Below are positions 1 through 64,000 of a DNA stretch of 64,000 bases, in pieces (within the stretch, counting starts at the first letter, position 1; each line of letters begins with the position of its first letter). A program made the position numbers and the translations under genes. Below the pieces are notes generated by a model that saw only the letters and a list, made by a program, of their open reading frames with translations, had not been told where the DNA came from and searched no databases. The DNA lies in the NCBI RefSeq assembly GCF_006335145.1, contig NZ_VDMN01000003.1, positions 62,001-126,000 on the forward strand, written 5' to 3'. This DNA is from Aliirhizobium smilacinae. Lineage in GTDB: Bacteria > Pseudomonadota > Alphaproteobacteria > Rhizobiales > Rhizobiaceae.

Positions 1-1
1 G

Positions 2-322
2 GCCGACGGTCACATCGACCAGAGCGAGCGGGCCAATATCATGGAGAAGGTTCATGCCGTCGATCTCGGCGCCGAGGCCGAGGCGTTCATCGCCGAGGAA
101 CTGGCCAACCCGGTCGATATCGATGATCTCGTCGCAGCTGCACGCACCGAAGAGCAGAAGGTCGAACTCTATACCGCCACGCGATTGACGATCGATCCTG
201 ACACGCGGGCAGAACGCGGTTATCTCGACATGCTTGCCGGCCGTCTCAACCTGCCGGACGCGCTGATCGACCATATCGATGCTACGGTGTCATCGGCCAA
301 GGTTGCCTCTTCATCAGTATAA
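2..322 (+). CDS. DUF533 (YebE-like) protein, C-terminal part
   Basis: The reading frame is open from the first bases of the window, so the true start lies upstream; about 106 C-terminal residues are seen. The visible part is the acidic, helical end of the DUF533 / YebE family, a TerB-like fold with a DGHID...ER segment followed by an LA-rich helical tail. Proteins of this family are inner-membrane-associated and have no established biochemical role. An internal ATG at 41 is not the true start, because conserved sequence continues in frame before it. Family assignment is from recognition of the helical pattern and is fairly secure; function is unknown. Confidence 0.75.
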   Translation, partial: ADGHIDQSERANIMEKVHAVDLGAEAEAFIAEELANPVDIDDLVAAARTEEQKVELYTATRLTIDPDTRAERGYLDMLAGRLNLPDALIDHIDATVSSAKVASSSV

Positions 323-410
323 GGGACACGGGGAAAGCTCGCTTCGGTTGTGGTTTTTTCGGAACAATCGTTGCTCCCGGTGCTTCTATTGGCATCAAAG
401 GAGCAAGACG

Positions 411-674
411 ATGATGGCAACAGAAAAGATTTCGACCGATATCTGGCTGAAAGTCATGTGTTCCCTGATGATCAATGCCGTGCTCTTTGGCGTTGGCGTC
501 ATCACCGTGCTTTCCGTGCCGGCGCTTTCCGCGCAAGCGAAATACCTGATCCCCGGTGTGATCGTGGCCAGTTTCGTGGTCACTCCACTGCTTTGCGGGC
601 TTGTCGCTCGCCGGATGCGGATCCGTAACTGGGGTGTTTCGCACTGGCGCGAAGGAGATCTGATCTCGGGATGA
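411..674 (+). CDS. small two-helix membrane protein
   Basis: This gene encodes about 87 residues. I chose the ATG at 411 because AAGGAG sits about 7 bases upstream; the open frame extends to 279 but that part is arginine/histidine-rich and overlaps the preceding gene. Two hydrophobic segments (roughly residues 14-36 and 42-64) are separated by a short polar loop and followed by a basic C-terminus, as in small inner-membrane proteins. I do not recognise a family. It is followed by a strong terminator, so it appears to be a monocistronic unit or the last gene of one. Confidence 0.6.
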   Translation: MMATEKISTDIWLKVMCSLMINAVLFGVGVITVLSVPALSAQAKYLIPGVIVASFVVTPLLCGLVARRMRIRNWGVSHWREGDLISG

Positions 675-703
675 CCGAGACGGGACACGATAATGTAGCG
701 AAC

Positions 704-731
704 AAGGGCCGGTCAGATCCGGCCTTTGTTT
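704..731. terminator. bidirectional rho-independent terminator
   Basis: A stem of GGGCCGG/CCGGCCT with an A-rich left and T-rich right flank and a 6-nt loop lies between two convergent genes. It can serve both the + gene ending at 674 and the - gene ending at 735. Confidence 0.8.
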
Positions 732-734
732 CGT

Positions 735-1073
735 TTAGCCGTCAGCGCCGCCTGTTCGACGCCGGAACAGCACCTCAAGTCTTTTCCAGATGTTTTCAGG
801 TTCGGGATAACCGATCATAAGCCTGCCCTGGCGCGTGATCGCAATAACGGCGCCGCTCGACCATTCCCCGCCGTGGTCTATGCTTATGAGATTCTTACGG
901 GCGGCGTCCTGAAAGAACGACTCCTCTTCCAGAAATTCATACTCATCTTCGGACAGACAGAGACGTCCCGAGCTTTCGGCAATATGACCAAGCAAGGTCA
1001 ACAGGCGAGGGTCTGTCGGAGGTTTTTGCGGCAGGTTTACGGGCATCTTCAGCACCCCAGAATCTCTGCTCAT
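735..1073 (-). CDS. conserved hypothetical protein
   Basis: This gene encodes about 112 soluble residues with no signal peptide or membrane segment. The middle is acidic (SEDEYEFLEEE near residues 41-51) and the end is basic (WKRLEVLFRRR). I do not recognise a domain. No good Shine-Dalgarno precedes the ATG at 1073; an internal ATG at 1046 is an alternative start. It converges on the small membrane protein gene and shares its terminator. Coding potential is supported by uninterrupted length and high GC at third positions, but function is unknown. Confidence 0.5.
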   Translation of the reverse strand: MSRDSGVLKMPVNLPQKPPTDPRLLTLLGHIAESSGRLCLSEDEYEFLEEESFFQDAARKNLISIDHGGEWSSGAVIAITRQGRLMIGYPEPENIWKRLEVLFRRRTGGADG

Positions 1074-1257
1074 CTAAATCTATATTAGAAAAACAACAAT
1101 ATCCTCGCAGCCCTAAATATTGCCGATGATAAATAGGAGATGAGCAGGTCCGCCGTGGTCCGATCTCCTAACTCATTCCCGTTTTGTCTTCCGGCGACGG
1201 CAGCATTGCCTTTGTGATTTTCCTGACTTAATCGTCGAGCATCGAAACGAGGCGATC

Positions 1258-1944
1258 ATGATGCGCGACCTGAAAACCTACAAAGTTGCAGCGCCCCAGC
1301 CTGTCACGCTGACGGGCCGGTTCGTTACGCTTGAGCCCTATGATCGCGACAGGCATCTGCAGGCACTGTGGAGTGCGCTGGGCGGCGCGGGTATCAACGA
1401 TCTGATCCGGTATTTCCCCAACGAGGATTACACCACATCGGATGAGTTCGACGTCTGGTTACAGGGCGCTCAGGCGAACCTGAATTTCATCACGCTGGTA
1501 GTTCGGGAGAATGCCACCGGAGAGATCGTCGGCATGGCGAGTTATATGCGCCCGGACCCGAAAAACGGGGTGATCGAAGTCGGCTCGGTGGCGCATGGCG
1601 AGGCGATGAAGCGCTCGCCGATGGCAACCGAACTGCATTACCTGATGGCAAGGCATGTCTTCGAGGATCTCGATTACCGCCGGTACGAATGGAAATGCCA
1701 CAATGAAAACGAGCCGAGCAAAAGAACGGCTATTCGTTATGGCTTCACATTCGAAGGCGTGTTCCGCCAGCATGTCATCTCCCGCGGCGCCAATCGCGAT
1801 ACGGCCTGGTTTTCGATGATCGACAGCGAGTGGCCTGTCATCAAGGCCGCGTTCGAGGCCTGGCTGTTGCCGCAAAATTTCGATGCCGACGGCAGCCAGA
1901 AGCGTCGGCTGGAGGATATCCGGACCGAGATTGCCGGCGCGTGA
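1258..1944 (+). CDS. GNAT family N-acetyltransferase (RimJ/RimL type)
   Basis: This 228-residue protein is predicted to transfer an acetyl group from acetyl-CoA to an amine or protein N-terminus. The fold signature fits the RimJ/RimL branch (Acetyltransf_3): an N-terminal LTGRFVTLEPYDRDRH strand, a central IVGMASYMR strand, a VGSVAHGEAMKRSPMATEL segment in place of the usual acetyl-CoA loop, then YRRYEWKCHNENEPSKRTAIRYGF, the characteristic 'N.xS...A..GF' end. Two ATGs are adjacent at 1258 and 1261; a weak AGGCG precedes them. Substrate is unknown. It runs directly into a small membrane-protein gene with an 11-nt gap, suggesting co-transcription. Confidence 0.85.
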   Translation: MMRDLKTYKVAAPQPVTLTGRFVTLEPYDRDRHLQALWSALGGAGINDLIRYFPNEDYTTSDEFDVWLQGAQANLNFITLVVRENATGEIVGMASYMRPDPKNGVIEVGSVAHGEAMKRSPMATELHYLMARHVFEDLDYRRYEWKCHNENEPSKRTAIRYGFTFEGVFRQHVISRGANRDTAWFSMIDSEWPVIKAAFEAWLLPQNFDADGSQKRRLEDIRTEIAGA

Positions 1945-1955
1945 GAGGATTGGAT

Positions 1956-2156
1956 ATGAGACCCGAGACGAGATCTGCGGCGATTGCGGCAGCCGTAATA
2001 CTGGTCGGCGCCGTCGTCGTCATCTATTTCCTGCCGTCGCTGGTTCTATGGATCGGGCAATACTCGCCGGCACTCGCCTTCGTCGTCGGAGCGGTGTTGC
2101 TGCTTGGCTTCTTCTGGATCTTCTGGCTGAGGGCGAGATACCAGCGCCGCCGCTGA
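1956..2156 (+). CDS. small two-helix membrane protein
   Basis: This 66-residue protein is almost wholly hydrophobic, with two transmembrane helices (about residues 8-30 and 36-57) and a basic C-terminal tail ending RARYQRRR. The start at 1956 has GAGAGGA a few bases upstream; the open frame reaches back to 1830 but overlaps the acetyltransferase. It lies 11 nt after the acetyltransferase stop and converges on the NicO transporter gene. I do not recognise a family and no function is proposed. Confidence 0.55.
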   Translation: MRPETRSAAIAAAVILVGAVVVIYFLPSLVLWIGQYSPALAFVVGAVLLLGFFWIFWLRARYQRRR

Positions 2157-2168
2157 GGGTTTTAAAGC

Positions 2169-3236
2169 CTATGCCTGCAGCGATGCGCCGAGCAACGACA
2201 ATCCCACCAAGAGAACGAACAGCGCGCCGCCAATCTCGATAACGTGGCCGACGCGTCGGCCGGTCTTCGAGCCCGGTCCGGCAATCTTCAGGGCTATATC
2301 CTTGGCGCCGACCGCAAGCGATGCGAGGATCGTGACGGTGATCGCCGTGCCGAGCGACATAGCCAGCACGGACAGGATGCCGCCGAGATAAAGGCTGTTC
2401 AGCAGCGAAAAGCTCATCACCAGGATGGCGCCGGAGCAGGGGCGCAGGCCGACTGCGATAATCGCCGACCAGGCTTCCTTGAGGCTGAAATCCTTGCCGT
2501 TCAGCATTTTCGGATCGGGCATGTGGCTTACGCCGCAGGCTTCGCAATAGTCGCCATCGCCCGCATAGTCGTGATCGTCGATTTCCACGGCCTTGAAGTT
2601 CAGGCCGGTGGAGCCGCGGCTTGCGGCTGGGCCATCAAACAGCATGGCCGTTGCCGGAGCGGGTTCGGAAACCCGGACGACACGCATTCTGAGGCCTCTG
2701 AGCTTTTTCACCAGAAGCCATGCGCCGAACAGGGCGACCATGGCGAAGCTTGCTACTTCCATGGCCCAGGTCGCCTTGGTCATGGTGATGCCGGAGCCGC
2801 GCAGGACGACAAAAGCCGCCCCGACGACGAGGATCGCGACGAGGCCCTGGAGAAGTGCGGAGATGAAGGAAATGACGACGCCGCGGCGCAGTTCAACTTC
2901 GTTGGCGATCATGTAGGAAGAGATCACCGCCTTGCCGTGGCCGGGGCCGGCGGCATGGAATATGCCATAGGCGAAAGACAGGCCGATCAGGCCGGCCAGC
3001 GCGGAAGGGTCTTCCCGCATCGCCTTGAGCGAACCTGTCAGGGCGCGGTAGAAGGATTGCTGGTAGTAGTTGATCCAGCTGAGATAAGGCGCAAAAGGCC
3101 CGCCCACGGAAAAGGACGGCTCCGCTGAACCGACGCCCAAAGGGGATTGAGCGTGGGCCGCACCGACAATGCACAGGCCAGCGAACGCCGCCACCATGAA
3201 AGCGACTGTCGTGTTGGACCTTGAAGACTTCAGCAT
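2169..3236 (-). CDS. NicO family nickel/cobalt exporter (RcnA-like)
   Basis: This 355-residue inner-membrane protein belongs to the NicO/RcnA family of nickel and cobalt efflux permeases. An N-terminal signal-like helix (residues 10-29, ending AHAQ) is followed by about six membrane helices. The family motif HAAGPGHGKAVISSY lies near residues 93-107; a cytosolic His/Asp/Cys-rich loop (DDHDYAGDGDYCEACGVSH) and a second helix pair with GLRPCSGAI follow. Its start overlaps the end of the DUF1007 gene by 7 nt, so the two are translationally coupled. DUF1007-NicO pairing is typical of rhizobial metal export loci. Metal specificity cannot be read from the sequence. Confidence 0.88.
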   Translation of the reverse strand: MLKSSRSNTTVAFMVAAFAGLCIVGAAHAQSPLGVGSAEPSFSVGGPFAPYLSWINYYQQSFYRALTGSLKAMREDPSALAGLIGLSFAYGIFHAAGPGHGKAVISSYMIANEVELRRGVVISFISALLQGLVAILVVGAAFVVLRGSGITMTKATWAMEVASFAMVALFGAWLLVKKLRGLRMRVVRVSEPAPATAMLFDGPAASRGSTGLNFKAVEIDDHDYAGDGDYCEACGVSHMPDPKMLNGKDFSLKEAWSAIIAVGLRPCSGAILVMSFSLLNSLYLGGILSVLAMSLGTAITVTILASLAVGAKDIALKIAGPGSKTGRRVGHVIEIGGALFVLLVGLSLLGASLQA

Positions 3237-3874
3237 GTCATCTCCAGACGGGTCGCGAACATTTTCGACATGTCGGTTCCGGTCGGATCATTGAAGAAGG
3301 CGTCGGTCAGGGTGGAGCTGTTCTGGGAGAGAACCTCGTCCGGATCGGGGCGCACGACCTTGTGCTGACATTTTGCGAATGCCGGACCTTCCGCAACGAG
3401 ATCCTTGTCGGTGGGGAAGTCGATCGCGGTATACATGGTCGGATCGTAGATTCCGAAGGTCAGCCGGCCCTTGAGGGGCATCGGCTTGTCGGGCTTGACG
3501 ACGAAGAAGACGAGGATCTGGCCATCCTTGAAGGTGACGTGGATCACGTCCGGCTTGGTTACGCCGACTGTCGCGCCATTCATCGTCAGCGTCGTGAAAT
3601 AGTGGTAATCGGCAAGCGACGTGCGCATGGTCTCACCGAGTTCGGCAAGTTCGTGCTCATCCAGCTTGAGATCGGTGTTCTTGTCGAAATCCAGCAGCAC
3701 GCTGGAGGAAAATACCTCGTCGAAGCGCCACACATTTCGCAGCTCCTGAACGTTGCCATCAGGGCCGCCGATTACTTCAAGCCGTGATTCCACGAAGATG
3801 TGTGGGTGGGCTGACGCAACATGCGGCAGCGCGCAGGCTATCAGGGCAGTCAAGATCGCAAGTCTGTTTCGCAT
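3230..3874 (-). CDS. DUF1007 family periplasmic protein
   Basis: This 214-residue protein has a cleavable signal peptide (residues 1-22, cleavage after VASA) and a mature start HPHIFVESR, the hallmark of DUF1007. The His-x-His at the mature N-terminus and later acidic residues could bind metal. The family is found beside NicO or RcnA-type nickel/cobalt exporters and is thought to act as a periplasmic partner, but its mechanism is not established. It is the first gene of a two-gene unit with the NicO gene (7-nt overlap). An ACACA-N5-TGTGT inverted repeat lies near the far end of the upstream gap. Confidence 0.82.
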   Translation of the reverse strand: MRNRLAILTALIACALPHVASAHPHIFVESRLEVIGGPDGNVQELRNVWRFDEVFSSSVLLDFDKNTDLKLDEHELAELGETMRTSLADYHYFTTLTMNGATVGVTKPDVIHVTFKDGQILVFFVVKPDKPMPLKGRLTFGIYDPTMYTAIDFPTDKDLVAEGPAFAKCQHKVVRPDPDEVLSQNSSTLTDAFFNDPTGTDMSKMFATRLEMTC

Positions 3875-3985
3875 TCGGCCCGGTGCCCTATGTTCGTCCT
3901 GCCCGATTTGGCCAGCCTGCTGTGCCGCTGAAATGGGACGGAATTTCGACTCAAGTGTTACACAATTACTGTGTCACCTATTGTG

Positions 3986-4879
3986 TCATCGCGCCTGGCG
4001 GAACCAGTTGGCGAGAAAATCGACGAAGCTTCTGACCTTGGCCGGAAGATAACGGCGATGCGGGTAGACGGCATAGATGCCGCGATCCTTGATGATGTAG
4101 TCATCGAAGAGGGTGACGAGTTCACCGGACTGGATCGAGGCATTGGCGATGAAATCCGGGATGATCGCGACGCCAAGGCCTGCGCGGGCAGCACGCACTG
4201 TCGCCTGCGGACTGTTGACCTCGATCGGACCGGACACGCCGACGGATATCGTCGAGCCATCCTTTTCGACGAAGCGGATATTGTTGTGCCAGCGCGTATT
4301 GGTATCGATGATGAAGGGGACACCGCTCAATTGCTGCGGATGATCCAGCGGGCCGTATTGCGCGACGATATCTGCGGTTGCCACGGCATGGACGCGGAAA
4401 TCGTTCAGCTTCTTGGCGATCATGCCGGAATCTTCGAGCCGGGTTATACGGATCGCCAGATCGAAATTTTCCTCGATCAGATCGACGAAACGGTCGTCGG
4501 CGACGATTTCCAGTTGCACGTCGGGATGTGCCTTGGCGAAATCGATCAGCGACTGGCCGACATCGGCGTCGATGAAGGTGCGCGGTACGGAGACGCGCAA
4601 TCGGCCCTTGAGGTCCGCATTGCCCTCGCGCACCAGATCGGCAAGATTATCGATCTCCTTCAATATATCCGAGGCGCTGCGATAATAGGTGTGGCCTGCC
4701 TCGGTGAGCGAGAACTGCCGGGTGGTGCGGTTCAAAAGCAGCGCACCGAGATCATCTTCCAGTTCCCGGACATATTTGGAGAGCAGCGCCTTGGAGCGGC
4801 CGGTACGCCGCGCGGCTGCCGAAAACCCCTCGGCTTCGACCACGTCTATGAAGGCGCGCATGCGGGTGAGGGTGTCCAA
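3986..4879 (-). CDS. LysR family transcriptional regulator (TTG start)
   Basis: This 297-residue protein has a winged helix-turn-helix at residues 1-60 (MRAFIDVVEAEGFSAAARR, then SKALLSKYVRELEDDLGALL) and a substrate-binding co-inducer domain from about 90 onward. I chose the TTG at 4879 because AGGAG lies 7 nt upstream and the peptide MDTLTRMRAFIDVVE matches the usual LysR N-terminus. An in-frame extension to 4960 lacks conservation, and an ATG at 4861 would trim the first helix. It belongs to the subgroup regulating oxidoreductases or small-molecule metabolism. It is divergent from the ornithine decarboxylase leader region, so it might control that gene, though no direct evidence exists. 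Confidence 0.88.
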   Translation of the reverse strand: MDTLTRMRAFIDVVEAEGFSAAARRTGRSKALLSKYVRELEDDLGALLLNRTTRQFSLTEAGHTYYRSASDILKEIDNLADLVREGNADLKGRLRVSVPRTFIDADVGQSLIDFAKAHPDVQLEIVADDRFVDLIEENFDLAIRITRLEDSGMIAKKLNDFRVHAVATADIVAQYGPLDHPQQLSGVPFIIDTNTRWHNNIRFVEKDGSTISVGVSGPIEVNSPQATVRAARAGLGVAIIPDFIANASIQSGELVTLFDDYIIKDRGIYAVYPHRRYLPAKVRSFVDFLANWFRQAR

Positions 4880-5128
4880 GAGACGGCTCCTAAAAAATGA
4901 ACGAAAATGGTCGTGTCGTTCGATGTTTATGGACCAATGTAAAAAAACGGTCGAGCCCAAAAAATCTCTTGATTATGACGGCGAATATTCTTATCTCCCG
5001 CTTTGCCCAAAGTCGCACGTGCCCATGGGTGTCCGCCGACCCTCGAATTGAGATTTATCTCTAAGGTGAGGTCATCGGTAAGGTACCTGGAACTAACCCC
5101 TCCAGTCGCTACTCCGGCCAACCGGAAA

Positions 5129-5170
5129 ATGCGAGGACATCTGAAGCAACGACGGTGCGGGCCTTTCTAG
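5129..5170 (+). CDS. possible 13-codon upstream ORF in the speF leader
   Basis: ATG to TAG encodes MRGHLKQRRCGPF. It lies inside the most conserved-looking part of the leader and is rich in Arg and Lys, which could make it arginine- or polyamine-sensitive. The Shine-Dalgarno is weak (CGGAAA immediately before ATG). Gammaproteobacterial speF is controlled by a leader peptide (SpeFL); this peptide does not resemble that one. It may be chance. Confidence 0.25.
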   Translation: MRGHLKQRRCGPF

Positions 5171-5379
5171 TCTCTGCAGGCTTTCCATCAGCCTGCAATT
5201 CTGAAGAGGCACACCATCATTGCCGGAAGTGCGGTAGGGACAACCCTCCAATCCAAGGCAGACAAAGCCGGATCAAAGCTCGTGGCAGGGCGTTGGTCTA
5301 CATATCGCGCGGTGAAGCGTGCTCACGGTACCAGTGTCTCCAACTACTGGGCCGAGCGCATTCTTATCCGTCCTTTGTC

Positions 5380-5398
5380 CTCCGGTTCGCAGCCGGAG
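5380..5398 (+). promoter_or_regulatory. hairpin just before the odc ribosome binding site
   Basis: CTCCGG-TTCGCAG-CCGGAG forms a perfect 6-bp stem about 26 nt before the ATG at 5425, next to the AAGGGA Shine-Dalgarno. It lacks a T-run, so a translational or antitermination role is more likely than simple termination. Confidence 0.4.
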
Positions 5399-5424
5399 CT
5401 TTGAGATTTCGAAGGGACTGACCC

Positions 5425-6558
5425 ATGACCACTGCTCGCATCCTCGACTTCATCAACACCCGACGTCCAGAAGGCCCTTGCCTCGTCGTCGATCTCGATG
5501 TCGTACGCGACAATTTCCATGCCTTCCGTCATGCCCTGCCGGACAGCGCGATCTACTATGCGGTCAAGGCAAATCCGGAACCGGCAATCCTCAATCTGCT
5601 CGCCTCGCTCGGCTCGAGCTTTGATTGCGCTTCGGTTGCTGAAATCCAGATGGCACTTGATGCCGGTGCAACGGCCGACCGGATCTCGTTCGGCAACACG
5701 ATCAAGAAAGAACGCGATATCGCTCGCGCTTTCGCGCTCGGCGTTGGCCTTTATGCTGTCGACAGCCATGAGGAAGTCGAAAAGATCGCCCGTGCCGCTC
5801 CCGGTGCGAAGGTATTCTGCCGCGTCCTGACGGATGGCGAAGGCGCCGAATGGCCGCTGTCGCGCAAGTTCGGCTGCGTTCCGCAGATGGCCGTCGACGT
5901 TCTCGTGTACGCACACCAGCTGGGCCTTGAGTCCTACGGCGTGTCCTTCCATGTCGGTTCGCAGATGACCAAGGTTGATGCCTGGGATTCGGCTCTCGCC
6001 GATGCCAAGCGCGTCTTTGCATCGCTGGCCAAGCAGGGCATCGTCCTGCAGATGGTCAACATGGGCGGCGGTTTCCCGACCAAGTACCTGCGCGACATCC
6101 CGAAGGCCGAAGAATACGGCCAGGCGATCTCCAACTCGCTGCGCAAACACTTCGGCAACAACCTGCCGAAGACGATCATCGAGCCGGGTCGCGGCATGGT
6201 CGGCAATGCAGGCGTGATCAAGGCGGAAGTCGTGCTCATCTCGCGCAAGTCGGACAATGACAACCATCGCTGGGTCTTCCTCGACATCGGCAAGTTCGGC
6301 GGTCTCGCCGAAACCATGGACGAGGCGATCCGCTACCCGATCCGCACTGAGCGTGACGGCGACGAGATGGAACCCTGCGTTCTGGCCGGCCCGACATGCG
6401 ATTCGGCCGATGTCATGTACGAGAAGAACATGTATCCGCTGCCGCTCTCGCTTTCGATCGGCGACGAAGTTCTGATCGAAGGCACCGGTGCCTATACGAC
6501 GACCTATTCGGCCGTCGCCTTCAACGGCTTCGATCCGCTGAAGGCCTACGTCATCTAA
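5425..6558 (+). CDS. ornithine decarboxylase (fold III, PLP-dependent)
   Basis: This 377-residue cytosolic enzyme decarboxylates ornithine to putrescine (some members also take lysine), the entry step to polyamines. It is of the alanine-racemase-fold (group IV, eukaryotic-like) type. The PLP lysine is K48 in YYAVKAN; the phosphate is held by EPGRGMVGNAG (about 253-263); H176 in SFHVGSQ stacks on PLP; C325-D326 in GPTCDSADV is the active-site pair donated across the dimer. Length is typical. AAGGGA precedes the ATG. It has a long structured leader, and the next gene is an acetyltransferase 114 nt downstream. Symbols odc, odc2 and speF are all used for this family. Confidence 0.93.
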   Translation: MTTARILDFINTRRPEGPCLVVDLDVVRDNFHAFRHALPDSAIYYAVKANPEPAILNLLASLGSSFDCASVAEIQMALDAGATADRISFGNTIKKERDIARAFALGVGLYAVDSHEEVEKIARAAPGAKVFCRVLTDGEGAEWPLSRKFGCVPQMAVDVLVYAHQLGLESYGVSFHVGSQMTKVDAWDSALADAKRVFASLAKQGIVLQMVNMGGGFPTKYLRDIPKAEEYGQAISNSLRKHFGNNLPKTIIEPGRGMVGNAGVIKAEVVLISRKSDNDNHRWVFLDIGKFGGLAETMDEAIRYPIRTERDGDEMEPCVLAGPTCDSADVMYEKNMYPLPLSLSIGDEVLIEGTGAYTTTYSAVAFNGFDPLKAYVI

Positions 6559-6583
6559 GGCGCTTTCAAGCGTCTATAGTTCC

Positions 6584-6613
6584 GCGGTTCCCGTACCTCC
6601 AGGCGGGGACCGC
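6584..6613 (+). terminator. hairpin after the ornithine decarboxylase gene
   Basis: GCGGTTCCCG pairs with CGGGGACCGC (10 bp with one G-T) across a 10-nt loop. There is no T-run after it, so it may be a 3'-end stabiliser or attenuator between the decarboxylase and the following acetyltransferase rather than a full terminator. Confidence 0.4.
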
Positions 6614-6672
6614 AAATCCACAATGAACCCTCGATACCGTCTGAAACGGTTTTAAGTGCGGGAGGCCCAGAG

Positions 6673-7242
6673 ATGGCCACTGTTCTTGATTCTGTCCGCG
6701 CATTTTTTGCGCCGAGCCAAACCTACACAATTGACACGGAAACTCCGGGCGATGTCGTCGCGCGCGAGACGCTGCTCGATCGCGCCATGGGCGCGGATCG
6801 CCGCAAGAAGTCTTCGGAGAAGATCCGCCGCAACCGTGTGCCGGCCGAAGGTCTGGCGCTGGTCGCTCGCGATGGCGATGGCCACGTGATCGGTACGGTG
6901 CGTCTGTGGAACGTCGAAGCCGGCATTTCGCCGGAAGGCAATCCGATCGAGGCGTTGCTGCTTGGACCGCTCGCCGTGTCCGAGGATCATGAGGGCAAGG
7001 GAATCGGTGGCGCTTTGATGCGTGCTGCGATTGCGGAGGCCCATAACCGTGGTCACGGCGCGATCCTGCTTGTCGGCGATGCGGCTTATTACGAGCGATT
7101 CGGCTTTTTTGCCGAAAAGGCTGCGCATCTCGTTATGCCAGGCCCCTTCCAGCGTGAGCGTTTCCTGGCGCTGGAACTGAAGGCTGGTTGGCTCGAGGGT
7201 GCGGTGGGCATGATCGTTGCGAGCGGCCGCAAGCTGGCCTGA
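6673..7242 (+). CDS. GNAT family N-acetyltransferase (YhbS-like)
   Basis: This 189-residue protein has a GNAT fold: LLGPLAVSEDHEGKGIGGALM carries the acetyl-CoA pyrophosphate loop (Q/RxxGxG/A type, here HEGKGIGG), and GDAAYYERFGF is the typical YhbS/COG3153 end. GGGAGG lies upstream of the ATG. Substrate is unknown; position after ornithine decarboxylase makes a polyamine-related amine possible, but YhbS-type enzymes are diverse, so this is only a suggestion. A strong terminator follows at 7294. Confidence 0.85.
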   Translation: MATVLDSVRAFFAPSQTYTIDTETPGDVVARETLLDRAMGADRRKKSSEKIRRNRVPAEGLALVARDGDGHVIGTVRLWNVEAGISPEGNPIEALLLGPLAVSEDHEGKGIGGALMRAAIAEAHNRGHGAILLVGDAAYYERFGFFAEKAAHLVMPGPFQRERFLALELKAGWLEGAVGMIVASGRKLA

Positions 7243-7293
7243 AACAGAATCATTCAGCCAAAAGGCCTCGTGGCCGTCCCGATCAGCCCAAAC

Positions 7294-7324
7294 CCCCGCC
7301 TTCATTTATAGAGGCGGGGTTTTT
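7294..7324 (+). terminator. rho-independent terminator
   Basis: CCCCGCC pairs with GGCGGGG across a 12-nt loop and is followed by TTTTT. It ends the acetyltransferase transcription unit. Confidence 0.85.
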
Positions 7325-7422
7325 CTTTGATGTGCCCTCGGGGGTGAGGCGAACTAGCGACGCATCGCCACTGCGTCATTTGGGCAACAAGTTCCGCTTC
7401 CTTGATTAGCAGATACAGACAC

Positions 7423-7436
7423 TTGATCTCGATCAA
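7423..7436. promoter_or_regulatory. FNR/FixK-type anaerobox upstream of ompW
   Basis: TTGAT-CTCG-ATCAA is a perfect match to the FNR/FixK/CRP-family consensus TTGAT-N4-ATCAA. It lies about 70 nt before the OmpW start, a position compatible with activation around -40. This implies induction under low oxygen. Confidence 0.7.
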
Positions 7437-7503
7437 GCGCCCTCTGATGGCCGGGATTTAGACCTTTTCCAGAAGATTCAGATAGGCTGGAAGGAGAGGT
7501 TAT

Positions 7504-8199
7504 ATGGCTATCAGTGGCTTGAATTGTTCGCGTTGGGTGGCGGGGATCGGCGCAGGTTTTTTTGCATTCGGGGCAGTTGCCGCGGATCTGACACCCGCCC
7601 CGGCCGCCCCGGTTGCAGAAGAGGCAATCTCCTCTCCCAGCCCCTGGCAGGTCCGCGTCCGCGCCCTCGGCGTCATCACCAAGGATGATGGCTCTATCGA
7701 TCAGGCGCCTGGGATTGGGTTGCAATACAGCGACACGGTTATTCCGGAACTGGATATCAGCTACTTCTTCACCGACAACATTGCTGCCGAACTGATCCTC
7801 GGCACGACCTATGCCAAGATCAAGACGGATGGTCTGGGCGATATCGATGTCGGCAAGGCGTGGCTTCTGCCGCCGACGCTGACGCTGCAATATCACTTCA
7901 CCGATTTCGGTGCCTTCAAGCCGTATGTCGGTGCAGGTATCAACTATTCTCTGTTCTATAATCAGTCCGACAAGGCCGGCTTCAAGAACCTCGACGTCAA
8001 GAATGATTTCGGCTGGGCTCTGCAGGCTGGTTTCGACTACATGCTCGACGAGCATTGGGGCGTCAACTTCGACGTGAAGAAGATTTTTCTGGAAACGGAC
8101 TGGAAGGTTGATAGCAGCCCTGTCGGCGGCGCGCCTCTTTCCGGCAAAGCCAAGATCGATCCCTGGCTGATCGGTGCAGGTGTTACCTACCGCTTCTAA
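7504..8199 (+). CDS. ompW: OmpW family outer membrane protein
   Basis: This 231-residue protein has a signal peptide (about residues 1-26, cleavage after AVA), a proline/alanine-rich linker, then an eight-stranded beta-barrel. Alternating strand patterns and turns match OmpW: VRVRALGVITKDDGS, the PELDISYFFTDNIAAEL segment, FKPYVGAGINYSLF, DYMLDEHWGVNFDVKK, and a terminal VTYRF with C-terminal Phe for barrel assembly. OmpW forms a narrow hydrophobic channel for small molecules. The start carries AAGGAGAGG upstream. A perfect FNR/FixK box precedes it, in keeping with oxygen-linked control of ompW in other bacteria. Confidence 0.9.
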   Translation: MAISGLNCSRWVAGIGAGFFAFGAVAADLTPAPAAPVAEEAISSPSPWQVRVRALGVITKDDGSIDQAPGIGLQYSDTVIPELDISYFFTDNIAAELILGTTYAKIKTDGLGDIDVGKAWLLPPTLTLQYHFTDFGAFKPYVGAGINYSLFYNQSDKAGFKNLDVKNDFGWALQAGFDYMLDEHWGVNFDVKKIFLETDWKVDSSPVGGAPLSGKAKIDPWLIGAGVTYRF

Positions 8200-8227
8200 A
8201 TCAAGAAAAAGGCGGGGGTCTTGATTG

Positions 8228-8255
8228 CGGCGCGACCCAGGTCGCGCCGTTTTTT
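8228..8255 (+). terminator. rho-independent terminator
   Basis: CGGCGCGAC pairs perfectly with GTCGCGCCG across a 4-nt loop, followed by TTTTTT. It ends the ompW transcript and lies before the convergent tautomerase gene. Confidence 0.9.
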
Positions 8256-8274
8256 GTTTCGGCAGCGGTGCGGT

Positions 8275-8493
8275 TCAACTTTCCCTCGGTGCGCGGTATG
8301 CATCCGGAATGACGAAGATTTCGTCGGCGCGGCCATAACCGCCATCCTTCACTTCCTCGATCAGCACCATCGTGTGAGGGCGGGCCGCCTCGCTTAGATA
8401 GTCCACCAGCATGTCGGTCGTGCGGTGCACGATCTCCTCTTTCTGAACCTTGGAGAGTGCGCCTTCCGGCGTCTTGATGTTGACGAATGGCAT
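8275..8493 (-). CDS. 4-oxalocrotonate tautomerase family protein
   Basis: This 72-residue protein begins MPFVNIKTPEG, so processed Pro-1 is the catalytic base expected of the tautomerase superfamily. The small beta-alpha-beta fold with a conserved hydrophobic MVLIEEV strand fits a 4-OT monomer that assembles into hexamers. It would isomerise an enol/keto compound; the substrate is not known. It lies 22 nt after the SDR gene on the same strand with an AAGGAG site, so the two are probably one operon controlled by the divergent LysR regulator. Confidence 0.85.
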   Translation of the reverse strand: MPFVNIKTPEGALSKVQKEEIVHRTTDMLVDYLSEAARPHTMVLIEEVKDGGYGRADEIFVIPDAYRAPRES

Positions 8494-8515
8494 AGATTTT
8501 CTCCTTTTTGATCGC

Positions 8516-9256
8516 TCAGATCATGCCGCCATTGGCGCGCAGGACCTGACCGTTGACCCAGCCGCTTTCCGCGCTCGCAAGGAATGAGACCACGGAGGCG
8601 ATGTCGTCCGGCTGGCCAAGGCGACCGAGCGGGATGTTGCGGATGATGTTCTGGACGAGCTCTTCCGACTTGCCGGTCATGAACAGCTCGGTTTCGACCG
8701 GGCCGGGAGCGACTGCGTTAACGGTGATACGGCGCTTGCCCAGTTCCTTGGATGCAACATGGGTCATGGCTTCGACGCCGGCCTTGCTGGCTGCATAAGG
8801 ACCGTAGCCTGGTCCATACATGCCGACGACACTGGACGAGAAGTTGATGATGCGGCCACCTTCGCGCAGGCGCTTGCCGGCCTCGCGAATACCGTAAAAC
8901 GTGCCGGTGAGGTTGACGGCGATGTGTCTGTTGAACTCGGCATCGTCCGTTTCGGTCAATGGCGATAGCTTCATGACGCCGGCGTTGTTGACGAGGACAT
9001 CGGCGGCGCCGAAGCTTTTTTCCGCAGCGTCGAACAGATTCGTCATACCGGCCGACGTGGCTACATCTGCCTTAACGGCAATCGCATGGCCGCCTGCTGT
9101 TTCGATATCCCGGACGACGTCATCGGCCCCGTTCTGGCTCGATGCGTAGTTCACCACGACGGCAAACCCGTCCTTGGCGAGACGGAGGGCGAGTACCCTG
9201 CCGATGCCCTTGGATGCTCCGGTGACGATGGCGACGCGCTGTGTTTTCTCGGTCAT
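8516..9256 (-). CDS. SDR family oxidoreductase (FabG-like)
   Basis: This 246-residue NAD(P)-dependent short-chain dehydrogenase has the TGASKGIG cofactor motif (about residues 12-19), NNAG (about 91-94), and the catalytic S-Y-K with YAASK (about 155-159). The end GWVNGQVLRANGGMI is typical. The chosen ATG at 9256 has AGGAGAAA upstream on the - strand; the longer open frame to 9511 runs into the divergent LysR gene. Residue D/N preference (VNYASS after beta-2) suggests NADPH. It is transcribed with the tautomerase and divergently from a LysR regulator with a palindrome between them. Confidence 0.9.
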   Translation of the reverse strand: MTEKTQRVAIVTGASKGIGRVLALRLAKDGFAVVVNYASSQNGADDVVRDIETAGGHAIAVKADVATSAGMTNLFDAAEKSFGAADVLVNNAGVMKLSPLTETDDAEFNRHIAVNLTGTFYGIREAGKRLREGGRIINFSSSVVGMYGPGYGPYAASKAGVEAMTHVASKELGKRRITVNAVAPGPVETELFMTGKSEELVQNIIRNIPLGRLGQPDDIASVVSFLASAESGWVNGQVLRANGGMI

Positions 9257-9312
9257 GAGATTTCTCCTTTTCTGACAGCCAAAATATGCTGATCTAGATT
9301 GAGAACAATAAC

Positions 9313-9329
9313 TGTCATTTGACATGACA
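9313..9329. promoter_or_regulatory. candidate LysR operator between SDR and lysR
   Basis: TGTCAT-TTGAC-ATGACA is a perfect 6-bp inverted repeat in the 97-nt gap between the divergent SDR and LysR genes, where a LysR regulator would bind to control both promoters. Confidence 0.45.
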
Positions 9330-9353
9330 ATTTGCCTGTGCTGAACAATCGGC

Positions 9354-10247
9354 ATGGACAGATTTTTGCGCATGCAGCTTTTCGTAAGGGTGGTGGAACG
9401 GGGCAGTTTTCTCGCTGCCGCCGCGGATCTGGGGCTCGCCCGCTCCACAGCCACGCAGGCGATAAAGGCGCTGGAGGCAGATGTCGGCGCGCGGCTGCTT
9501 GAGCGGACCACGCGACATGTTGCCGTGACCCTGGACGGCAGCGCATTTTATCAACGCTGCCTGTCGATCCTTGCCGATGTAGACGAGGCGGAGGCGATCT
9601 TTCGGGATGCAAAACCGCAAGGCATTCTGCGGGTGGACGCCCATCCAGTGCTGACCCAGACCTTTCTGCTGCCGCATCTCAGATCCTTTCTCGATCGTCA
9701 TCCGCTGCTCGAGATCCAGTTCGGGCAGGGAGACCGGTTCGTCGATCTCGTGCGCGAGGGCGTCGACTGCGTTATCCGGGCGGGTGAGGTGACCGACAGT
9801 TCGCTGATCATGCGAAGGCTCGGCTCGATCCGTGAGATGACCTGCGCCAGCCCGGACTATATCAAGGCTCGCGGTATGCCGCGAAGCCTTGACGATCTGG
9901 AGGGGCATCAGGTGGTCGGCTTCATCTCGTCACGCACGGGGCAGATCATGCCGCTTGAGTTCATGGTGGGGGAGGACGTGCGTTACGTCACCCTGCCGGC
10001 GCGCGTCACCGCCAACAATTCGGATACGGTGATGGATATTGCCCGCCGCGGATTTGGTTTGATGCAGGCGCCGCGTTATCACCTGCAGCGGCATGTCGAT
10101 GACGGCACGCTGGTGGAGGTATTGCCTGATTTTCCACCGCCACCGACCCCGCTTTCTGCGCTCTATCCGCAAAACCGTCAGCTTTCGCCACGTGTGCGGG
10201 TGTTCATCGACTGGGTTGCGAGGATATTTGCGGAAGCCGAGATCTGA
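9354..10247 (+). CDS. LysR family transcriptional regulator
   Basis: This 297-residue protein has a winged helix-turn-helix in its first 60 residues (MQLFVRVVERGSFLAAAADL, STATQAIKALEADVGARLLERTTR split across helices 2 and 3) and a periplasmic-binding-protein-like co-inducer domain from about residue 88. It belongs to the LysR subgroup that sits divergent to oxidoreductases. It is read away from the SDR-tautomerase pair across 97 nt, so it is the likely regulator of that pair and of itself. The co-inducer is unknown. Confidence 0.9.
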   Translation: MDRFLRMQLFVRVVERGSFLAAAADLGLARSTATQAIKALEADVGARLLERTTRHVAVTLDGSAFYQRCLSILADVDEAEAIFRDAKPQGILRVDAHPVLTQTFLLPHLRSFLDRHPLLEIQFGQGDRFVDLVREGVDCVIRAGEVTDSSLIMRRLGSIREMTCASPDYIKARGMPRSLDDLEGHQVVGFISSRTGQIMPLEFMVGEDVRYVTLPARVTANNSDTVMDIARRGFGLMQAPRYHLQRHVDDGTLVEVLPDFPPPPTPLSALYPQNRQLSPRVRVFIDWVARIFAEAEI

Positions 10248-10329
10248 TCAGGCTCACGCTGATTCATTTCGACGTGAAGGCGCAGCTTCTGCCTTATTAC
10301 GGCAATCGCTTCGCCCTATCTCCTAGTCC

Positions 10330-11349
10330 ATGATCACACGCCGTTCCGCACTTCTGTCCACCCCGTTTCTGCTTTCCGCGACCCGCGTATTCGCGCAGCA
10401 GCCGGTGCCGCAACCGCCCGAAACGCTGAAAACTGTTCTCGATCGCGCCGCCGGGCTGGAACCGCTGAAGGTGGTTCTGGTCTATCGGAACGGGCAGCCG
10501 CTGGCCGAGCGAGCCTTCAACGGACGCTCGCTTACGGCATCAAGCAACATCAAGTCGGCATCGAAATCGATCATCTCCTGCCTTGTCGGCATTGCCATCG
10601 ACCGCAAGCTGCTTGAAGGGCCGGATCAGAAGATTGCGCCGATCCTGAAAGCAGACCTGCCACGCAATCCCGATCCGCGAATCCACGAGATCACGGTGGG
10701 CAATCTGCTTTCGATGCAGGCCGGCCTGTCGCGAATGTCCGGACCGAATTACGGGCGCTGGGTGGCAAGTCCGAACTGGGTGCGTTTCGCGCTCTCGGAG
10801 CCCTTCGATGGAGAGCCTGGCGGGGAGATGCTCTATTCGACCGCATCCACACATCTTCTATCGGCCGTGCTCACCCGCGTCGGGGCCAAGTCGACGCTGG
10901 CTCTGGCACGAGACTGGCTGGAGCCGGTTGACGGTTTCAGGATCGGTGCCTGGGAGCGTGATCCGCAAGGCATCTATCTGGGCGGAAACCAGATGGCGAT
11001 GTCCGCCCGCTCGCTGATGGCTTTCGGCGAACTCTATCGCAACGGGGGAAAAACCGGGGAGGGCAGGCAGGTCGTCTCGAAAAGCTGGATCGACCAGTCA
11101 TGGGCACCGCGCACCAATTCGCGTTTTTCGGGTGACGCCTATGGCTATGGCTGGTTCATGCGTCGCATGGGCGGGGAAGATGTCAAATTCGGGTGGGGTT
11201 ATGGCGGGCAGATGGTCTATGTCGTGCCATCGCTCGACATGACCGTAGTGATGACGTCCAACGAAAGCGGCCCATCCGCGCGCAATGGTTATCGGGATCA
11301 ATTGCATGATCTCCTGGCAGAGATCGTCAATGTTACGCGCACGGCGTAA
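10330..11349 (+). CDS. serine hydrolase, class C beta-lactamase-like
   Basis: This 339-residue protein has an N-terminal export signal (residues 1-22, with RRS near the start and cleavage near VFAQ). The catalytic S76-x-x-K79 lies in KSASKSII, and Y169-S-T replaces the usual YxN. A GWGYGGQ segment near residue 295 takes the place of the KTG box. Such proteins are usually esterases or peptidases rather than true beta-lactamases. The substrate is unknown. It follows the LysR gene by about 80 nt on the same strand, so co-transcription is possible but not required. Confidence 0.85.
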   Translation: MITRRSALLSTPFLLSATRVFAQQPVPQPPETLKTVLDRAAGLEPLKVVLVYRNGQPLAERAFNGRSLTASSNIKSASKSIISCLVGIAIDRKLLEGPDQKIAPILKADLPRNPDPRIHEITVGNLLSMQAGLSRMSGPNYGRWVASPNWVRFALSEPFDGEPGGEMLYSTASTHLLSAVLTRVGAKSTLALARDWLEPVDGFRIGAWERDPQGIYLGGNQMAMSARSLMAFGELYRNGGKTGEGRQVVSKSWIDQSWAPRTNSRFSGDAYGYGWFMRRMGGEDVKFGWGYGGQMVYVVPSLDMTVVMTSNESGPSARNGYRDQLHDLLAEIVNVTRTA

Positions 11350-11431
11350 CGGGTATTGCTAGAATTGTTGTTGCGCTGCAAACACTCTCGTAAGTAAGTC
11401 CATGCCATGTTTTTGCCGTTAGGGGACGGCG

Positions 11432-12703
11432 ATGACATTTGATCTCAGGACCATCTACATGATGACGGCCTTGGCCTGCCTTGTGCTTGGCGCGTTGCAG
11501 GCGATCGTCTTCATGTCGGGGCGGTTCGACCGTTGGCTTGCATGGTGGAGCGCCAGCAATATCGCGCTGGGCCTTGGCGATCTCTTCATCGGCTTCCGTG
11601 GCCATCTGTCCGATGTCATCACGGTTCAACTGGGGAATGTGCTGGTGATCGCGGGGTGTGCGATGATGCCGGTCGCCATACGGTTGTTTGCCGGCCGGCC
11701 GGTCGATTTTTTGCGTTGCGCTGGACTGGTTGTCCTTCTGGTATTGCCAATCCTCATCGCATTTCCCGATAGCGGCACTGCGCGTGAGCGGGTCATATAC
11801 GGATCGCTTGTCGGCTGCCTTCTGGATCTTGCCGTCGCTTATGAAGCAAGCCGGCTTGCCCGGGACGAAGGACTTTATACGGCAAGGCTTACCTGCTGGC
11901 TGTTCCTGACCACGGGTTTCATTTACGCGGTACGGGCGCTATCCGGTGCGGTGGGGCTGTTCGGTGGCGACGGGTTGTTCGAGAGTGGAGCCGAGACGCA
12001 TGCACTGCTTGGTCTCGTGGTCATGGCGTTTCTGGCGCTGCGTGGCATGCTGATCGTGCTGATGGCCGCAGAACGGGCGGCAAACCAGTTAAAGGAAGCA
12101 GCGCATCACGATGCGCTGACCGGTGTGCTCAACCGCGGTGGACTTGTGAATGCCCTGCAGAGTGCATCGCCGGGTCGCATGGCGCTGCTTCTCGTCGATC
12201 TCGATCATTTCAAACAGCTCAACGATACCGGTGGACACGCTCTTGGCGACAAGGTGCTGAAGACATTCGCTTTCACCGCAACGAGCATTACCGACGCAGA
12301 TGATCTCGTCGCCCGTCATGGAGGCGACGAGTTCGTTATCCTGCTTCGACATCAGGATGCAGAGGAGGCCGTTGCTACGGCGGAGCGGCTTCGCCTTGCC
12401 TTCGCGCGGGTCCTTGACCAGCTCGATGCGGAGCTGCCTGTCAGACCTACATTGAGTATCGGTGTGGCAGTCGATGTCGATGGGGGTGAAACACTCGAGG
12501 CGCTGTTGCAGCGTGCCGACCATGCGCTGTATCGGGTGAAACGGCGTGGCCGCGACGGGGTCGAGGCCTATGAAATCGATACCGGGCGATTATCCGGCAG
12601 CATGATCACTGTGGCTCGTGAAAAGGATGCAGCCAAGCCCGATCCGGGCAACGTGGCGATCAATTCCGTTGTGTCGCCCGCGCATTCCGTGGGCGGTGCA
12701 TAG
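11432..12703 (+). CDS. membrane diguanylate cyclase (GGDEF)
   Basis: This 423-residue protein has about seven membrane helices in residues 8-215, then a GGDEF domain from about 222 to 385 with intact RHGGDEF (GGDEF at 297-301) and DHFKQLND for metal and substrate binding. It should make cyclic di-GMP from two GTP. The upstream allosteric I-site (RxxD five residues before GGDEF) reads DADD here, so product inhibition is likely absent. The N-terminal helices presumably sense a membrane or small-molecule signal. GGGGACGG precedes the ATG. It stands alone between a serine hydrolase and a convergent WD40 gene. Confidence 0.92.
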   Translation: MTFDLRTIYMMTALACLVLGALQAIVFMSGRFDRWLAWWSASNIALGLGDLFIGFRGHLSDVITVQLGNVLVIAGCAMMPVAIRLFAGRPVDFLRCAGLVVLLVLPILIAFPDSGTARERVIYGSLVGCLLDLAVAYEASRLARDEGLYTARLTCWLFLTTGFIYAVRALSGAVGLFGGDGLFESGAETHALLGLVVMAFLALRGMLIVLMAAERAANQLKEAAHHDALTGVLNRGGLVNALQSASPGRMALLLVDLDHFKQLNDTGGHALGDKVLKTFAFTATSITDADDLVARHGGDEFVILLRHQDAEEAVATAERLRLAFARVLDQLDAELPVRPTLSIGVAVDVDGGETLEALLQRADHALYRVKRRGRDGVEAYEIDTGRLSGSMITVAREKDAAKPDPGNVAINSVVSPAHSVGGA

Positions 12704-12973
12704 ATTGGCGATTTCGATTTTCCAAGGCTTCGAAAAATCGAATAAAAGCCGCCATATTAGGGTTACCCGTTCATCATGAAGCGGGCATCCAGTTGCATTA
12801 TCAATGGCTAATACTATGAGTGAATTCACAACCAAAGCGGGCAAATCAGCCGCGGTTGATTTTCGAATTCCTCTCCGGGAGCAACAGCGGTTCCACGTCA
12901 ATAACGTGAGCCGACGCTATCCCGTGGGGTGGGTGGGGGAAGTATGGAGCCCCCACTCATTCCCCGCGAGGTA
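12704..12973. other. intergenic gap between convergent genes
   Basis: No convincing gene lies here. An AT-rich inverted repeat, TTCGATTTT/AAAATCGAA (12713-12742), may terminate the diguanylate cyclase transcript, and a GTGGGGG/CCCCCAC hairpin (12933-12956) may mark the end of the WD40 transcript. Neither has a clear T-run. A short frame starting at 12804 runs on only as antisense of the WD40 gene. Confidence 0.4.
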
Positions 12974-13960
12974 TCAGGCGCTGATATCGACCACGCCGCA
13001 ATCGCCGGCTTCGGAAGAGAAGGAAAGCAGCTTGCCGCTTGCACTCCAGCTCAAGCCGGTGATCGCACCCTTGCCCGGGCGTCGAAGAAGAGCTTCCTTC
13101 TCGTCGGCGATCCTGACGCCGAGGATCATGCCGTCGATAAAGCCGATGGCCAAAACTTCCTCGGCCGGATGGAAGGCGACCTGGGTTACCATGATGTTGG
13201 CGCGTGTGCCGAGTTCCATCGGCGCCTTGCCCATCGGGCCATCCTTGGACGAAAAAGGCCAGACAATTGCTGCCGGCGCGCCGGACGAGGCAAGCCACTT
13301 GCCCTTCACCGACCATGACAGGGATTTCACCTTGGCGGGATAACCGGTCATGCGCATGTGTCGGTTGTCACCGGCCTTGCCGTCGAGCTTCCAACCGTGC
13401 AGCGCATTTTCCTGCATCATCGTGACGAGGAAACGGCCGTCCGGCGAGAAGGTGACGCCGGTATGGGCGCCTTTCCAATCGAGGTCTGCGGCCGGCGCGT
13501 TGGTGCCGACCCAGTGCAGCGACACGCCGTTGTAGCGGGCTGCGGCGATGCGCAGGCCCTTGGGAGCAAAGGCGATGCCTTCAACGCTGCGTTCCTCGGC
13601 GAATTCCTTGACCGAACCGTCGCCCTGGCGCACGAAGCTCGACTTGCCGACCGCATAGGCGACCGCATTCTGTGGCCCGCCGGCAATGACGCTGATCCAC
13701 TTGCGCGGCACTTCGGCCAATAGCGTCGTGGTGCCATCGTGGCCGATGCGCAGAACCTTGCCGTCTTCGCCGCCCGAAAGCAGGGTGGCGCTGAACGGAT
13801 CACGGATGCAGGTCAAAAGCCCCTGATGCGCTTCGGTGACTTTTTCGCCGCCGTCGAGGCGGTGGACGGTGCCGGCAGCAGTGGCGAAGAAAGGGATGTC
13901 GCCCAGGAAGTGCGTGGAGACGACGTGGCCTTCGAGATCAAGCGGTGCAACTGTCGGCAT
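12974..13960 (-). CDS. WD40 repeat protein
   Basis: This 328-residue protein has about seven WD40-like blades, visible as repeated segments such as TLLSGGEDGKVLRIG, GVTFSPDGRFLVTMMQ, SLSWSVKGKWLASSG and GLSWSASGKLLSFSS. It has no signal peptide, so it is a cytosolic beta-propeller scaffold. It lies 98 nt downstream of the COG0523 metallochaperone on the same strand; I recall this pairing as common in Rhizobiales, usually within the zinc (Zur) regulon. A role in metal allocation or as partner of the GTPase is inferred only from this. Confidence 0.85.
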   Translation of the reverse strand: MPTVAPLDLEGHVVSTHFLGDIPFFATAAGTVHRLDGGEKVTEAHQGLLTCIRDPFSATLLSGGEDGKVLRIGHDGTTTLLAEVPRKWISVIAGGPQNAVAYAVGKSSFVRQGDGSVKEFAEERSVEGIAFAPKGLRIAAARYNGVSLHWVGTNAPAADLDWKGAHTGVTFSPDGRFLVTMMQENALHGWKLDGKAGDNRHMRMTGYPAKVKSLSWSVKGKWLASSGAPAAIVWPFSSKDGPMGKAPMELGTRANIMVTQVAFHPAEEVLAIGFIDGMILGVRIADEKEALLRRPGKGAITGLSWSASGKLLSFSSEAGDCGVVDISA

Positions 13961-14058
13961 CAGGCGGCCATCATTCCAGACATTGTTTCGGTATCCATAT
14001 GGTTTTTCGGGCGCCGTTCCCGACGCCCGATTGTCTATATTGAATTCTGCAGCCTATG

Positions 14059-15183
14059 TCAGGCCGGTGTCTTGGCGGTCGCCTGGCAGGCGAGGAAGCT
14101 CTTTTCGATCTTGTCGAAATCGAGATTGCGGCCGATGAAGACGAGACGGCTCTCGCGCTTTTCGCCATCCTTCCAGGGACGCTGATGATCGCCTTCGACG
14201 ATCATGTGGACGCCCTGGATGACATAACGCTCCTCATCGCCGGCAAAGGCGATGATGCCCTTCAGGCGCAAGATGTTCGGACCTTCCGCCTGGGTGATCT
14301 TCTGGACCCAGGGGAAGAAGCGATCCGGGTTCATCTCGCCGCCGCGCAACGAAATCGACTTCACCGTGATGTCGTGGATCGGCGACATGGCATCGTGATG
14401 ACCGTGGTGGTGGTCGTGATCATGGTGATGATGATCATGGTCGTGATGTTCGTGACCATGATGGTGGTGATCATGGCCGCAATCAGGGCCGCAGACATGG
14501 TCGTCATGGTCATGATCGAGGAAATGCGGGTCGTTTTCCAGCGCACGCTCGAGGTTGAAGGCACCCTGATCGAGCACGCGGGAAAGGTCGACGCCGGAGC
14601 GGCTGGTCTTGTAGATGCGGGCGGTCGGGTTGATGGCGCGCACGACATCCTCGACCACTGCGAGTTCTTCCGGCGTGACGAGGTCGGTCTTGTTGATGAG
14701 CACGACGTCGGCGAAGGCGATTTGATCTTCGGCCTCGCGGCTGTCCTTCAGGCGTAATGGAAGGTGCTTGGCATCGACCAGGGCAACGACTGCATCGAGT
14801 TCCGTCTTGGCGCGGACGTCGTCATCCATGAAGAAGGTCTGGGCGACCGGGACCGGGTCGGCAAGGCCGGTGGTTTCGACGATGATGCCATCGAAACGGC
14901 CCGGGCGGCGCATCAGGCCTTCGACGACGCGGATCAGGTCGCCGCGCACCGTGCAGCAGACGCAGCCGTTGTTCATCTCGTAGATCTCTTCGTCCGATTC
15001 GACGATGAGGTCATTGTCGATGCCGATCTCGCCGAATTCGTTGACGATGACGGCATATTTCTTGCCGTGGCTTTCGGAGAGAATGCGGTTCAAAAGCGTC
15101 GTCTTGCCAGCGCCGAGATATCCGGTCAGCACGGTGACGGGAATAGGCTTTGCTGCCTGAGCTTCGGTGGTTTGGTCGGTCAT
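14059..15183 (-). CDS. CobW/COG0523 GTP-binding metallochaperone
   Basis: This 374-residue G3E GTPase carries Walker [10 protein letters not shown] (21-29), the metal-binding CVCC (74-77, in [13 protein letters not shown]), ETTGLADP, and NKTD for guanine. A histidine/aspartate-rich loop (about 222-262, including [19 protein letters not shown]) precedes the CobW C-terminal domain. Such proteins deliver zinc or another metal to client enzymes, mostly under zinc starvation. The ATG at 15183 was chosen because the in-frame extension to 15255 is not conserved-looking and crosses the promoter region. A TTATAA-centred palindrome 107 nt upstream resembles a Zur box. The WD40 gene follows on the same strand. 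Confidence 0.9.
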
Positions 15184-15289
15184 AGGGAAACCTCGAAGGT
15201 TATGGACTTGCGCCGAATGGCATTTCCATGGGGCGCCGAAAATCGTCCGCTCCATATAAGGGCAAGCTCGGACGAGTTCAAAGGGTTTC

Positions 15290-15303
15290 GATGTTATAAA
15301 ATC
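15290..15303. promoter_or_regulatory. candidate Zur box upstream of the COG0523 gene
   Basis: GATgTTATAAaATC is a 14-nt palindrome with one mismatched pair around a TTATAA core. It resembles alphaproteobacterial Zur operators with a GTTATAAC-type centre and sits before a gene type that is usually Zur-repressed. The exact consensus should be checked. Confidence 0.5.
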
Positions 15304-15306
15304 ACG

Positions 15307-15711
15307 TTACGGCAAGGTGGTGGCGTCGGTCTCGCGCAGTAGTTGATCCAGCGTCAGCATCGGATTGCCCGTCACCTTGGAATATGCGTAGTGGAAGCAG
15401 TCGAAATTGCTGAGGTGCCGTTTGCCGATACCGTGAGTTTCCGCCACCAATATCGCGTGAGCCAATAGCTCTCTTGGTGATCCGGCTTCACGAATTTCTA
15501 TGCCGCGGGCGTCGAGCCATTCGACAACGGCTCCCATCGCAGCTGTGTAAGAGCAGTCGAGTTGATCAGGTTTTGAGAGCACTATAATAGCTTCCCATGA
15601 CGCAAGTGGCGAGGTGAAAGGCGATTTCGCCGTTGCCAAGGCCTGTTCATAGGCCGTGGCTGTTTCTTCATCCGCTATCAGGGAAACAATCGCGCAAGCG
15701 TCAACAAACAT
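15307..15711 (-). CDS. vapC: VapC-like PIN domain toxin
   Basis: This 134-residue protein has the PIN-domain acidic residues at D4 (MFVDACAIVSL), E40 (SWEAIIVL) and D104 (NFDCFHYAYSK), which bind Mg2+ for RNA cleavage. The late GNPMLTLD segment is typical of VapC toxins of this branch. It follows the antitoxin gene with a 6-nt gap, the standard order. VapC cleaves tRNA or rRNA when released. The stop lies just 3 nt from the candidate Zur box of the next unit, so read-through between units is possible. Confidence 0.88.
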   Translation of the reverse strand: MFVDACAIVSLIADEETATAYEQALATAKSPFTSPLASWEAIIVLSKPDQLDCSYTAAMGAVVEWLDARGIEIREAGSPRELLAHAILVAETHGIGKRHLSNFDCFHYAYSKVTGNPMLTLDQLLRETDATTLP

Positions 15712-15717
15712 CCGAGA

Positions 15718-15963
15718 TCAGTCCAGATCGTGGTCAAAATCGTGATAGGTGGATGCTGGAACAGGCTGCCTGCCCTGCTTGAAGGCAAGGCCACGCTTCG
15801 TCAGGATGCGGCTTGCCGTTTCGCCTGGGGTTTCCTGCTGCACACGCTGATCTATGGTTTCTCTCAGCGCCGTGATGACGGCCTCCGTGATCGTCGTGCC
15901 GTCTATCTGTGCCAACTCGCGTGCGAGAGCATCAGCCTCTTCATTGCGAATATTGAGTGTCAT
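15718..15963 (-). CDS. vapB: VapB-like antitoxin
   Basis: This 81-residue protein begins MTLNIRNEEADALARELA, the ribbon-helix-helix N-terminus of rhizobial VapB (Rv0623-like) antitoxins, and continues into a C-terminal toxin-wrapping tail (KQGRQPVPASTYHDFDHDLD). I took ATG at 15963 over TTG at 15969 because AAGGTGG is well spaced. VapB neutralises VapC and represses the operon by binding its own promoter; repeats lying just upstream (15975-16015) are candidate sites. The gene is complete with no frame disruption. Confidence 0.88.
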   Translation of the reverse strand: MTLNIRNEEADALARELAQIDGTTITEAVITALRETIDQRVQQETPGETASRILTKRGLAFKQGRQPVPASTYHDFDHDLD

Positions 15964-15974
15964 GGGCAACCACC

Positions 15975-16015
15975 TTGTGTAGCCAATTCTCTCACATTGT
16001 GTAGCTTTTCGCTAC
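15975..16015. promoter_or_regulatory. repeats in the vapBC promoter (candidate VapB operator)
   Basis: TTGTGTAGC occurs twice in direct orientation (15975-15983 and 15997-16005), and the second copy overlaps the perfect inverted repeat GTAGC-TTTTC-GCTAC (16001-16015). Location directly upstream of vapB fits autoregulation. The last bases overlap the creatininase stop codon. Confidence 0.45.
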
Positions 16016-16803
16016 CGCAGAATGCCGACATCGAACTTAGCCACGTCCTCCAGTAACTCGATGATCCCCTCCACCGCATGGGTCACCAACTGCTCGCCAC
16101 GCTGCGCAGTCGCTGCCGAAGCATCGCCCGCGACACCCTTTTCGTTGAGGTCGGACATCTTCCAGCCAAAAGCATGCGGGCCGTAGGCGCGCAGATGGGT
16201 GAAGTCGCGGGTGAAATCGGACTGCCGGGAGGTGAAGGTCTCCGCCTTTGTCATGTCCACCTTGTCGGGCCAGAGTGCCAGCATGACGGAGGTTTCGATG
16301 TCGCCGCCGTGAATATCGATCGCTTTGTCTTCCGGTGCGATCCAGCCCGTGGGCTGGCCGAAGCGCGTCCAGCTTGTGGCGACTGCCAGCATGCCGAACC
16401 GGATGCGGGCTTCGGTGGCAACGATCGTCATCAGCGGCGAATTTCCACCATGGGCATTCAGCATAACGAACTTTTTGATGCCTTGGTGGTTCATGTCTTC
16501 AGCAATGCCGAGCCATCGTTCGACGGCCTCATCGAAAGCAAGCGTGCGGGTTCCAGCGACGTCCATGTGCTCGACGGAGTAACCGACGGGTTCGACCGGA
16601 AGGAATGTGACGGGCAGAGATGATGGAAGATCGGGGATGAGTCGCTCGACAAGACCCTCTGCAATCAAGGTATCCGTATCGAAAGGAAGGTGCGGACCAT
16701 GCTGTTCGTGGGCGCCGAGCGGCAATACCGCGATCCAATCGCGTCTTTCTGTGGACGCAAGTGTCTGATCGTTGTCACAAAAGCGCGGGTTGGGATGCGG
16801 CAT
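16012..16803 (-). CDS. creatininase family protein
   Basis: This 263-residue hydrolase has the creatininase signature LPLGAHEQHGPHLPFDTD (about 27-44), in which E33, H35 and D44 are metal ligands, followed by NAHGGN (about 116-121) and IHGGDIETS. Family members hydrolyse cyclic amides such as creatinine or act in cofactor and nucleoside pathways (MftE, FAPy deformylase). The actual substrate is unknown. Given the sarcosine oxidase operon 14 kb away, creatinine-to-creatine is conceivable, but no creatinase is in the window. It is divergent from the MarR gene. Confidence 0.85.
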   Translation of the reverse strand: MPHPNPRFCDNDQTLASTERRDWIAVLPLGAHEQHGPHLPFDTDTLIAEGLVERLIPDLPSSLPVTFLPVEPVGYSVEHMDVAGTRTLAFDEAVERWLGIAEDMNHQGIKKFVMLNAHGGNSPLMTIVATEARIRFGMLAVATSWTRFGQPTGWIAPEDKAIDIHGGDIETSVMLALWPDKVDMTKAETFTSRQSDFTRDFTHLRAYGPHAFGWKMSDLNEKGVAGDASAATAQRGEQLVTHAVEGIIELLEDVAKFDVGILR

Positions 16804-16885
16804 CTGGCGGTGGTTTCCGGGTTTCGTTATGGATAGCGCGCATTATTATAGTGACGACCTTCACCAAGCAAAGCGGGCAGGGCCG

Positions 16886-17380
16886 ATGAGCAAGAAAAAG
16901 GGCGAGAAGAAATCGAAGTCCGGCAAGAAGAAAGATCTTGCTGCACTCTCGGCGGCTGATCTCGCGCCGGCGATTACTCAGGCGGCCCGCTCGGTGCGGA
17001 CGGCCCTTAGTCGCAGCATATCCGACAGCGGCCTTTATGCCGGTCAGGACGGGGTTATCCTTGCCCTCTCGGAAGACGATGGGCAGACGCCTGGGCAGCT
17101 GGCTTTGCGGCTGGGCGTGAAGGCGCCGACCATGACCCGAACGATCGGGCGTATGGAGGCGCAGGGTTTCGTGGAGCGTCGCGCGGACGGTCACGACGGG
17201 CGCCTGACAAAGGTGCATCTCACGGAAAACGGTCTCAGAAGCGTCGAATCGATTGGCCAGTCCGTTGCCGATTGCGGCGCGATGGCGGTGAAAGGTTTTT
17301 CTGAAAAAGAGGTCCGCACACTGCTGAAACTACTCAGGGCGGTAGAACATAATCTCCAGCCGGAAACCGGCGAAGACTGA
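16886..17380 (+). CDS. MarR family transcriptional regulator
   Basis: This 164-residue protein has a lysine-rich N-terminal tail (MSKKKGEKKSKSGKKK) and a winged helix DNA-binding core: TPGQLALRLGVKAPTMTRT is the recognition helix pair and RRADGHDGRLTKVHLT the wing, both standard for MarR. ATG at 16886 was chosen because the in-frame extension overlaps the creatininase start. It is divergent from the creatininase gene across about 80 nt and may regulate it. The basic tail is unusual for MarR and could add non-specific DNA contacts. The ligand is unknown. Confidence 0.88.
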   Translation: MSKKKGEKKSKSGKKKDLAALSAADLAPAITQAARSVRTALSRSISDSGLYAGQDGVILALSEDDGQTPGQLALRLGVKAPTMTRTIGRMEAQGFVERRADGHDGRLTKVHLTENGLRSVESIGQSVADCGAMAVKGFSEKEVRTLLKLLRAVEHNLQPETGED

Positions 17381-17417
17381 CAGACCTGCACTCAGCCTGC
17401 CATCACCAGACTATTGT

Positions 17418-17461
17418 CCTTGCGAATTAAATTGTTTATTTAAAAAATTTAGTTCGCAAGG
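17418..17461. promoter_or_regulatory. long AT-rich inverted repeat upstream of lacI-type gene
   Basis: CCTTGCGAA-t-TAAATT pairs with AATTTA-g-TTCGCAAGG: 16-position arms with one T/G non-Watson-Crick pair and a 12-nt loop, between a MarR gene end and a LacI-family start. There is no T-run after it. It may be a terminator for marR, an operator for the LacI protein, or both. Confidence 0.6.
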
Positions 17462-17506
17462 CCGGCGCTAGAAACCGGCTTTCAAGAAGAGCATCTTGGA
17501 GGGGTT

Positions 17507-18544
17507 ATGGCGCAGAAGATCAAGCTTTCGACGATCGCCGACAGTCTGGGGCTTTCGACTGCAACAATTTCACTGGCACTTCGTGACAGTCCGCTTGTCG
17601 CCTCGGATACGCGCGACAAGATCAAGGAGCAGGCACGGGCTCTCGGTTATATCTACAATCGCCGGGCCGCCAGCCTCAGAACCTCCCGCTCAGGCATTAT
17701 CGGCGTTGTCGTGCATGACGTGATGAACCCTTTTTATGGCGAAATCCTCAAGGCCATCGAAAGCGAGCTCGACCGCAGCAGGCATACGTTCATTCTTTCC
17801 AATCACTACGACTCGGTCGAGAAGCAGCGAACCTTCATCGAGACGCTGCTGCAGCTCGGCGGTGACGGGGTGATCATGTCGCCGGCAATCGGCACGCCGG
17901 TCGAGGATATCAGGCTTGCGGAGCAGAACGGCATGCCGGCCATTCTGGTGGCGCGTACGATGGATGGCGTCGATCTGCCGACCTACCGGGGCGACGACAG
18001 CTACGGTATTTCGCTGGCGACAAACCATCTGATCGGGCTTGGTCACCGGGTGATTGCGATGATCGGCGGTACGGACCAGACCTCTACCGGCCGCGACCGT
18101 TATCAGGGTTATGTCGATGCCCTGCGCAAGGCCAATATCGAGGTTGATCCGAGCCTGCGTATTCCCGGCCCGCGTACCATGCAGGGCGGGTTCGAGGCGG
18201 CGGTGAATTTCTTATCCCTGCCGCAGAAGCCAACGGCCGCCGTCTGCTGGAACGATCTGGTGGCGATCGGTCTGATGAACGGCATCGCCCGTGCCGGGCT
18301 TATCCCGGGCCAGGATATTTCCGTGACCGGTTATGACGATCTGGAGCAGGCGTCGATCTCGACGCCATCGCTGACGACCGTCTCCAACCAGCAGGCCGAC
18401 GTGGGGCGACTTGCTGCACGCGCGCTTCTCGACCGGCTTGCCGGAAGTCACGAGCCGGATGGCCTGCATCTGATCAAACCGGAAATGCGCATCCGTCAGT
18501 CGACATCGCCTTACAAGCCGCTTCGGGATCTCGCCAAGGCGTAA
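17507..18544 (+). CDS. LacI family transcriptional regulator
   Basis: This 345-residue protein has the LacI helix-turn-helix at residues 5-28 (LSTIADSLGLSTATISLAL), the hinge LGYIYNRRAASLRTSRS, and a sugar-binding-protein-like effector domain from about 60 to 335 with VVVHDVMNPFYGE and ISVTGYDDLEQA. GGAGG precedes the ATG. Such regulators usually control carbohydrate uptake and use; the effector is unknown. No sugar operon is next to it: upstream is marR, downstream is a convergent PuuD-like gene only 5 nt away. The striking inverted repeat upstream may be its own operator. Confidence 0.92.
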   Translation: MAQKIKLSTIADSLGLSTATISLALRDSPLVASDTRDKIKEQARALGYIYNRRAASLRTSRSGIIGVVVHDVMNPFYGEILKAIESELDRSRHTFILSNHYDSVEKQRTFIETLLQLGGDGVIMSPAIGTPVEDIRLAEQNGMPAILVARTMDGVDLPTYRGDDSYGISLATNHLIGLGHRVIAMIGGTDQTSTGRDRYQGYVDALRKANIEVDPSLRIPGPRTMQGGFEAAVNFLSLPQKPTAAVCWNDLVAIGLMNGIARAGLIPGQDISVTGYDDLEQASISTPSLTTVSNQQADVGRLAARALLDRLAGSHEPDGLHLIKPEMRIRQSTSPYKPLRDLAKA

Positions 18545-18549
18545 CCCGC

Positions 18550-19338
18550 CTAGGCCGCTGCGCCTTCGAGTGTTGCCTTGCGGGCTGAATAGGCTCGCAC
18601 GGCATCGCCGAAAGCTTCAAACAGGGCACGCGAGGGTGCATCGGTTTCGGCCCAATATTCCGGGTGCCATTGCACGCCGACGGCAAAGTTCTTCGCATCG
18701 ATGACCGAGACGGCTTCGACGGTACCGTCTTCGGCTCGCGCTTCCACCTGCAGGCGCGGTGCCGTTTCGGAAATGGCCTGACGGTGCAGCGAGTTGACCT
18801 GCACTTCTCCCGCCGTGCCGAGATAACGAGCGATGCAGGAGCCTTCCTCGACGATGACCGGCTGGCGTATGGCGAACTTGCCGTCGCGGTCCGATACGTC
18901 CGGCGAGCGGTGGTCCCAGATGCCGGGTTGTTCCTGGATCTCACTCGCCAGCGTTCCGCCAAGCGCAACGTTCAATTCCTGTATGCCGCGGCAGATGGCG
19001 AGCAGCGGAATGCCGCGATCGATGGCGCGGCGGATGAGCGGGAGGGAAGTCGCATCGCGGCCCGGATCGAACGGCCCGTCCTCCTCGGAGGCCTCTCTGC
19101 CATAAAGCGACGGATGAACGTTGCTGACTGCGCCGGAAATCAGCACACCGTCGACACGGTCTAGAATGGCGTCCGCCTCGTTGCCCGTTTCGAATGCCGG
19201 CACGATGAATGACATGACGTCAGCCACCTTCAGCGCTGCCGACACATACTGGTTCGGCGCGGCGTGCCAGATGGCGCCTTCGATTTCGCGGATATCGGCA
19301 GGGACGGCGACAACGGACTTCGGCAAATGAGAGGGCAT
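18550..19338 (-). CDS. gamma-glutamyl-GABA hydrolase-like (PuuD/class I GATase)
   Basis: This 262-residue enzyme has the class I glutamine-amidotransferase triad: Cys in LAICRGIQELN (about 114-124), His in VQWHPEYW and the following Glu. A VNSLHRQAI segment is typical of PuuD. It should cleave a gamma-glutamyl amide such as gamma-glutamyl-GABA in putrescine breakdown, or a related peptide. ATG at 19338 was chosen over an upstream in-frame ATG at 19413 that lacks conservation. The rest of the Puu pathway is absent from the window, though ornithine decarboxylase lies 13 kb away. Confidence 0.85.
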   Translation of the reverse strand: MPSHLPKSVVAVPADIREIEGAIWHAAPNQYVSAALKVADVMSFIVPAFETGNEADAILDRVDGVLISGAVSNVHPSLYGREASEEDGPFDPGRDATSLPLIRRAIDRGIPLLAICRGIQELNVALGGTLASEIQEQPGIWDHRSPDVSDRDGKFAIRQPVIVEEGSCIARYLGTAGEVQVNSLHRQAISETAPRLQVEARAEDGTVEAVSVIDAKNFAVGVQWHPEYWAETDAPSRALFEAFGDAVRAYSARKATLEGAAA

Positions 19339-19602
19339 GGTGGTTCCAGATTGATGAAGGCAAAGCCAGAAAAACAGAGAACGCGGCCAATTGCTAGAGG
19401 AATTGCGTTGCAAAACCAGCCATCAAGGACAGTGAAGTCGTCCTGGCCGCATGATCACTGCGGGCCACATGAGTGGCTGAGAGCCTTAGAAAATCGATAA
19501 CCACACGATCTCATATTTTCTTCTCCTTTCTTGCTCTATGTCATGAAATCAGACCCGCTTTGGCGTGAAGCTGCAAGTACCCCATCCAAAAGGAGACCCC
19601 CC

Positions 19603-19752
19603 ATGTTTGCCGCTCTTTCGCCTTATGTCGCTGGCCTTGTCATTATCTGGTGGCTTGTCGGCGCTTATGTCATCCCTCGTGACTTCATTCGCGCGCAGCG
19701 GACCAATCATGCGGCCCAATCTGCTGGAAATGAGAAGCTGCCTCGCAGGTAA
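19603..19752 (+). CDS. small single-helix membrane protein
   Basis: This 49-residue frame starts MFAALSPYVAGLVIIWWLVGAYV style: one hydrophobic helix (about 8-26) then a basic, polar tail. An AAAAGGAG site lies 8 nt upstream, which is the main support. It stands alone between the PuuD-like gene and the TRAP binding-protein gene. No family is recognised; it could be a real micro-membrane protein or a chance frame. Confidence 0.45.
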   Translation: MFAALSPYVAGLVIIWWLVGAYVIPRDFIRAQRTNHAAQSAGNEKLPRR

Positions 19753-19866
19753 GTGCGATCTGAAATATAGGCTACCCGGAAGAAGCTGCTGCTGCCGAAA
19801 TAATGAGCATATCCCGCTGAAAACAATTTATAATTAGAGTTTCGGACAATACATACGAAAGTCTAA

Positions 19867-21108
<1,242 letters not shown>

Positions 21109-21139
21109 TCTTTTCGCCAGATACCCCGTAAATCGAAAA

Positions 21140-21164
21140 CCCCGGAGCTTGGCTCCGGGGCTTT
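21140..21164. terminator. bidirectional terminator between dctP and dctM
   Basis: CCCCGGAGC pairs perfectly with GCTCCGGGG over a 3-nt loop, with CTTTT on the + side and TTTTCG on the - side. It serves both convergent TRAP transcripts. Confidence 0.88.
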
Positions 21165-21174
21165 TCGTCATTCA

Positions 21175-22659
21175 TCAATTGAACTTCGGCGGTTCGGACA
21201 GGTTGGGGGCCGCGGGCTGCGCCGGTGCGCCATCCATCGGCGGCAGGCCGAAGTTCGGCATTCCACCGCCCCCGTTGCCGCTGCCAAATCCCGGGACCTC
21301 GATCTTGATGGTGTTCAGATCCACTTCCGGAGGCTTGTCCAGCCAGTAGGTAACGGATTCGGGCCAGAAGATAATGATGCCGACGAGGATGAGCTGCATG
21401 CCAAGCCACGGAATGGCACCGAGATAGATGTCCCTGGTCTTCACGGTTTTCGGTGCGATCGAGCGCAGATAGAAGAGCGCAAAGCCGAAAGGCGGATGCA
21501 TGAAGCTGGTCTGCATGTTGACGCAGAGCAGGACGCCGAACCAGATCAGGTCGATGCCGAGCGACTGCGCGACAGGAGCCAGAAGCGGCAGGACGATGAA
21601 GGCGATCTCGAAGAAATCGAGGAAGAAGGCCAGGAAGAAAACGAAGATGTTGACGAAGATCAGGAAGCCGGTCGCGCCGCCCGGAATATGAGACAGCAAG
21701 TGCTCGATCCAGAGACCGCCGTCCATGCCCTGGAAGACGAGGCTGAAGCAGGTGGCGCCGACGAGAATGAAGACCACCATTGAGGTGATCGTCATGGTCG
21801 AGTGCATCGCCTGTCTAATGAGATCCCATGTCAGCCTGCGGTGCAGGGCCGCGAGCACCATGGCGCCGACGACGCCGAGTGCGCCGGCTTCCGTCGGGGT
21901 GGCAAGGCCGAGGAACAGTGTGCCGAGCACGAGGAAGATCAATACGATCGACGGAACCATGCCCCAGAGGACACGCAGGACGAGCGCGGTGTTCAGTTCG
22001 CCGCGCGCCTCTGGTGGCAAAGGCGGCACATCCTTTGGGCGAACGATCGAGAGGATGAAGATGAAGCCGAGGAAGATCAGTACCTGCAGGATCGAAGGGC
22101 CAATCGCGCCGAGATACATGTCGCCGACCGAACGGCCGAGCTGGTCTGCAAGGACGATGAGAACGAGAGACGGCGGAATGACCTGGGTGATCGTGCCGGA
22201 TGCGGCGATGACGCCGGTCGCGAGCCTCGGATTGTAGCCGTATTTCAGCATGATCGGCAGGGAGATCACACCCATGGTGATGACCGATGCGGCAACAGTG
22301 CCGGTGATCGCGCCGAGAATGGCGCCGACGATGATAACGGCGTAGGCCAGACCGCCCGGAATGGAGCCGAAAAGTTTTCCCGTGCCCTCGAGCAGATCTT
22401 CCGCCAGACCGCAGCGTTCAAGGATTGCACCCATGAAGGTGAAGAATGGAATGGCCAGCAACAGGTCGTTGGAAACGATGCCGAAAATGCGCAGCGGTAG
22501 GGCCTGCATGAAGGCGAATTCGAAATGGCCGGTGGCGATGCCGAGCAGGCCGAAAAACAGGCCGACTGCCGACAGCGAGAAGGCGACCGGAAAACCGTAG
22601 AGCATGAAGATGATCATGCCCAGGAACATGGCTGGCGGCATTATGCCGAATGCGAACAT
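21175..22659 (-). CDS. TRAP transporter large permease (DctM)
   Basis: This 494-residue protein has about 12 membrane helices and the DctM/DedA-like pattern: LLLAIPFFTFMGAILERCGLA, GAITGTVAASVITMGVISLP, GTITQVIPPSLVLIVLA. It is the transport subunit of a Na+-driven TRAP system. The C-terminus carries an unusual Gly/Pro-rich tail (GFGSGNGGGGMPNFGLPPM) beyond the usual 420-440 residues. Its start is 21 nt after the small permease stop, so both are one operon. It converges on the binding-protein gene. Confidence 0.93.
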   Translation of the reverse strand: MFAFGIMPPAMFLGMIIFMLYGFPVAFSLSAVGLFFGLLGIATGHFEFAFMQALPLRIFGIVSNDLLLAIPFFTFMGAILERCGLAEDLLEGTGKLFGSIPGGLAYAVIIVGAILGAITGTVAASVITMGVISLPIMLKYGYNPRLATGVIAASGTITQVIPPSLVLIVLADQLGRSVGDMYLGAIGPSILQVLIFLGFIFILSIVRPKDVPPLPPEARGELNTALVLRVLWGMVPSIVLIFLVLGTLFLGLATPTEAGALGVVGAMVLAALHRRLTWDLIRQAMHSTMTITSMVVFILVGATCFSLVFQGMDGGLWIEHLLSHIPGGATGFLIFVNIFVFFLAFFLDFFEIAFIVLPLLAPVAQSLGIDLIWFGVLLCVNMQTSFMHPPFGFALFYLRSIAPKTVKTRDIYLGAIPWLGMQLILVGIIIFWPESVTYWLDKPPEVDLNTIKIEVPGFGSGNGGGGMPNFGLPPMDGAPAQPAAPNLSEPPKFN

Positions 22660-22680
22660 GGCTCTAATCCCCCCGATGAT

Positions 22681-23220
22681 TTATTGAAGCGGCTTTTCGT
22701 AGGTCGTATCGACCTGCAGGGTTCCCGTCAGCCCCGCTATCCGCTTGATCAGTTCAGAGAAACCCTGCAGCGCGAGCAGGATGAAGCCTCCGACGATGAC
22801 GAATTTGACCGGCCAGCGGATGAGGCCGCCGGCATTGGAGGAAATCTCGCCCTGCTGGAAAGAGAGGGAGAAAAACGGCCAGGAAAGCCATGCGAGATAG
22901 AGGCAGGCGGGGATCAGAAAAACGATCAGGCCCAGCGTGTCGATCCACAACCGTGCGCGATCTGAAACCGAGCCGTAGATAAGATCGACGCGAACATGCT
23001 CGTTGAGGCGCAGCGTATGGGAGGCGCCGATCAGCACGATGAAGGCAAAGAGATACCACTGAATCTCGAGCCAGCCGTTCGAGCTATAGTTGAACAGATA
23101 GCGTATGAAGGCGTTGCCTGCGCTTATCAAACAGCATGCAAGCACGAGATAACCGGCAAATTTTCCCAGCACCTCGCTCAAGCGGTCGACCAGACCGCTA
23201 AACCTTAGCAAAATTCTCAT
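22681..23220 (-). CDS. TRAP transporter small permease (DctQ)
   Basis: This 179-residue protein has four membrane helices and the DctQ marks EIQWYLFAFIVLIGASHTLR and NEHVRVDLIY, which contact the large permease. The ATG at 23220 begins MRILLRFSGLVDRLSE, with GGGAG upstream; the in-frame extension to 23391 is not conserved. It is the first gene of a two-gene unit with DctM. The matching periplasmic binding protein is convergent at 20002-21108. Confidence 0.9.
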   Translation of the reverse strand: MRILLRFSGLVDRLSEVLGKFAGYLVLACCLISAGNAFIRYLFNYSSNGWLEIQWYLFAFIVLIGASHTLRLNEHVRVDLIYGSVSDRARLWIDTLGLIVFLIPACLYLAWLSWPFFSLSFQQGEISSNAGGLIRWPVKFVIVGGFILLALQGFSELIKRIAGLTGTLQVDTTYEKPLQ

Positions 23221-23518
23221 TCTTTCCCGCTCCCAACAGGTCCTTTTATCCCGCCTGTCCTGCGATGGCGATGTAAACGAAGGTCTAAGGAAAGAAAAGC
23301 GGAAATGAATGGCTTGAAATGCCTTCGGCCTTGAAATTCCGGGCTTTTGTCGAATATCGAAACTGCCTTTCGGTGTCTCGAAAGCGGACATTTTCCTTTA
23401 CGCTTTGTTGAACACGTTCGAATATTCCCCCCTACCGTCAAAGGGGTTAACCCGAGCAACAATCAATTCTTAAAGGGTTTTCTTCACTGTCGCTCGAAAG
23501 CCAAGGGAATGAGACCCG

Positions 23519-25840
23519 ATGAAGGATTTGGAAGCGAAGACGCTCCCGACAGAGTTGTATCTGCCGTTCGTCCAATCGCTGTTCAAAAATCGTGGAACGC
23601 TGTGGACTGGGATGGTTGTCCATATCCTGTCCTGCGCGATCATCTATGCCACGACCGGGGCGGAATTCTACATTCTCATGATTGCGGTGTTCGTTACCGT
23701 ATTTGCCTATCGCATCTACTGGTTCCGCCAGTTCGACATGATCGACCACAGCCAGCTTTCCAAGAGTGAGATCGAGGGTTGGGAATCGCGCTATGTGCAT
23801 GGTGCGGCCATTACGGCTTTCGTGCTTGGCATAGGCAGTGCCTATGCGGTTCTCGTACTCAGGGACATGCTGGCCGCGTTCATGTGCATCGCCGTGACGA
23901 TGGCGTCGATGGTCTCAATCGTCGGCCGTAACTACGGTTCGGCACGTGCGGTCGCACTCCAGACGATCGGATGCTGCCTCCCCCTGGTTCTCGCCTGCCT
24001 GCTGACGGGGGAGCTCTATCTCGCGCTCATCTCGCTTTTCCTGATCCCGTTCGGATTGACGACGCAATCCATGGCGAAGGGCGTGCGGGAATTCCTGTAC
24101 GAAAACGTGCTCGCCTCGCGGGAAATGACACGGATTGCGGACCAGCTCGATATCGCTCTCAGTACGATGACCCATGCTCTGATCATGCTCGATGCCGATG
24201 GCCGCGTGCAGGTGATCAATCGTCGCGCCTGCGAGCTTCTCGAATTGCCGGATGCCGACGAGTTGAAAGGTGCGGCATTCATTACCGTACTGAGGCGAAG
24301 CGGAAAGTCGCTTTCGGATGATCTCTTAAGGAAGATCGGGCAGCTCTCGGCGGGGCAAGCGGGTAAGACGCTCTTATGTTTAAAGGAAACCGTCTACCTG
24401 GAATTCTCGCTCAGCCACCGCACAGACGGTGGCGTTGTCATGTTGTTCGAAGATGTCAGCGCTCGCGTGGCTGCTGAGGAAAAGATCCTGCATCTGGTGC
24501 GCTATGATACGCTGACCGGGCTGCCGACGCGTGGTTATTTTGCCGAACTTGCGACGCGATATCTTAGAGAAACGGAAGCCGACCTTTTCGCGGCCTTTGT
24601 GATTTTCGACGTAGATGGCTTCAAGCATGTCAACGACATGCAGGGTCACGTCGTTGGTGATCGACTGCTTGCGGCGATAGCCGACCGGCTTGTGCATGAA
24701 GCGGGCGACGAGATCATCGTCGGCCGACTGGTCGGCGACGAGTTCGTGATTTTTGCAACGGGCCGGGATCGCAGTGCTCTTGAGGCTCGCATCAACGCCA
24801 TTCAGGCTGAAATTCAGGGAAGCTATCGGGTCGACAGGCTCGACCTGACTGTCTTCGTCAATGGCGGAGGCGTCATCCTCGAAGGCCACGACTTCGATAT
24901 GGAAGCCTGGCAGATCAAGGCGGATCTGGCTCTCAACGACGCGAAGTCGGTGGGCAATGGAACGCTGACCATGTTCCGCCCGGAAATGGATGCGCGCTAT
25001 GTGGCGGAGCAGCGGCTGAAGGCGGATTTGCGCACGGCGATAGAGCAGGGCGACCTGACGGTCGTCTACCAGCCGATGTATCGTCCAGACGGTTCGGAAA
25101 TGGAATGCTGCGAGGCGCTGGTGCGTTGGTCGCATCCCGAACGCGGCTTCATCGGGCCGAACATTTTCATTCCGATGGCGGAAAGCATGGGGCTGATCTC
25201 GGAAATCACCAGGTTCGTGCTCGACCGAGCCTGCGCCGATTGCGTGTCCTGGCAAAACGAGATGTCCGTCTCGGTCAACCTGTCCATTCACGACCTTCGC
25301 GGCGGCAAGATCGTGGCGCTGGTCGCGGATATTCTGGAGCGGTACAAGCTCGACCCGACGCGTCTGCATCTGGAAGTTACGGAAAGCTGCTTCATGGACG
25401 AGCCGGTGGTCGTCAGCGCCACGCTTGGAAGGCTGCGTGCGAGTGGCGTGACGATCGCCATCGACGATTTCGGCACGGGCTTCTCAAGCCTCAGCTATCT
25501 CGATTCGCTGCCGATCGACATCGTCAAGATCGATCGCGCCTTCGTGCGCGACATCGGCACCGAGCCTCGTCGCCTCAAGCTCCTCAGCGGTATCGTGCAT
25601 CTCTCGCGTGAACTTGACCTGAAAATCGTCATCGAAGGCGTGGAGACCTTCGAACAGCTCGAACTGGTCAAGAAGCATAAGTTCGCCGATCTCGTCCAAG
25701 GTTATATCTTCTCCCCGCCGATCCCTGCGAATGCGATTGCAGAACTCAGTCAGAAAACGACCTCTGGCCGCCGGCTCGCTGGCAGACAGAATCGTCGGGA
25801 CAAAGGCGTAGAACCGCGCGCTTTCGGCACGACGGGCTGA
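23519..25840 (+). CDS. GGDEF-EAL protein with likely phosphodiesterase activity
   Basis: This 773-residue protein has an N-terminal set of about five membrane helices (28-185), a PAS-like domain (205-315), a GGDEF domain (325-485) and an EAL domain (495-745). The cyclase motif reads VGDEF (405-409), a change that probably lowers or ends cyclase activity. The EAL motifs are intact: CEALVRW (EAL 532-534), NLS, LEVTES, DDFGTG (649-654), KIDRAF and IEGVET. It is thus predicted to degrade cyclic di-GMP, with the altered GGDEF perhaps sensing GTP. The next gene on the same strand is a FeeM-like acyltransferase. Confidence 0.92.
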   Translation: MKDLEAKTLPTELYLPFVQSLFKNRGTLWTGMVVHILSCAIIYATTGAEFYILMIAVFVTVFAYRIYWFRQFDMIDHSQLSKSEIEGWESRYVHGAAITAFVLGIGSAYAVLVLRDMLAAFMCIAVTMASMVSIVGRNYGSARAVALQTIGCCLPLVLACLLTGELYLALISLFLIPFGLTTQSMAKGVREFLYENVLASREMTRIADQLDIALSTMTHALIMLDADGRVQVINRRACELLELPDADELKGAAFITVLRRSGKSLSDDLLRKIGQLSAGQAGKTLLCLKETVYLEFSLSHRTDGGVVMLFEDVSARVAAEEKILHLVRYDTLTGLPTRGYFAELATRYLRETEADLFAAFVIFDVDGFKHVNDMQGHVVGDRLLAAIADRLVHEAGDEIIVGRLVGDEFVIFATGRDRSALEARINAIQAEIQGSYRVDRLDLTVFVNGGGVILEGHDFDMEAWQIKADLALNDAKSVGNGTLTMFRPEMDARYVAEQRLKADLRTAIEQGDLTVVYQPMYRPDGSEMECCEALVRWSHPERGFIGPNIFIPMAESMGLISEITRFVLDRACADCVSWQNEMSVSVNLSIHDLRGGKIVALVADILERYKLDPTRLHLEVTESCFMDEPVVVSATLGRLRASGVTIAIDDFGTGFSSLSYLDSLPIDIVKIDRAFVRDIGTEPRRLKLLSGIVHLSRELDLKIVIEGVETFEQLELVKKHKFADLVQGYIFSPPIPANAIAELSQKTTSGRRLAGRQNRRDKGVEPRAFGTTG

Positions 25841-25901
25841 GCGTCCCTCATTTTATCACCAAAATTCATTCCCTAATGTAGGATGTTCTGAAACGTTACG
25901 G

Positions 25902-25918
25902 GTAACCTATTGTTAACC
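25902..25918. promoter_or_regulatory. imperfect CtrA-like box
   Basis: GTAA-CCTATTG-TTAACC fits TTAA-N7-TTAAC with one mismatch in the first half. It lies about 95 nt before the FeeM-like start, with a perfect box further down. Confidence 0.4.
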
Positions 25919-25979
25919 ATAAGTTTTAAAAGACTGTTAATCATGATCTTCATCATTGCGATCACGCCCCGTTTCAGGG

Positions 25980-25994
25980 TTAATCAATCGTTAA
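25980..25994. promoter_or_regulatory. perfect CtrA-like box
   Basis: TTAA-TCAATCG-TTAA matches the CtrA consensus TTAA-N7-TTAA exactly. It ends 18 nt before the FeeM-like ATG, so CtrA bound here could repress or pace transcription with the cell cycle. AT-rich sequence makes chance matches possible. Confidence 0.5.
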
Positions 25995-26012
25995 TAGCGA
26001 TAGGTAGCCCAG

Positions 26013-26771
26013 ATGTCAGTGGTTCAGAGTTTTTCAGACAAGTCGTTTTCAGAAAAACTGCTTTCTGCACTCGATCATATCGAGTATCGGCGCATTGAAG
26101 GACACGAGGATTTCGAGGATGTGGCCCGGTTGCGTTACAAGGCCTACAAGGCCCAGAACGTGCTACCGGTCGGAGCGAGCCATCTGCTGGACGAAATCGA
26201 TTTCGTCCCGCATGCCTACGTCTTTGGTATCTACTATTACGAAGAGCTGATCTCGACGGTTCGGGTGCATCACGTGACCTCGGAGCACCGGACATGCCAG
26301 TCCGTTGGCGTGTTTCCTGACGCCGTGAACGAGCTGCTTGATTCCGGCCTTACCTTCATCGATCCGGCCCGCTTCGCCGTCGACCCGGACATCGTCGGCG
26401 AATTGCCGACCATTCCCTACATCACGCTCAGGCCGTCGATCATGGCGGCCATCCACTTCGACACCGATCGGGTGCTTCAGCACATAAGGCCGCCGCATGC
26501 GGCCTTCTACAAGCGCATCTTCCTGGCCGATACGCTCGTGCCGCCGACCATCGCGCCGATATACGGGTTTGAACTGACATTGCTCGCCTCCCGGGTTCGC
26601 GAGGTGCGCCCTCAGTTGATGCGGCGGTTCCCGCTTTTCCAGTCGGAGGCCTATGAGCGGCGCCTGATGTTCGGCGAGCAGCCGACGATGCTGTCGCCGC
26701 CGCTGACCGTCCTGCCGACCGCACGCTTCGCCAGCCGCCCGAACTCACCGGAAATGGCATTCCTCCGCTGA
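26013..26771 (+). CDS. FeeM-like N-acyl amino acid synthase (GNAT fold)
   Basis: This 252-residue protein resembles the FeeM catalytic core, a GNAT/LuxI-type fold that joins a fatty acyl chain from acyl-ACP to an amino acid. Signs are YRRIEGHEDFEDVARLRYKAY, the arginine-containing strand ISTVRVHHV, FIDPARFAVDP and the late GFELTLLASR. The residues after 215 are a proline-rich tail. A lipid signal or membrane lipid is a plausible product; function in this organism is unknown. It lies 172 nt after the GGDEF-EAL gene, with two CtrA-like boxes between them. Confidence 0.75.
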   Translation: MSVVQSFSDKSFSEKLLSALDHIEYRRIEGHEDFEDVARLRYKAYKAQNVLPVGASHLLDEIDFVPHAYVFGIYYYEELISTVRVHHVTSEHRTCQSVGVFPDAVNELLDSGLTFIDPARFAVDPDIVGELPTIPYITLRPSIMAAIHFDTDRVLQHIRPPHAAFYKRIFLADTLVPPTIAPIYGFELTLLASRVREVRPQLMRRFPLFQSEAYERRLMFGEQPTMLSPPLTVLPTARFASRPNSPEMAFLR

Positions 26772-26934
26772 TTTCGCCTTTGCATGCAGGCTGACGGACT
26801 GGTGTGGCGAAACCATTGCGCTCTGCGGTTGTTTGTGTATTCCTGATATTGCCCGGCTTCCAGGACGGGTCGCGGGGAGATTTGAGCCTTCAGGTCATCG
26901 ATGGTTCAATGCGTGGAGATCAGGGAGAGGCTTG

Positions 26935-27159
26935 ATGGACGATCATCATAATGGACCGGTTGAAACTGGTGCGCCGATGGATCATGTGGCGCATGAGCGG
27001 ACCTACGAGTTTTTTCTGGCGGCAGCCAAGTGGGGCACGATGAGCATCGTCGTGCTGCTTATCGCCATGGCTGGCGGTTTTTTCGGCGGGCTCGGACTGC
27101 TTGGGGGCCTTGTCCTGTTCGTCATCCTCAACATCGCCGGCGTTTTCCTGCTGCGCTAG
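26935..27159 (+). CDS. aa3-type cytochrome c oxidase subunit IV
   Basis: This 74-residue peptide has a polar, His-rich start (MDDHHNGP) followed by HERTYEFFLAAAKWGTM, the signature of the small alphaproteobacterial subunit IV, and one long or two short membrane helices to the C-terminus. It sits at the edge of the cytochrome aa3 complex in the inner membrane and is not catalytic. GGGAGAGG precedes ATG 26935; the in-frame part to 26833 is not conserved. No other oxidase subunit is nearby, which is usual for this peptide. Confidence 0.85.
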   Translation: MDDHHNGPVETGAPMDHVAHERTYEFFLAAAKWGTMSIVVLLIAMAGGFFGGLGLLGGLVLFVILNIAGVFLLR

Positions 27160-27324
27160 CAGCAGACAGAAACTCCTGCCTCGGTGAAAAACGGATCGTG
27201 CCTGCTTGCCGGACGTTGCGACCGTTTTGGAAGACTATACCTTTTTATCGTTCAGCATAAGCGAACAATCCGTCTCGGCGAATCCGATAGTCCCGGACTA
27301 ACGGAAGCGGCCTCGGCATGCCAT

Positions 27325-27355
27325 GTAAGCATCAACATCATTTTCACATGCTTAC
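27325..27355. promoter_or_regulatory. inverted repeat before the luciferase-like gene
   Basis: GTAAGCAT (27325-27332) and ATGCTTAC (27348-27355) form a perfect 8-bp inverted repeat with a 15-nt spacer, ending 13 nt before the ATG. It could be an operator or a structure shielding the ribosome site. Confidence 0.4.
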
Positions 27356-27368
27356 GCCGGAGTGCCCC

Positions 27369-28391
27369 ATGAAAAAGATCGGATTTCTCTCTTTCGGCCA
27401 TTGGACGCCATCGCCGCAATCACAGACCCGCTCGGCCGGTGATACGCTGCTGCAGTCCATCGACCTTGCCGTTGCCGCGGAAGAACTCGGTGCCGATGGT
27501 GCCTATTTCCGCGTTCACCATTTCGCCCGCCAGCTTGCCTCTCCTTTCCCGCTGCTTGCGGCAGTAGGGGCCAAGACCAGCAAAATCGAGATCGGCACGG
27601 GCGTCATCGACATGCGCTACGAAAATCCGCTTTATATGGCGGAAGACGCGGGCTCTGCCGACCTCATTTCAGAAGGACGGTTGCAGCTCGGTATCAGCCG
27701 TGGTTCGCCGGAGCAGGTCATCGATGGCTGGCGGTATTTCGGTTATGAGCCGGAAGATGGCAAGAGCGATGCCGATATGGGTCGTCAGCATGCCGAGGTC
27801 TTTCTCGACGTGCTGAAGGGGGAGGGGTTTGCCAAGCCCAATCCGCGGCCGATGTTCCCGAACCCGCCCGGCATGCTTCGGCTCGAGCCCCATTCCGAAG
27901 GATTGCGGGACCGCATCTGGTGGGGTGCCGGCTCGAATGCGACCGCCATCTGGGCAGCCCAGAAGGGCATGAACCTGCAGAGCTCGACACTGAAGGATGA
28001 TGAGACCGGCGAGGCCTTCCACATCCAGCAGGCCAAGCAGATCCGTGCCTATCGCGAGGCGTGGAAAGAAGCAGGGCACGCCCGCGAGCCGCGAGTCTCT
28101 GTCAGCCGCAGCATCTTTGCGCTGGTTGACGATCGCGACCGTGCCTATTTCGGCCGCGGCGGCAAGGAGGACGATTCGATCGGCTTCATCGACGAAAAGA
28201 CGCGGGCCATCTTCGGCCGTTCCTATGCCGCTGAGCCGGATGCGCTGATCGAGGAGCTGCGGAAGGACGAGGCGATCGCCGAAGCGGATACGCTGCTTCT
28301 CACCGTGCCGAACCAGCTGGGCGTCGAATACAATGCCCATGTGATCGAGGCGATCCTGAAGCATGTTGCCCCGGCTCTCGGCTGGCGCTAA
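27369..28391 (+). CDS. LLM class flavin-dependent oxidoreductase
   Basis: This 340-residue protein has a bacterial-luciferase-like TIM barrel: MKKIGFLSFGHW strand, FRVHHFARQLASPFPLLAAV, IEIGTGVIDMRYENPLYMAE, RLQLGISRGSPEQVIDGW. It should use reduced FMN for monooxygenation or dehydrogenation of an unknown substrate. ATG 27369 was chosen as the conserved N-terminus; GGAG precedes it. It is monocistronic, faces a convergent TPR lipoprotein gene and shares a strong hairpin with it. Confidence 0.9.
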   Translation: MKKIGFLSFGHWTPSPQSQTRSAGDTLLQSIDLAVAAEELGADGAYFRVHHFARQLASPFPLLAAVGAKTSKIEIGTGVIDMRYENPLYMAEDAGSADLISEGRLQLGISRGSPEQVIDGWRYFGYEPEDGKSDADMGRQHAEVFLDVLKGEGFAKPNPRPMFPNPPGMLRLEPHSEGLRDRIWWGAGSNATAIWAAQKGMNLQSSTLKDDETGEAFHIQQAKQIRAYREAWKEAGHAREPRVSVSRSIFALVDDRDRAYFGRGGKEDDSIGFIDEKTRAIFGRSYAAEPDALIEELRKDEAIAEADTLLLTVPNQLGVEYNAHVIEAILKHVAPALGWR

Positions 28392-28421
28392 GGCCGATCA
28401 AATCAAGTTCCGAAACGACAA

Positions 28422-28446
28422 TGCCGCCCGAAGGTTTCGGGCGGCA
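28422..28446. terminator. strong hairpin between convergent genes
   Basis: TGCCGCCCGAA pairs perfectly with TTCGGGCGGCA over a 3-nt loop. T-runs are weak on both sides, but position between two convergent genes and an 11-bp stem support a terminator. Confidence 0.65.
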
Positions 28447-28487
28447 CTGTCAATTTCAATACCGAAGATGCTGCAGACGGGGGCCTG

Positions 28488-29381
28488 TCAGGCGCCGCCG
28501 CCACCACGCGTACGTGCCGCGCCATCAACGGCGGGCTTGTAGTTCGGATCAAGCCGAACAGCGTGCGAATAGGATTTGTTGGCGCGGACGCGATCGCCGC
28601 GGCGCTCATAAACCAGCGCCTGGTTCGCCCAGGATTCGGCGATCTTGTCGTTCAGCTCGATCGCGCGGTTGAAGTCTGCAAAGGCGTTGTCGTCGTCGTT
28701 CAGGGCCACGTAGGAAATGCCGCGACCGTTATACGGCTCCGGCGAGTTCGTCGACAGGGAGATGGCCTTGGAGAAGTCCTCGATCGCCTGGGCGTGCTGG
28801 CCGCGGACCTGATAGATCAGGCCCCGGTTGTGATAGGCGCGGCCGTCGGTCGTATCGAGCTGGATCGCCTTGTTGAAGTCGTTGAAGGCTTCGTCGTTGC
28901 GCCCGGCCTGGCGATAGATATTGCCGCGGCCAATATAGGCGACGTCATAGCTCGGGTTGATCTGCAGCGCGCGATTATAGTCGTTGGCGGCATCGACCGG
29001 CTTGCCCATGTTGCGGTAAACGAGCGCGCGGTTGGCGTAAGCCTGATAAAATTGCGGGTTGAGCTGAATGGCACGATTGAAATCGTCCACTGCGCGCTTG
29101 AATTCGCCAGCGCGACCATAAGCAGAGCCGCGGCTGTTATAACCTTCCGGGTCGGATGGGTTCGACTGAATGACGGACGACAGCGACGCGATATTTTCCT
29201 GCGAGCCTTGCGCACGGTCGACGCGAATGACGTCGGTTGTGGTCGGTCCCGTCGCGCATCCCGCCAAACTCGCCATGCCGATAAACATGCCTGTGATCAA
29301 AGCCCGAGAGCGATGCTTGCTTATGAGCGGCAGGCTGGAAAATTCGATTCCATCGGTAGCAACGGAAGTCTTGGCGGCCAT
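28488..29381 (-). CDS. TPR repeat lipoprotein
   Basis: This 297-residue protein has an N-terminal export helix (about 27-40) with lipobox LAGC (MASLAGCATG, Cys at about 42) and then about six tetratricopeptide repeats, each of the YNRG/YANRALVYRNMGKP...A..DYNRALQINP type. It is an NlpI-like envelope lipoprotein, likely a scaffold for envelope enzymes. I took ATG at 29381 (AAGGA about 10 nt upstream); a TTG at 29432 or later Mets are possible starts. The last residues are glycine-rich (RTRGGGGA). Confidence 0.85.
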   Translation of the reverse strand: MAAKTSVATDGIEFSSLPLISKHRSRALITGMFIGMASLAGCATGPTTTDVIRVDRAQGSQENIASLSSVIQSNPSDPEGYNSRGSAYGRAGEFKRAVDDFNRAIQLNPQFYQAYANRALVYRNMGKPVDAANDYNRALQINPSYDVAYIGRGNIYRQAGRNDEAFNDFNKAIQLDTTDGRAYHNRGLIYQVRGQHAQAIEDFSKAISLSTNSPEPYNGRGISYVALNDDDNAFADFNRAIELNDKIAESWANQALVYERRGDRVRANKSYSHAVRLDPNYKPAVDGAARTRGGGGA

Positions 29382-29434
29382 CAGGCGCAGGTCCTTGTCT
29401 CGGCAGTATGAGTCGAAATCGACCCGGTGCAATG

Positions 29435-29465
29435 AAAAAAGCGGCGGCGCCTAAGTCGCCCCCGC
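29435..29465 (-). terminator. rho-independent terminator of rpsU
   Basis: Read on the - strand, GCGGGGGCG pairs with CGCCGCCGC (one mismatch) across a 7-nt loop and is followed by TTTTTT. It ends the S21 transcript. Confidence 0.85.
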
Positions 29466-29501
29466 TCCATAAACACAGAAAAGCGTCTAAAAGACGGCCG
29501 A

Positions 29502-29735
29502 TTAACGAGCGGCAGGGCGCGGCGTTGCCGGCAGCAGGCCTTCGCGCTGCATGCGCTTGCGAGCCAGCTTGCGAACGCGACGAACGGCTTCAGCCTTTTC
29601 GCGTGCACGCTTTTCCGAAGGCTTTTCGTAGTAATCGCGCATTTTCATTTCGCGGAAAACACCTTCGCGCTGCAGCTTCTTCTTGAGAGCGCGGAGAGCC
29701 TGATCAACGTTATTGTCGCGGACAAGTACCTGCAC
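29502..29735 (-). CDS. rpsU: 30S ribosomal protein S21
   Basis: This 77-residue basic protein has the S21 N-terminus [20 protein letters not shown] and the helix [27 protein letters not shown]. It binds the small subunit near the anti-Shine-Dalgarno region of 16S rRNA. The short Pro/Ala-rich C-tail is usual in Rhizobiales. It is transcribed alone, ended by a strong terminator. Alphaproteobacteria often have two rpsU copies; only one is seen here. Confidence 0.95.
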
Positions 29736-30027
29736 GTTAAATCCCGTTCCTTTGGTTTGTTGTTCGCCCGGTCATCGTCTGATTTGAAGGCGAAATAATG
29801 CTGATGCCCGGCGTCAGGCCGTGCGGTTGGTGAAGGCAGATAGCAGATGAGTCCTGCGAAGTCCATATGCACCACGGTTGTTGGTGCGAAAAATGGTTGT
29901 GACGTTGAAACAGGTTTTCGCGCGGGTTGGAACGACTATATCGATACTATTGAAACGGTCACCGCGGAACGCCGACTGCAAGGCCGGCAGTCCCGATGAT
30001 AATGAAACTTTTTATTGGGAGTTCTTC

Positions 30028-31002
30028 ATGCGCAGCGCCATCTACTCACGTTATGGAAATCCGGCCGATGTCCTTGCCGTAGAAGAGCGGCCTCTGCCGG
30101 AGCCCGGTCCCGGTCAGGTTCGTATCAGGATGGGCATGGCGGCTATCCATAACCATGATCTGCTGACAGTCAGTGGCCAATACGGGATCAAGCCTGCTCT
30201 TCCCGCCGTCGCCGGAACGGAGGCGATGGGTACCATCGATGCTGTAGGTGAGGGGGTTCTGCATCTGAAGGCCGGCCAGCGGGTTGCCGCATCCGGGCAA
30301 GGGTGCTGGGCCGATTATTACCTGGCTTCCGCAGCCGGTGCCGTGCCGCTGCCGGCTTCGATTTCCGACGAGGCCGCGGCGCAGCTTATCTCGATGCCGC
30401 TCAGCGCTCTGACGCTTCTCGATTTCATCGGCGCAGGGAAGGGCGATTGGGTAATCCAGAATGCGGCCAATGGCGCAGTCGGAAAGGCATTTGCCATGTT
30501 TGCAAGAAAACGCGGCATCAGGGTGGTAAATCTGGTCCGCCGCGACGCGGCGGTGAGCGAACTTGCCGATCTCGGCATAGAGGATGTCGTGTCGACCTCC
30601 CAGGACGGCTGGAAAGAGACAGTGCAGGCGATCACCGGCGGTGCGCCCATCAAAGCCGGTGTCGATGGCGTCGGCGGATCGGCTTCCGGCGACCTGCTGT
30701 CGACCCTCGGCGAAAATGGTCTGCTTGTCTCCTTCGGCTTGATGTCGGGCCAGCCGATGCAGCTATCTGCCAGCGACATGGTGTTCAAGCAGGCGGTGGT
30801 GAAAGGTTTCTGGCTTGCAAAGATCGCTCCGACGCTGCCGCGCGAAGAGTTAACGAACCTGATCGGCGAGATCGTACAGGCTGTCGCGAGTGGAGAGGTT
30901 CAGCTGAGCGTGTCCGAAGTGTTCGGTCTGTCGGATATCGCCAAAGCGGCCGCGGCAGCAGGTGAGGCGGGTCGCAAGGGCAAGGTGCTGGTTCAGGGCT
31001 GA
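30028..31002 (+). CDS. zinc-free medium-chain dehydrogenase (quinone oxidoreductase/enoyl reductase-like)
   Basis: This 324-residue MDR protein begins MRSAIYSRYGNPADVLAVEE and has the NADPH-binding segment NAANGAVGKAFAMFARKRG (about 148-166, AxxGxxG type). It lacks the cysteines of zinc alcohol dehydrogenases, so it is a quinone or 2-enoyl thioester reductase type. ATG 30028 was taken because GGGAG is near and homology starts there; the extension to 29878 is not conserved. It is ended by a 12-bp hairpin before the sarcosine oxidase operon. Confidence 0.88.
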   Translation: MRSAIYSRYGNPADVLAVEERPLPEPGPGQVRIRMGMAAIHNHDLLTVSGQYGIKPALPAVAGTEAMGTIDAVGEGVLHLKAGQRVAASGQGCWADYYLASAAGAVPLPASISDEAAAQLISMPLSALTLLDFIGAGKGDWVIQNAANGAVGKAFAMFARKRGIRVVNLVRRDAAVSELADLGIEDVVSTSQDGWKETVQAITGGAPIKAGVDGVGGSASGDLLSTLGENGLLVSFGLMSGQPMQLSASDMVFKQAVVKGFWLAKIAPTLPREELTNLIGEIVQAVASGEVQLSVSEVFGLSDIAKAAAAAGEAGRKGKVLVQG

Positions 31003-31038
31003 TCCGGATAGATCATGCAGTGTCGAAACAATTTTCCG

Positions 31039-31076
31039 ATGCGTCGCAATATGGCCATTGCGGCGCATATTGTTTT
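31039..31076 (+). terminator. terminator before the sox operon
   Basis: ATGCGTCGCAAT pairs with ATTGCGGCGCAT (one G-T) over a 6-nt loop, followed by ATTGTTTTG. It separates the oxidoreductase from soxB. Confidence 0.65.
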
Positions 31077-31162
31077 GCGATGGGTATGACACGACCAAAT
31101 CTCATGGAGACGGCGGCAGAAAGGCTGTCGACCAGGAGGCTAAGCCAAGGAAGAGAGGCGCG

Positions 31163-32416
31163 ATGCGCAAATATTCGGTTTTCGCCATAGCCCGCGAGGC
31201 AATGCGCGCCCACAAAGGATGGGAGGCGCAGTGGACGTCTCCTGAGCCGCGTGGCGCTTACGACGTCATCATCGTCGGCGCCGGCGGCCATGGTCTGGGC
31301 GCCGCCTATTACCTTGCCAAGGAACATGGCATTACCAATATCGCGGTGATCGAAAAGGGCTGGCTCGGCGGCGGCAATACCGGCCGCAACACGACGATCA
31401 TCCGCTCCAACTATCTCTATGAAGAGAGCATGGATATCTATGAGCATTCCCTGAAACTGTGGGAAGGCCTGAGCCAGGATCTCAACTACAACGTCATGTA
31501 TTCGCCGCGCGGCGTGATGATGCTGTCGCACAACATCCATGACCAGCAGGTGTTCAAGCGGCATATCAATGCCAACCGGCTTTACGGCATCGACAACGAG
31601 TGGATGACGCCGGAACAGGCGAAGGCCTTCGTGCCGGTGCTGGATATTTCCAAGACTGCGCGTTACCCGATCAATGGTGCAGCACTGCAGCGGCGCGGTG
31701 GTACGGCCCGCCACGACGCCGTGGCCTGGGGTTTTGCCCGTGCGGCTGCTGATCGCGGCGTTCACATCATCCAGAATTGCGAAGTCACCGGCATCCGTCG
31801 CGGACCGGGTGGCGAAGTTCAGGGCGTCGAAACCTCGAAGGGCTTTATCGGCGCCAAGAAGGTCGGCGTTTCTGCCGCCGGACATTCGTCGGTGGTGATG
31901 GAAATGGCGGGCGTTCGCGTGCCTTTGCATTCCAACCCGCTGCAGGCGCTGGTGTCGGAGCCGTTGAAGCCGATCTTCCCTTGCGTCGTCATGTCGAACA
32001 CGGTGCATGCTTATATCTCGCAGTCCGACAAGGGGGAGCTGGTGATCGGCGCCGGTACCGACCAGTATAATTCCTACAGCCAGACCGGTGGCCTGCAGAT
32101 CATCACCCACACGCTGGATGCGATCTGCGAACTTTTCCCGATCTTCCGTCGCGTCAAGATGATGCGCCAGTGGGGTGGCATTACCGACAACACGCCGGAT
32201 CGGTCGCCGATCCAGGGGATCACGCCGGTGCCCGGCCTGTTCCTCAATTGCGGCTGGGGCACGGGCGGGTTCAAGGCGACGCCGGGTTCGGCCAACCTGT
32301 TTGCGCATCTCATCGCCAAGGGCGAGCCGCACAAGCTGGCCTCCGGCCTGACGCTCGACCGGTTCCGCACCGGCCGCCTGATCGACGAAGCGGCCGCTGC
32401 CGCCGTTGCGCATTGA
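31163..32416 (+). CDS. soxB: sarcosine oxidase subunit beta
   Basis: This 417-residue flavin subunit carries VGAGGHGLG (38-46) for FAD and TARHDAVAWG (about 181-190), whose His is the likely covalent FMN site. It oxidises sarcosine, giving H2O2 and an imine that passes to the alpha subunit. ATG 31163 has GGAAGAGAGG upstream. It is the first gene of soxBDAG; the next gene lies 21 nt on. Length matches other heterotetrameric SoxB proteins. Confidence 0.95.
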   Translation: MRKYSVFAIAREAMRAHKGWEAQWTSPEPRGAYDVIIVGAGGHGLGAAYYLAKEHGITNIAVIEKGWLGGGNTGRNTTIIRSNYLYEESMDIYEHSLKLWEGLSQDLNYNVMYSPRGVMMLSHNIHDQQVFKRHINANRLYGIDNEWMTPEQAKAFVPVLDISKTARYPINGAALQRRGGTARHDAVAWGFARAAADRGVHIIQNCEVTGIRRGPGGEVQGVETSKGFIGAKKVGVSAAGHSSVVMEMAGVRVPLHSNPLQALVSEPLKPIFPCVVMSNTVHAYISQSDKGELVIGAGTDQYNSYSQTGGLQIITHTLDAICELFPIFRRVKMMRQWGGITDNTPDRSPIQGITPVPGLFLNCGWGTGGFKATPGSANLFAHLIAKGEPHKLASGLTLDRFRTGRLIDEAAAAAVAH

Positions 32417-32437
32417 GATAGGGGATAGATAGACCAG

Positions 32438-32794
32438 ATGCTTTTGATCCACTGCCCCTATTGCGAGGAAGACCGTTCCGAGCTGGAGTTCCGCTGGGCC
32501 GGCGAGGCGCATATCGCCCGGCCGGAAAACATCGCAGCAATCTCTGATGAGGAATTCGCCGAGTTCTTCTTCCTGCGCAACAACGAAAAGGGCCTCACCT
32601 ATGAACGGTGGCGGCATATCCATGGCTGCGGGAGGTTCTTCAATGCGGCGCGCGATACGATCAGCGACAGGTTCCTGATGACATACAAGGCAGGTTTACC
32701 CAAACAGCCGGTACCGGTGGCTGAGGAGTTTGCCGCGATCGCCGAGGAGAAATCCGTCGAGACCTGGGAACAGACCGAAGGAGACGCCAGATGA
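32438..32794 (+). CDS. soxD: sarcosine oxidase subunit delta
   Basis: This 118-residue subunit has the zinc-site motif HCPYCEEDRSELEFRW (Cys residues at about 6 and 9) and later IHGC (Cys about 63), which together hold Zn2+. It is structural in the heterotetramer. Its stop overlaps the soxA ATG by 4 nt (ATGA), so the subunits are translationally coupled. The C-tail is longer than the minimal delta core. Confidence 0.95.
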   Translation: MLLIHCPYCEEDRSELEFRWAGEAHIARPENIAAISDEEFAEFFFLRNNEKGLTYERWRHIHGCGRFFNAARDTISDRFLMTYKAGLPKQPVPVAEEFAAIAEEKSVETWEQTEGDAR

Positions 32795-35766
32795 GCGCTT
32801 CTTCCAATTCCGGTGCATTCCGCATCAAGGGTGCGGGCCGCCATACGCCGGCTCGCACGGCGCGCTTCACCTTTGATGGCAAGAGCTACACGGCGCTTGA
32901 GGGTGACACGGTTGCGTCCGCGCTTCTGGCGCATGGCGTCCATCTTCTCGGCCGCTCTTTCAAATATCACCGTCCGCGCGGCATCCTGACCGCAGGTCCG
33001 GAAGAGCCGAATGCGCTGCTCGACGTGTCGCGTGATGCCGCCCGCCGCCAGCCGAACGTACGTGCCACGGTGCAGGAAGTGTTCGACGGTGCGAAGATTT
33101 CGTCGCAGAACCGCTGGCCGTCGCTGAGATACGACATCGGCGCTATCAACGATGCGCTCTCGCCGTTCTTTGCTGCCGGTTTCTACTACAAGACATTCAT
33201 GTGGCCGAAGGAAGCTTGGCATAAAATCTACGAGCCGATCATTCGTCGCTCAGCCGGTCTCGGTGTGGCGCCGACGGAAGACGATCCGGATCATTATGCC
33301 AGCCGTTATGTCCATTGTGACGTGCTGGTCGCCGGCGCCGGTGTGGCGGGCCTTACGGCGGCACTTTCCGCTGCCGCGACGGGCAAGACGATCATTCTCG
33401 TCGATGAGCAGCCGGAAGTCGGTGGTGCGCTGCATTACGACGCTTCGACCATGATCGGCGGCCAGAACGGTTACGACTGGGCGCAGGCCGCTGCGGCAAA
33501 GCTGAAGGCGATGCCGAATGTGACGGTGCTGACGCGCACGACCGTGTTCGGTTACTACAATCACGGCTTTCTTGGCCTCGTCGAACGCGTCACCGATCAC
33601 ATCTCGCGTCCGGGCAAGGATGTTCCGCGTGAGCGCCTGTGGCAGGTGCGCAGCAAACAGGTGATCCTCGCCACCGGCTCGATCGAGCGGCATATGGTGT
33701 TCGCCAACAATGACCGCCCCGGTATCATGCTGGCATCGGCTGCGCGCTCATTCCTCAATCATCACGGGGTTGCGGTCGGCAACCGTGTCGGCGTCTATAC
33801 AGCGCATGATTCCGCCTATGAAGCGGCCTTCGACCTGAAACGCGCTGGTGTCTCGATCGCCGCGATCGTCGATAACCGCGACAGGCCGGGCGAGGCGGTG
33901 CTGGCGGAAGCCCGCAAGCTCGGCATCGACGTGTTGGCAGGCCATGCCGTGGTCGATACGTCCGGGCGGCTCAGGATCAATTCGATGACGGTTGCCCGCA
34001 ACGGCAATTTCGATCGCCGCAAGATCAAGGTCGATGCGCTGATCGTCTCGGCCGGCTGGACGCCATCGGTGCATCTGTTTTCGCAATCGCGCGGCAAGCT
34101 GAAATTCGAAGCGGCCAGCCAGCGTTTTCTGCCGGATGTCTATGCGCAGAATTCGATCTCGGTCGGCGCCTGCAACGGCACTGATGATCTCGCCGAACTG
34201 ATCGACGAGGCAATTCTGGCCGGCGGCGGCAGAGTGGCGCTTTCCGGCGAAAACCGCTTCGAATGGACCGGCGGGATGATCGGTGCGGCCGAAGGGGCAG
34301 GGCCGGAAGATGCTGTCAAGGCCTTCGTGGATTTCCAGCATGACGTGACGGCCAAGGATATTTGCCTTGCGGTGCGCGAGGGCATGCATTCGATCGAGCA
34401 TATCAAGCGCTTCACCACCAATGGCATGGCATCCGACCAGGGCAAGCTTTCCAACATGCATGGCTTGGCAATCGCATCAGAAATGCTCGGCCGGCCGATC
34501 CCGCAGGTCGGGCTGACGACCTTCCGCGCGCCTTATACGCCCGTCACTTACGGCACGCTGATCAACCATTCGCGCGGCGATCTGTTCGATCCGGCGCGCA
34601 AGACGCCGATGCATGCGCTCGAAGAGGCTGAAGGTGCCGAATTCGAGGATGTCGGCAACTGGAAACGTGCCTGGTATTTTCCCAGGCGCGGCGAGGACAT
34701 GCATTCCGCCGTCAACCGCGAATGCAAGACGGTGCGCGATGTGGCCGGCGTGTTCGATGCCTCGACGCTCGGCAAGATCGAGGTGGTCGGGCCGGATGCG
34801 GCGCAGTTCCTCAATCTGCTTTATACCAATGCCTGGGACACGCTGAAGCCCGGCAAATGCCGTTACGGCATCATGACCCGCGAGGATGGCTTCATCTATG
34901 ACGACGGCGTCGTCGGCCGATTGGCGGAAGACCGTTTCCATGTGACGACCACGACCGGCGGTGCGCCGCGCGTGCTCAATCATATGGAAGACTATCTGCA
35001 GACGGAATTCCCGCATCTTAAGGTCTGGCTCACTTCGACCACCGAACAATGGGCCGTGATCGCGGTGCAGGGGCCGAAGGCGCGCGAGATCATCGAGCCT
35101 TTCGTCGAAGGGCAGGATCTGTCCAACGAGGCCTTCCCGCATATGAGCGTTGCGGAATGCACCGTCATGGGCGTGCCGGCGCGGCTGTTCCGCGTCTCGT
35201 TCACCGGCGAGGTCGGTTACGAAATCAACGTGCCGGCCGATTACGGTGCGGCGGTGTGGAAGGCCGTCTGGGTACGGGCCGAAAGCATGGGCGCCTGCCT
35301 TTACGGCACCGAGACCATGCATGTGCTGCGCGCCGAAAAGGGCTATATCATCGTAGGTCAGGACACGGACGGAACGGTGACGCCGGACGATGCCGGTTAC
35401 GGCTGGGCGGTCTCCAAGAAGAAGGCCGATTTCGTCGGTATTCGTGGGCTCAAGCGTCCCGATCTGGCGCGCGAAGGCCGCAAGCAGCTTGTCGGTCTTT
35501 TGACCAAGGACCCGAAGGAAGTACTGGAAGAGGGTGGGCAGATCGTTGCCGATCCGAACCAGCCGAAGCCGATGACCATGCTCGGCCACGTCACTTCGTC
35601 CTACTGGTCGGAAAATCTCGGCCGGTCGATCGCCATTGCGCTGGTGGCCGGTGGGCGCGCGAAGGTGGGCGAAACGCTCTACGTGCCGATGGCGGACAAG
35701 ACGATCGCTGTCGAAGTGACCGGCATGGTATTTGTCGACAAGGAAGGAGGCCGGATCAATGGCTGA
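32791..35766 (+). CDS. soxA: sarcosine oxidase subunit alpha
   Basis: This 991-residue subunit has an N-terminal ferredoxin-like fold (FTFDGKSYTALEGDTVASAL, about 28-47), a dinucleotide-binding domain (VLVAGAGVAGLTAALSAA, about 179-196) for NAD+, and a C-terminal glycine-cleavage T-like (GcvT) domain from about 600 onward (RCEC-type start, FTGEVGYEINVP near 807). The last domain transfers the methyl carbon to tetrahydrofolate, giving 5,10-methylene-THF. It overlaps soxD by 4 nt and soxG by 8 nt. Length is standard (about 965-1000). Confidence 0.95.
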   Translation: MSASSNSGAFRIKGAGRHTPARTARFTFDGKSYTALEGDTVASALLAHGVHLLGRSFKYHRPRGILTAGPEEPNALLDVSRDAARRQPNVRATVQEVFDGAKISSQNRWPSLRYDIGAINDALSPFFAAGFYYKTFMWPKEAWHKIYEPIIRRSAGLGVAPTEDDPDHYASRYVHCDVLVAGAGVAGLTAALSAAATGKTIILVDEQPEVGGALHYDASTMIGGQNGYDWAQAAAAKLKAMPNVTVLTRTTVFGYYNHGFLGLVERVTDHISRPGKDVPRERLWQVRSKQVILATGSIERHMVFANNDRPGIMLASAARSFLNHHGVAVGNRVGVYTAHDSAYEAAFDLKRAGVSIAAIVDNRDRPGEAVLAEARKLGIDVLAGHAVVDTSGRLRINSMTVARNGNFDRRKIKVDALIVSAGWTPSVHLFSQSRGKLKFEAASQRFLPDVYAQNSISVGACNGTDDLAELIDEAILAGGGRVALSGENRFEWTGGMIGAAEGAGPEDAVKAFVDFQHDVTAKDICLAVREGMHSIEHIKRFTTNGMASDQGKLSNMHGLAIASEMLGRPIPQVGLTTFRAPYTPVTYGTLINHSRGDLFDPARKTPMHALEEAEGAEFEDVGNWKRAWYFPRRGEDMHSAVNRECKTVRDVAGVFDASTLGKIEVVGPDAAQFLNLLYTNAWDTLKPGKCRYGIMTREDGFIYDDGVVGRLAEDRFHVTTTTGGAPRVLNHMEDYLQTEFPHLKVWLTSTTEQWAVIAVQGPKAREIIEPFVEGQDLSNEAFPHMSVAECTVMGVPARLFRVSFTGEVGYEINVPADYGAAVWKAVWVRAESMGACLYGTETMHVLRAEKGYIIVGQDTDGTVTPDDAGYGWAVSKKKADFVGIRGLKRPDLAREGRKQLVGLLTKDPKEVLEEGGQIVADPNQPKPMTMLGHVTSSYWSENLGRSIAIALVAGGRAKVGETLYVPMADKTIAVEVTGMVFVDKEGGRING

Positions 35767-36319
35767 GCTTGGTTCCCATATCGCAACCCGTAGCCTTCCG
35801 CTTTCCGGCGTCCATGGTGGCTCGTCCATGGTTCGGCTGGAACCGGCGGCCCCGGCCAGCCGTATTTCGCTGCGCGTACGGGCCGAGGATGTTCCGGCCT
35901 TGTCGAGCGCGCTCGGCGTCGATCTGCCGGTGAAGCCGAAGACCTCCGCTTATGCCAACGGCCGCACGGCACTCTGGCTCGGGCCGGACGAATGGCTGGT
36001 GATCGACGAAGGTGAAAGCGGGCTGATGACCGCTGCCGCCAATTCCGGCGTGCTGCATTCGGCGACGGACGTGTCTCACCGCAATACGGCGATCCTCGTT
36101 TCCGGGCCGGGGGCTGCGGCTGCCATCAATGCCGGTTGCTCGCAGGATCTGTCGCTTGACGTCTTTCCGGTCGGCGCCTGCTCGCGCACGTTGTTCGGCA
36201 AGGTGGAGATTGTGTTGCTCAGGACCGCAGAGGATGCTTTCCGGGTGGAAGTCTGGCGGTCGTTTTCCGACTATGCCTTCGGCCTTCTGTCAGAGGGCGC
36301 AAGGGACGCGGCGCTTTAG
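35759..36319 (+). CDS. soxG: sarcosine oxidase subunit gamma
   Basis: This 186-residue subunit starts MAELGSHIATRSLPLSG, overlapping soxA by 8 nt. It has the gamma/GcvT-like fold with ALWLGPDEWLVI and RTLFGKVEIVLLRT, and helps bind the folate domain of alpha. ATG 35759 (GGAGG upstream inside soxA) is preferred over 35732. It completes soxBDAG; unlike many loci, no purU, folD or glyA follows. A repeat and a T-rich terminator come after it. Confidence 0.93.
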   Translation: MAELGSHIATRSLPLSGVHGGSSMVRLEPAAPASRISLRVRAEDVPALSSALGVDLPVKPKTSAYANGRTALWLGPDEWLVIDEGESGLMTAAANSGVLHSATDVSHRNTAILVSGPGAAAAINAGCSQDLSLDVFPVGACSRTLFGKVEIVLLRTAEDAFRVEVWRSFSDYAFGLLSEGARDAAL

Positions 36320-36330
36320 ATCGGTCTACG

Positions 36331-36372
36331 CAATTCCGGACGCAAAACCGGTTTCCACTTTTGCTGGAATTG
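36331..36372. repeat. rhizobial short intergenic palindromic repeat
   Basis: CAATTCC...GGAATTG flank a core with GGACGCAAAACCGG and CACTTTTGC. I recognise this arrangement (GTCCGG/AAAACCG/CACTTTT/GGAATTG) as a short palindromic element found many times in Rhizobiaceae intergenic regions. A shorter relative lies at 63291. Confidence 0.55.
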
Positions 36373-36430
36373 ATTTAGGCATCGGGTCTTCGACCATAGC
36401 CTAACTTGATCTTGCCCAGGCAATATCGCA

Positions 36431-36459
36431 CCCTCCCGGATCAAAACGGGAGGGTTTTT
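36431..36459 (+). terminator. rho-independent terminator after soxG
   Basis: CCCTCCCG pairs perfectly with CGGGAGGG over an 8-nt loop, followed by TTTTT. Its right arm also serves as the Shine-Dalgarno of the next frame, whose ATG is at 36461. Confidence 0.8.
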
Positions 36460-36460
36460 C

Positions 36461-36766
36461 ATGCTGGAAATTCAATGGATTTTGCTTGGCCTTATCGCCG
36501 CGATTGCTGGCGGAGGTGTTGCGGCGAAGCTGTCCGGCATCGAGTTGTGGAAAGGCGTTTTGGTCGGCGGCGCGGCGGCGGTCGCGGCACTGCTGGCCGC
36601 TTTCGCACCCGGCATCGATCGTAACCTCACCATGCCGATGGCGGGGCTGATTGCAGCCGGGATCGCGGGTTCAGCGGTTGGGCTGACCGCGTCGCGAACC
36701 GCGCCGCTGGTGATCGGGGCAGCGGTTCCGCCACTCCTTGGTTTGCTGATGCTCGACATAGGCTGA
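36461..36766 (+). CDS. small hydrophobic membrane protein
   Basis: This 101-residue protein has about four hydrophobic segments rich in Gly and Ala (5-25, 32-47, 58-75, 81-98). No family is recognised. The ATG at 36461 lies 1 nt after a T-run of an intrinsic terminator; GGGAGGG of that hairpin is 6 nt upstream and would be the ribosome site. Either translation needs the hairpin to open, or transcription begins elsewhere. An internal start with no ribosome site is less likely. Confidence 0.6.
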   Translation: MLEIQWILLGLIAAIAGGGVAAKLSGIELWKGVLVGGAAAVAALLAAFAPGIDRNLTMPMAGLIAAGIAGSAVGLTASRTAPLVIGAAVPPLLGLLMLDIG

Positions 36767-36838
36767 CCGGCACATCGCTCTTGCGGTCGCGCTTTTCATG
36801 TCGCTATCTGTATCCAGATAAAGCTTTGGGAGGAGCTC

Positions 36839-37966
36839 GTGAAGATACGTGCAGCCGTGCTGCGGCAATCGCTTGTCCTGCCGCCCTTTGCGGTCAGCCG
36901 GCCGCTGTCGATTGAAGAGCTGGATCTCGATCCTCCGGGACGCGAGGAGATCCTTGTACGCATCGGTGCGGCGGGGCTTTGCCATTCCGATCTATCCGTC
37001 ATCAATGGCGATCGCCCGAGGCCGATGCCGATGGCGCTCGGCCATGAGGCTGCCGGCACGGTGGAGGCCATTGGTGCGGGCGTCCATGACCTGCTGCCGG
37101 GTGATTATGTGGTGATGAGTTTCGTGCCGAGCTGCGGTCATTGCCTTCCCTGCGCCGAAGGGCGTCCGGCGCTTTGCGTGCCCGGCGCAGACGCTAACGG
37201 CAAGGGGGTGCTGCTGTCTGGAGAACGGCGGCTGGTTTGTGACGAGGTTCCGGTCAACCATCACCTCGGCGTTTCCGGCTTTGCCACGCATGCGGTGGTG
37301 TCGCGCCACTCGGCGATAAAGATCGATCGCGAGCTTCCGTTCGCGGAAGCGGTATTGTTCGGTTGCGCGGTGCTGACGGGAGTGGGGGCGGTCGTCAACA
37401 CCTGCAAAGTGCAGCCGGGACAGAGTGTCGCCGTCATCGGCCTCGGCGGTGTTGGTCTTGCCGCGGTTCTGGGCGCGCTTGCGAGCGGCGCCGAACGCGT
37501 GATCGCCATCGATCTGGCACCGGCAAAGCTCGAGGTTGCTCTTAAGCTCGGTGCCACCGACGTCTTTCTGGCTAGCGATGAGGATGTGGTGGAGAAGATC
37601 CGCGAAACGACAGGTGGTGGCGTCGATCATGCGCTTGAAATGGCCGGCTCGACCCGAGCCTTTGATCTCGCATACCGTATTACCCGCCGGGGAGGGACGA
37701 CGGCCACGGCAGGCCTTGCGAACCCGGTCAGTCAGTTTGCTATCCCGGCGGTCAGTCTTGTGGCAGAGGAACGGCGCGTACTCGGTAGTTACCTCGGAGG
37801 ATGCGTGCCCAGCCGCGATATCCCGCGCTTCATCGGCCTCTATCGGCGCGGAAAGCTGCCAGTGGACCGGCTTCTGTCATCGACCGGACGGCTGGAACAG
37901 ATCAACGAGGCTTTCGACCTGTTGCACGAGGGCAAGGTCATTCGCCACGTGATCACCTTCGATTAG
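36839..37966 (+). CDS. zinc-dependent alcohol dehydrogenase
   Basis: This 375-residue protein starts at GTG 36839, with GGGAGGAG 4-10 nt upstream. It has catalytic zinc ligands in GLCHSD and GHEAAG, the structural zinc Cys cluster CGHCLPCAEGRPALC, and NAD-binding VIGLGGVGLAA. It resembles class III / aryl or medium-chain alcohol dehydrogenases. Being downstream of soxBDAG, it might handle an aldehyde or a formaldehyde adduct, but a terminator lies between and its substrate is unknown. Its end overlaps the convergent MaoC gene by 4 nt. Confidence 0.92.
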   Translation: MKIRAAVLRQSLVLPPFAVSRPLSIEELDLDPPGREEILVRIGAAGLCHSDLSVINGDRPRPMPMALGHEAAGTVEAIGAGVHDLLPGDYVVMSFVPSCGHCLPCAEGRPALCVPGADANGKGVLLSGERRLVCDEVPVNHHLGVSGFATHAVVSRHSAIKIDRELPFAEAVLFGCAVLTGVGAVVNTCKVQPGQSVAVIGLGGVGLAAVLGALASGAERVIAIDLAPAKLEVALKLGATDVFLASDEDVVEKIRETTGGGVDHALEMAGSTRAFDLAYRITRRGGTTATAGLANPVSQFAIPAVSLVAEERRVLGSYLGGCVPSRDIPRFIGLYRRGKLPVDRLLSSTGRLEQINEAFDLLHEGKVIRHVITFD

Positions 37967-38448
37967 ACCCCTTCGGGCCGATCCTTGGGGTCGAACTGGA
38001 CGATGGTAATCCAATTGGCCGTGAGTGCCGGCTTCTTTTCGCCCTCGACCTCGACGGAGACGTCATAGCTTGTCATCAACATGCCGGCGCCGCGGAAGCG
38101 GCATTCCGACAAGGTGAAGTGTCCACGCACGCGGGCGCCCGATTTGACCGGCGACATGAAGCGGACGCGATCAAATCCGTAATTGATGCCCATTGTCTGT
38201 TCGCGGATTTTCGGCACTGTGCCGAAGTTCATCGCAGAAAGCAGGGACAAGGTCAGAAAACCATGTGCGATCGTGCCGCCGAAGGGGCTTTCCGCTGCCG
38301 CTCGCTCAGGGTCGACGTGGATGAATTGATGGTCGAGCGTGGCATCGGCGAACTGGTTGATCATCGTCTGGTCAACGGTGATCCACTCGGAGATGCCGAG
38401 TTCCTGGCCCACAAGTCCTGGCACGTCCGCCAGCGAAATCTCACGCAT
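37963..38448 (-). CDS. MaoC family dehydratase
   Basis: This 161-residue hotdog-fold enzyme has the hydratase-2 motif: FADATLDHQFIHVDPERA with D and H for enoyl-CoA hydration, then GTIAHGFLTLSLL. It should add water to an enoyl thioester. Length fits a single hotdog domain. It lies 51 nt after glgX on the same strand but has no role in glycogen, so it is probably an independent gene at the operon end. Its end overlaps the alcohol dehydrogenase by 4 nt. Confidence 0.92.
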   Translation of the reverse strand: MREISLADVPGLVGQELGISEWITVDQTMINQFADATLDHQFIHVDPERAAAESPFGGTIAHGFLTLSLLSAMNFGTVPKIREQTMGINYGFDRVRFMSPVKSGARVRGHFTLSECRFRGAGMLMTSYDVSVEVEGEKKPALTANWITIVQFDPKDRPEGV

Positions 38449-38499
38449 TCAGCACACCGTTCTTGTCGTCGTTTGAAGCATTGCCCGTGGGTCGCAGCC

Positions 38500-40449
38500 T
38501 CACCCTTTCAGGCAGAAGCATACGGAGCGGGAAGGAAGGAAGTTGGTCCAAGGCTTGCCGGAAATCAGATCCTGCCAGCCGCTGCCGGGCAGGTTAAACT
38601 CAGCCTCTTCATGAGCCCGGTTGAAGAGGATTGCAAGACGAGTCGAGATGCCCGATGTGCGGTCGTCTGTCTTAAGGCTCATGCCGATCAGCCGGATTTC
38701 GGCATTTTCCCAGTCGGAAACCTGCATGGGAGACCCCGATGGTGCCAGCCATTCGACATCGTCATTTCCGGTGAAGAAGTCCGTTTCGGAAAACACCGAA
38801 AAGCGCTGGCGGATTTTCGCCAGCAGCGCCGTGTGGCGGATCAGCTCCGTGTCCAGCTCTTCCCAGTCCATCCAGGTGATTTCATTGTCCTGGCAATAGG
38901 CATTGTTGTTGCCGCGCTGCGACCGGCCGGCCTCATCGCCCATGGTCAGCATGATCGTGCCACGGCTGGCAAACAGCGTTGAAAGCAGTGCGCGGACATC
39001 GCAGCGTCGGCGCTCCTGTATCGCGGAATCTGTGGTCAGGCCTTCCGCGCCGTTGTTCCAGGATAGATTTTCGTTGTGGCCGTCGCGGTTATCCTCGCCA
39101 TTGGCATCGTTGTGCTTGTGCTCATGCGAGACGAGGTCGAAGAGCGTGAAGCCGTCATGGGCGGCGAGAAAGTTGACGCTGCGGGTGCGGCCGGATTTTT
39201 CGAAAATATCGGAGGAGCCTGCAAGCCGTGTCGCAAGCGCGCCGGTCATCCACTGATCGCCGCGCCAGTAACGGCGCAGGTCGTCGCGGGTGCGGTCATT
39301 CCATTCGAGGAAGGGCTCGGGGAAATTGCCGAGCTGGTAACCTCCGGGGCCGATGTCCCAAGGCTCGGCGATGAAGACGCGATCCTTCAGCAGGTCATCG
39401 GACAACATTGCTGTCAGCGTGGCGCCGTTCGGATCGAAACCTTCTGCGGTGCGTCCGACCACGGGGGCGAGGTCGAAACGGAAACCATCGATGCCTGCAT
39501 GAACGACGAAATGGCGCAGCGTATCGATGATCAGTTGTCGGACGACCGGATGATCGGCTGCGACCGTGTTGCCGGTTCCGGTGTCGTTGACCAGTTCTCC
39601 CGCGTCATGCGGCAGATGGCGGTAATAGGCGAGATTGTCGAGGCCGCGCATGGACAGCGTTGCGCCATAACGGTCACTCTCACCGGTGTGGTTGAAGACG
39701 AGATCGAGGATGGTGCCGATGCCGGCTTCATGCAGTTTCGCGACGGCCTCGCGAAGCTCCGTCATGCCGCCGGGGCAGAGACGCGGATCGAGCGCCATGA
39801 AGGCCACTGGGTTGTAGCCCCAACCATTGGTGAGACCGAGCGGCGGCAGATGGCGCTCATCGATCCATGCGGTGATCGGCATGAGTTCGATTGCATCGAC
39901 GCCGATCGTCTTGAGATGGGTGATGATCGCCGGATGAGCGAGTGCGGCGACGGTACCGCGAATCTCTTCCGGTATATCCGGATGCAATATGGTGAAGGGT
40001 TTGACTGCGATCTCGTAAATGAAACCACCGGTCGGCAGGAGCGGAGCCGCCTTGTCCGCCTCGGCGTCTTCCGTCACGATCGCGCGTGGAACGAGGTTGG
40101 CGGTATCCAGCTCGTAGGTGGCGAGATCGTGGTCGGCCTGGAACGGACGGTCGAGTTCCTTTGCGTAAGGATCGACCAGAAGTTTTGACGGATCGAACCA
40201 CAGTCCCTTGTCCGGATCATATGGTCCGTAAGCGCGGTAGCCGTAACGTTGACCCACGCCTAGGTCTTTTACCGAGACGCGATGGATGTCGCCGGCGTCG
40301 CGAAGCATCTGGTGGCGAGCTGTTTCGTTGCCGCTTTCGGCATCGAACAGGCAGAGTTCGATTTTTTCTGCGGACGCGGACCAGACGGCGAAATCCACGC
40401 CGGTCGGAGTGAGAGTGGCGCCGAGTTTTAATGCCGTTGAAGCAGGCAT
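38500..40449 (-). CDS. glgX: glycogen debranching enzyme
   Basis: This 649-residue GH13 enzyme has an N-terminal CBM48 (GATLTPTGVDFAVWSASA) and a TIM-barrel with the nucleophile in DGFRFDLAPVV, the acid in FIAEPWDIGPGGY and the third acidic residue in FLAAHDGFTLFDLV. It removes alpha-1,6 branches left by GlgP. ATG 40449 was chosen; the in-frame extension to 40509 overlaps the Imm40-like gene. It is the last glycogen gene of the - strand operon. Confidence 0.95.
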   Translation of the reverse strand: MPASTALKLGATLTPTGVDFAVWSASAEKIELCLFDAESGNETARHQMLRDAGDIHRVSVKDLGVGQRYGYRAYGPYDPDKGLWFDPSKLLVDPYAKELDRPFQADHDLATYELDTANLVPRAIVTEDAEADKAAPLLPTGGFIYEIAVKPFTILHPDIPEEIRGTVAALAHPAIITHLKTIGVDAIELMPITAWIDERHLPPLGLTNGWGYNPVAFMALDPRLCPGGMTELREAVAKLHEAGIGTILDLVFNHTGESDRYGATLSMRGLDNLAYYRHLPHDAGELVNDTGTGNTVAADHPVVRQLIIDTLRHFVVHAGIDGFRFDLAPVVGRTAEGFDPNGATLTAMLSDDLLKDRVFIAEPWDIGPGGYQLGNFPEPFLEWNDRTRDDLRRYWRGDQWMTGALATRLAGSSDIFEKSGRTRSVNFLAAHDGFTLFDLVSHEHKHNDANGEDNRDGHNENLSWNNGAEGLTTDSAIQERRRCDVRALLSTLFASRGTIMLTMGDEAGRSQRGNNNAYCQDNEITWMDWEELDTELIRHTALLAKIRQRFSVFSETDFFTGNDDVEWLAPSGSPMQVSDWENAEIRLIGMSLKTDDRTSGISTRLAILFNRAHEEAEFNLPGSGWQDLISGKPWTNFLPSRSVCFCLKG

Positions 40450-40480
40450 GCCGTCAGACCTCTTCTCGAAAAAATGAACA

Positions 40481-40825
40481 TCAGGCGCATGGTGTCCGCA
40501 ACGGTACAATTACGAAAAAAGGCGGGGACTCGCCCTCGGGATAGGCTTCGACGTAGCCGATAGCGGCGTTGATGCTGCGATTGACAAATACGTCATTGCG
40601 CTCGTGTTCAACGGGATCGCAATGCCAATTGTCATAGGTGTGCTCGAACCTGCCGGATTGAAATACCAATAAATCTCCGCCGAGGACGCCAATCCCGCGC
40701 TTTCGAAGTTCCGCCAATGCAGAAAGAGCTTCCGGGCGGCTGAGCGCCCAGTTGCGGTGTTCAGGGAAAAGTGGCCGACCGATCGATAATATCGCGTCGA
40801 TTTCGGCGGACCAGGCAATGATCAT
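40481..40825 (-). CDS. Imm40-like protein within the glycogen operon
   Basis: This 114-residue soluble protein has GVLGGDLLVFQSG (GGD motif about 48-50) and a tryptophan in DNWHCDP, the features described for Imm40, a predicted immunity family of polymorphic toxin systems. A conserved-looking SINAAIGYVEAYPEGESP follows. No toxin gene is adjacent. It lies 7 nt after pgm and 31 nt before glgX. ATG 40825 has no good ribosome site; ATG 40855, overlapping pgm, has a better AGGG. Family call is tentative; a housekeeping role is also possible. Confidence 0.6.
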   Translation of the reverse strand: MIIAWSAEIDAILSIGRPLFPEHRNWALSRPEALSALAELRKRGIGVLGGDLLVFQSGRFEHTYDNWHCDPVEHERNDVFVNRSINAAIGYVEAYPEGESPPFFVIVPLRTPCA

Positions 40826-40832
40826 TTTGCTA

Positions 40833-43920
<3,088 letters not shown>

Positions 43921-43921
<1 letters not shown>

Positions 43922-45186
43922 CACAAATCCAACTTGTCGATCATCTTCTGGGTTATCAGGCAGATGCCGCTTTCGGTGCGGCGGAAGCGTTTCGCGTCGA
44001 GTTCCGGATCCTCGCCGACGATCAGCCCTTCGGGGATGGTGACGCCATGATCGATGACGACATCGCGAAGCTGGGCGCGGCGGCCGATCCTGACATTCGG
44101 CAGCACGACGGCGCCTTCGAGCTTCGAATACGAATTGGCCCGCACGCCGGTGAAGAGCAGGCTGCGATTGAGAGATGAACCGGAGATGATGCAGTCACCG
44201 GAAATGACGGAGGAGGTCGCCGAGCCACGGCGCTTTTCGTCGTCGTGGACGAACTTTGCCGGTGCGGTGATTTCCGCATAGGTCCAGATCGGCCAGGACT
44301 TGTCGTAGAGGTCGAGGCCGGGAACGATTTCGGTCAGGTCGATATTGGCCTGCCAATAGGCGTCGATCGTGCCTGCATCGCGCCAGTAGGGTTCGCGTTC
44401 GTAGTCGGAGCGGACGCAGCTGTCGGCGAAGCGGTGAGCAACCGCCTTACCGTGTTCGACGATATAGGGAATGATGTCCTTGCCGAAATCGCGGCTGGAG
44501 CCGGCGACTTCAGCATCACGTTTCAGGGCCTCGATCAGGAATTTCGTGTGAAAAACGTAGATGCCCATCGAGGCGAGGGCAAAATTCGGATTGCCGGGAA
44601 TGCCCGGCGGATCGGCCGGCTTCTCGACGAAATCGATGATCTCGTCCTTCTCGTTGACATGCATGACGCCGAAGCCGGTCGCTTCCATGCGCGGCACTTC
44701 CAGGCAACCGACGGTGACGTCGGCACCGGAGTTGACGTGCTGTTGCAGCATCAACTCGTAGTCCATCTTGTAGACATGGTCGCCCGCCAGGATGACCATG
44801 TATTCGGTGGCATAACCCTCGATGATGTCGATGTTTTGGAAGACGGCATCGGCGGTGCCTTCGTACCACTGCGTCTCGGAGACGCGTTGGGAGGCGGGCA
44901 GGATATCGAAGCTTTCGTTTCGCTCGGGGCGGAAGAAGTTCCAGCCGCGCTGCATGTGGCGGATGAGCGAGTGGGCCTTGTACTGGGTGGCGACGCCGAT
45001 GCGGCGAATGCCCGAGTTCAGGGCATTGGAAAGGGCGAAATCGATGATGCGGGCCTTGCCGCCGAAATAGACGGCGGGCTTGGCGCGCCGGTCGGTCAGT
45101 TCCTTGAGGCGGCTTCCGCGTCCTCCGGCCAGAACATAGGCCATGGCATCACGCGACAGGGGCTGGATGCGTTGTTTATCGTTCAT
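43921..45186 (-). CDS. glgC: glucose-1-phosphate adenylyltransferase
   Basis: This 421-residue enzyme makes ADP-glucose from ATP and glucose-1-P, the committed step. It has [19 protein letters not shown] for ATP and regulator binding and [16 protein letters not shown], then VEKPADPP for the sugar site, and a C-terminal left-handed helix. GGGAGGAG precedes the ATG. Allosteric activation by fructose-6-P or pyruvate is known for the rhizobial type. It lies 12 nt after glgB. Confidence 0.96.
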
Positions 45187-45198
45187 GATTCTCCTCCC

Positions 45199-47415
45199 TT
45201 ATATATTTTCTGCCAGTTCCAGCATGATCGTCGCCAACGGTGGCAAAGTCACGTCCGCCCAGATGCTGCCTCCCGCATCCACGGCCTGAACCTTGCCTCC
45301 ATTGCCCTTGCCGCTGCCGCCATATATCTCGGCATCGGTGTTGAGAACCTCCCGCCATTTTCCCGCATGCGGCAAAGGCAGCCGATAGTTTGCGCGATAG
45401 ACCGGGGTGAAATTGGTGATGACGGCGACCGGCTTTTCGCCCGGTGCCATGCGCAGCCAAGCGAAGACGGAATTGTCCGCATCATCGACGACCAGCCAAC
45501 GAAAGCCTTCGCCCTCGCAATCGCGGGCATGGAGGGCCGGCTTGGAGCGGTAACAGAAATTGAGGTCTCGCACGAGGCGCCGTATGCCTTCGTGTGGATG
45601 GTAGGCCAACAAGTTCCAATCGAGCGATTTTTTCTCGCTCCACTCGCTCCACTGGGCGAATTCCTGGCCCATGAACAGCAGCTTCTTGCCCGGATAACCC
45701 CACATGAAGCCGTAATAGGCGCGCAGATTGGCGAACTTCTGCCAGTCATCTCCGGCCATCTTGGCGATCAGCGATCCCTTGCCGTGGACCACTTCGTCAT
45801 GGCTGAGCGGAAGGACGAAGTTTTCGGCAAAGGCGTAGACGAGGCCGAAGGTGATGGCGTTGTGGTGATGCTTGCGGTGCACGGGTTCGCGCGCGAGATA
45901 GCTCAGCGTGTCGTGCATGAAACCCATGTTCCACTTGAAGCCGAAACCGAGCCCGCCTTCATGCACCGGAGCCGAGACCTTGGGCCATGAGGTGCTCTCT
46001 TCGGCGATCGTCATCACGCCGGGATGCGCGCCATAGGAGAGCGAATTCATCTTTTGCAGGAAACGGACGGATTCAAGATTTTCCCGGCCGCCGTATTCGT
46101 TGGGGATCCATTCGCCTTCGCGACGTGAATAATCGAGGTAGAGCATCGAGGCGACGGCATCGACGCGTAGGCCATCCAGATGGTATTTTTCCGCCCAGTA
46201 AAGGGCGTTGTTGATCAGGTAGGACAGGACCTCGACGCGACCGAAATTGTAGATCGCCGTGTTCCAGTCGGGGTGGTAGCCCTGACGCGGATCGGCATGT
46301 TCATAGAGTGCCGTTCCGTCGAAATTGCGCAGGCCGTGGGCGTCCGTCGGGAAATGTGCCGGGACCCAGTCGAGAATGACGCCGATGCCGACCTTGTGGG
46401 CACCATTGACGAAGCGGGCAAACCCTTCCGGCTCGCCGAAACGGGCCGACGGTGCGTAAAGGCCGGTCGTCTGGTACCCCCAGGACGGATCATAGGGATG
46501 TTCGGTGATCGGCAGGAACTCGATATGGGTGAAGCCCATCTCGACGCAATAGGGGATGAGGCGGGAAGCAAGCTCGTCCCAGGAGAGGAACGTCCCGTCG
46601 TCCCGGCGTTGCCATGATCCCGCATGGACCTCGTAGATGGAGATCGGCTGGCGTCGGTGGTCCGCCTTTTCCCAGAATTCCCGGTGGGCATCATCCTCCC
46701 ATACCTGGGAGAGTTCCGGTGCCGTCACCGAGGCCGTCTTCGGCCGCATCTCGGCGCGGCGAGCAAAGGGGTCGGCCTTCAGAGGCTGCAGCTTGCCGTC
46801 CTTGCCGATGATCTCGAACTTGTAGGCTGCACCGGCTGGAACGTCGGGTGCAAAAATTTCCCATATGCCGGTGTCCTGGCGCAGCCTCATGACGTGCCGA
46901 CGGCCATCCCAATTGTTGAATTCGCCGACTACGGAGACCCGTTTGGCATTCGGCGCCCATACGGCGAAGTGAAAGCCATCGACACCTTCATGCTTGATCG
47001 GGTGGGCGCCCATCCTGTCGAAAAGCCTCAAGTGCGAGCCTTCGCGAAGCAGGTAATCATCCATCGGCCCGAGAACCGGACCGAAGGAATAGGGGTCCGT
47101 CACCGCCCATTCGACGTCGCCACGCTCGGCACGGTATCGGATCGGCTGCAGTTGGGCGGCATCGACCAGACCTTCGAAATAACCCGCCTCATGGCGCAAG
47201 GTCAGTTCGCCGAGTTCCGCGCCGCTGAGAGACAGGACCGTTACTTCCTCCGCGCCGGGAATGAAGCAGCGGGCACGGTATTTTTCGCCGAGCTTGTGAA
47301 GTCCAAGCACGGCGAAAGGGTTTGTATGCCTGCCTGCCAGAATCGCCTCGATCTCGGACAACGGGATTTCTCCAGGAGATCTTCCGTCATCGAGCGCACT
47401 CGGCGATTTTGTCAT
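45199..47415 (-). CDS. glgB: 1,4-alpha-glucan branching enzyme
   Basis: This 738-residue GH13 enzyme forms alpha-1,6 branches. It has an N-terminal domain (FAVLGLHKLG), CBM48 (FAVWAPNAKRVSVVGEFN), and a catalytic barrel with DGLRVDAVASMLY (nucleophile Asp) and IAEESTSWPKVS (acid Glu). The ATG at 47415 overlaps the glgP stop by 1 nt (TGATG); the extension to 47511 overlaps glgP. It is the second gene of the operon. Confidence 0.96.
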   Translation of the reverse strand: MTKSPSALDDGRSPGEIPLSEIEAILAGRHTNPFAVLGLHKLGEKYRARCFIPGAEEVTVLSLSGAELGELTLRHEAGYFEGLVDAAQLQPIRYRAERGDVEWAVTDPYSFGPVLGPMDDYLLREGSHLRLFDRMGAHPIKHEGVDGFHFAVWAPNAKRVSVVGEFNNWDGRRHVMRLRQDTGIWEIFAPDVPAGAAYKFEIIGKDGKLQPLKADPFARRAEMRPKTASVTAPELSQVWEDDAHREFWEKADHRRQPISIYEVHAGSWQRRDDGTFLSWDELASRLIPYCVEMGFTHIEFLPITEHPYDPSWGYQTTGLYAPSARFGEPEGFARFVNGAHKVGIGVILDWVPAHFPTDAHGLRNFDGTALYEHADPRQGYHPDWNTAIYNFGRVEVLSYLINNALYWAEKYHLDGLRVDAVASMLYLDYSRREGEWIPNEYGGRENLESVRFLQKMNSLSYGAHPGVMTIAEESTSWPKVSAPVHEGGLGFGFKWNMGFMHDTLSYLAREPVHRKHHHNAITFGLVYAFAENFVLPLSHDEVVHGKGSLIAKMAGDDWQKFANLRAYYGFMWGYPGKKLLFMGQEFAQWSEWSEKKSLDWNLLAYHPHEGIRRLVRDLNFCYRSKPALHARDCEGEGFRWLVVDDADNSVFAWLRMAPGEKPVAVITNFTPVYRANYRLPLPHAGKWREVLNTDAEIYGGSGKGNGGKVQAVDAGGSIWADVTLPPLATIMLELAENI

Positions 47416-49877
47416 CAGGCTCTCCAGATTTCCGACGCGTACTGGCGGATTGTGCGGTCCGAAGAGAACCAGCCCATCCGGGCGGTATTGCGAATTGTCT
47501 TTGAATACCAAGATTTAGGGTCGGTCCAGATTTGGTCAACGGTGCGCTGTGCCGCAGCATAGGCATCGAAGTCGGCGGCGACCATAAACCAGTCGTGGTT
47601 ATAGATGCCGTCGATCAATTCCTGGCAGCGCGACCGATCGTCCGGCGAGAAGACACCCGAGGCGATGGCGTTCAGCGCCTGTGCAAGTTCGGGCGACTTT
47701 TCGATCAAGGCGCGGGGATTATGCCCGTCGGTGCGCACCTTCGCCACTTCGTCCGCGGTCAGGCCGAAGATGACGATGTTGTCCTTGCCGACATGCTCCA
47801 GCATCTCGACATTGGCGCCGTCGAGCGTGCCGATGGTCAGCGCACCGTTCAGGCCGAACTTCATGTTGCCGGTGCCGGATGCTTCCATGCCGGCGGTCGA
47901 GATCTGCTCCGACAGGTCGGCGGCAGGTACGATCGTCTCTGCCAGCGAGACGTTGTAGTTCGGCACGAAGACGACCTTCAACAGGCCGCGCACGGAGGGG
48001 TCGTTGTTGATGACGCGGGCGACGTCGTTGGCCAGCTTGATGATCAGCTTGGCGTTGTGGTAGCTCGGCGCCGCCTTGCCTGCGAAGAGTTTAACGCGCG
48101 GCACCCAGTCCAGTTCGGGATGCGAGCGGATCTGGTCGTAGAGGGCGACGGCTTCGACGATGTTGAGAAGCTGCCGCTTGTATTCATGGATGCGCTTGAT
48201 CTGGATATCGAACAGGGCAGACGGATCGAGCCGGATGCCCATACGGCTACCGACGAGATTGGCAAGCGCCACCTTGTTCGTCCGCTTCACGGCGGCGAAT
48301 TTTTCCTGGAAGCTCGCGTCGTCGGCGAACTTGTCCAGTTCGACCAGCGCTTCGGTATCGTCGAGGAACTTGTCTCCGATCGCATCGCGAATGAGAGAGG
48401 TGAGACCCGGGTTACACTGCATCAGCCAGCGGCGAGGAGTGATGCCGTTGGTCTTGTTGTTGATGCGCGTCGGATAGAGCGTGTGCAGGTCGGCGAATAC
48501 CGTAACCTTCATCAGGTCGGTATGCAGTGCCGAGACGCCGTTTACCGAATGCGACCCGATGAAAGCAAGGTTGCCCATGCGCACGCGACGCTCGCCGCCT
48601 TCGTCGATCAGCGAGATCGAGCGAGCTTGGGTGTCGGAGAACTGTTTCTCCTTGCGGGCCTCGAGCAGGATCTTGGTATTGATCGCGTAGACGATCTGCA
48701 TGTGCCGTGGCAAGAGGCGTTCAAAGAGCGGCACCGGCCATGTTTCCAGCGCTTCCGGCAGAAGCGTGTGGTTGGTGTAGGAGAAGGTCTGGCGGACGAT
48801 TTCCCAGGAGACGTCGAAATCCATGCCGTGAATATCGACCAGGAGACGCATCAGCTCGGCGATCGATATCGCCGGATGGGTGTCGTTCAGCTGGATCGCG
48901 ACCTTCTCGTGAAGGTTGGTGAAATCCGGATATTGTTGCAGGTGACGACGCAGGATGTCCTGCAGCGATGCCGACGAGAAGAAAAATTCCTGACGCAGAC
49001 GCAGTTCCTGACCGGCCGGGTTGGCGTCGGCCGGGTAAAGAACACGGGTGAGCGATTCCGCCTTGTTGCTTTCGCGCAAAGCGCCGATGTGATCGCCGGC
49101 ATTGAATGCGTCGAGCAGGATCGGGTCGATCGGCTGTGCCGACCAGAGGCGCAGCGTGTTGACGCGGTTGCCGCGCCAGCCGACGATCGGCGTGTCGTAG
49201 GCCATGGCGATGACGCGCTCGGCCGGCTTCCACACATAACGTGGCGTATCTTCGTAATCGCCGACGGTTTCGACCGAGCCGCCGAAGCCGATTTCGTAGG
49301 AGCTTTCGCGCCGTTCGAATTCCCAGGGGTTGCCGTGGGCAAGCCAGGTTTCCGGCAGTTCGACCTGCCAGCCGTCAGCCATCTGCTGGCGGAACAGGCC
49401 GTGGATATAACGGATGCCGTAGCCATAGGCCGGAATATCGACGGTCGCCATCGATTCCATGAAACAGGCAGCGAGACGGCCGAGGCCGCCATTGCCGAGC
49501 GCCGCATCGGGTTCGAGCCCCGCGATCACCGACACATCGACGCCGAGCGAGGACAGCGCGTCGCGGATTTCGGCCATCAGTCCGAGATTGCTGACCGCAT
49601 CGCGCATCAGCCGGCCGATCAGGAATTCCAGCGACAGATAATAGACGCGCTTCTGGCCGGTTCGGTAGGCTTGGCGCGTACTCTCCATCCATCGATCGAT
49701 GATCCGATCCCGGACGACCAGAATGGTGGCCGTCAGCCAGTCATGCGGCTTGGCCACCTTGGCGTCCTTGCCGATGCGGTAGGTCAGGCGCTCGATGATT
49801 TCTTCCGCCATGATCTCTGGGCGGGAGCTGCGCGGGGATGGATAGGGAATTTCGACGGGGGGAGTTGTGTTGTTCAT
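47415..49877 (-). CDS. glgP: glycogen phosphorylase
   Basis: This 820-residue PLP enzyme releases glucose-1-P from glycogen ends. The PLP lysine lies in EASGTGNMKFGLNGALTIG, and EPDAALGNGGLGRLAACF is the conserved active-site loop. It is the first gene of glgP-B-C-A-pgm-(Imm40-like)-glgX, with overlaps or gaps of less than 35 nt through the whole run, so a single transcript from about 49.9 kb to 38.5 kb is likely. Allosteric phosphorylation sites of eukaryotic forms are absent. Confidence 0.96.
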   Translation of the reverse strand: MNNTTPPVEIPYPSPRSSRPEIMAEEIIERLTYRIGKDAKVAKPHDWLTATILVVRDRIIDRWMESTRQAYRTGQKRVYYLSLEFLIGRLMRDAVSNLGLMAEIRDALSSLGVDVSVIAGLEPDAALGNGGLGRLAACFMESMATVDIPAYGYGIRYIHGLFRQQMADGWQVELPETWLAHGNPWEFERRESSYEIGFGGSVETVGDYEDTPRYVWKPAERVIAMAYDTPIVGWRGNRVNTLRLWSAQPIDPILLDAFNAGDHIGALRESNKAESLTRVLYPADANPAGQELRLRQEFFFSSASLQDILRRHLQQYPDFTNLHEKVAIQLNDTHPAISIAELMRLLVDIHGMDFDVSWEIVRQTFSYTNHTLLPEALETWPVPLFERLLPRHMQIVYAINTKILLEARKEKQFSDTQARSISLIDEGGERRVRMGNLAFIGSHSVNGVSALHTDLMKVTVFADLHTLYPTRINNKTNGITPRRWLMQCNPGLTSLIRDAIGDKFLDDTEALVELDKFADDASFQEKFAAVKRTNKVALANLVGSRMGIRLDPSALFDIQIKRIHEYKRQLLNIVEAVALYDQIRSHPELDWVPRVKLFAGKAAPSYHNAKLIIKLANDVARVINNDPSVRGLLKVVFVPNYNVSLAETIVPAADLSEQISTAGMEASGTGNMKFGLNGALTIGTLDGANVEMLEHVGKDNIVIFGLTADEVAKVRTDGHNPRALIEKSPELAQALNAIASGVFSPDDRSRCQELIDGIYNHDWFMVAADFDAYAAAQRTVDQIWTDPKSWYSKTIRNTARMGWFSSDRTIRQYASEIWRA

Positions 49878-50040
49878 ATAGTCGCCAATTGTTCTCGGTT
49901 GAGCGGGTGGAGGAATGTCCGATTCAGTCGATATGGCAGAATGTTACCGGCACAGTTATGCACCGATGTGAACGCCTTGCAACGGACGAATTGAAGATGG
50001 TTGTTGGAGGGGAACTATAGAGATCAACCCAAAACGTAGA

Positions 50041-50060
50041 AACCCCGCGGTTGCGGGGTT
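50041..50060 (-). terminator. terminator after the TadG-like gene
   Basis: AACCCCGC pairs perfectly with GCGGGGTT over a 4-nt loop; on the - strand it is followed by TCTACGTTTT. It ends the 50115-51284 gene and isolates the glg promoter. Confidence 0.75.
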
Positions 50061-50114
50061 TTGGTTGAGTTGAGGTTTCGGCAATTGACTGCCGCGTTAC
50101 CTTTCTGCGACTGG

Positions 50115-51284
50115 TTATTGCGTAAGCAGGGTCTTGCTGGCACTCGCTTCTTCGCCGATTGCCTTGAATGCATCCAGCAGGTCCGACATGCTTTCTGCCG
50201 CATAATAGTATCCTGCGCCGCTTGAGCATTTGTTCAGAAGTGTTTGACCTGCCGTTGGCGCCATGAATGCTATCGAATAAATCTTGATGCCGGCTGCCTT
50301 GGCGGATGTGCATGTCGTCAACGTATTGGTGTTGGACGAATCTTTGTTATTCGAGCCATCAGTCATAAAGACTATGTATTTCGTCAGCTTTGTGTTTCCA
50401 GCGTCACTCTGAATTTTACTTTCAGAGCCGTTGCCGGTTGTATTAAGATTATCGAATGCCTTCTTCATCGGCGCATACGATTCGGTGTTTCCACCCGCAG
50501 ACATGGTGTTGATGACATCAGTTCTGGTTTTCGTCGTCCCCCAAGCAAAAGTGCTTGAATCTTGGATTGTACCGCTCCACGCGATCGCGTTCGTGCGGAC
50601 AAATTTGGACTTCGGGTCTGCCTTGTCGAGCTGATCCAGCAGGAGATTGGCGGCGGTCTTGAGAGCGTCAATTTTCTTAACGTAGCACGGATAAGTGGCC
50701 TTGATCGGGCTTCCGCCAGTGTCGTACTGCTGGCAGCTTGTTGCCGGTTTGATCTGCTCACCGGTATTAGCCAACATCGATCCGGATTCGTCCAGCACGA
50801 GTGTCATCGACAGTGCGCTTTTCGTCTCGCTGATACCGCTTGTCGTCGAGCTGCTGGCGGCGATCGGTGTAGACGTCTTTCCGAAGAAAGACATGAAAGG
50901 TGTCAGGGTGAGAGTGTAGCCGGAAGCGACCTGAATATCGTAGCGTTTCCCATCCGATGTCGTCGTTGTCGTGATTGTCGCGGTGATCGATTTGGCAATG
51001 TCGTTCGCAACGTCGGAAGTGACTGAGTTTGCCATCTGGCCTTTGATGAAATTCGAAGCCAGTTTTTTGGCGCCGTCTTCAGTGGCGGACGAATCCTGTG
51101 CCATGTAAGTGGCGACAGCCAGGGTTGCTGCGTCGGTTGCCTCTTGAAGATCGCGTTTGGAGCGCATCATGTTCGATACATCAACCGCCAGTCCTCCTGC
51201 GCCAATCAGCACCGGCAACAGGATTGCGGTTATTATGCCGAAGTTTCCACTCCGGTCAGCTGACAGTCGCTTAAGCATGGACAT
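50115..51284 (-). CDS. TadG-like pilus-assembly protein with VWA domain
   Basis: This 389-residue protein has a TadE/TadG-type N-terminal membrane segment (about 10-33, GNFGIITAILLPVLIGAGGL), a VDVSNMMRSKRDLQEATDAA helix, and a von Willebrand A domain from about 155 with a MIDAS (LVLDESGSM) and MTDGSNN. It is a secreted or membrane-anchored adhesion or pilus-associated protein. It looks AT-richer than its neighbours and has many Thr/Ser/Asn runs. No other tad gene is nearby. ATG 51284 was taken; the next Met is at 51278. Confidence 0.8.
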   Translation of the reverse strand: MSMLKRLSADRSGNFGIITAILLPVLIGAGGLAVDVSNMMRSKRDLQEATDAATLAVATYMAQDSSATEDGAKKLASNFIKGQMANSVTSDVANDIAKSITATITTTTTSDGKRYDIQVASGYTLTLTPFMSFFGKTSTPIAASSSTTSGISETKSALSMTLVLDESGSMLANTGEQIKPATSCQQYDTGGSPIKATYPCYVKKIDALKTAANLLLDQLDKADPKSKFVRTNAIAWSGTIQDSSTFAWGTTKTRTDVINTMSAGGNTESYAPMKKAFDNLNTTGNGSESKIQSDAGNTKLTKYIVFMTDGSNNKDSSNTNTLTTCTSAKAAGIKIYSIAFMAPTAGQTLLNKCSSGAGYYYAAESMSDLLDAFKAIGEEASASKTLLTQ

Positions 51285-51416
51285 GGTCTGATCGCCCCGA
51301 TCGATGTTTGCGCCATACAAACATTCGCAGGCGAAACTACTCGGGAGGTTGCGAAGGATCGTCTAAAGAAACCTATCGCATTTTATCGATCTGCCAAAAT
51401 CAGCGCCAAAACGGGT

Positions 51417-52295
51417 CTACTTGACCGGAATCACGTCAACCGCCTGATCGATCTTCTGATTTCCGTAACCTTTAATGACCCCGATCACGGGTGCCACGTC
51501 GGAATAGTCACGTCCGTAACCGACGACGATATGATCGCTGCCGGCGGCAATGTCGTTGGTCGGGTCGAGCTCCACATATCCAACAGCATCGCCACACCAG
51601 ACGCGCACCCAGGCATGCATCGCGTCGGCGCCTTCCAGTCGTTCCTTGCCGGCTGGCGGAATGGTTCGCAGGAAGCCTGAGACATAGCCTGCGGGAATGC
51701 CGAGGCTTCTGAGCGCCACGATCATCACATGGGAGAAATCCTGGCAGACGCCGCGCTTCAGCTTGAAGGCTTGCTTCGGTGTCGTGTCCACCGTCGTTGC
51801 TTCGGCATCGTATTTGAAATCCCTGTGAATGCGGGTGCAGAGGGCGGTGGCGATCTCGCGCGCGGTCTGGCCCGGCTTCAGGGTCTCGCGCGCATAGGCC
51901 GCGATTGACGGCTCTTCGGGCAATCTCGGGCTGGCACCGGTCAGATGGTGGGGTGAGGACGGATCGACCGACCAGACGTCGGCCAGTTCCTTGCGGAGCT
52001 CTTCAAGCGGCGGTGAAAGATCGGCGGTCATCGTCGGGGCCTCGACCATGACGCGCGCCTGCATACGGATATCCAGCCGCTCATGGGGAGCACGGACAAG
52101 CACGGACGTAGCCTGTTGACCGAAGAAATCGATGAAGGTGACTTTTTCGTCCGTCGCAGGCGATACCGTGACCGAACCGACGATCAGACGCTGACGATCC
52201 GGCAGGGAAAGGGGAAGGACGCGAATGACATGGCGGGCGCCGAAGGCCGGGGCGTCATAGGCGTAGCCCATGTGGAGAGAGAGGTCGTAGAGCAT
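51417..52295 (-). CDS. transglutaminase-like cysteine protease-fold protein
   Basis: This 292-residue protein has a beta-rich N-terminal domain typical of bacterial transglutaminase-like proteins and a core with the triad C184 (RGVCQDFSH), H227 (DAMHAWV) and D244 (ELDPTND). It should cleave or form amide bonds; substrate unknown. It is the third gene of a set with DUF2126 and ATP-grasp/alpha-E genes, 21 nt after the latter. No signal peptide is seen, so it is cytosolic. Confidence 0.9.
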   Translation of the reverse strand: MLYDLSLHMGYAYDAPAFGARHVIRVLPLSLPDRQRLIVGSVTVSPATDEKVTFIDFFGQQATSVLVRAPHERLDIRMQARVMVEAPTMTADLSPPLEELRKELADVWSVDPSSPHHLTGASPRLPEEPSIAAYARETLKPGQTAREIATALCTRIHRDFKYDAEATTVDTTPKQAFKLKRGVCQDFSHVMIVALRSLGIPAGYVSGFLRTIPPAGKERLEGADAMHAWVRVWCGDAVGYVELDPTNDIAAGSDHIVVGYGRDYSDVAPVIGVIKGYGNQKIDQAVDVIPVK

Positions 52296-52316
52296 TCGTC
52301 GTTCCTCTCCTGTCGA

Positions 52317-54737
52317 TCAGCTGAAATAGGTCTGGCCGAGAATATCGGAGAGTTTTTCCAGATCATTCTCCAATCGGCGGTAGACATCCTCGTTCATCGT
52401 TTCCGGCGTCATCACCGCAAGTCCGGAATGAAGGCGCATGGCCTCGCGGTAGAAGGGCGACATCTGGCCGTTGACGAAGGCGTTCGGCAGTTTTTCCACC
52501 TCGTTGCGGATCTCGTTGAGCTGGAACAGAATCGAGCGTGGGTTGAGCGGATCGAGCGCCAGCAGGTCGTTGACCGTCAGCCTTGCGGTATTGACGTTGT
52601 AGCGGCGCCGGTGGGTCATGACGCTGTCGCCGATCTCGAGCAACATGTCGAGCGCGCCATCGGGCGCATCCGGGCCGGAGAGGTGGGCAAGCAACCGCGT
52701 CATGTGCAGGGCGCGCTCCAGATGACGCCCGATCGACAGGAAACGCCAGCCGGTGAAGCGGTACATGTTTTCATGCACGAGGCCGGCAAAACCTGCGAGC
52801 TTGCGCAAGAGAATGGTCGAGGCGTGGGCCGCGTCATCTCCCGGCTGTGCCGCTTCATGAAAACGCTTGGTGGTCTTGGCGAGATCGGTCAAGGCCAGCC
52901 AGCCATCCGGCGAAAAACGGTCGCGGATATTGCTTGCCGAATAGATGGCGCTGTTGATGTTGGCGAGCAACGGCGCAGGCACGGCCTTCGCCATGTCCAT
53001 GTCGATCGACTTCAAATAAAGCGTGACATCGGCAAGCAGCGGCGCGTCGGGATTGGCCGATTCCGCGTAGCGCAAGTGCCAGGCGCGCAGGATGCGCAGC
53101 GCCCCTTCGGCCCGCTCGATATAGCGGCCAAGCCAGTAGAGATTGTCGGCAGCGCGGCTCGGCAGCGAGCCCGGCATGGTGCGGGTGAAACTTTCTTCCG
53201 GCGGCAGAAGCGTCGATTTCGAGACCGGCTTGTCGGAGACGATCCACACATCGGCCGCAGCACCACCGGATTGCATGGCGATCGCCGCCACATCATCACC
53301 GGAGCCGATACGGGCGAAGCCGCCGGGCATGATCTCCCAGCCGTTTTCCGTACGGGCGGCAAAGACGCGCAGCGACATCGGCCTTGGCGTCAGCTTGCCG
53401 TCCACCCAGGCAGGCGTCGTCGAGAGCGTGACGACTTCCTGGCCGACGAGTTTTGCGCCTTCGCTGGCAAGCCAGTCACCGACCGTCTCTTTCGCGGTCT
53501 CGCGCAGCGACGAACCGAGCACGGACTGGCTGTTGTCGTCGAAGAAGGGCAGGCGGGAATAGGCGGGGCCGATGACCATGCGCTCGATGTTTTTTGCCAC
53601 ATGTTCCCGCTCGGACTGCTGGCCGCACCACCAGGTGGCGATCGAGGGCAGGATCGGGTCTTCTCCCAGCAGATGGCGGCAGATGGTGGGCGCGAATGCG
53701 AGAAGCGCGCGCGTTTCAAGGATGCCGGAACCTAACGCGTTGACCAGCGTCAGCGAACCGGACCGGAGCGCCTGCACCATGGCGGGCGTGCCGATATGGG
53801 AGTTCTGGTCGAGTTCGAGCGGATCGGCATAGGACGCATCGAGACGGCGCCAGAGCACGCCGACGGGCTTCAAGCCAGCGACGGTGCGTACCATGACGCG
53901 GTTGTTGACGACCGTCAGGTCCTCGCCTTCGAGCAGCATGAAACCGAGATAACGGGCTATATAGGCATGCTCGAAATAGGTCTCGTTGGCCGGGCCGGGA
54001 GACAATACGGCGATGCGGTCATCCGGATATTGCTTGCGGGACTGTAGTGCATCGCGGAATGCGCCGAAGAAAGAGGCGAGGCGGTGGACGTGGGTCTCGC
54101 CGTATATGTCGGAGAAGGAGCGGGTCGTGGCGACGCGGTTTTCGAGCGCGAAACCGGCACCCGAGGGCGCCTGGGTGCGGTCGGCAAGAACCCACCAGTT
54201 GCCATCGGGTCCGCGGCCGATCTCGAAGGAGCAGAAATGCAGGTAGTGGCCACCGACCGGCTTTACCCCGACCAGCGGGCGCAAAAATTCCGGATTGGCT
54301 GCGATCAGCTGCGGCGGTAGGAAACCTTCCTGCACCAGCCGGTTCTCGCCGTAGATATCGGCGATCATTGCTTCGAGCAGATCGGCACGCTGCTGCAGGC
54401 CGCGCGAGACGGTTTCCCACTCCCGGCCGTCGATCAGCACGGGGATGTGCGACAGCGGCCAGTTGCGCTCTCCGGTTCCACTGGCGCCCGGGCCGCCATA
54501 GGTTCTGTAGAAGACGCCGGCGTCGCGCAGATAACGGTCGGCGCGGGCAAAACGTTCGTGCAGGTCGCCTTCCGACAGGCGGCTGAGATGGTCGATGAGG
54601 TTCTGCCAGACCGGCTTGATTTCACCACGCGCATCGAGCATTTCATCGGCGATGCCGGGCAACGCGGCATAACCGAGGATCGGATCGTTTTCGATCTCCT
54701 CATCCATGCGGCGTTCGCTTGCCGGTCCTGTGCTCAA
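52317..54737 (-). CDS. circularly permuted ATP-grasp / alpha-E fusion protein
   Basis: This 806-residue protein has a circularly permuted ATP-grasp domain (about residues 70-470; NRVMVRTVAGLKPVGVLWRR and LTLVNALGSGILETRALLAF) followed by an alpha-E helical domain (from about 490; RAADNLYWLGRYIERAEG). In many genomes these are two genes. ATP-grasp forms an amide from an acyl-phosphate; alpha-E is of unknown function. TTG 54737 has AAGGAG 11 nt upstream; ATG 54707 has no ribosome site. It lies 6 nt after the DUF2126 gene. Confidence 0.85.
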   Translation of the reverse strand: MSTGPASERRMDEEIENDPILGYAALPGIADEMLDARGEIKPVWQNLIDHLSRLSEGDLHERFARADRYLRDAGVFYRTYGGPGASGTGERNWPLSHIPVLIDGREWETVSRGLQQRADLLEAMIADIYGENRLVQEGFLPPQLIAANPEFLRPLVGVKPVGGHYLHFCSFEIGRGPDGNWWVLADRTQAPSGAGFALENRVATTRSFSDIYGETHVHRLASFFGAFRDALQSRKQYPDDRIAVLSPGPANETYFEHAYIARYLGFMLLEGEDLTVVNNRVMVRTVAGLKPVGVLWRRLDASYADPLELDQNSHIGTPAMVQALRSGSLTLVNALGSGILETRALLAFAPTICRHLLGEDPILPSIATWWCGQQSEREHVAKNIERMVIGPAYSRLPFFDDNSQSVLGSSLRETAKETVGDWLASEGAKLVGQEVVTLSTTPAWVDGKLTPRPMSLRVFAARTENGWEIMPGGFARIGSGDDVAAIAMQSGGAAADVWIVSDKPVSKSTLLPPEESFTRTMPGSLPSRAADNLYWLGRYIERAEGALRILRAWHLRYAESANPDAPLLADVTLYLKSIDMDMAKAVPAPLLANINSAIYSASNIRDRFSPDGWLALTDLAKTTKRFHEAAQPGDDAAHASTILLRKLAGFAGLVHENMYRFTGWRFLSIGRHLERALHMTRLLAHLSGPDAPDGALDMLLEIGDSVMTHRRRYNVNTARLTVNDLLALDPLNPRSILFQLNEIRNEVEKLPNAFVNGQMSPFYREAMRLHSGLAVMTPETMNEDVYRRLENDLEKLSDILGQTYFS

Positions 54738-54743
54738 TTGACG

Positions 54744-57700
54744 TCATACTCCTTGCGGTCGGCGTAGATCGAGCGTCAGAGGGAATTCGGGCGAAGGCGT
54801 CTCCGGCAGGAGGGGATAAGATCCCGCCGTATGACCCCAGGGCTCGAATCGCGCCAGACGCCGCGCTTCCGCCTCGTTGCCGTTCACCGGGAAGGTCTCA
54901 TAATTGCGGCCGCCCGGATGTGCAACATGATATCTGCAGCCGCCGATCGCGCGGCCGGACCATGTATCATAGATGTCGAATGTAAGCGGCGTGTTAACCG
55001 GCAACATCGGATGCAGGCCGGATCTCGGCTGCCAGGCCTTGAAACGCACGCCGGCAACCGAGACACCGGACTGATCGGTCTGTTTCAGGGGAACGGCACG
55101 GCCAGCGCAGGCGACGGTGTAGCGTGAGGGGGTGGAGGTTTCGAGCCGCACCTGCAGCCGCTCGACCGAACTGTCGACAAAACGCACCGTACCGCCGATT
55201 GCGCCCTGTTCGCCCATCACGTGCCATGGTTCCAGCGCCTGCCGCAGTTCCAGCTTGGCGCCTTCGTATTCCACCTCGCCGAAGAAGGGGAAGCGGAATT
55301 CCAGCTGCGCCTCGAACCACTCGGAACGAAGATCGAAGCCGTTCTCGCGCAAGTCCTGAAGCACGTCCATGAAATCGGCCCAAATGTAATGGCCGAGCAT
55401 GAAGCGGTCGGCGAGTGCCGTACCCCAGCGGGTGAACTTGCCCTGCAACGGGTTCTTCCAGAAACGGGCGATCAGCGCGCGCACGAGCAATTGCTGGGCA
55501 AGCGACATGCGGGCATTCGGCGGCATTTCGAAACCGCGGAACTCGACGAGGCCGAGGCGACCGGTCGGGCCGTCCGGCGAAAACAGCTTGTCGATGCAAA
55601 TTTCCGAACGGTGGGTATTGCCGGTGACGTCGGTCAAGAGATTGCGGAACAGACGATCGACCAGCCAGGGCAAAGGCGGCTGGCCCTGGCCGGGTGCCGG
55701 CACCTGCGCCAGTGCGATCTCGAGTTCGTAGAGGCTGTCGTGGCGCGCCTCGTCGATGCGGGGGGCCTGACTGGTGGGGCCAATGAACAGGCCGGAGAAA
55801 AGATAGGAAAGCGAGGGGTGGCGCTGCCAGTGCAGTACGAGGCTCTTCAACAGGTCGGGCCGGCGCAGGAAGGGGCTGTCGTTCGGGTTGGCGCCGCCGA
55901 CCACCACGTGGTTGCCGCCGCCGGTGCCGGTGTGGCGGCCGTCGATCATGAACTTGTCGGCGCCGAGCCTGCTCTGACGTGCCTCCTCATAGACGGCGGT
56001 GGTGATATCGACCGTCTCCTTCCAGCTCGCTGCCGGATGAATGTTGACCTCAATGACGCCCGGATCGGGTGCGACGCGAATGACGTTGATGCGCTCATCA
56101 TGCGGCGGGGCATAGCCCTCGATATGAACCGCTAGCCCGAGCTCTGCGGCGGCATTTTCGGCCGCTGCTATCAGCTCGAGATAATCTTCGATCTTTTCGA
56201 CCGGAGGCATGAAGACGCACAGGCGGCCGTCACGCGGTTCGACTGAAATTGCCGTGCGCACTGCGCCACCGATCTCGCCGAGCGTCTGCTCGACGCGGCC
56301 CGGGTTGGTCGGGTCGCCTGCCGTGAAAGATGATTCCGGCATGGCGCGGCCTTCCATCGCCGCGCGCCCTGCGGGTACGATGGTCTCGGGCAGTGAGGAA
56401 CGGGGGATGGAGGGATCGGATTCGTGGATGTAGGGAAACTGAGACGGCGGGATATGAGGCAGAGTGCCGAGCGGCAGGCGGTAGCCGACGGGGCTGTCGC
56501 CGGGCACGAGGAAGATACGGCCGCGACGGGTGTTCCATTTCTCGCTAATCCAGCGCTTTTCGCCAGGCTTGCCGCGTGCCTGTGATTGCCAGGCCTGAAC
56601 CGGCAGCACATAGCCGCTCGGGCTTGTCAGGCCGCGCTCGAAGACGCGGGCTATGCGGTTGCGCTCTTCCGGGTCCTTGAGTTTCGAGTTGGAGGGATCG
56701 ACGTTGTCGGGCAGCGAGCCTTCCTTGATGATCCATTCCGCCGGGTCCTCGTAGGCGGGCACGACCATTTCCGGCTCTATCCCGAGTTCGGAGGCGAGTG
56801 CCGTCAGAAAGTTTTGCGAGTCCGTCTCGCCGACCTCATAGTCACCGCCTTCTTTTGCCACCAGATCCGGGTTCTTCCAGATTGGTTTGCCGTCCTTTCG
56901 CCAGTAGAGCGAAAAGGTCCAGCGCGGCAGGCTTTCGCCAGGATACCACTTGCCCTGGCCGTAATGCAGAAAACCGCCGGGCGCGAATTTTTTGCGCAGC
57001 TTGCGGACAAGGATGTCCGCCTTCTCACGCTTGGTGGGACCGACGGCGTCTGTGTTCCACTCTTCCGCCTCGAAATCGTCGATGGAGACGAAGGTCGGCT
57101 CGCCACCCATGGTGAGGCGCACGTCCTGTGCCTGCAGCACGCGGTCCACTTCTTCGCCCAGGCTGTTCAGGGCTTCCCAGCTTTCATCGGAGAATGGCTT
57201 GGTGATGCGCGGATGTTCGGCAACGCGGGTGACGTTCATGGCGAAGTCGAAAGACGTCTCCGCCTCGCCGAAATAGCCGCCGGAGATCGGCGCAGCGTTG
57301 CGGTAATGCGGCGTGGCGGCCAGCGGGATGTGACTTTCGCCCGTGAGCAGGCCAGAGGTCGGGTCGAGGCCCACCCAGCCGGCGCCGGGCAGATAGACTT
57401 CGCACCAGGCGTGCAGATCGGTGAAATCCACCTCGGTGCCGGAAGGGCCGTTAAGCGCCTTCAGGTCGGGTGTCAACTGGATGAGGTAGCCGGAGACAAA
57501 ACGGCAGGCGAAGCCGAGATTGCGGAGGATCTGGACGAGCAGCCAGCTGCTGTCGCGACAGGAGCCGATCGCCGATGTCAGCGTCTGTTCAGGCGTCTGT
57601 ACGCCCGGCTCCATGCGGATGACGTAACCGATCGCCTGCTGCAGACGGGCATTGATACCGACGATCATATCGACTGTCGGCTGGTCGGGCGACATGTCGA

Positions 57701-58100
57701 AATGTTTCAGATATTCGATCAGAGCCGGGCCGGGCGGTTCCGGGATCATGTAGACCGCAAGGTCTTCGGCGAGTTCCTCGGGATATTTGAACGGCCATCT
57801 GGTCGCCTCTTCCTCGACGAAAAAGTCGAAGGGATTGTAGACCGTCATATCCGCGACGAGATCGACCTCGATTTTCAGCTCCGTTGCCGGATCGGGGAAA
57901 ACGAAACGGGCGAGATAGTTGCCGTAAGGGTCCTGCTGCAGATTGACGAAGTGGTTTTCAGGCGTGACCTTCAGCGAGTGGCTGAGTACCTTGGTGCGCG
58001 AATGCGCAGCAGGCTTGAGGCGGATGATCTGGGGTCCGAGACGGACGGGCTTGTCGTATATGTAATGGGTGAGATGGTAGATGCTCGCCTTGATCGACAT
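54744..58100 (-). CDS. transglutaminase-DUF2126 (putative amidoligase) protein
   Basis: This 1118-residue protein has an N-terminal transglutaminase-like domain with C181 (IGSCRDSSW), H230 (DLHAWCE) and D246 (GLDPTSG), and a large DUF2126 domain from about 300 to the end, described as a putative amidoligase. DUF2126 marks include [17 protein letters not shown] and [15 protein letters not shown]. It should pair amide cleavage with amide synthesis. AAGGGA precedes ATG 58100. It is the first gene of a three-gene operon. No experimental substrate is known to me. Confidence 0.9.
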
Positions 58101-58273
58101 GCTGTCCCTTCAATTGCCCTTGCCGGGCGTTCCCTTCGATCGCCGATATCCGGCCTCGTTGAGCGGGTCGGTGCATCGTCGTTGAACTAAGTTTGTGCAA
58201 TGCATGAAAAGAATGCAAGGCGATCTTATGCTTATTTTTCAGCCTCGTCGCCTGGCATCCTATGTGACTGAGT

Positions 58274-58738
58274 TCAGCCTTCGTCCGAGTAGGGTCTGCC
58301 GTCTTTGTGGACGAAGCGGCCATCGGAATTGGAACTCTTCAAGTCTATGTCGGAGCACGTGGTCATGTCCTGATGATGGCGGGAACCGATCTCGATATAG
58401 ATAGCAACCGTGTCAGACCTGTTGATCATGTGGTGACCATTGCCGGAGTTCTTGGGAAAGGCTGCCACATCGCCTGCGTGCAGCAGGGTTTCACTGTCGT
58501 CCTCGATCAGCACGAGTTCGCCTTTCACGACGTAGACCAGTTCGTCCTCGTGCGAATGCCAGTGGCGCTGGCTGGACCAGTTTCCCGGCGGCAGATGCAT
58601 GAGGTTGACGCCGAAATCCTTGAGGCCACCGGCCTTACCGAGCCGTTGCCGCAGGCGGTCGGCACAGGGAGCGTCGAAAGGAGGCGGATAACCGGAGCCT
58701 TTTTCGGTCGGCATGGCAGCGAGATCGATCTTCGGCAT
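58274..58738 (-). CDS. cupin domain protein
   Basis: This 154-residue protein has a single cupin barrel: RHWHSHEDELVYVVKGELVL carries the first motif (H-x-H-x-E) and GDVAAFPKNSGNGHHMINRS the second (Gly/His), so it likely binds a divalent metal. Substrate unknown; the family includes XRE-linked and sugar-binding forms. It lies about 170 nt upstream of the DUF2126 gene on the same strand, so it may be co-transcribed but need not be functionally linked. Confidence 0.85.
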   Translation of the reverse strand: MPKIDLAAMPTEKGSGYPPPFDAPCADRLRQRLGKAGGLKDFGVNLMHLPPGNWSSQRHWHSHEDELVYVVKGELVLIEDDSETLLHAGDVAAFPKNSGNGHHMINRSDTVAIYIEIGSRHHQDMTTCSDIDLKSSNSDGRFVHKDGRPYSDEG

Positions 58739-58891
58739 GACTGTCTCCCAACTGAGCTTTCTCCAGGCATCATATAGGGTGATGAAAATCGGAAATCGAA
58801 GGTGAAGGCGTGTCGTCTGTACAACCCTTTACCGCGTGGTAAGTCTGCAGGCAGCATAGAGTCATGACATTGCGAGAGGAGCCCGTCGCAG

Positions 58892-60715
58892 ATGTCTCAA
58901 GCGGCCACAGCAGCAACCGAACCATATGAACTTCCGCTTTCCGGCCAGCTTCGGATGATGATGGGGGCATTCTGGGCGTCACCCGTGCGTCGGCATCTGG
59001 TGATGCTCGCGAGCGCGCTTTTGATCATCATCGTCGCTACGACCTATGCGACCTATCGGCTGAACGAGTGGAACGGGCCGTTCTACGACGCATTGGAACG
59101 GCGCGACATGGCCGGCTTCCTTCGACAGCTCGGTGTGTTCGGTATCATCGCATTTTGCCTGACGCTGCTGAACGTCATCCAGACCTGGCTGAACCAGATC
59201 ACCGCGCTGAAAATGCGCGAGGGGCTGGCGCGGGATCTCGCCAATGTCTGGCTGACGCCGGGGCGTGCGCTGAAGCTTGCCGGCGCGGGATCGATCGCCA
59301 ACAATCCCGATCAGCGGTTGCATGAAGACACCCGTATCCTGGCGGAGAACACGACGGCGTTGTCGATCGGCCTCGTCAACTCCACCATCCTGCTCGGCAG
59401 TTTCATCGGCGTGCTCTGGGCGATCTCGACCGATTTCGGCTTCCAGATTGCCGGCCACCATGTCGTTATCCCGGGCTATATGCTGTGGGCGACAATCCTT
59501 TATGCGCTGATCGGCTCCGTGCTCAGCAATGTCGTGGGCAGCATGCTGGCGCGGCTCAACGCGGATCGATATGCCCGCGAGGCGGATCTGCGTTCGGCTC
59601 TCGTACGTGCCAATGAGAACCTGAAACCGATTACGCTGGCGCGTGGCGAGCCGAACGAGCTTTTACGCGTGCAGGATGCGATCGGCGGCGTACTCGGCAT
59701 GTTGCGCAAGCTTGCATGGGCGCTCACCAATCTCACCTGGGTATCCTCCGGCTTCGGCTGGCTGGCGCTGGTGGCGCCGATCATCATCGCCTCTCCGATG
59801 TATTTTTCCGGCGAACTGACTTTCGGCGGGCTGATGATGGCGGTCGGCGCCTTCAATCAGGTGAACACGGCCCTGCGCTGGTACGTGACCAATTTCAGCG
59901 TCATCGCCGATTGGCGGGCAACGCTTGCCCGCGTTTCCTTTTTCCGCAATGCGCTGCTGATGGCCGACACGCCGGCAAAGGAAGGGGAGGTCATCAGCTA
60001 TAAGCGCGGCACGAAAGACGATGGGCTTTCGGTGACGGGTGTCGAAGTTTATGGCGAGCCGGACAAGGGGGCCGATGGCCACGGCATCAAACTGAAAGAG
60101 GACGCATTTACCGTCGAACCCGGTGAGCGCGTGATGGTCAATGGGGATCCCGGGACGGACCGTCATCTGTTCTTCCAGGCGCTTGCCGGCATATGGCCCT
60201 GGGGCAAGGGCGAGATCCGGGTGCCGCAGGCAGACAGGGTGATCCTGATGCCGCAGGAAGGTTATCTGCCGACTGCGAAGCTGCGCGAGGTCATGACCTA
60301 TCCTTCGGGCATTCCCGATGTCACCGACGAGGCGCTGAAGGCTGCCTTGCTGCAGGTGGGGCTCGATCGCTATGTCGAGCAACTGGATAGGGTGGAACGC
60401 TGGGACCGGGTTCTTGACAAGGAGGAGGAGGCGGCGCTGCAGGTGGCCAATGCCGTTTTGCGCAAGCCCGACTGGCTTTTCATGGACGATGTGCTGGAAG
60501 GATTGGAACCGGAGGTGCGCGTGCAGCTGATCGGCGTTCTTGACGGATTGAAGGACACGACGCTGATTTATGTCGGCCGCTCGGAAGATTTTGCCAACAC
60601 ATTCAAGCCGAAGATTTTCCATGTCGCACCGCTTCATCCGAACGGGACAAACGAAGCGAAACTTCAGGACGGGGATGGAATGGCCACTGCCTCGGACAAT
60701 GGTGAAAAGCCATGA
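58892..60715 (+). CDS. SbmA/YddA-type ABC transporter with degenerate ATPase domain
   Basis: This 607-residue protein has an ABC_membrane_2 (YddA/SbmA-like) N-terminal domain with about six helices (38-345; LNEWNGPFYDALERRD is a family mark) and a C-terminal ABC-like domain. That domain has lost its catalytic motifs: Walker A reads GDPGTDRH (418-425; Lys absent), the signature reads LDKEEEA (about 508-514), Walker B ends MDD (531-533; Asp for Glu), and the H-loop reads VGRSED. The Q-loop (MPQEGYLP) remains. It should bind ATP poorly or not at all. A 4-nt overlap joins the DUF1003 gene. Confidence 0.85.
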   Translation: MSQAATAATEPYELPLSGQLRMMMGAFWASPVRRHLVMLASALLIIIVATTYATYRLNEWNGPFYDALERRDMAGFLRQLGVFGIIAFCLTLLNVIQTWLNQITALKMREGLARDLANVWLTPGRALKLAGAGSIANNPDQRLHEDTRILAENTTALSIGLVNSTILLGSFIGVLWAISTDFGFQIAGHHVVIPGYMLWATILYALIGSVLSNVVGSMLARLNADRYAREADLRSALVRANENLKPITLARGEPNELLRVQDAIGGVLGMLRKLAWALTNLTWVSSGFGWLALVAPIIIASPMYFSGELTFGGLMMAVGAFNQVNTALRWYVTNFSVIADWRATLARVSFFRNALLMADTPAKEGEVISYKRGTKDDGLSVTGVEVYGEPDKGADGHGIKLKEDAFTVEPGERVMVNGDPGTDRHLFFQALAGIWPWGKGEIRVPQADRVILMPQEGYLPTAKLREVMTYPSGIPDVTDEALKAALLQVGLDRYVEQLDRVERWDRVLDKEEEAALQVANAVLRKPDWLFMDDVLEGLEPEVRVQLIGVLDGLKDTTLIYVGRSEDFANTFKPKIFHVAPLHPNGTNEAKLQDGDGMATASDNGEKP

Positions 60716-61446
60716 ACAACCATTCTTCCGTCACCAGGAACGGTCAACCCAAAAGCGGGCAATGCGTCGTCTGTGGCCGAACCTTTCCGCTGTCGAAGCT
60801 GCACAAGGCAGGAAGCCTCAGGCCACACCTTTACGAGATGATCGCAGAGGAAGTGAAGGATTGCGCGCCGACCAGCCTGATCTGCGATGAGGATCTCGCG
60901 CGCTTCCGGCGCCGCTATGTCGAGAGGCTTCTGGAAGAGGAACGGGGCGAGCTTTCCGATCTCGACCAGAAGGTTCTGGACGGTTTCGAGAAAGGCACGC
61001 TGACGGTGCAGGCGAATTCCGTGACCGCATCCGACAGAAAGTCGACTTTTGGCGAGAGGGTTGCCGACAAGGTGGCTTCCTTCGGCGGGTCGTGGACTTT
61101 CATCCTGTCTTTCCTCGGCGTCCTCGTGATCTGGATGGGCGTCAATGTCGTCGGCATCTTCGCTCAACCGTTCGACCCCTATCCGTTCATTCTCCTCAAC
61201 CTCGTGCTTTCCTGTCTTGCCGCGTTGCAGGCACCGGTCATCATGATGAGCCAGAAAAGGCAGGAGGAGAAAGACCGGCTCAGAGCCGAGAACGACTACA
61301 TGATCAATCTGCGCGCCGAGCTCGAAATCCGGCAATTGCACGAGAAGATCGACCACCAGATGGCCAAGCAGTGGGAACGGCTGGCGGAATTGCAGCAGAT
61401 CCAGATCGAGCTTCTGGAAAAGCGGGATGACCCGCGACGCGAGTGA
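60712..61446 (+). CDS. DUF1003 membrane protein
   Basis: This 244-residue protein has an N-terminal Cys pair (CVVCGRTF, about 18-25) suggesting a zinc knuckle, then two membrane helices (128-150, 160-180) with the DUF1003 mark DPYPFILLNLVLSCLAALQAP, and a basic, coiled-coil C-terminal tail (from about 190). DUF1003 function is unknown. It overlaps the ABC-like gene by 4 nt (ATGA), so it is translationally coupled to it. A C-terminal heptad-like pattern suggests self-association. Confidence 0.88.
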   Translation: MNNHSSVTRNGQPKSGQCVVCGRTFPLSKLHKAGSLRPHLYEMIAEEVKDCAPTSLICDEDLARFRRRYVERLLEEERGELSDLDQKVLDGFEKGTLTVQANSVTASDRKSTFGERVADKVASFGGSWTFILSFLGVLVIWMGVNVVGIFAQPFDPYPFILLNLVLSCLAALQAPVIMMSQKRQEEKDRLRAENDYMINLRAELEIRQLHEKIDHQMAKQWERLAELQQIQIELLEKRDDPRRE

Positions 61447-61450
61447 GGCT

Positions 61451-62332
61451 TTAAGCTGGTGTCTGGGGGATGCGGCCGGCGTTGGGTCTGCGCAGGTTGA
61501 AGAGATTGCCGACGAGGATCAGTGTCGCGCCGACTGCCATCAGTGCATCGACCCCTTCGGCATACATGAAATAACCAATCGCGGCTGAAAGCGGCACACG
61601 CAGATAATCCATCGGCATCGCCACCGTCGCGTCGGCATGGGCCAGGGCTTTGGCTATGCAGAAATGCGCGAAGGTCCCCGTGAATGCGATGACGAAAATC
61701 CACGGCCAGACGCCGGCCGACGGCCAGGTCCAGGCGCGAAGCGCCGGTATGAGGCCGATGATCGACTGGATGATCAGCATCCAGAAGATGATCTTCGTGG
61801 CGCTGTCCGTGCGGGTCAAAAATTTAGTGGCGATGAATGAGACTGCGAAGAAGAAGGCTGCGCCAAGCACGACCAGATGACCTGGATCAAGCGGTGCTGC
61901 ACCCGGCTTGATGATCAGCAACACGCCGACAAGGCCGAAGCCAATCGCCACACATTTGCGCCAGGTCAGGCGTTCGCCCAAAAACGCTGCCGCCATCAGT
62001 GCCGCCCAGATCGGCGCGGTGAACTCGATGGCAATCACCTGAGCCAGAGGTATCAAGGTGATACCCATCAGCCAGGCAAACTGGCCGACATAATGGGCAA
62101 CGTTACGGGCTATATGGCTTGGCAGGATACCCGTCCGCATTGCCCGAAAGCCGCCTTCGCGAAAGACGAACGGAAGAAGCATGAAGAAGGCGATGACCGA
62201 GCGCATCTCCATCGCCTGGAAAACGTCGATTTCGCGAGTGACCTCGCGCCCGGAAACCGCCATGAGCAGAAAAAGGGCGATCGATGCCATCATCCATGCG
62301 GCCGCCTTTGCGATCGATTGCGTGTTCTCCAC
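61451..62332 (-). CDS. DMT family transporter (EamA)
   Basis: This 293-residue protein has ten membrane helices in two EamA repeats (about 8-140 and 150-282). It is an inner-membrane exporter or permease of the drug/metabolite superfamily; the substrate is unknown. Its end is 4 nt from the convergent DUF1003 gene. ATG 62332 begins MENTQSIAKAAAWMMASIAL; GGAGGAGAC lies upstream. Confidence 0.92.
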   Translation of the reverse strand: MENTQSIAKAAAWMMASIALFLLMAVSGREVTREIDVFQAMEMRSVIAFFMLLPFVFREGGFRAMRTGILPSHIARNVAHYVGQFAWLMGITLIPLAQVIAIEFTAPIWAALMAAAFLGERLTWRKCVAIGFGLVGVLLIIKPGAAPLDPGHLVVLGAAFFFAVSFIATKFLTRTDSATKIIFWMLIIQSIIGLIPALRAWTWPSAGVWPWIFVIAFTGTFAHFCIAKALAHADATVAMPMDYLRVPLSAAIGYFMYAEGVDALMAVGATLILVGNLFNLRRPNAGRIPQTPA

Positions 62333-62676
62333 CCGTGTCTCCTCCTGCGGTATGCCAAGTCCGGCAATGCCCTATCGTGTTTCAGCCCGCAATGGAAACG
62401 GCCTTATCGCCACACGCGATCGGGTGGGGTTACGAGGATCGCAGCCTTGCCATCCGAAGAGCATGAGTTGCTGCATGGAGGGCAGAATTGCCGATGGCTG
62501 ATGCCGGCTGCACCTGCATCATGTGTCGCATACACGGTGCGGATCGCGTCCAGAATATAGGCATAGCCGACGCCGGAATGTGCGCCCGTTGCCACAAGCG
62601 AGTCGGTCGAATCCGATTTTCCGCCGGTGAGCACCACCCGACATTTTCGACCTATCGGTTGGAAGTTCGGCCGCTG
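62333..62676. other. gap of about 340 nt with no clear gene
   Basis: No confident gene is seen. A 77-codon frame on the - strand (62404-62637) has a short SDSTDSLVATGAHSGVGYAY stretch that faintly recalls an enolase-superfamily N-terminus and then loses any pattern; a decayed gene is possible. The right end holds the promoter of the next gene. Confidence 0.35.
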
Positions 62677-62715
62677 TTGACTCTTTAAATCTATCTACCT
62701 ATTAGTAGGTAGATA
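62677..62715 (+). promoter_or_regulatory. promoter overlapped by a TetR-type palindrome
   Basis: A -35-like TTGACT (62677-62682) and a -10-like TATTAG (62700-62705) are 17 nt apart. TATCTACCTA-TTAG-TAGGTAGATA (62692-62715) is a perfect 10-bp inverted repeat that covers the -10, as expected for a TetR-family repressor site. No tetR gene is nearby in the window. Confidence 0.7.
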
Positions 62716-62728
62716 AAATCAGGAGTTT

Positions 62729-63292
62729 ATGATGCCCGTTCAATCTTCCACCCAAGCCAACTGGCTGCGGACCTATTATTTTGTGAGAGCTTTGTTCTCT
62801 GTCACCTGGATCACCGCGGCCGTTCTCTCCGGCCAATCGGTGCTGGCACCCTTGCTGCTCGTCATCTATCCGGCGTGGGATGCTTTGGCCAATCTGGTCG
62901 ATGCCCGGGCCAATGGCGGGTTGGCCGCGAACCGCTCGCAGGCACTGAATGTCGCCGCCAGTTCTTTCATGACACTTGTGGTCATCCTTGCGGTGATGAA
63001 AAGCAATTATGCCGTTCTGGCGGCTTTCGGTGTATGGGCGGTGCTGTCCGGCCTGTTGCAGCTCTATACCGGCGTTCGGCGCTGGCGTTCTTTTGGCGCG
63101 CAGTGGGTGATGATCCTCAGCGGTGCGCAATCGACATTGGCCGGCGTCTTCATGGTCAGCCGATCGGTGGGGACTACGGCTCCCAGCATTCTCGATATCG
63201 TGCCTTATGTCGGATTTGGCGCCTTCTATTTTCTGCTTTCCGCCCTGTGGTTGACGGTTGCCGCCTCTCGCAGCGCGAGATCCGGCGTGTAG
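62729..63292 (+). CDS. DUF308-like small membrane protein
   Basis: This 187-residue protein has about six membrane helices (17-35, 41-58, 70-90, 93-112, 122-142, 155-178) and a pattern like DUF308/HdeD-type proteins. AGGAG precedes the ATG at 62729. The promoter carries a perfect TetR-type palindrome, so expression is likely induced by a ligand. It converges on the helicase gene and shares a repeat at its end. Function unknown. Confidence 0.7.
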   Translation: MMPVQSSTQANWLRTYYFVRALFSVTWITAAVLSGQSVLAPLLLVIYPAWDALANLVDARANGGLAANRSQALNVAASSFMTLVVILAVMKSNYAVLAAFGVWAVLSGLLQLYTGVRRWRSFGAQWVMILSGAQSTLAGVFMVSRSVGTTAPSILDIVPYVGFGAFYFLLSALWLTVAASRSARSGV

Positions 63293-63322
63293 AGCATTTC
63301 CGGCTTTTGCTGGGATTGCTCT
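63291..63322. repeat. short palindromic repeat between convergent genes
   Basis: AGAGCATTTCCGGC pairs with GCTGGGATTGCTCT (three imperfect pairs) over a TTTT loop. It resembles the 'AGAGCA...TGCTCT' form of the rhizobial repeat also seen at 36331, and may act as terminator for both genes; it overlaps both stop codons. Confidence 0.55.
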
Positions 63323-64000
63323 ATCGCCACATGCCGCGCATGCGGGCGGTGACGTCGATGCGAACCTGCTGGCGATGCTGTCTCTCGGCATCCGACATGG
63401 GGGCGACCACCGGCCATGCGGCGGTTTCGAAAAACTGCAGCAAGGTCGCCGGGATAAAACGGGTGCGGGCGGCGTAGACATGCCGATCGCCCTGCGAATG
63501 TTGCCCATGCACGAAAAAGCGCTGCGGGGTGATGAGATGCAGATGATCCTTGGCGCGGGTCATGGCGACATAGAGCAACCGGCGTTCCTCCTCGATCTCG
63601 GCAGTCGAGCCGACGCCGAGATCCGATGGAATGCAGCCATCGACGCAATTCAGCAGAAAGACCGAGCGCCATTCCTGCCCCTTGGCGGAATGGATGGTCG
63701 AGAGGATCATGTAATCTTCATCTAGCAACGGCACGCCGGCCTGGTCGCTCGTCGCATCGGGCGGGTCCAGCGTCAGCTCGGTCAAGAATCGTTCGCGTGA
63801 GGCATAACCCGAGGCGATCTGTTCGAGCTGCAAAAGATCCGCCTTGCGGGTCTCGGCATCCTCGTGGACGCGTTCGAGATGCGGCTGATACCATTCACGG
63901 GCGGTGCCGATTTCAGCCGGCCAGCCGTCGTTTTTCCGGATGGCGGTCAGCATTTCGATAAAAGCGGGCCAATCCGCACCGGAACGGGGCGGGGCCGGGA
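63321..64000 (-). CDS. UvrD/Rep-like ATP-dependent helicase, C-terminal part
   Basis: The frame is open to the window edge, so the N-terminal motor motifs are outside. The visible 226 residues include STIHSAKGQEWRSVFLLN (motif V region) and EEERRLLYVAMTRAKDHLHL (motif VI with the arginine finger), the standard end of superfamily 1A helicases. It unwinds DNA in repair. The C-tail (RMRGMWR) is short, so this is not a UvrD with a Tudor tail. The gene runs leftward, converging on the DUF308-like gene. Confidence 0.88.
   Translation of the reverse strand, partial: PAPPRSGADWPAFIEMLTAIRKNDGWPAEIGTAREWYQPHLERVHEDAETRKADLLQLEQIASGYASRERFLTELTLDPPDATSDQAGVPLLDEDYMILSTIHSAKGQEWRSVFLLNCVDGCIPSDLGVGSTAEIEEERRLLYVAMTRAKDHLHLITPQRFFVHGQHSQGDRHVYAARTRFIPATLLQFFETAAWPVVAPMSDAERQHRQQVRIDVTARMRGMWR

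Follow-up and report, generated by a model that had tools for sequence, protein, structure and literature searches.

The three-gene cluster on the minus strand of the window, i.e. the whole stretch of 64,000 nucleotides that was analysed, raises the question which of its predicted amide-bond enzymes can be expected to act as such. The original prediction regarded the cluster as one machine that makes and cuts amide bonds and that comprises a DUF2126 protein fused to a transglutaminase, an ATP-grasp protein fused to alpha-E and a second transglutaminase. The domains, both catalytic triads and the gaps of 6 nt and then 21 nt were found to be real by ORF coordinates, Pfam searches and alignments. 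The 6-nt gap holds for the TTG start of the 806-aa gene and becomes 36 nt with an in-frame ATG (M11, ten codons further on). The features of the locus are as follows:

54744..58100, minus strand: fusion of transglutaminase and DUF2126, 1118 aa, with the triad C181-H230-D246 and a GS-fold ligase domain (Pfam)
54762..57266, minus strand: DUF2126 domain spanning residues 279-1113, expected to be a live ATP-dependent carboxylate-amine ligase (Pfam, fold search, conservation)
52317..54737, minus strand: fused circularly permuted ATP-grasp and alpha-E, 806 aa, with a TTG start or an ATG 30 nt further on (Pfam; model with pLDDT 86)
53232..54647, minus strand: ATP-grasp domain spanning residues 31-502, expected to be catalytically dead with the fold kept (alignment; Z 44.4 to 3n6x)
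52323..53165, minus strand: alpha-E domain, residues 525-805, with both E-R motifs (E541-R542 and E674-R675) retained (Pfam, alignment)
51417..52295, minus strand: separate transglutaminase, 292 aa, with the triad C184-H227-D244 (Pfam, alignment)
58194..58219, minus strand: upstream element CTTGCATTCTTTTCATGCATTGCACA, 94-119 nt ahead of the first start codon

The Pfam searches assigned Bact_transglu_N, Transglut_core and DUF2126 (1337 bits) to the 1118-aa protein, CP_ATPgrasp_2/CP_ATPgrasp_1 (461/288 bits) and Alpha-E (194 bits) to the 806-aa protein, and Bact_transglu_N and Transglut_core to the 292-aa protein. The cluster of the window consequently combines a circularly permuted ATP-grasp, alpha-E and transglutaminase with a glutamine synthetase-like DUF2126 ligase. 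A second locus, located about 265 kb away in the same genome, contains a stand-alone ATP-grasp gene with its own alpha-E and transglutaminase genes. NCBIfam searches at an E-value of 0.001 yielded no name for any of the six proteins encoded at both loci, an Rfam scan of the window gave two matches, neither of them at the cluster, and no relative of the DUF2126 protein was found on viral contigs.

In an even draw of 299 genomes across the phylum, the system was common, with DUF2126 present in 84 and alpha-E in 156 genomes, and every one of the 84 DUF2126-bearing genomes also contained alpha-E. The order DUF2126, ATP-grasp/alpha-E and transglutaminase on a single strand was conserved in 116 of 145 DUF2126 loci, 80 of which are the best 80 matches of one scan, mostly from Alphaproteobacteria, and are not independent. 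The prediction of an amidoligase/transglutaminase cluster was thereby borne out, together with the intact thiol triads described below. The fusion of ATP-grasp and alpha-E, which had been taken as special to this cluster, proved to be the usual form, being present in 129 of the 145 loci. The fused gene was also detected in 11 genomes without detected DUF2126 and was missing from 16 DUF2126 loci, ten of which have at least 4 kb on either side, indicating that the two genes are not tied to each other; an obligate pairing of the fused protein with DUF2126 was accordingly dropped. The claim of one machine captures only a part of what the genome encodes, which also includes the second locus with its apparently live ATP-grasp, alpha-E and transglutaminase. 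Some loci even hold both modules along with Anbu-like genes.

The fused ATP-grasp has retained its fold, but most of the predicted active-site residues are, judging by alignment, missing from it, which is new in this analysis. The model of the 806-aa protein (pLDDT 86) matched the structure 3n6x with a Z-score of 44.4 over 444 residues (rmsd 3.1), glutathione synthetases with Z-scores up to 25.6 and GspS with Z-scores of 20.5-21.7. Eight predicted active-site positions were picked in the course of the analysis, partly guided by what is known of GspS, and we assume their catalytic status from conservation and from this background. All eight residues were present in 49 of 49 stand-alone ATP-grasps, while 91 of 128 fused ATP-grasps retained none of them, 36 retained one and a single one retained two. 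In two further sets, four fused proteins retained one residue and twelve retained none or one, with three stand-alone proteins in each set retaining all eight; none of the 16 additional fused proteins, among which Acidobacteriota and Actinomycetota are represented by one each, kept more than one of the eight residues. In the 806-aa protein, the positions A185, R187, T342, R343, G390, Q404, S455 and A487 correspond to E, N, D, K, K, G, D and N of the genome's own stand-alone copy, and the metal and nucleotide residues represented by the E-x-N motif (A185, R187), two lysines (R343, G390) and the glycine loop are gone. As a control, the remaining 83 positions invariant in stand-alone proteins were retained in a median of 77% of the fused proteins. 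Among all 91 invariant positions, 27 were retained in less than 10% of the fused proteins, and 21 of these 27 lie outside the chosen eight, so that the loss is not confined to those eight.

A reading in which all domains are live, with DUF2126 and the fused ATP-grasp acting as successive ligases and the transglutaminases trimming or transferring, would agree with the strong domain scores, with the entirely kept fold and with the position aligned to the GspS metal ligand D318, which stays acidic in 128 of 128 fused proteins (D in 75, E in 53; E172 in the window). It is nevertheless very improbable in view of the 144 fused proteins examined (128 + 4 + 12, the window's own included), none of which retains more than two of the eight residues predicted to bind metal and nucleotide. 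This count also speaks against amide-bond formation by an ATP-grasp in this cluster, as originally proposed. Loss of the catalytic residues in most homologues, which had been named beforehand as refuting the proposal, was what we found for the ATP-grasp, insofar as the eight residues are catalytic. The lost residues would mean that the fused ATP-grasp performs no catalysis. Among the matches listed for open-licence PMC, no statement was found that the fused ATP-grasp is inactive; Iyer 2009 would be the likeliest place for one.

The fused gene is not decaying and evolves under purifying selection, with dN/dS values of 0.05-0.20 in six comparisons that resemble those of the neighbour genes. Moreover, a tree of 91 rows, consisting of a random draw of 45 of the 128 fused and 45 of the 49 stand-alone proteins plus the reference, separated the two forms by one branch with a support of 100. 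Part of the predicted site also persists, which speaks against complete loss: R193 was retained in 125 and R473 in 128 of the 128 fused proteins, K364 was replaced by arginine in 78, and K411 was still lysine in 13. Several replacements are nearly as conserved as the lost residues (stand-alone numbering: S213 to G in 127, D362 to E in 127, N205 to R in 113 and R207 to Q in 112 of 128 fused proteins). This pattern could mean that the old pocket now serves another chemistry or binds another ligand instead of belonging to a passive scaffold, but a structural or binding role accounts for it equally well, and the glycine loop is lost and, like K411, replaced variably, so that we regard a re-used pocket as improbable. 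With respect to GspS, an hhalign comparison with the stand-alone ATP-grasps gave nothing significant with one sequence. The best local match with 31 sequences covered 23 columns at a non-significant E-value of 0.26 and paired D318/E330/N332 of GspS with D190/E203/N205; the added sequences numbered 30, of which phmmer matched 19 to GspS, and all of them were included. This pairing is only a hint.

The DUF2126 ligase, in contrast to the fused ATP-grasp, looks live according to conservation and modelling. Glutamine synthetase-type chains among the best 50 matches to the DUF2126 model, which has a confidence of just pLDDT 69, gave Z-scores of 10.8-12.4 over 216-274 residues (rmsd 3.3-4.6). Of the 12 polar positions checked, 11 were invariant in 144 of 144 relatives and D341 varied. 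The invariant residues include E334, E684, N686, H731, E853, R855 and E858, and these may correspond to the acidic and His/Arg active-site motifs of glutamine synthetase. A sequence search of the PDB with the 1118-aa protein yielded noteworthy matches confined to the transglutaminase part. The triad C181/H230/D246 of the fused transglutaminase was C, H and D in 144 of 144 relatives; C184 and H227 of the separate transglutaminase were conserved in 127 of 127 relatives and D244 in 126 of 127, with one gap.

On the basis of the domains, triads, residue loss, purifying selection, gene order and second module established by computation, we give an even chance to the reading that the cluster is an accessory arm of the predicted amide-bond system of CP-ATP-grasp, alpha-E, transglutaminase and, in some cases, Anbu. 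With its glutamine synthetase fold, DUF2126 would be the only ligase of the cluster that uses ATP; it would activate a carboxylate, perhaps of a gamma-glutamyl compound or peptide, for coupling to an amine. Both transglutaminase domains would cleave or transfer amide bonds of the same product type via a thioester. The conserved 806-aa pseudo-ligase with its alpha-E domain would be a non-catalytic subunit that holds or positions substrate or partner proteins, and it may cooperate with the live stand-alone ATP-grasp/alpha-E module of the second locus.

Regulatory signals around the operon were also examined. The upstream element CTTGCATTCTTTTCATGCATTGCACA has its sole perfect copy of the genome in the window, and a loose form precedes 16 of 143 DUF2126 genes scanned, all 16 in Rhizobium-like records. 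A regulon for the element was rejected, as the search gave, besides the window copy, just two genome matches with three mismatches versus two in the control. The TGC-N3-GCA core of the element may resemble a PhaR operator. A sigma-70-type scan detected three sites versus 2.3 expected. The best match to a sigma-54 -24/-12 promoter reached 5/11 upstream of the window operon and 7/11 upstream of the genome's own stand-alone module, and none of the 30 window sites with up to two sigma-54 mismatches is located directly upstream of the operon.

A role of the whole system in nitrogen economy, by which amines or peptides are conjugated as gamma-glutamyl or peptidyl amides during starvation and released later, is suggested by other species. 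Sigma-54-like sites with at least 10/11 matches precede 12 of 51 stand-alone modules compared with 7 of 773 other ORFs, and ntrC and glnL adjoin the cluster of A. caldus. Genes for DUF404/407, DUF403, a transglutaminase and a large transglutaminase protein are listed with a decrease of log2 6.0-9.4 in an ntrC mutant of B. cenocepacia H111 (PMC5491218), the gene order of which agrees with that of locus L224. In P. putida, PP_2685 and PP_2688 are reported to be higher on nitrate than on ammonium (PMC8050072) and PP_2686-2688 to be induced by nitrogen limitation (PMC7801951), and in marine metagenomes the domain abundance is described as following urea metabolism (PMC3597751). Some relatives respond to nitrogen starvation, but the window operon is without a sigma-54 site. 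A Bradyrhizobium RpoN list contains one ATP-grasp protein, not further specified, for which a site is predicted (PMC13207237), and this protein may belong to another family. DUF2126 upstream regions showed no clear enrichment at 10 or more matches (3/143, p 0.2) and a weak one at nine or more (21/143 versus 55/773, p 0.004), and just one of ten hand-listed alphaproteobacterial stand-alone genes has such a site. Furthermore, PP_2685 hardly changes in one column of the table in PMC7801951, the columns of which, as interpreted by us, include induction in the rpoN mutant, and a term search of the Caulobacter NtrC study (PMC10274813) gave no match for alpha-E or ATP-grasp. Regulation moreover provides no substrate, and the nitrogen reading is considered less likely than not.

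Tagging of proteins with a peptide or amino acid, reversed by Anbu or the transglutaminases, is a rather unlikely alternative reading. It draws on the Anbu operon of ATP-grasp, alpha-E, transglutaminase and Anbu, an Iyer 2009 prediction cited in PMC6376114 and PMC5666114. Anbu-like genes were found in 13 of 145 DUF2126 loci, and in 11 of these 13 the Anbu-like gene lies no more than 150 nt from the DUF2126 gene or overlaps the ORF called for it. Of 53 loci that contain a stand-alone ATP-grasp, 22 have an Anbu-like gene, so that Anbu is not universal. Anbu was not found in the present genome: its sole PF00227 match is HslV-like and lies beside an AAA protein, and a divergent Anbu could escape, as PF00227 scored 30 bits on one of two Anbu-like proteins and gave no score on the other. 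The names HslV and HslU for this pair are our assumption. The 2008 study by Iyer, Burroughs and Aravind (PMC2588565) did not find a small Pup-like ORF in the neighbourhood of these genes and favours small peptides. As that study already contains the fusion of transglutaminase and ligase of the glutamine synthetase superfamily, and the Anbu operon is likewise in print, the cluster does not represent an undescribed system. The Anbu-operon ATP-grasp of Yersinia bercovieri is reported to liberate phosphate from ATP, and pull-downs of the operon proteins to be without specific interaction (PMC6376114). In their passages on Anbu, papers published in 2017 and 2021 do not yet assign a function to the complex, and a term search of PMC10318531 located Iyer 2009 in the reference list only. 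A mycobacterial cytotoxic transglutaminase (PMC12113844) was set aside, as no link to the present family is shown in the relevant part.

Taken as a whole, the chances are slightly better than even that this widespread amide-bond system consists of two paralogous ATP-grasp/alpha-E arms, one of them live. On this reading, the ATP-grasp of the other arm would be dead but conserved and fused to alpha-E, and would act as a dedicated, pseudokinase-like scaffold or sensor in a second functional arm that also comprises its own transglutaminase and, in many cases, a GS-fold ligase. We know of no demonstrated product of the system. The split into live and dead ATP-grasps indicates the protein to assay, the mutants to construct and the gene that can serve as negative control. 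The label "ATP-grasp protein" misleads for all fused copies examined, and an apparently dead yet preserved ligase provides a sharp experimental handle on a predicted system.

Among known systems, we take Rv2566 to be a DUF2126 protein. Rv2566-type fusions combine a transglutaminase with a ligase of the glutamine synthetase superfamily, as does the 1118-aa protein, and the respective section of PMC2588565 mentions neither an activity nor the ATP-grasp/alpha-E partner or its state. The Rlo operon of Pseudomonas aeruginosa (PMC12239564) likewise unites an ATP-grasp and a transglutaminase fold, plus a peptidase, but its ATP-grasp is RimK-related, its membrane transglutaminase inactive and its retropepsins secreted, and DUF2126 and alpha-E are not mentioned in the description of the operon. 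The solved structure 3n6x, a stand-alone CP-ATP-grasp of Methylobacillus flagellatus annotated as putative glutathionylspermidine synthase, shares its fold with the 806-aa protein, whereas its EDN, KEVQGSGGYG and DLRP motifs are lost from the latter. With the Anbu operon, the cluster has the ATP-grasp, alpha-E and transglutaminase families in common; in a genome in which Anbu was not found, the module of the window differs in having DUF2126 and an ATP-grasp that is fused and predicted to be dead.

The cluster consists of three genes on the minus strand. The Pfam domains agree with those originally predicted, and both Cys-His-Asp triads named in that prediction proved correct when the residues were checked in alignments. 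The genes, the upstream element and the downstream neighbor are located as follows:

58194-58219, minus strand: upstream element CTTGCWTT-N7-YGCATTGCACA, conserved in Rhizobium-like relatives
58100-54744, minus strand: transglutaminase plus DUF2126 gene (ORF call and Pfam)
54737-52317, minus strand: CP-ATP-grasp plus alpha-E gene (ORF call and Pfam)
52295-51417, minus strand: second transglutaminase gene (ORF call and Pfam)
50115-51320, minus strand: Tad/VWA protein, downstream of the cluster (Pfam)

The middle gene starts with TTG, and an in-frame ATG is present ten codons downstream. Among the best 80 of 591 confirmed stretches of a contig scan, the closest relatives of the DUF2126 protein belong to a Rhizobiales isolate (92% identity), Agrobacterium (84%) and Rhizobium (up to 83%), which makes a host within the Rhizobiaceae probable. 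The flank at 58274-61446 carries a cupin gene followed, on the opposite strand, by genes encoding an SbmA/BacA-like transporter and a protein of the DUF1003 family (Pfam). A family with one window ORF and a median length of 415 aa occurs in 14 loci, all except the window from the contig scan; it is probably the Tad/VWA gene and reflects plain synteny. Elsewhere in the window, an ar45 sRNA adjoins a speF leader (Rfam; 5005-5331, plus strand).

The comparative set comprised 162 loci, namely the window, the second locus of the same genome, 80 genome regions and the best 80 contig-scan stretches, which are mostly from Alphaproteobacteria. The genome regions included 16 around stand-alone alpha-E genes and 64 around DUF2126 genes, the latter drawn from a list covering 81 of the 83 remaining genomes with DUF2126, minus 13 of well-covered families and four more. 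As a result of this composition, 145 loci contain DUF2126. The order DUF2126, ATP-grasp/alpha-E, transglutaminase on one strand occurs in 116 of the 145, and a gene fusing ATP-grasp to alpha-E is present anywhere in the locus in 129. Ten of the 16 loci without it extend for at least 4 kb on either side, so that the absence is local but real there; in the remainder, one flank or both are short. In a set of 299 genomes sampled evenly across the phylum, DUF2126 was detected in 84 and alpha-E in 156, and all 84 DUF2126 genomes encode alpha-E, with two or more copies in 76.

The most interesting feature of the cluster is its predicted dead-ligase arm: the ATP-grasp fold is kept in the fused protein, and most of the predicted active site is not. 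Compared with the stand-alone ATP-grasp of the same genome and with 3n6x, the solved stand-alone CP-ATP-grasp of Methylobacillus flagellatus, the window protein has ADR in place of EDN, a disrupted glycine loop and a D to S exchange in the DLR motif. Lost conserved positions were first noted in 56 fused and 48 stand-alone proteins; eight were then named (E203, N205, D363, K364, K411, G420, D471 and N502, numbered by the stand-alone protein of this genome) and scored in a larger set. All eight are kept in 49 of 49 stand-alone proteins. Among 128 fused proteins, including that of the window, 91 keep none, 36 keep one and one keeps two. One of the eight is kept in each of four added fused proteins (B. 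cenocepacia, Granulicella, Enterobacter, Azospirillum), and none or one in 12 further ones, Tsukamurella among them; three added and three further stand-alone proteins keep eight.

Since residues that are invariant in one group inevitably look worse in the other, the comparison included the other 83 stand-alone-invariant positions, which have a median retention of 77% in fused proteins, 34 of them being present in 90% or more. A narrow reading is weakened by 27 of all 91 invariant positions, which less than 10% of the fused proteins keep; 21 of these lie outside the chosen eight. Part of the pocket is retained in the 128 proteins (D190 as D or E in 128, R193 in 125, R473 in 128), K364 is replaced by Arg in 78, K411 is still Lys in 13, and new residues are conserved (S213G and D362E in 127 each, N205R in 113, R207Q in 112). 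E203-x-N205 presumably corresponds to the Mg-binding E330-x-N332 of glutathionylspermidine synthetase (GspS); the best GspS profile match agrees but is non-significant, and the order of the motifs is the sole basis for placing the lysines. No report of active-site loss across the fused branch was found in the literature searched, which leaves out the key 2009 paper.

The fused gene is not in decay. In six comparisons with relatives, dN/dS was 0.05-0.20 for the fused gene, 0.08-0.21 for the DUF2126 gene and 0.06-0.20 for the transglutaminase gene, with high dS in several. In a tree of 91 rows, a random part of the total, a single branch (support 100) separates fused from stand-alone proteins; some of the fused rows sit on long branches, and the tool warns of joins between them. 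An AlphaFold2 model of the fused protein (pLDDT 86) matched 3n6x with a Z-score of 44.4, glutathione synthetases with at most 25.6 and GspS with 20.5-21.7. Two alpha-E copies are present in 11 of the 72 genomes that have alpha-E but gave no DUF2126 match. All 11 contain a fused gene with no more than one of the eight residues, adjoined by a transglutaminase gene in ten; in one of them (74% complete, 4.3-kb contig) DUF2126 may be missed. The pseudo-ligase and transglutaminase pair can thus exist without DUF2126. Conversely, some DUF2126 loci are without the pseudo-ligase.

The second alpha-E gene of the genome, with stand-alone ATP-grasp and transglutaminase genes beside it, is on the contig of the window cluster at a distance of about 265 kb. 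Other lineages have the two modules in one locus, as 36 of the 145 DUF2126 loci also contain an ATP-grasp without alpha-E; one of these ORFs ends at a contig edge and may be a truncated fused gene. The Y. bercovieri enzyme releases phosphate from ATP, in support of a live role of stand-alone ATP-grasps, and the available excerpt of the same source reports no complex detected among the Anbu-operon proteins of this species (PMC6376114). Of the 162 loci, 23 contain Anbu-like genes. DUF2126 is present in 13 of the 23, and in 11 of these the Anbu-like gene overlaps the called DUF2126 ORF or is no more than 150 nt away from the DUF2126 gene. One representative belongs to the proteasome family by Pfam (30 bits, cut-off 22), and one more ORF, from A. 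caldus, gave no Pfam match. A proteasome-family search of the window's genome revealed no Anbu; the single match is HslV-like, and the AAA protein that follows it is HslU-like.

On an Acidithiobacillus caldus megaplasmid, a DUF2126/stand-alone ATP-grasp/alpha-E cluster is flanked by ntrC, glnL and two Anbu-like ORFs, with an aliphatic amidase gene downstream and insertion sequences nearby. A 90-kb IncFII plasmid of Enterobacter roggenkampii carries live and pseudo-ligase modules together with DUF2126. Genome-wide association with nodule competitiveness picked out a regulatory region belonging to a COG2308 (CP-ATP-grasp) gene in Sinorhizobium meliloti SM11 (excerpt of PMC8407117).

In an ntrC mutant of B. 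cenocepacia H111, four genes described as DUF404/407, DUF403, transglutaminase and large transglutaminase protein were down by log2 values of 8.2, 9.4, 9.4 and 6.0 (excerpt of PMC5491218). Another B. cenocepacia strain shows the identical gene order, with a best upstream sigma-54-like match of 7/11, and we infer that both gene sets represent one operon. In P. putida, PP_2685 and PP_2688 were up on nitrate (excerpt of PMC8050072), and PP_2686-2688 under nitrogen limitation, with PP_2685 barely changed in one column; as we read the table columns available, the rpoN mutant still responds (PMC7801951). Anbu operon expression was unchanged in several other conditions (excerpt of PMC5666114).

Of 51 stand-alone modules, 12 are preceded by sigma-54-like sites with at least 10 of 11 matches, compared with 0.15 expected from first-order resampling; the other ORFs of at least 200 aa in the same loci, many of which are not real genes, give 7 of 773. 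The resulting p of 3e-11 is too small because the rows are related. For DUF2126 genes, the counts were 3 of 143 at ten or more matches (p 0.2) and 21 of 143 at nine or more versus 55 of 773 (p 0.004). In the window's genome, the best matches were 5/11 for the cluster and 7/11 for the second module. The loose form of the upstream element, CTTGC[AT]-(8-10 nt)-GCATT[GC][AC]ACA, precedes all 15 chosen Rhizobium-like loci and 16 of 143 DUF2126 genes overall, 14 of the 16 having the strict form, of which the window's genome contains one perfect copy. Among the 143 genes scanned, the element is absent from DUF2126 relatives outside the Rhizobium-like group.

We take DUF2126 as the predicted live ligase of the cluster. 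When 12 polar positions were compared across 144 proteins, 11 proved invariant in all of them, and D341 is D in 127. In a moderate model (pLDDT 69), the DUF2126 part matched glutamine synthetases (Z 10.8-12.4) and the transglutaminase part 3isr (Z 20.0). In the best-supported view, DUF2126 would catalyze ATP-driven amide formation and the transglutaminase domains would cleave or transfer amide bonds, with the fused ATP-grasp/alpha-E protein acting as a non-catalytic partner. The product may be a small peptide or amine conjugate or else a protein tag. The former is favored by the nitrogen link and by PMC2588565, which, in the excerpt available, assigns the transglutaminase-DUF2126 architecture to the carboxylate-amine ligase superfamily and suggests peptide synthesis over protein conjugation; the latter is among the Anbu-operon hypotheses in the excerpt of PMC6376114. 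The cluster had been put forward as the strongest candidate for an undescribed system; the families involved, the fusion and the system itself are already in print or in databases, and we accordingly class it with a predicted kind of system that is already known.
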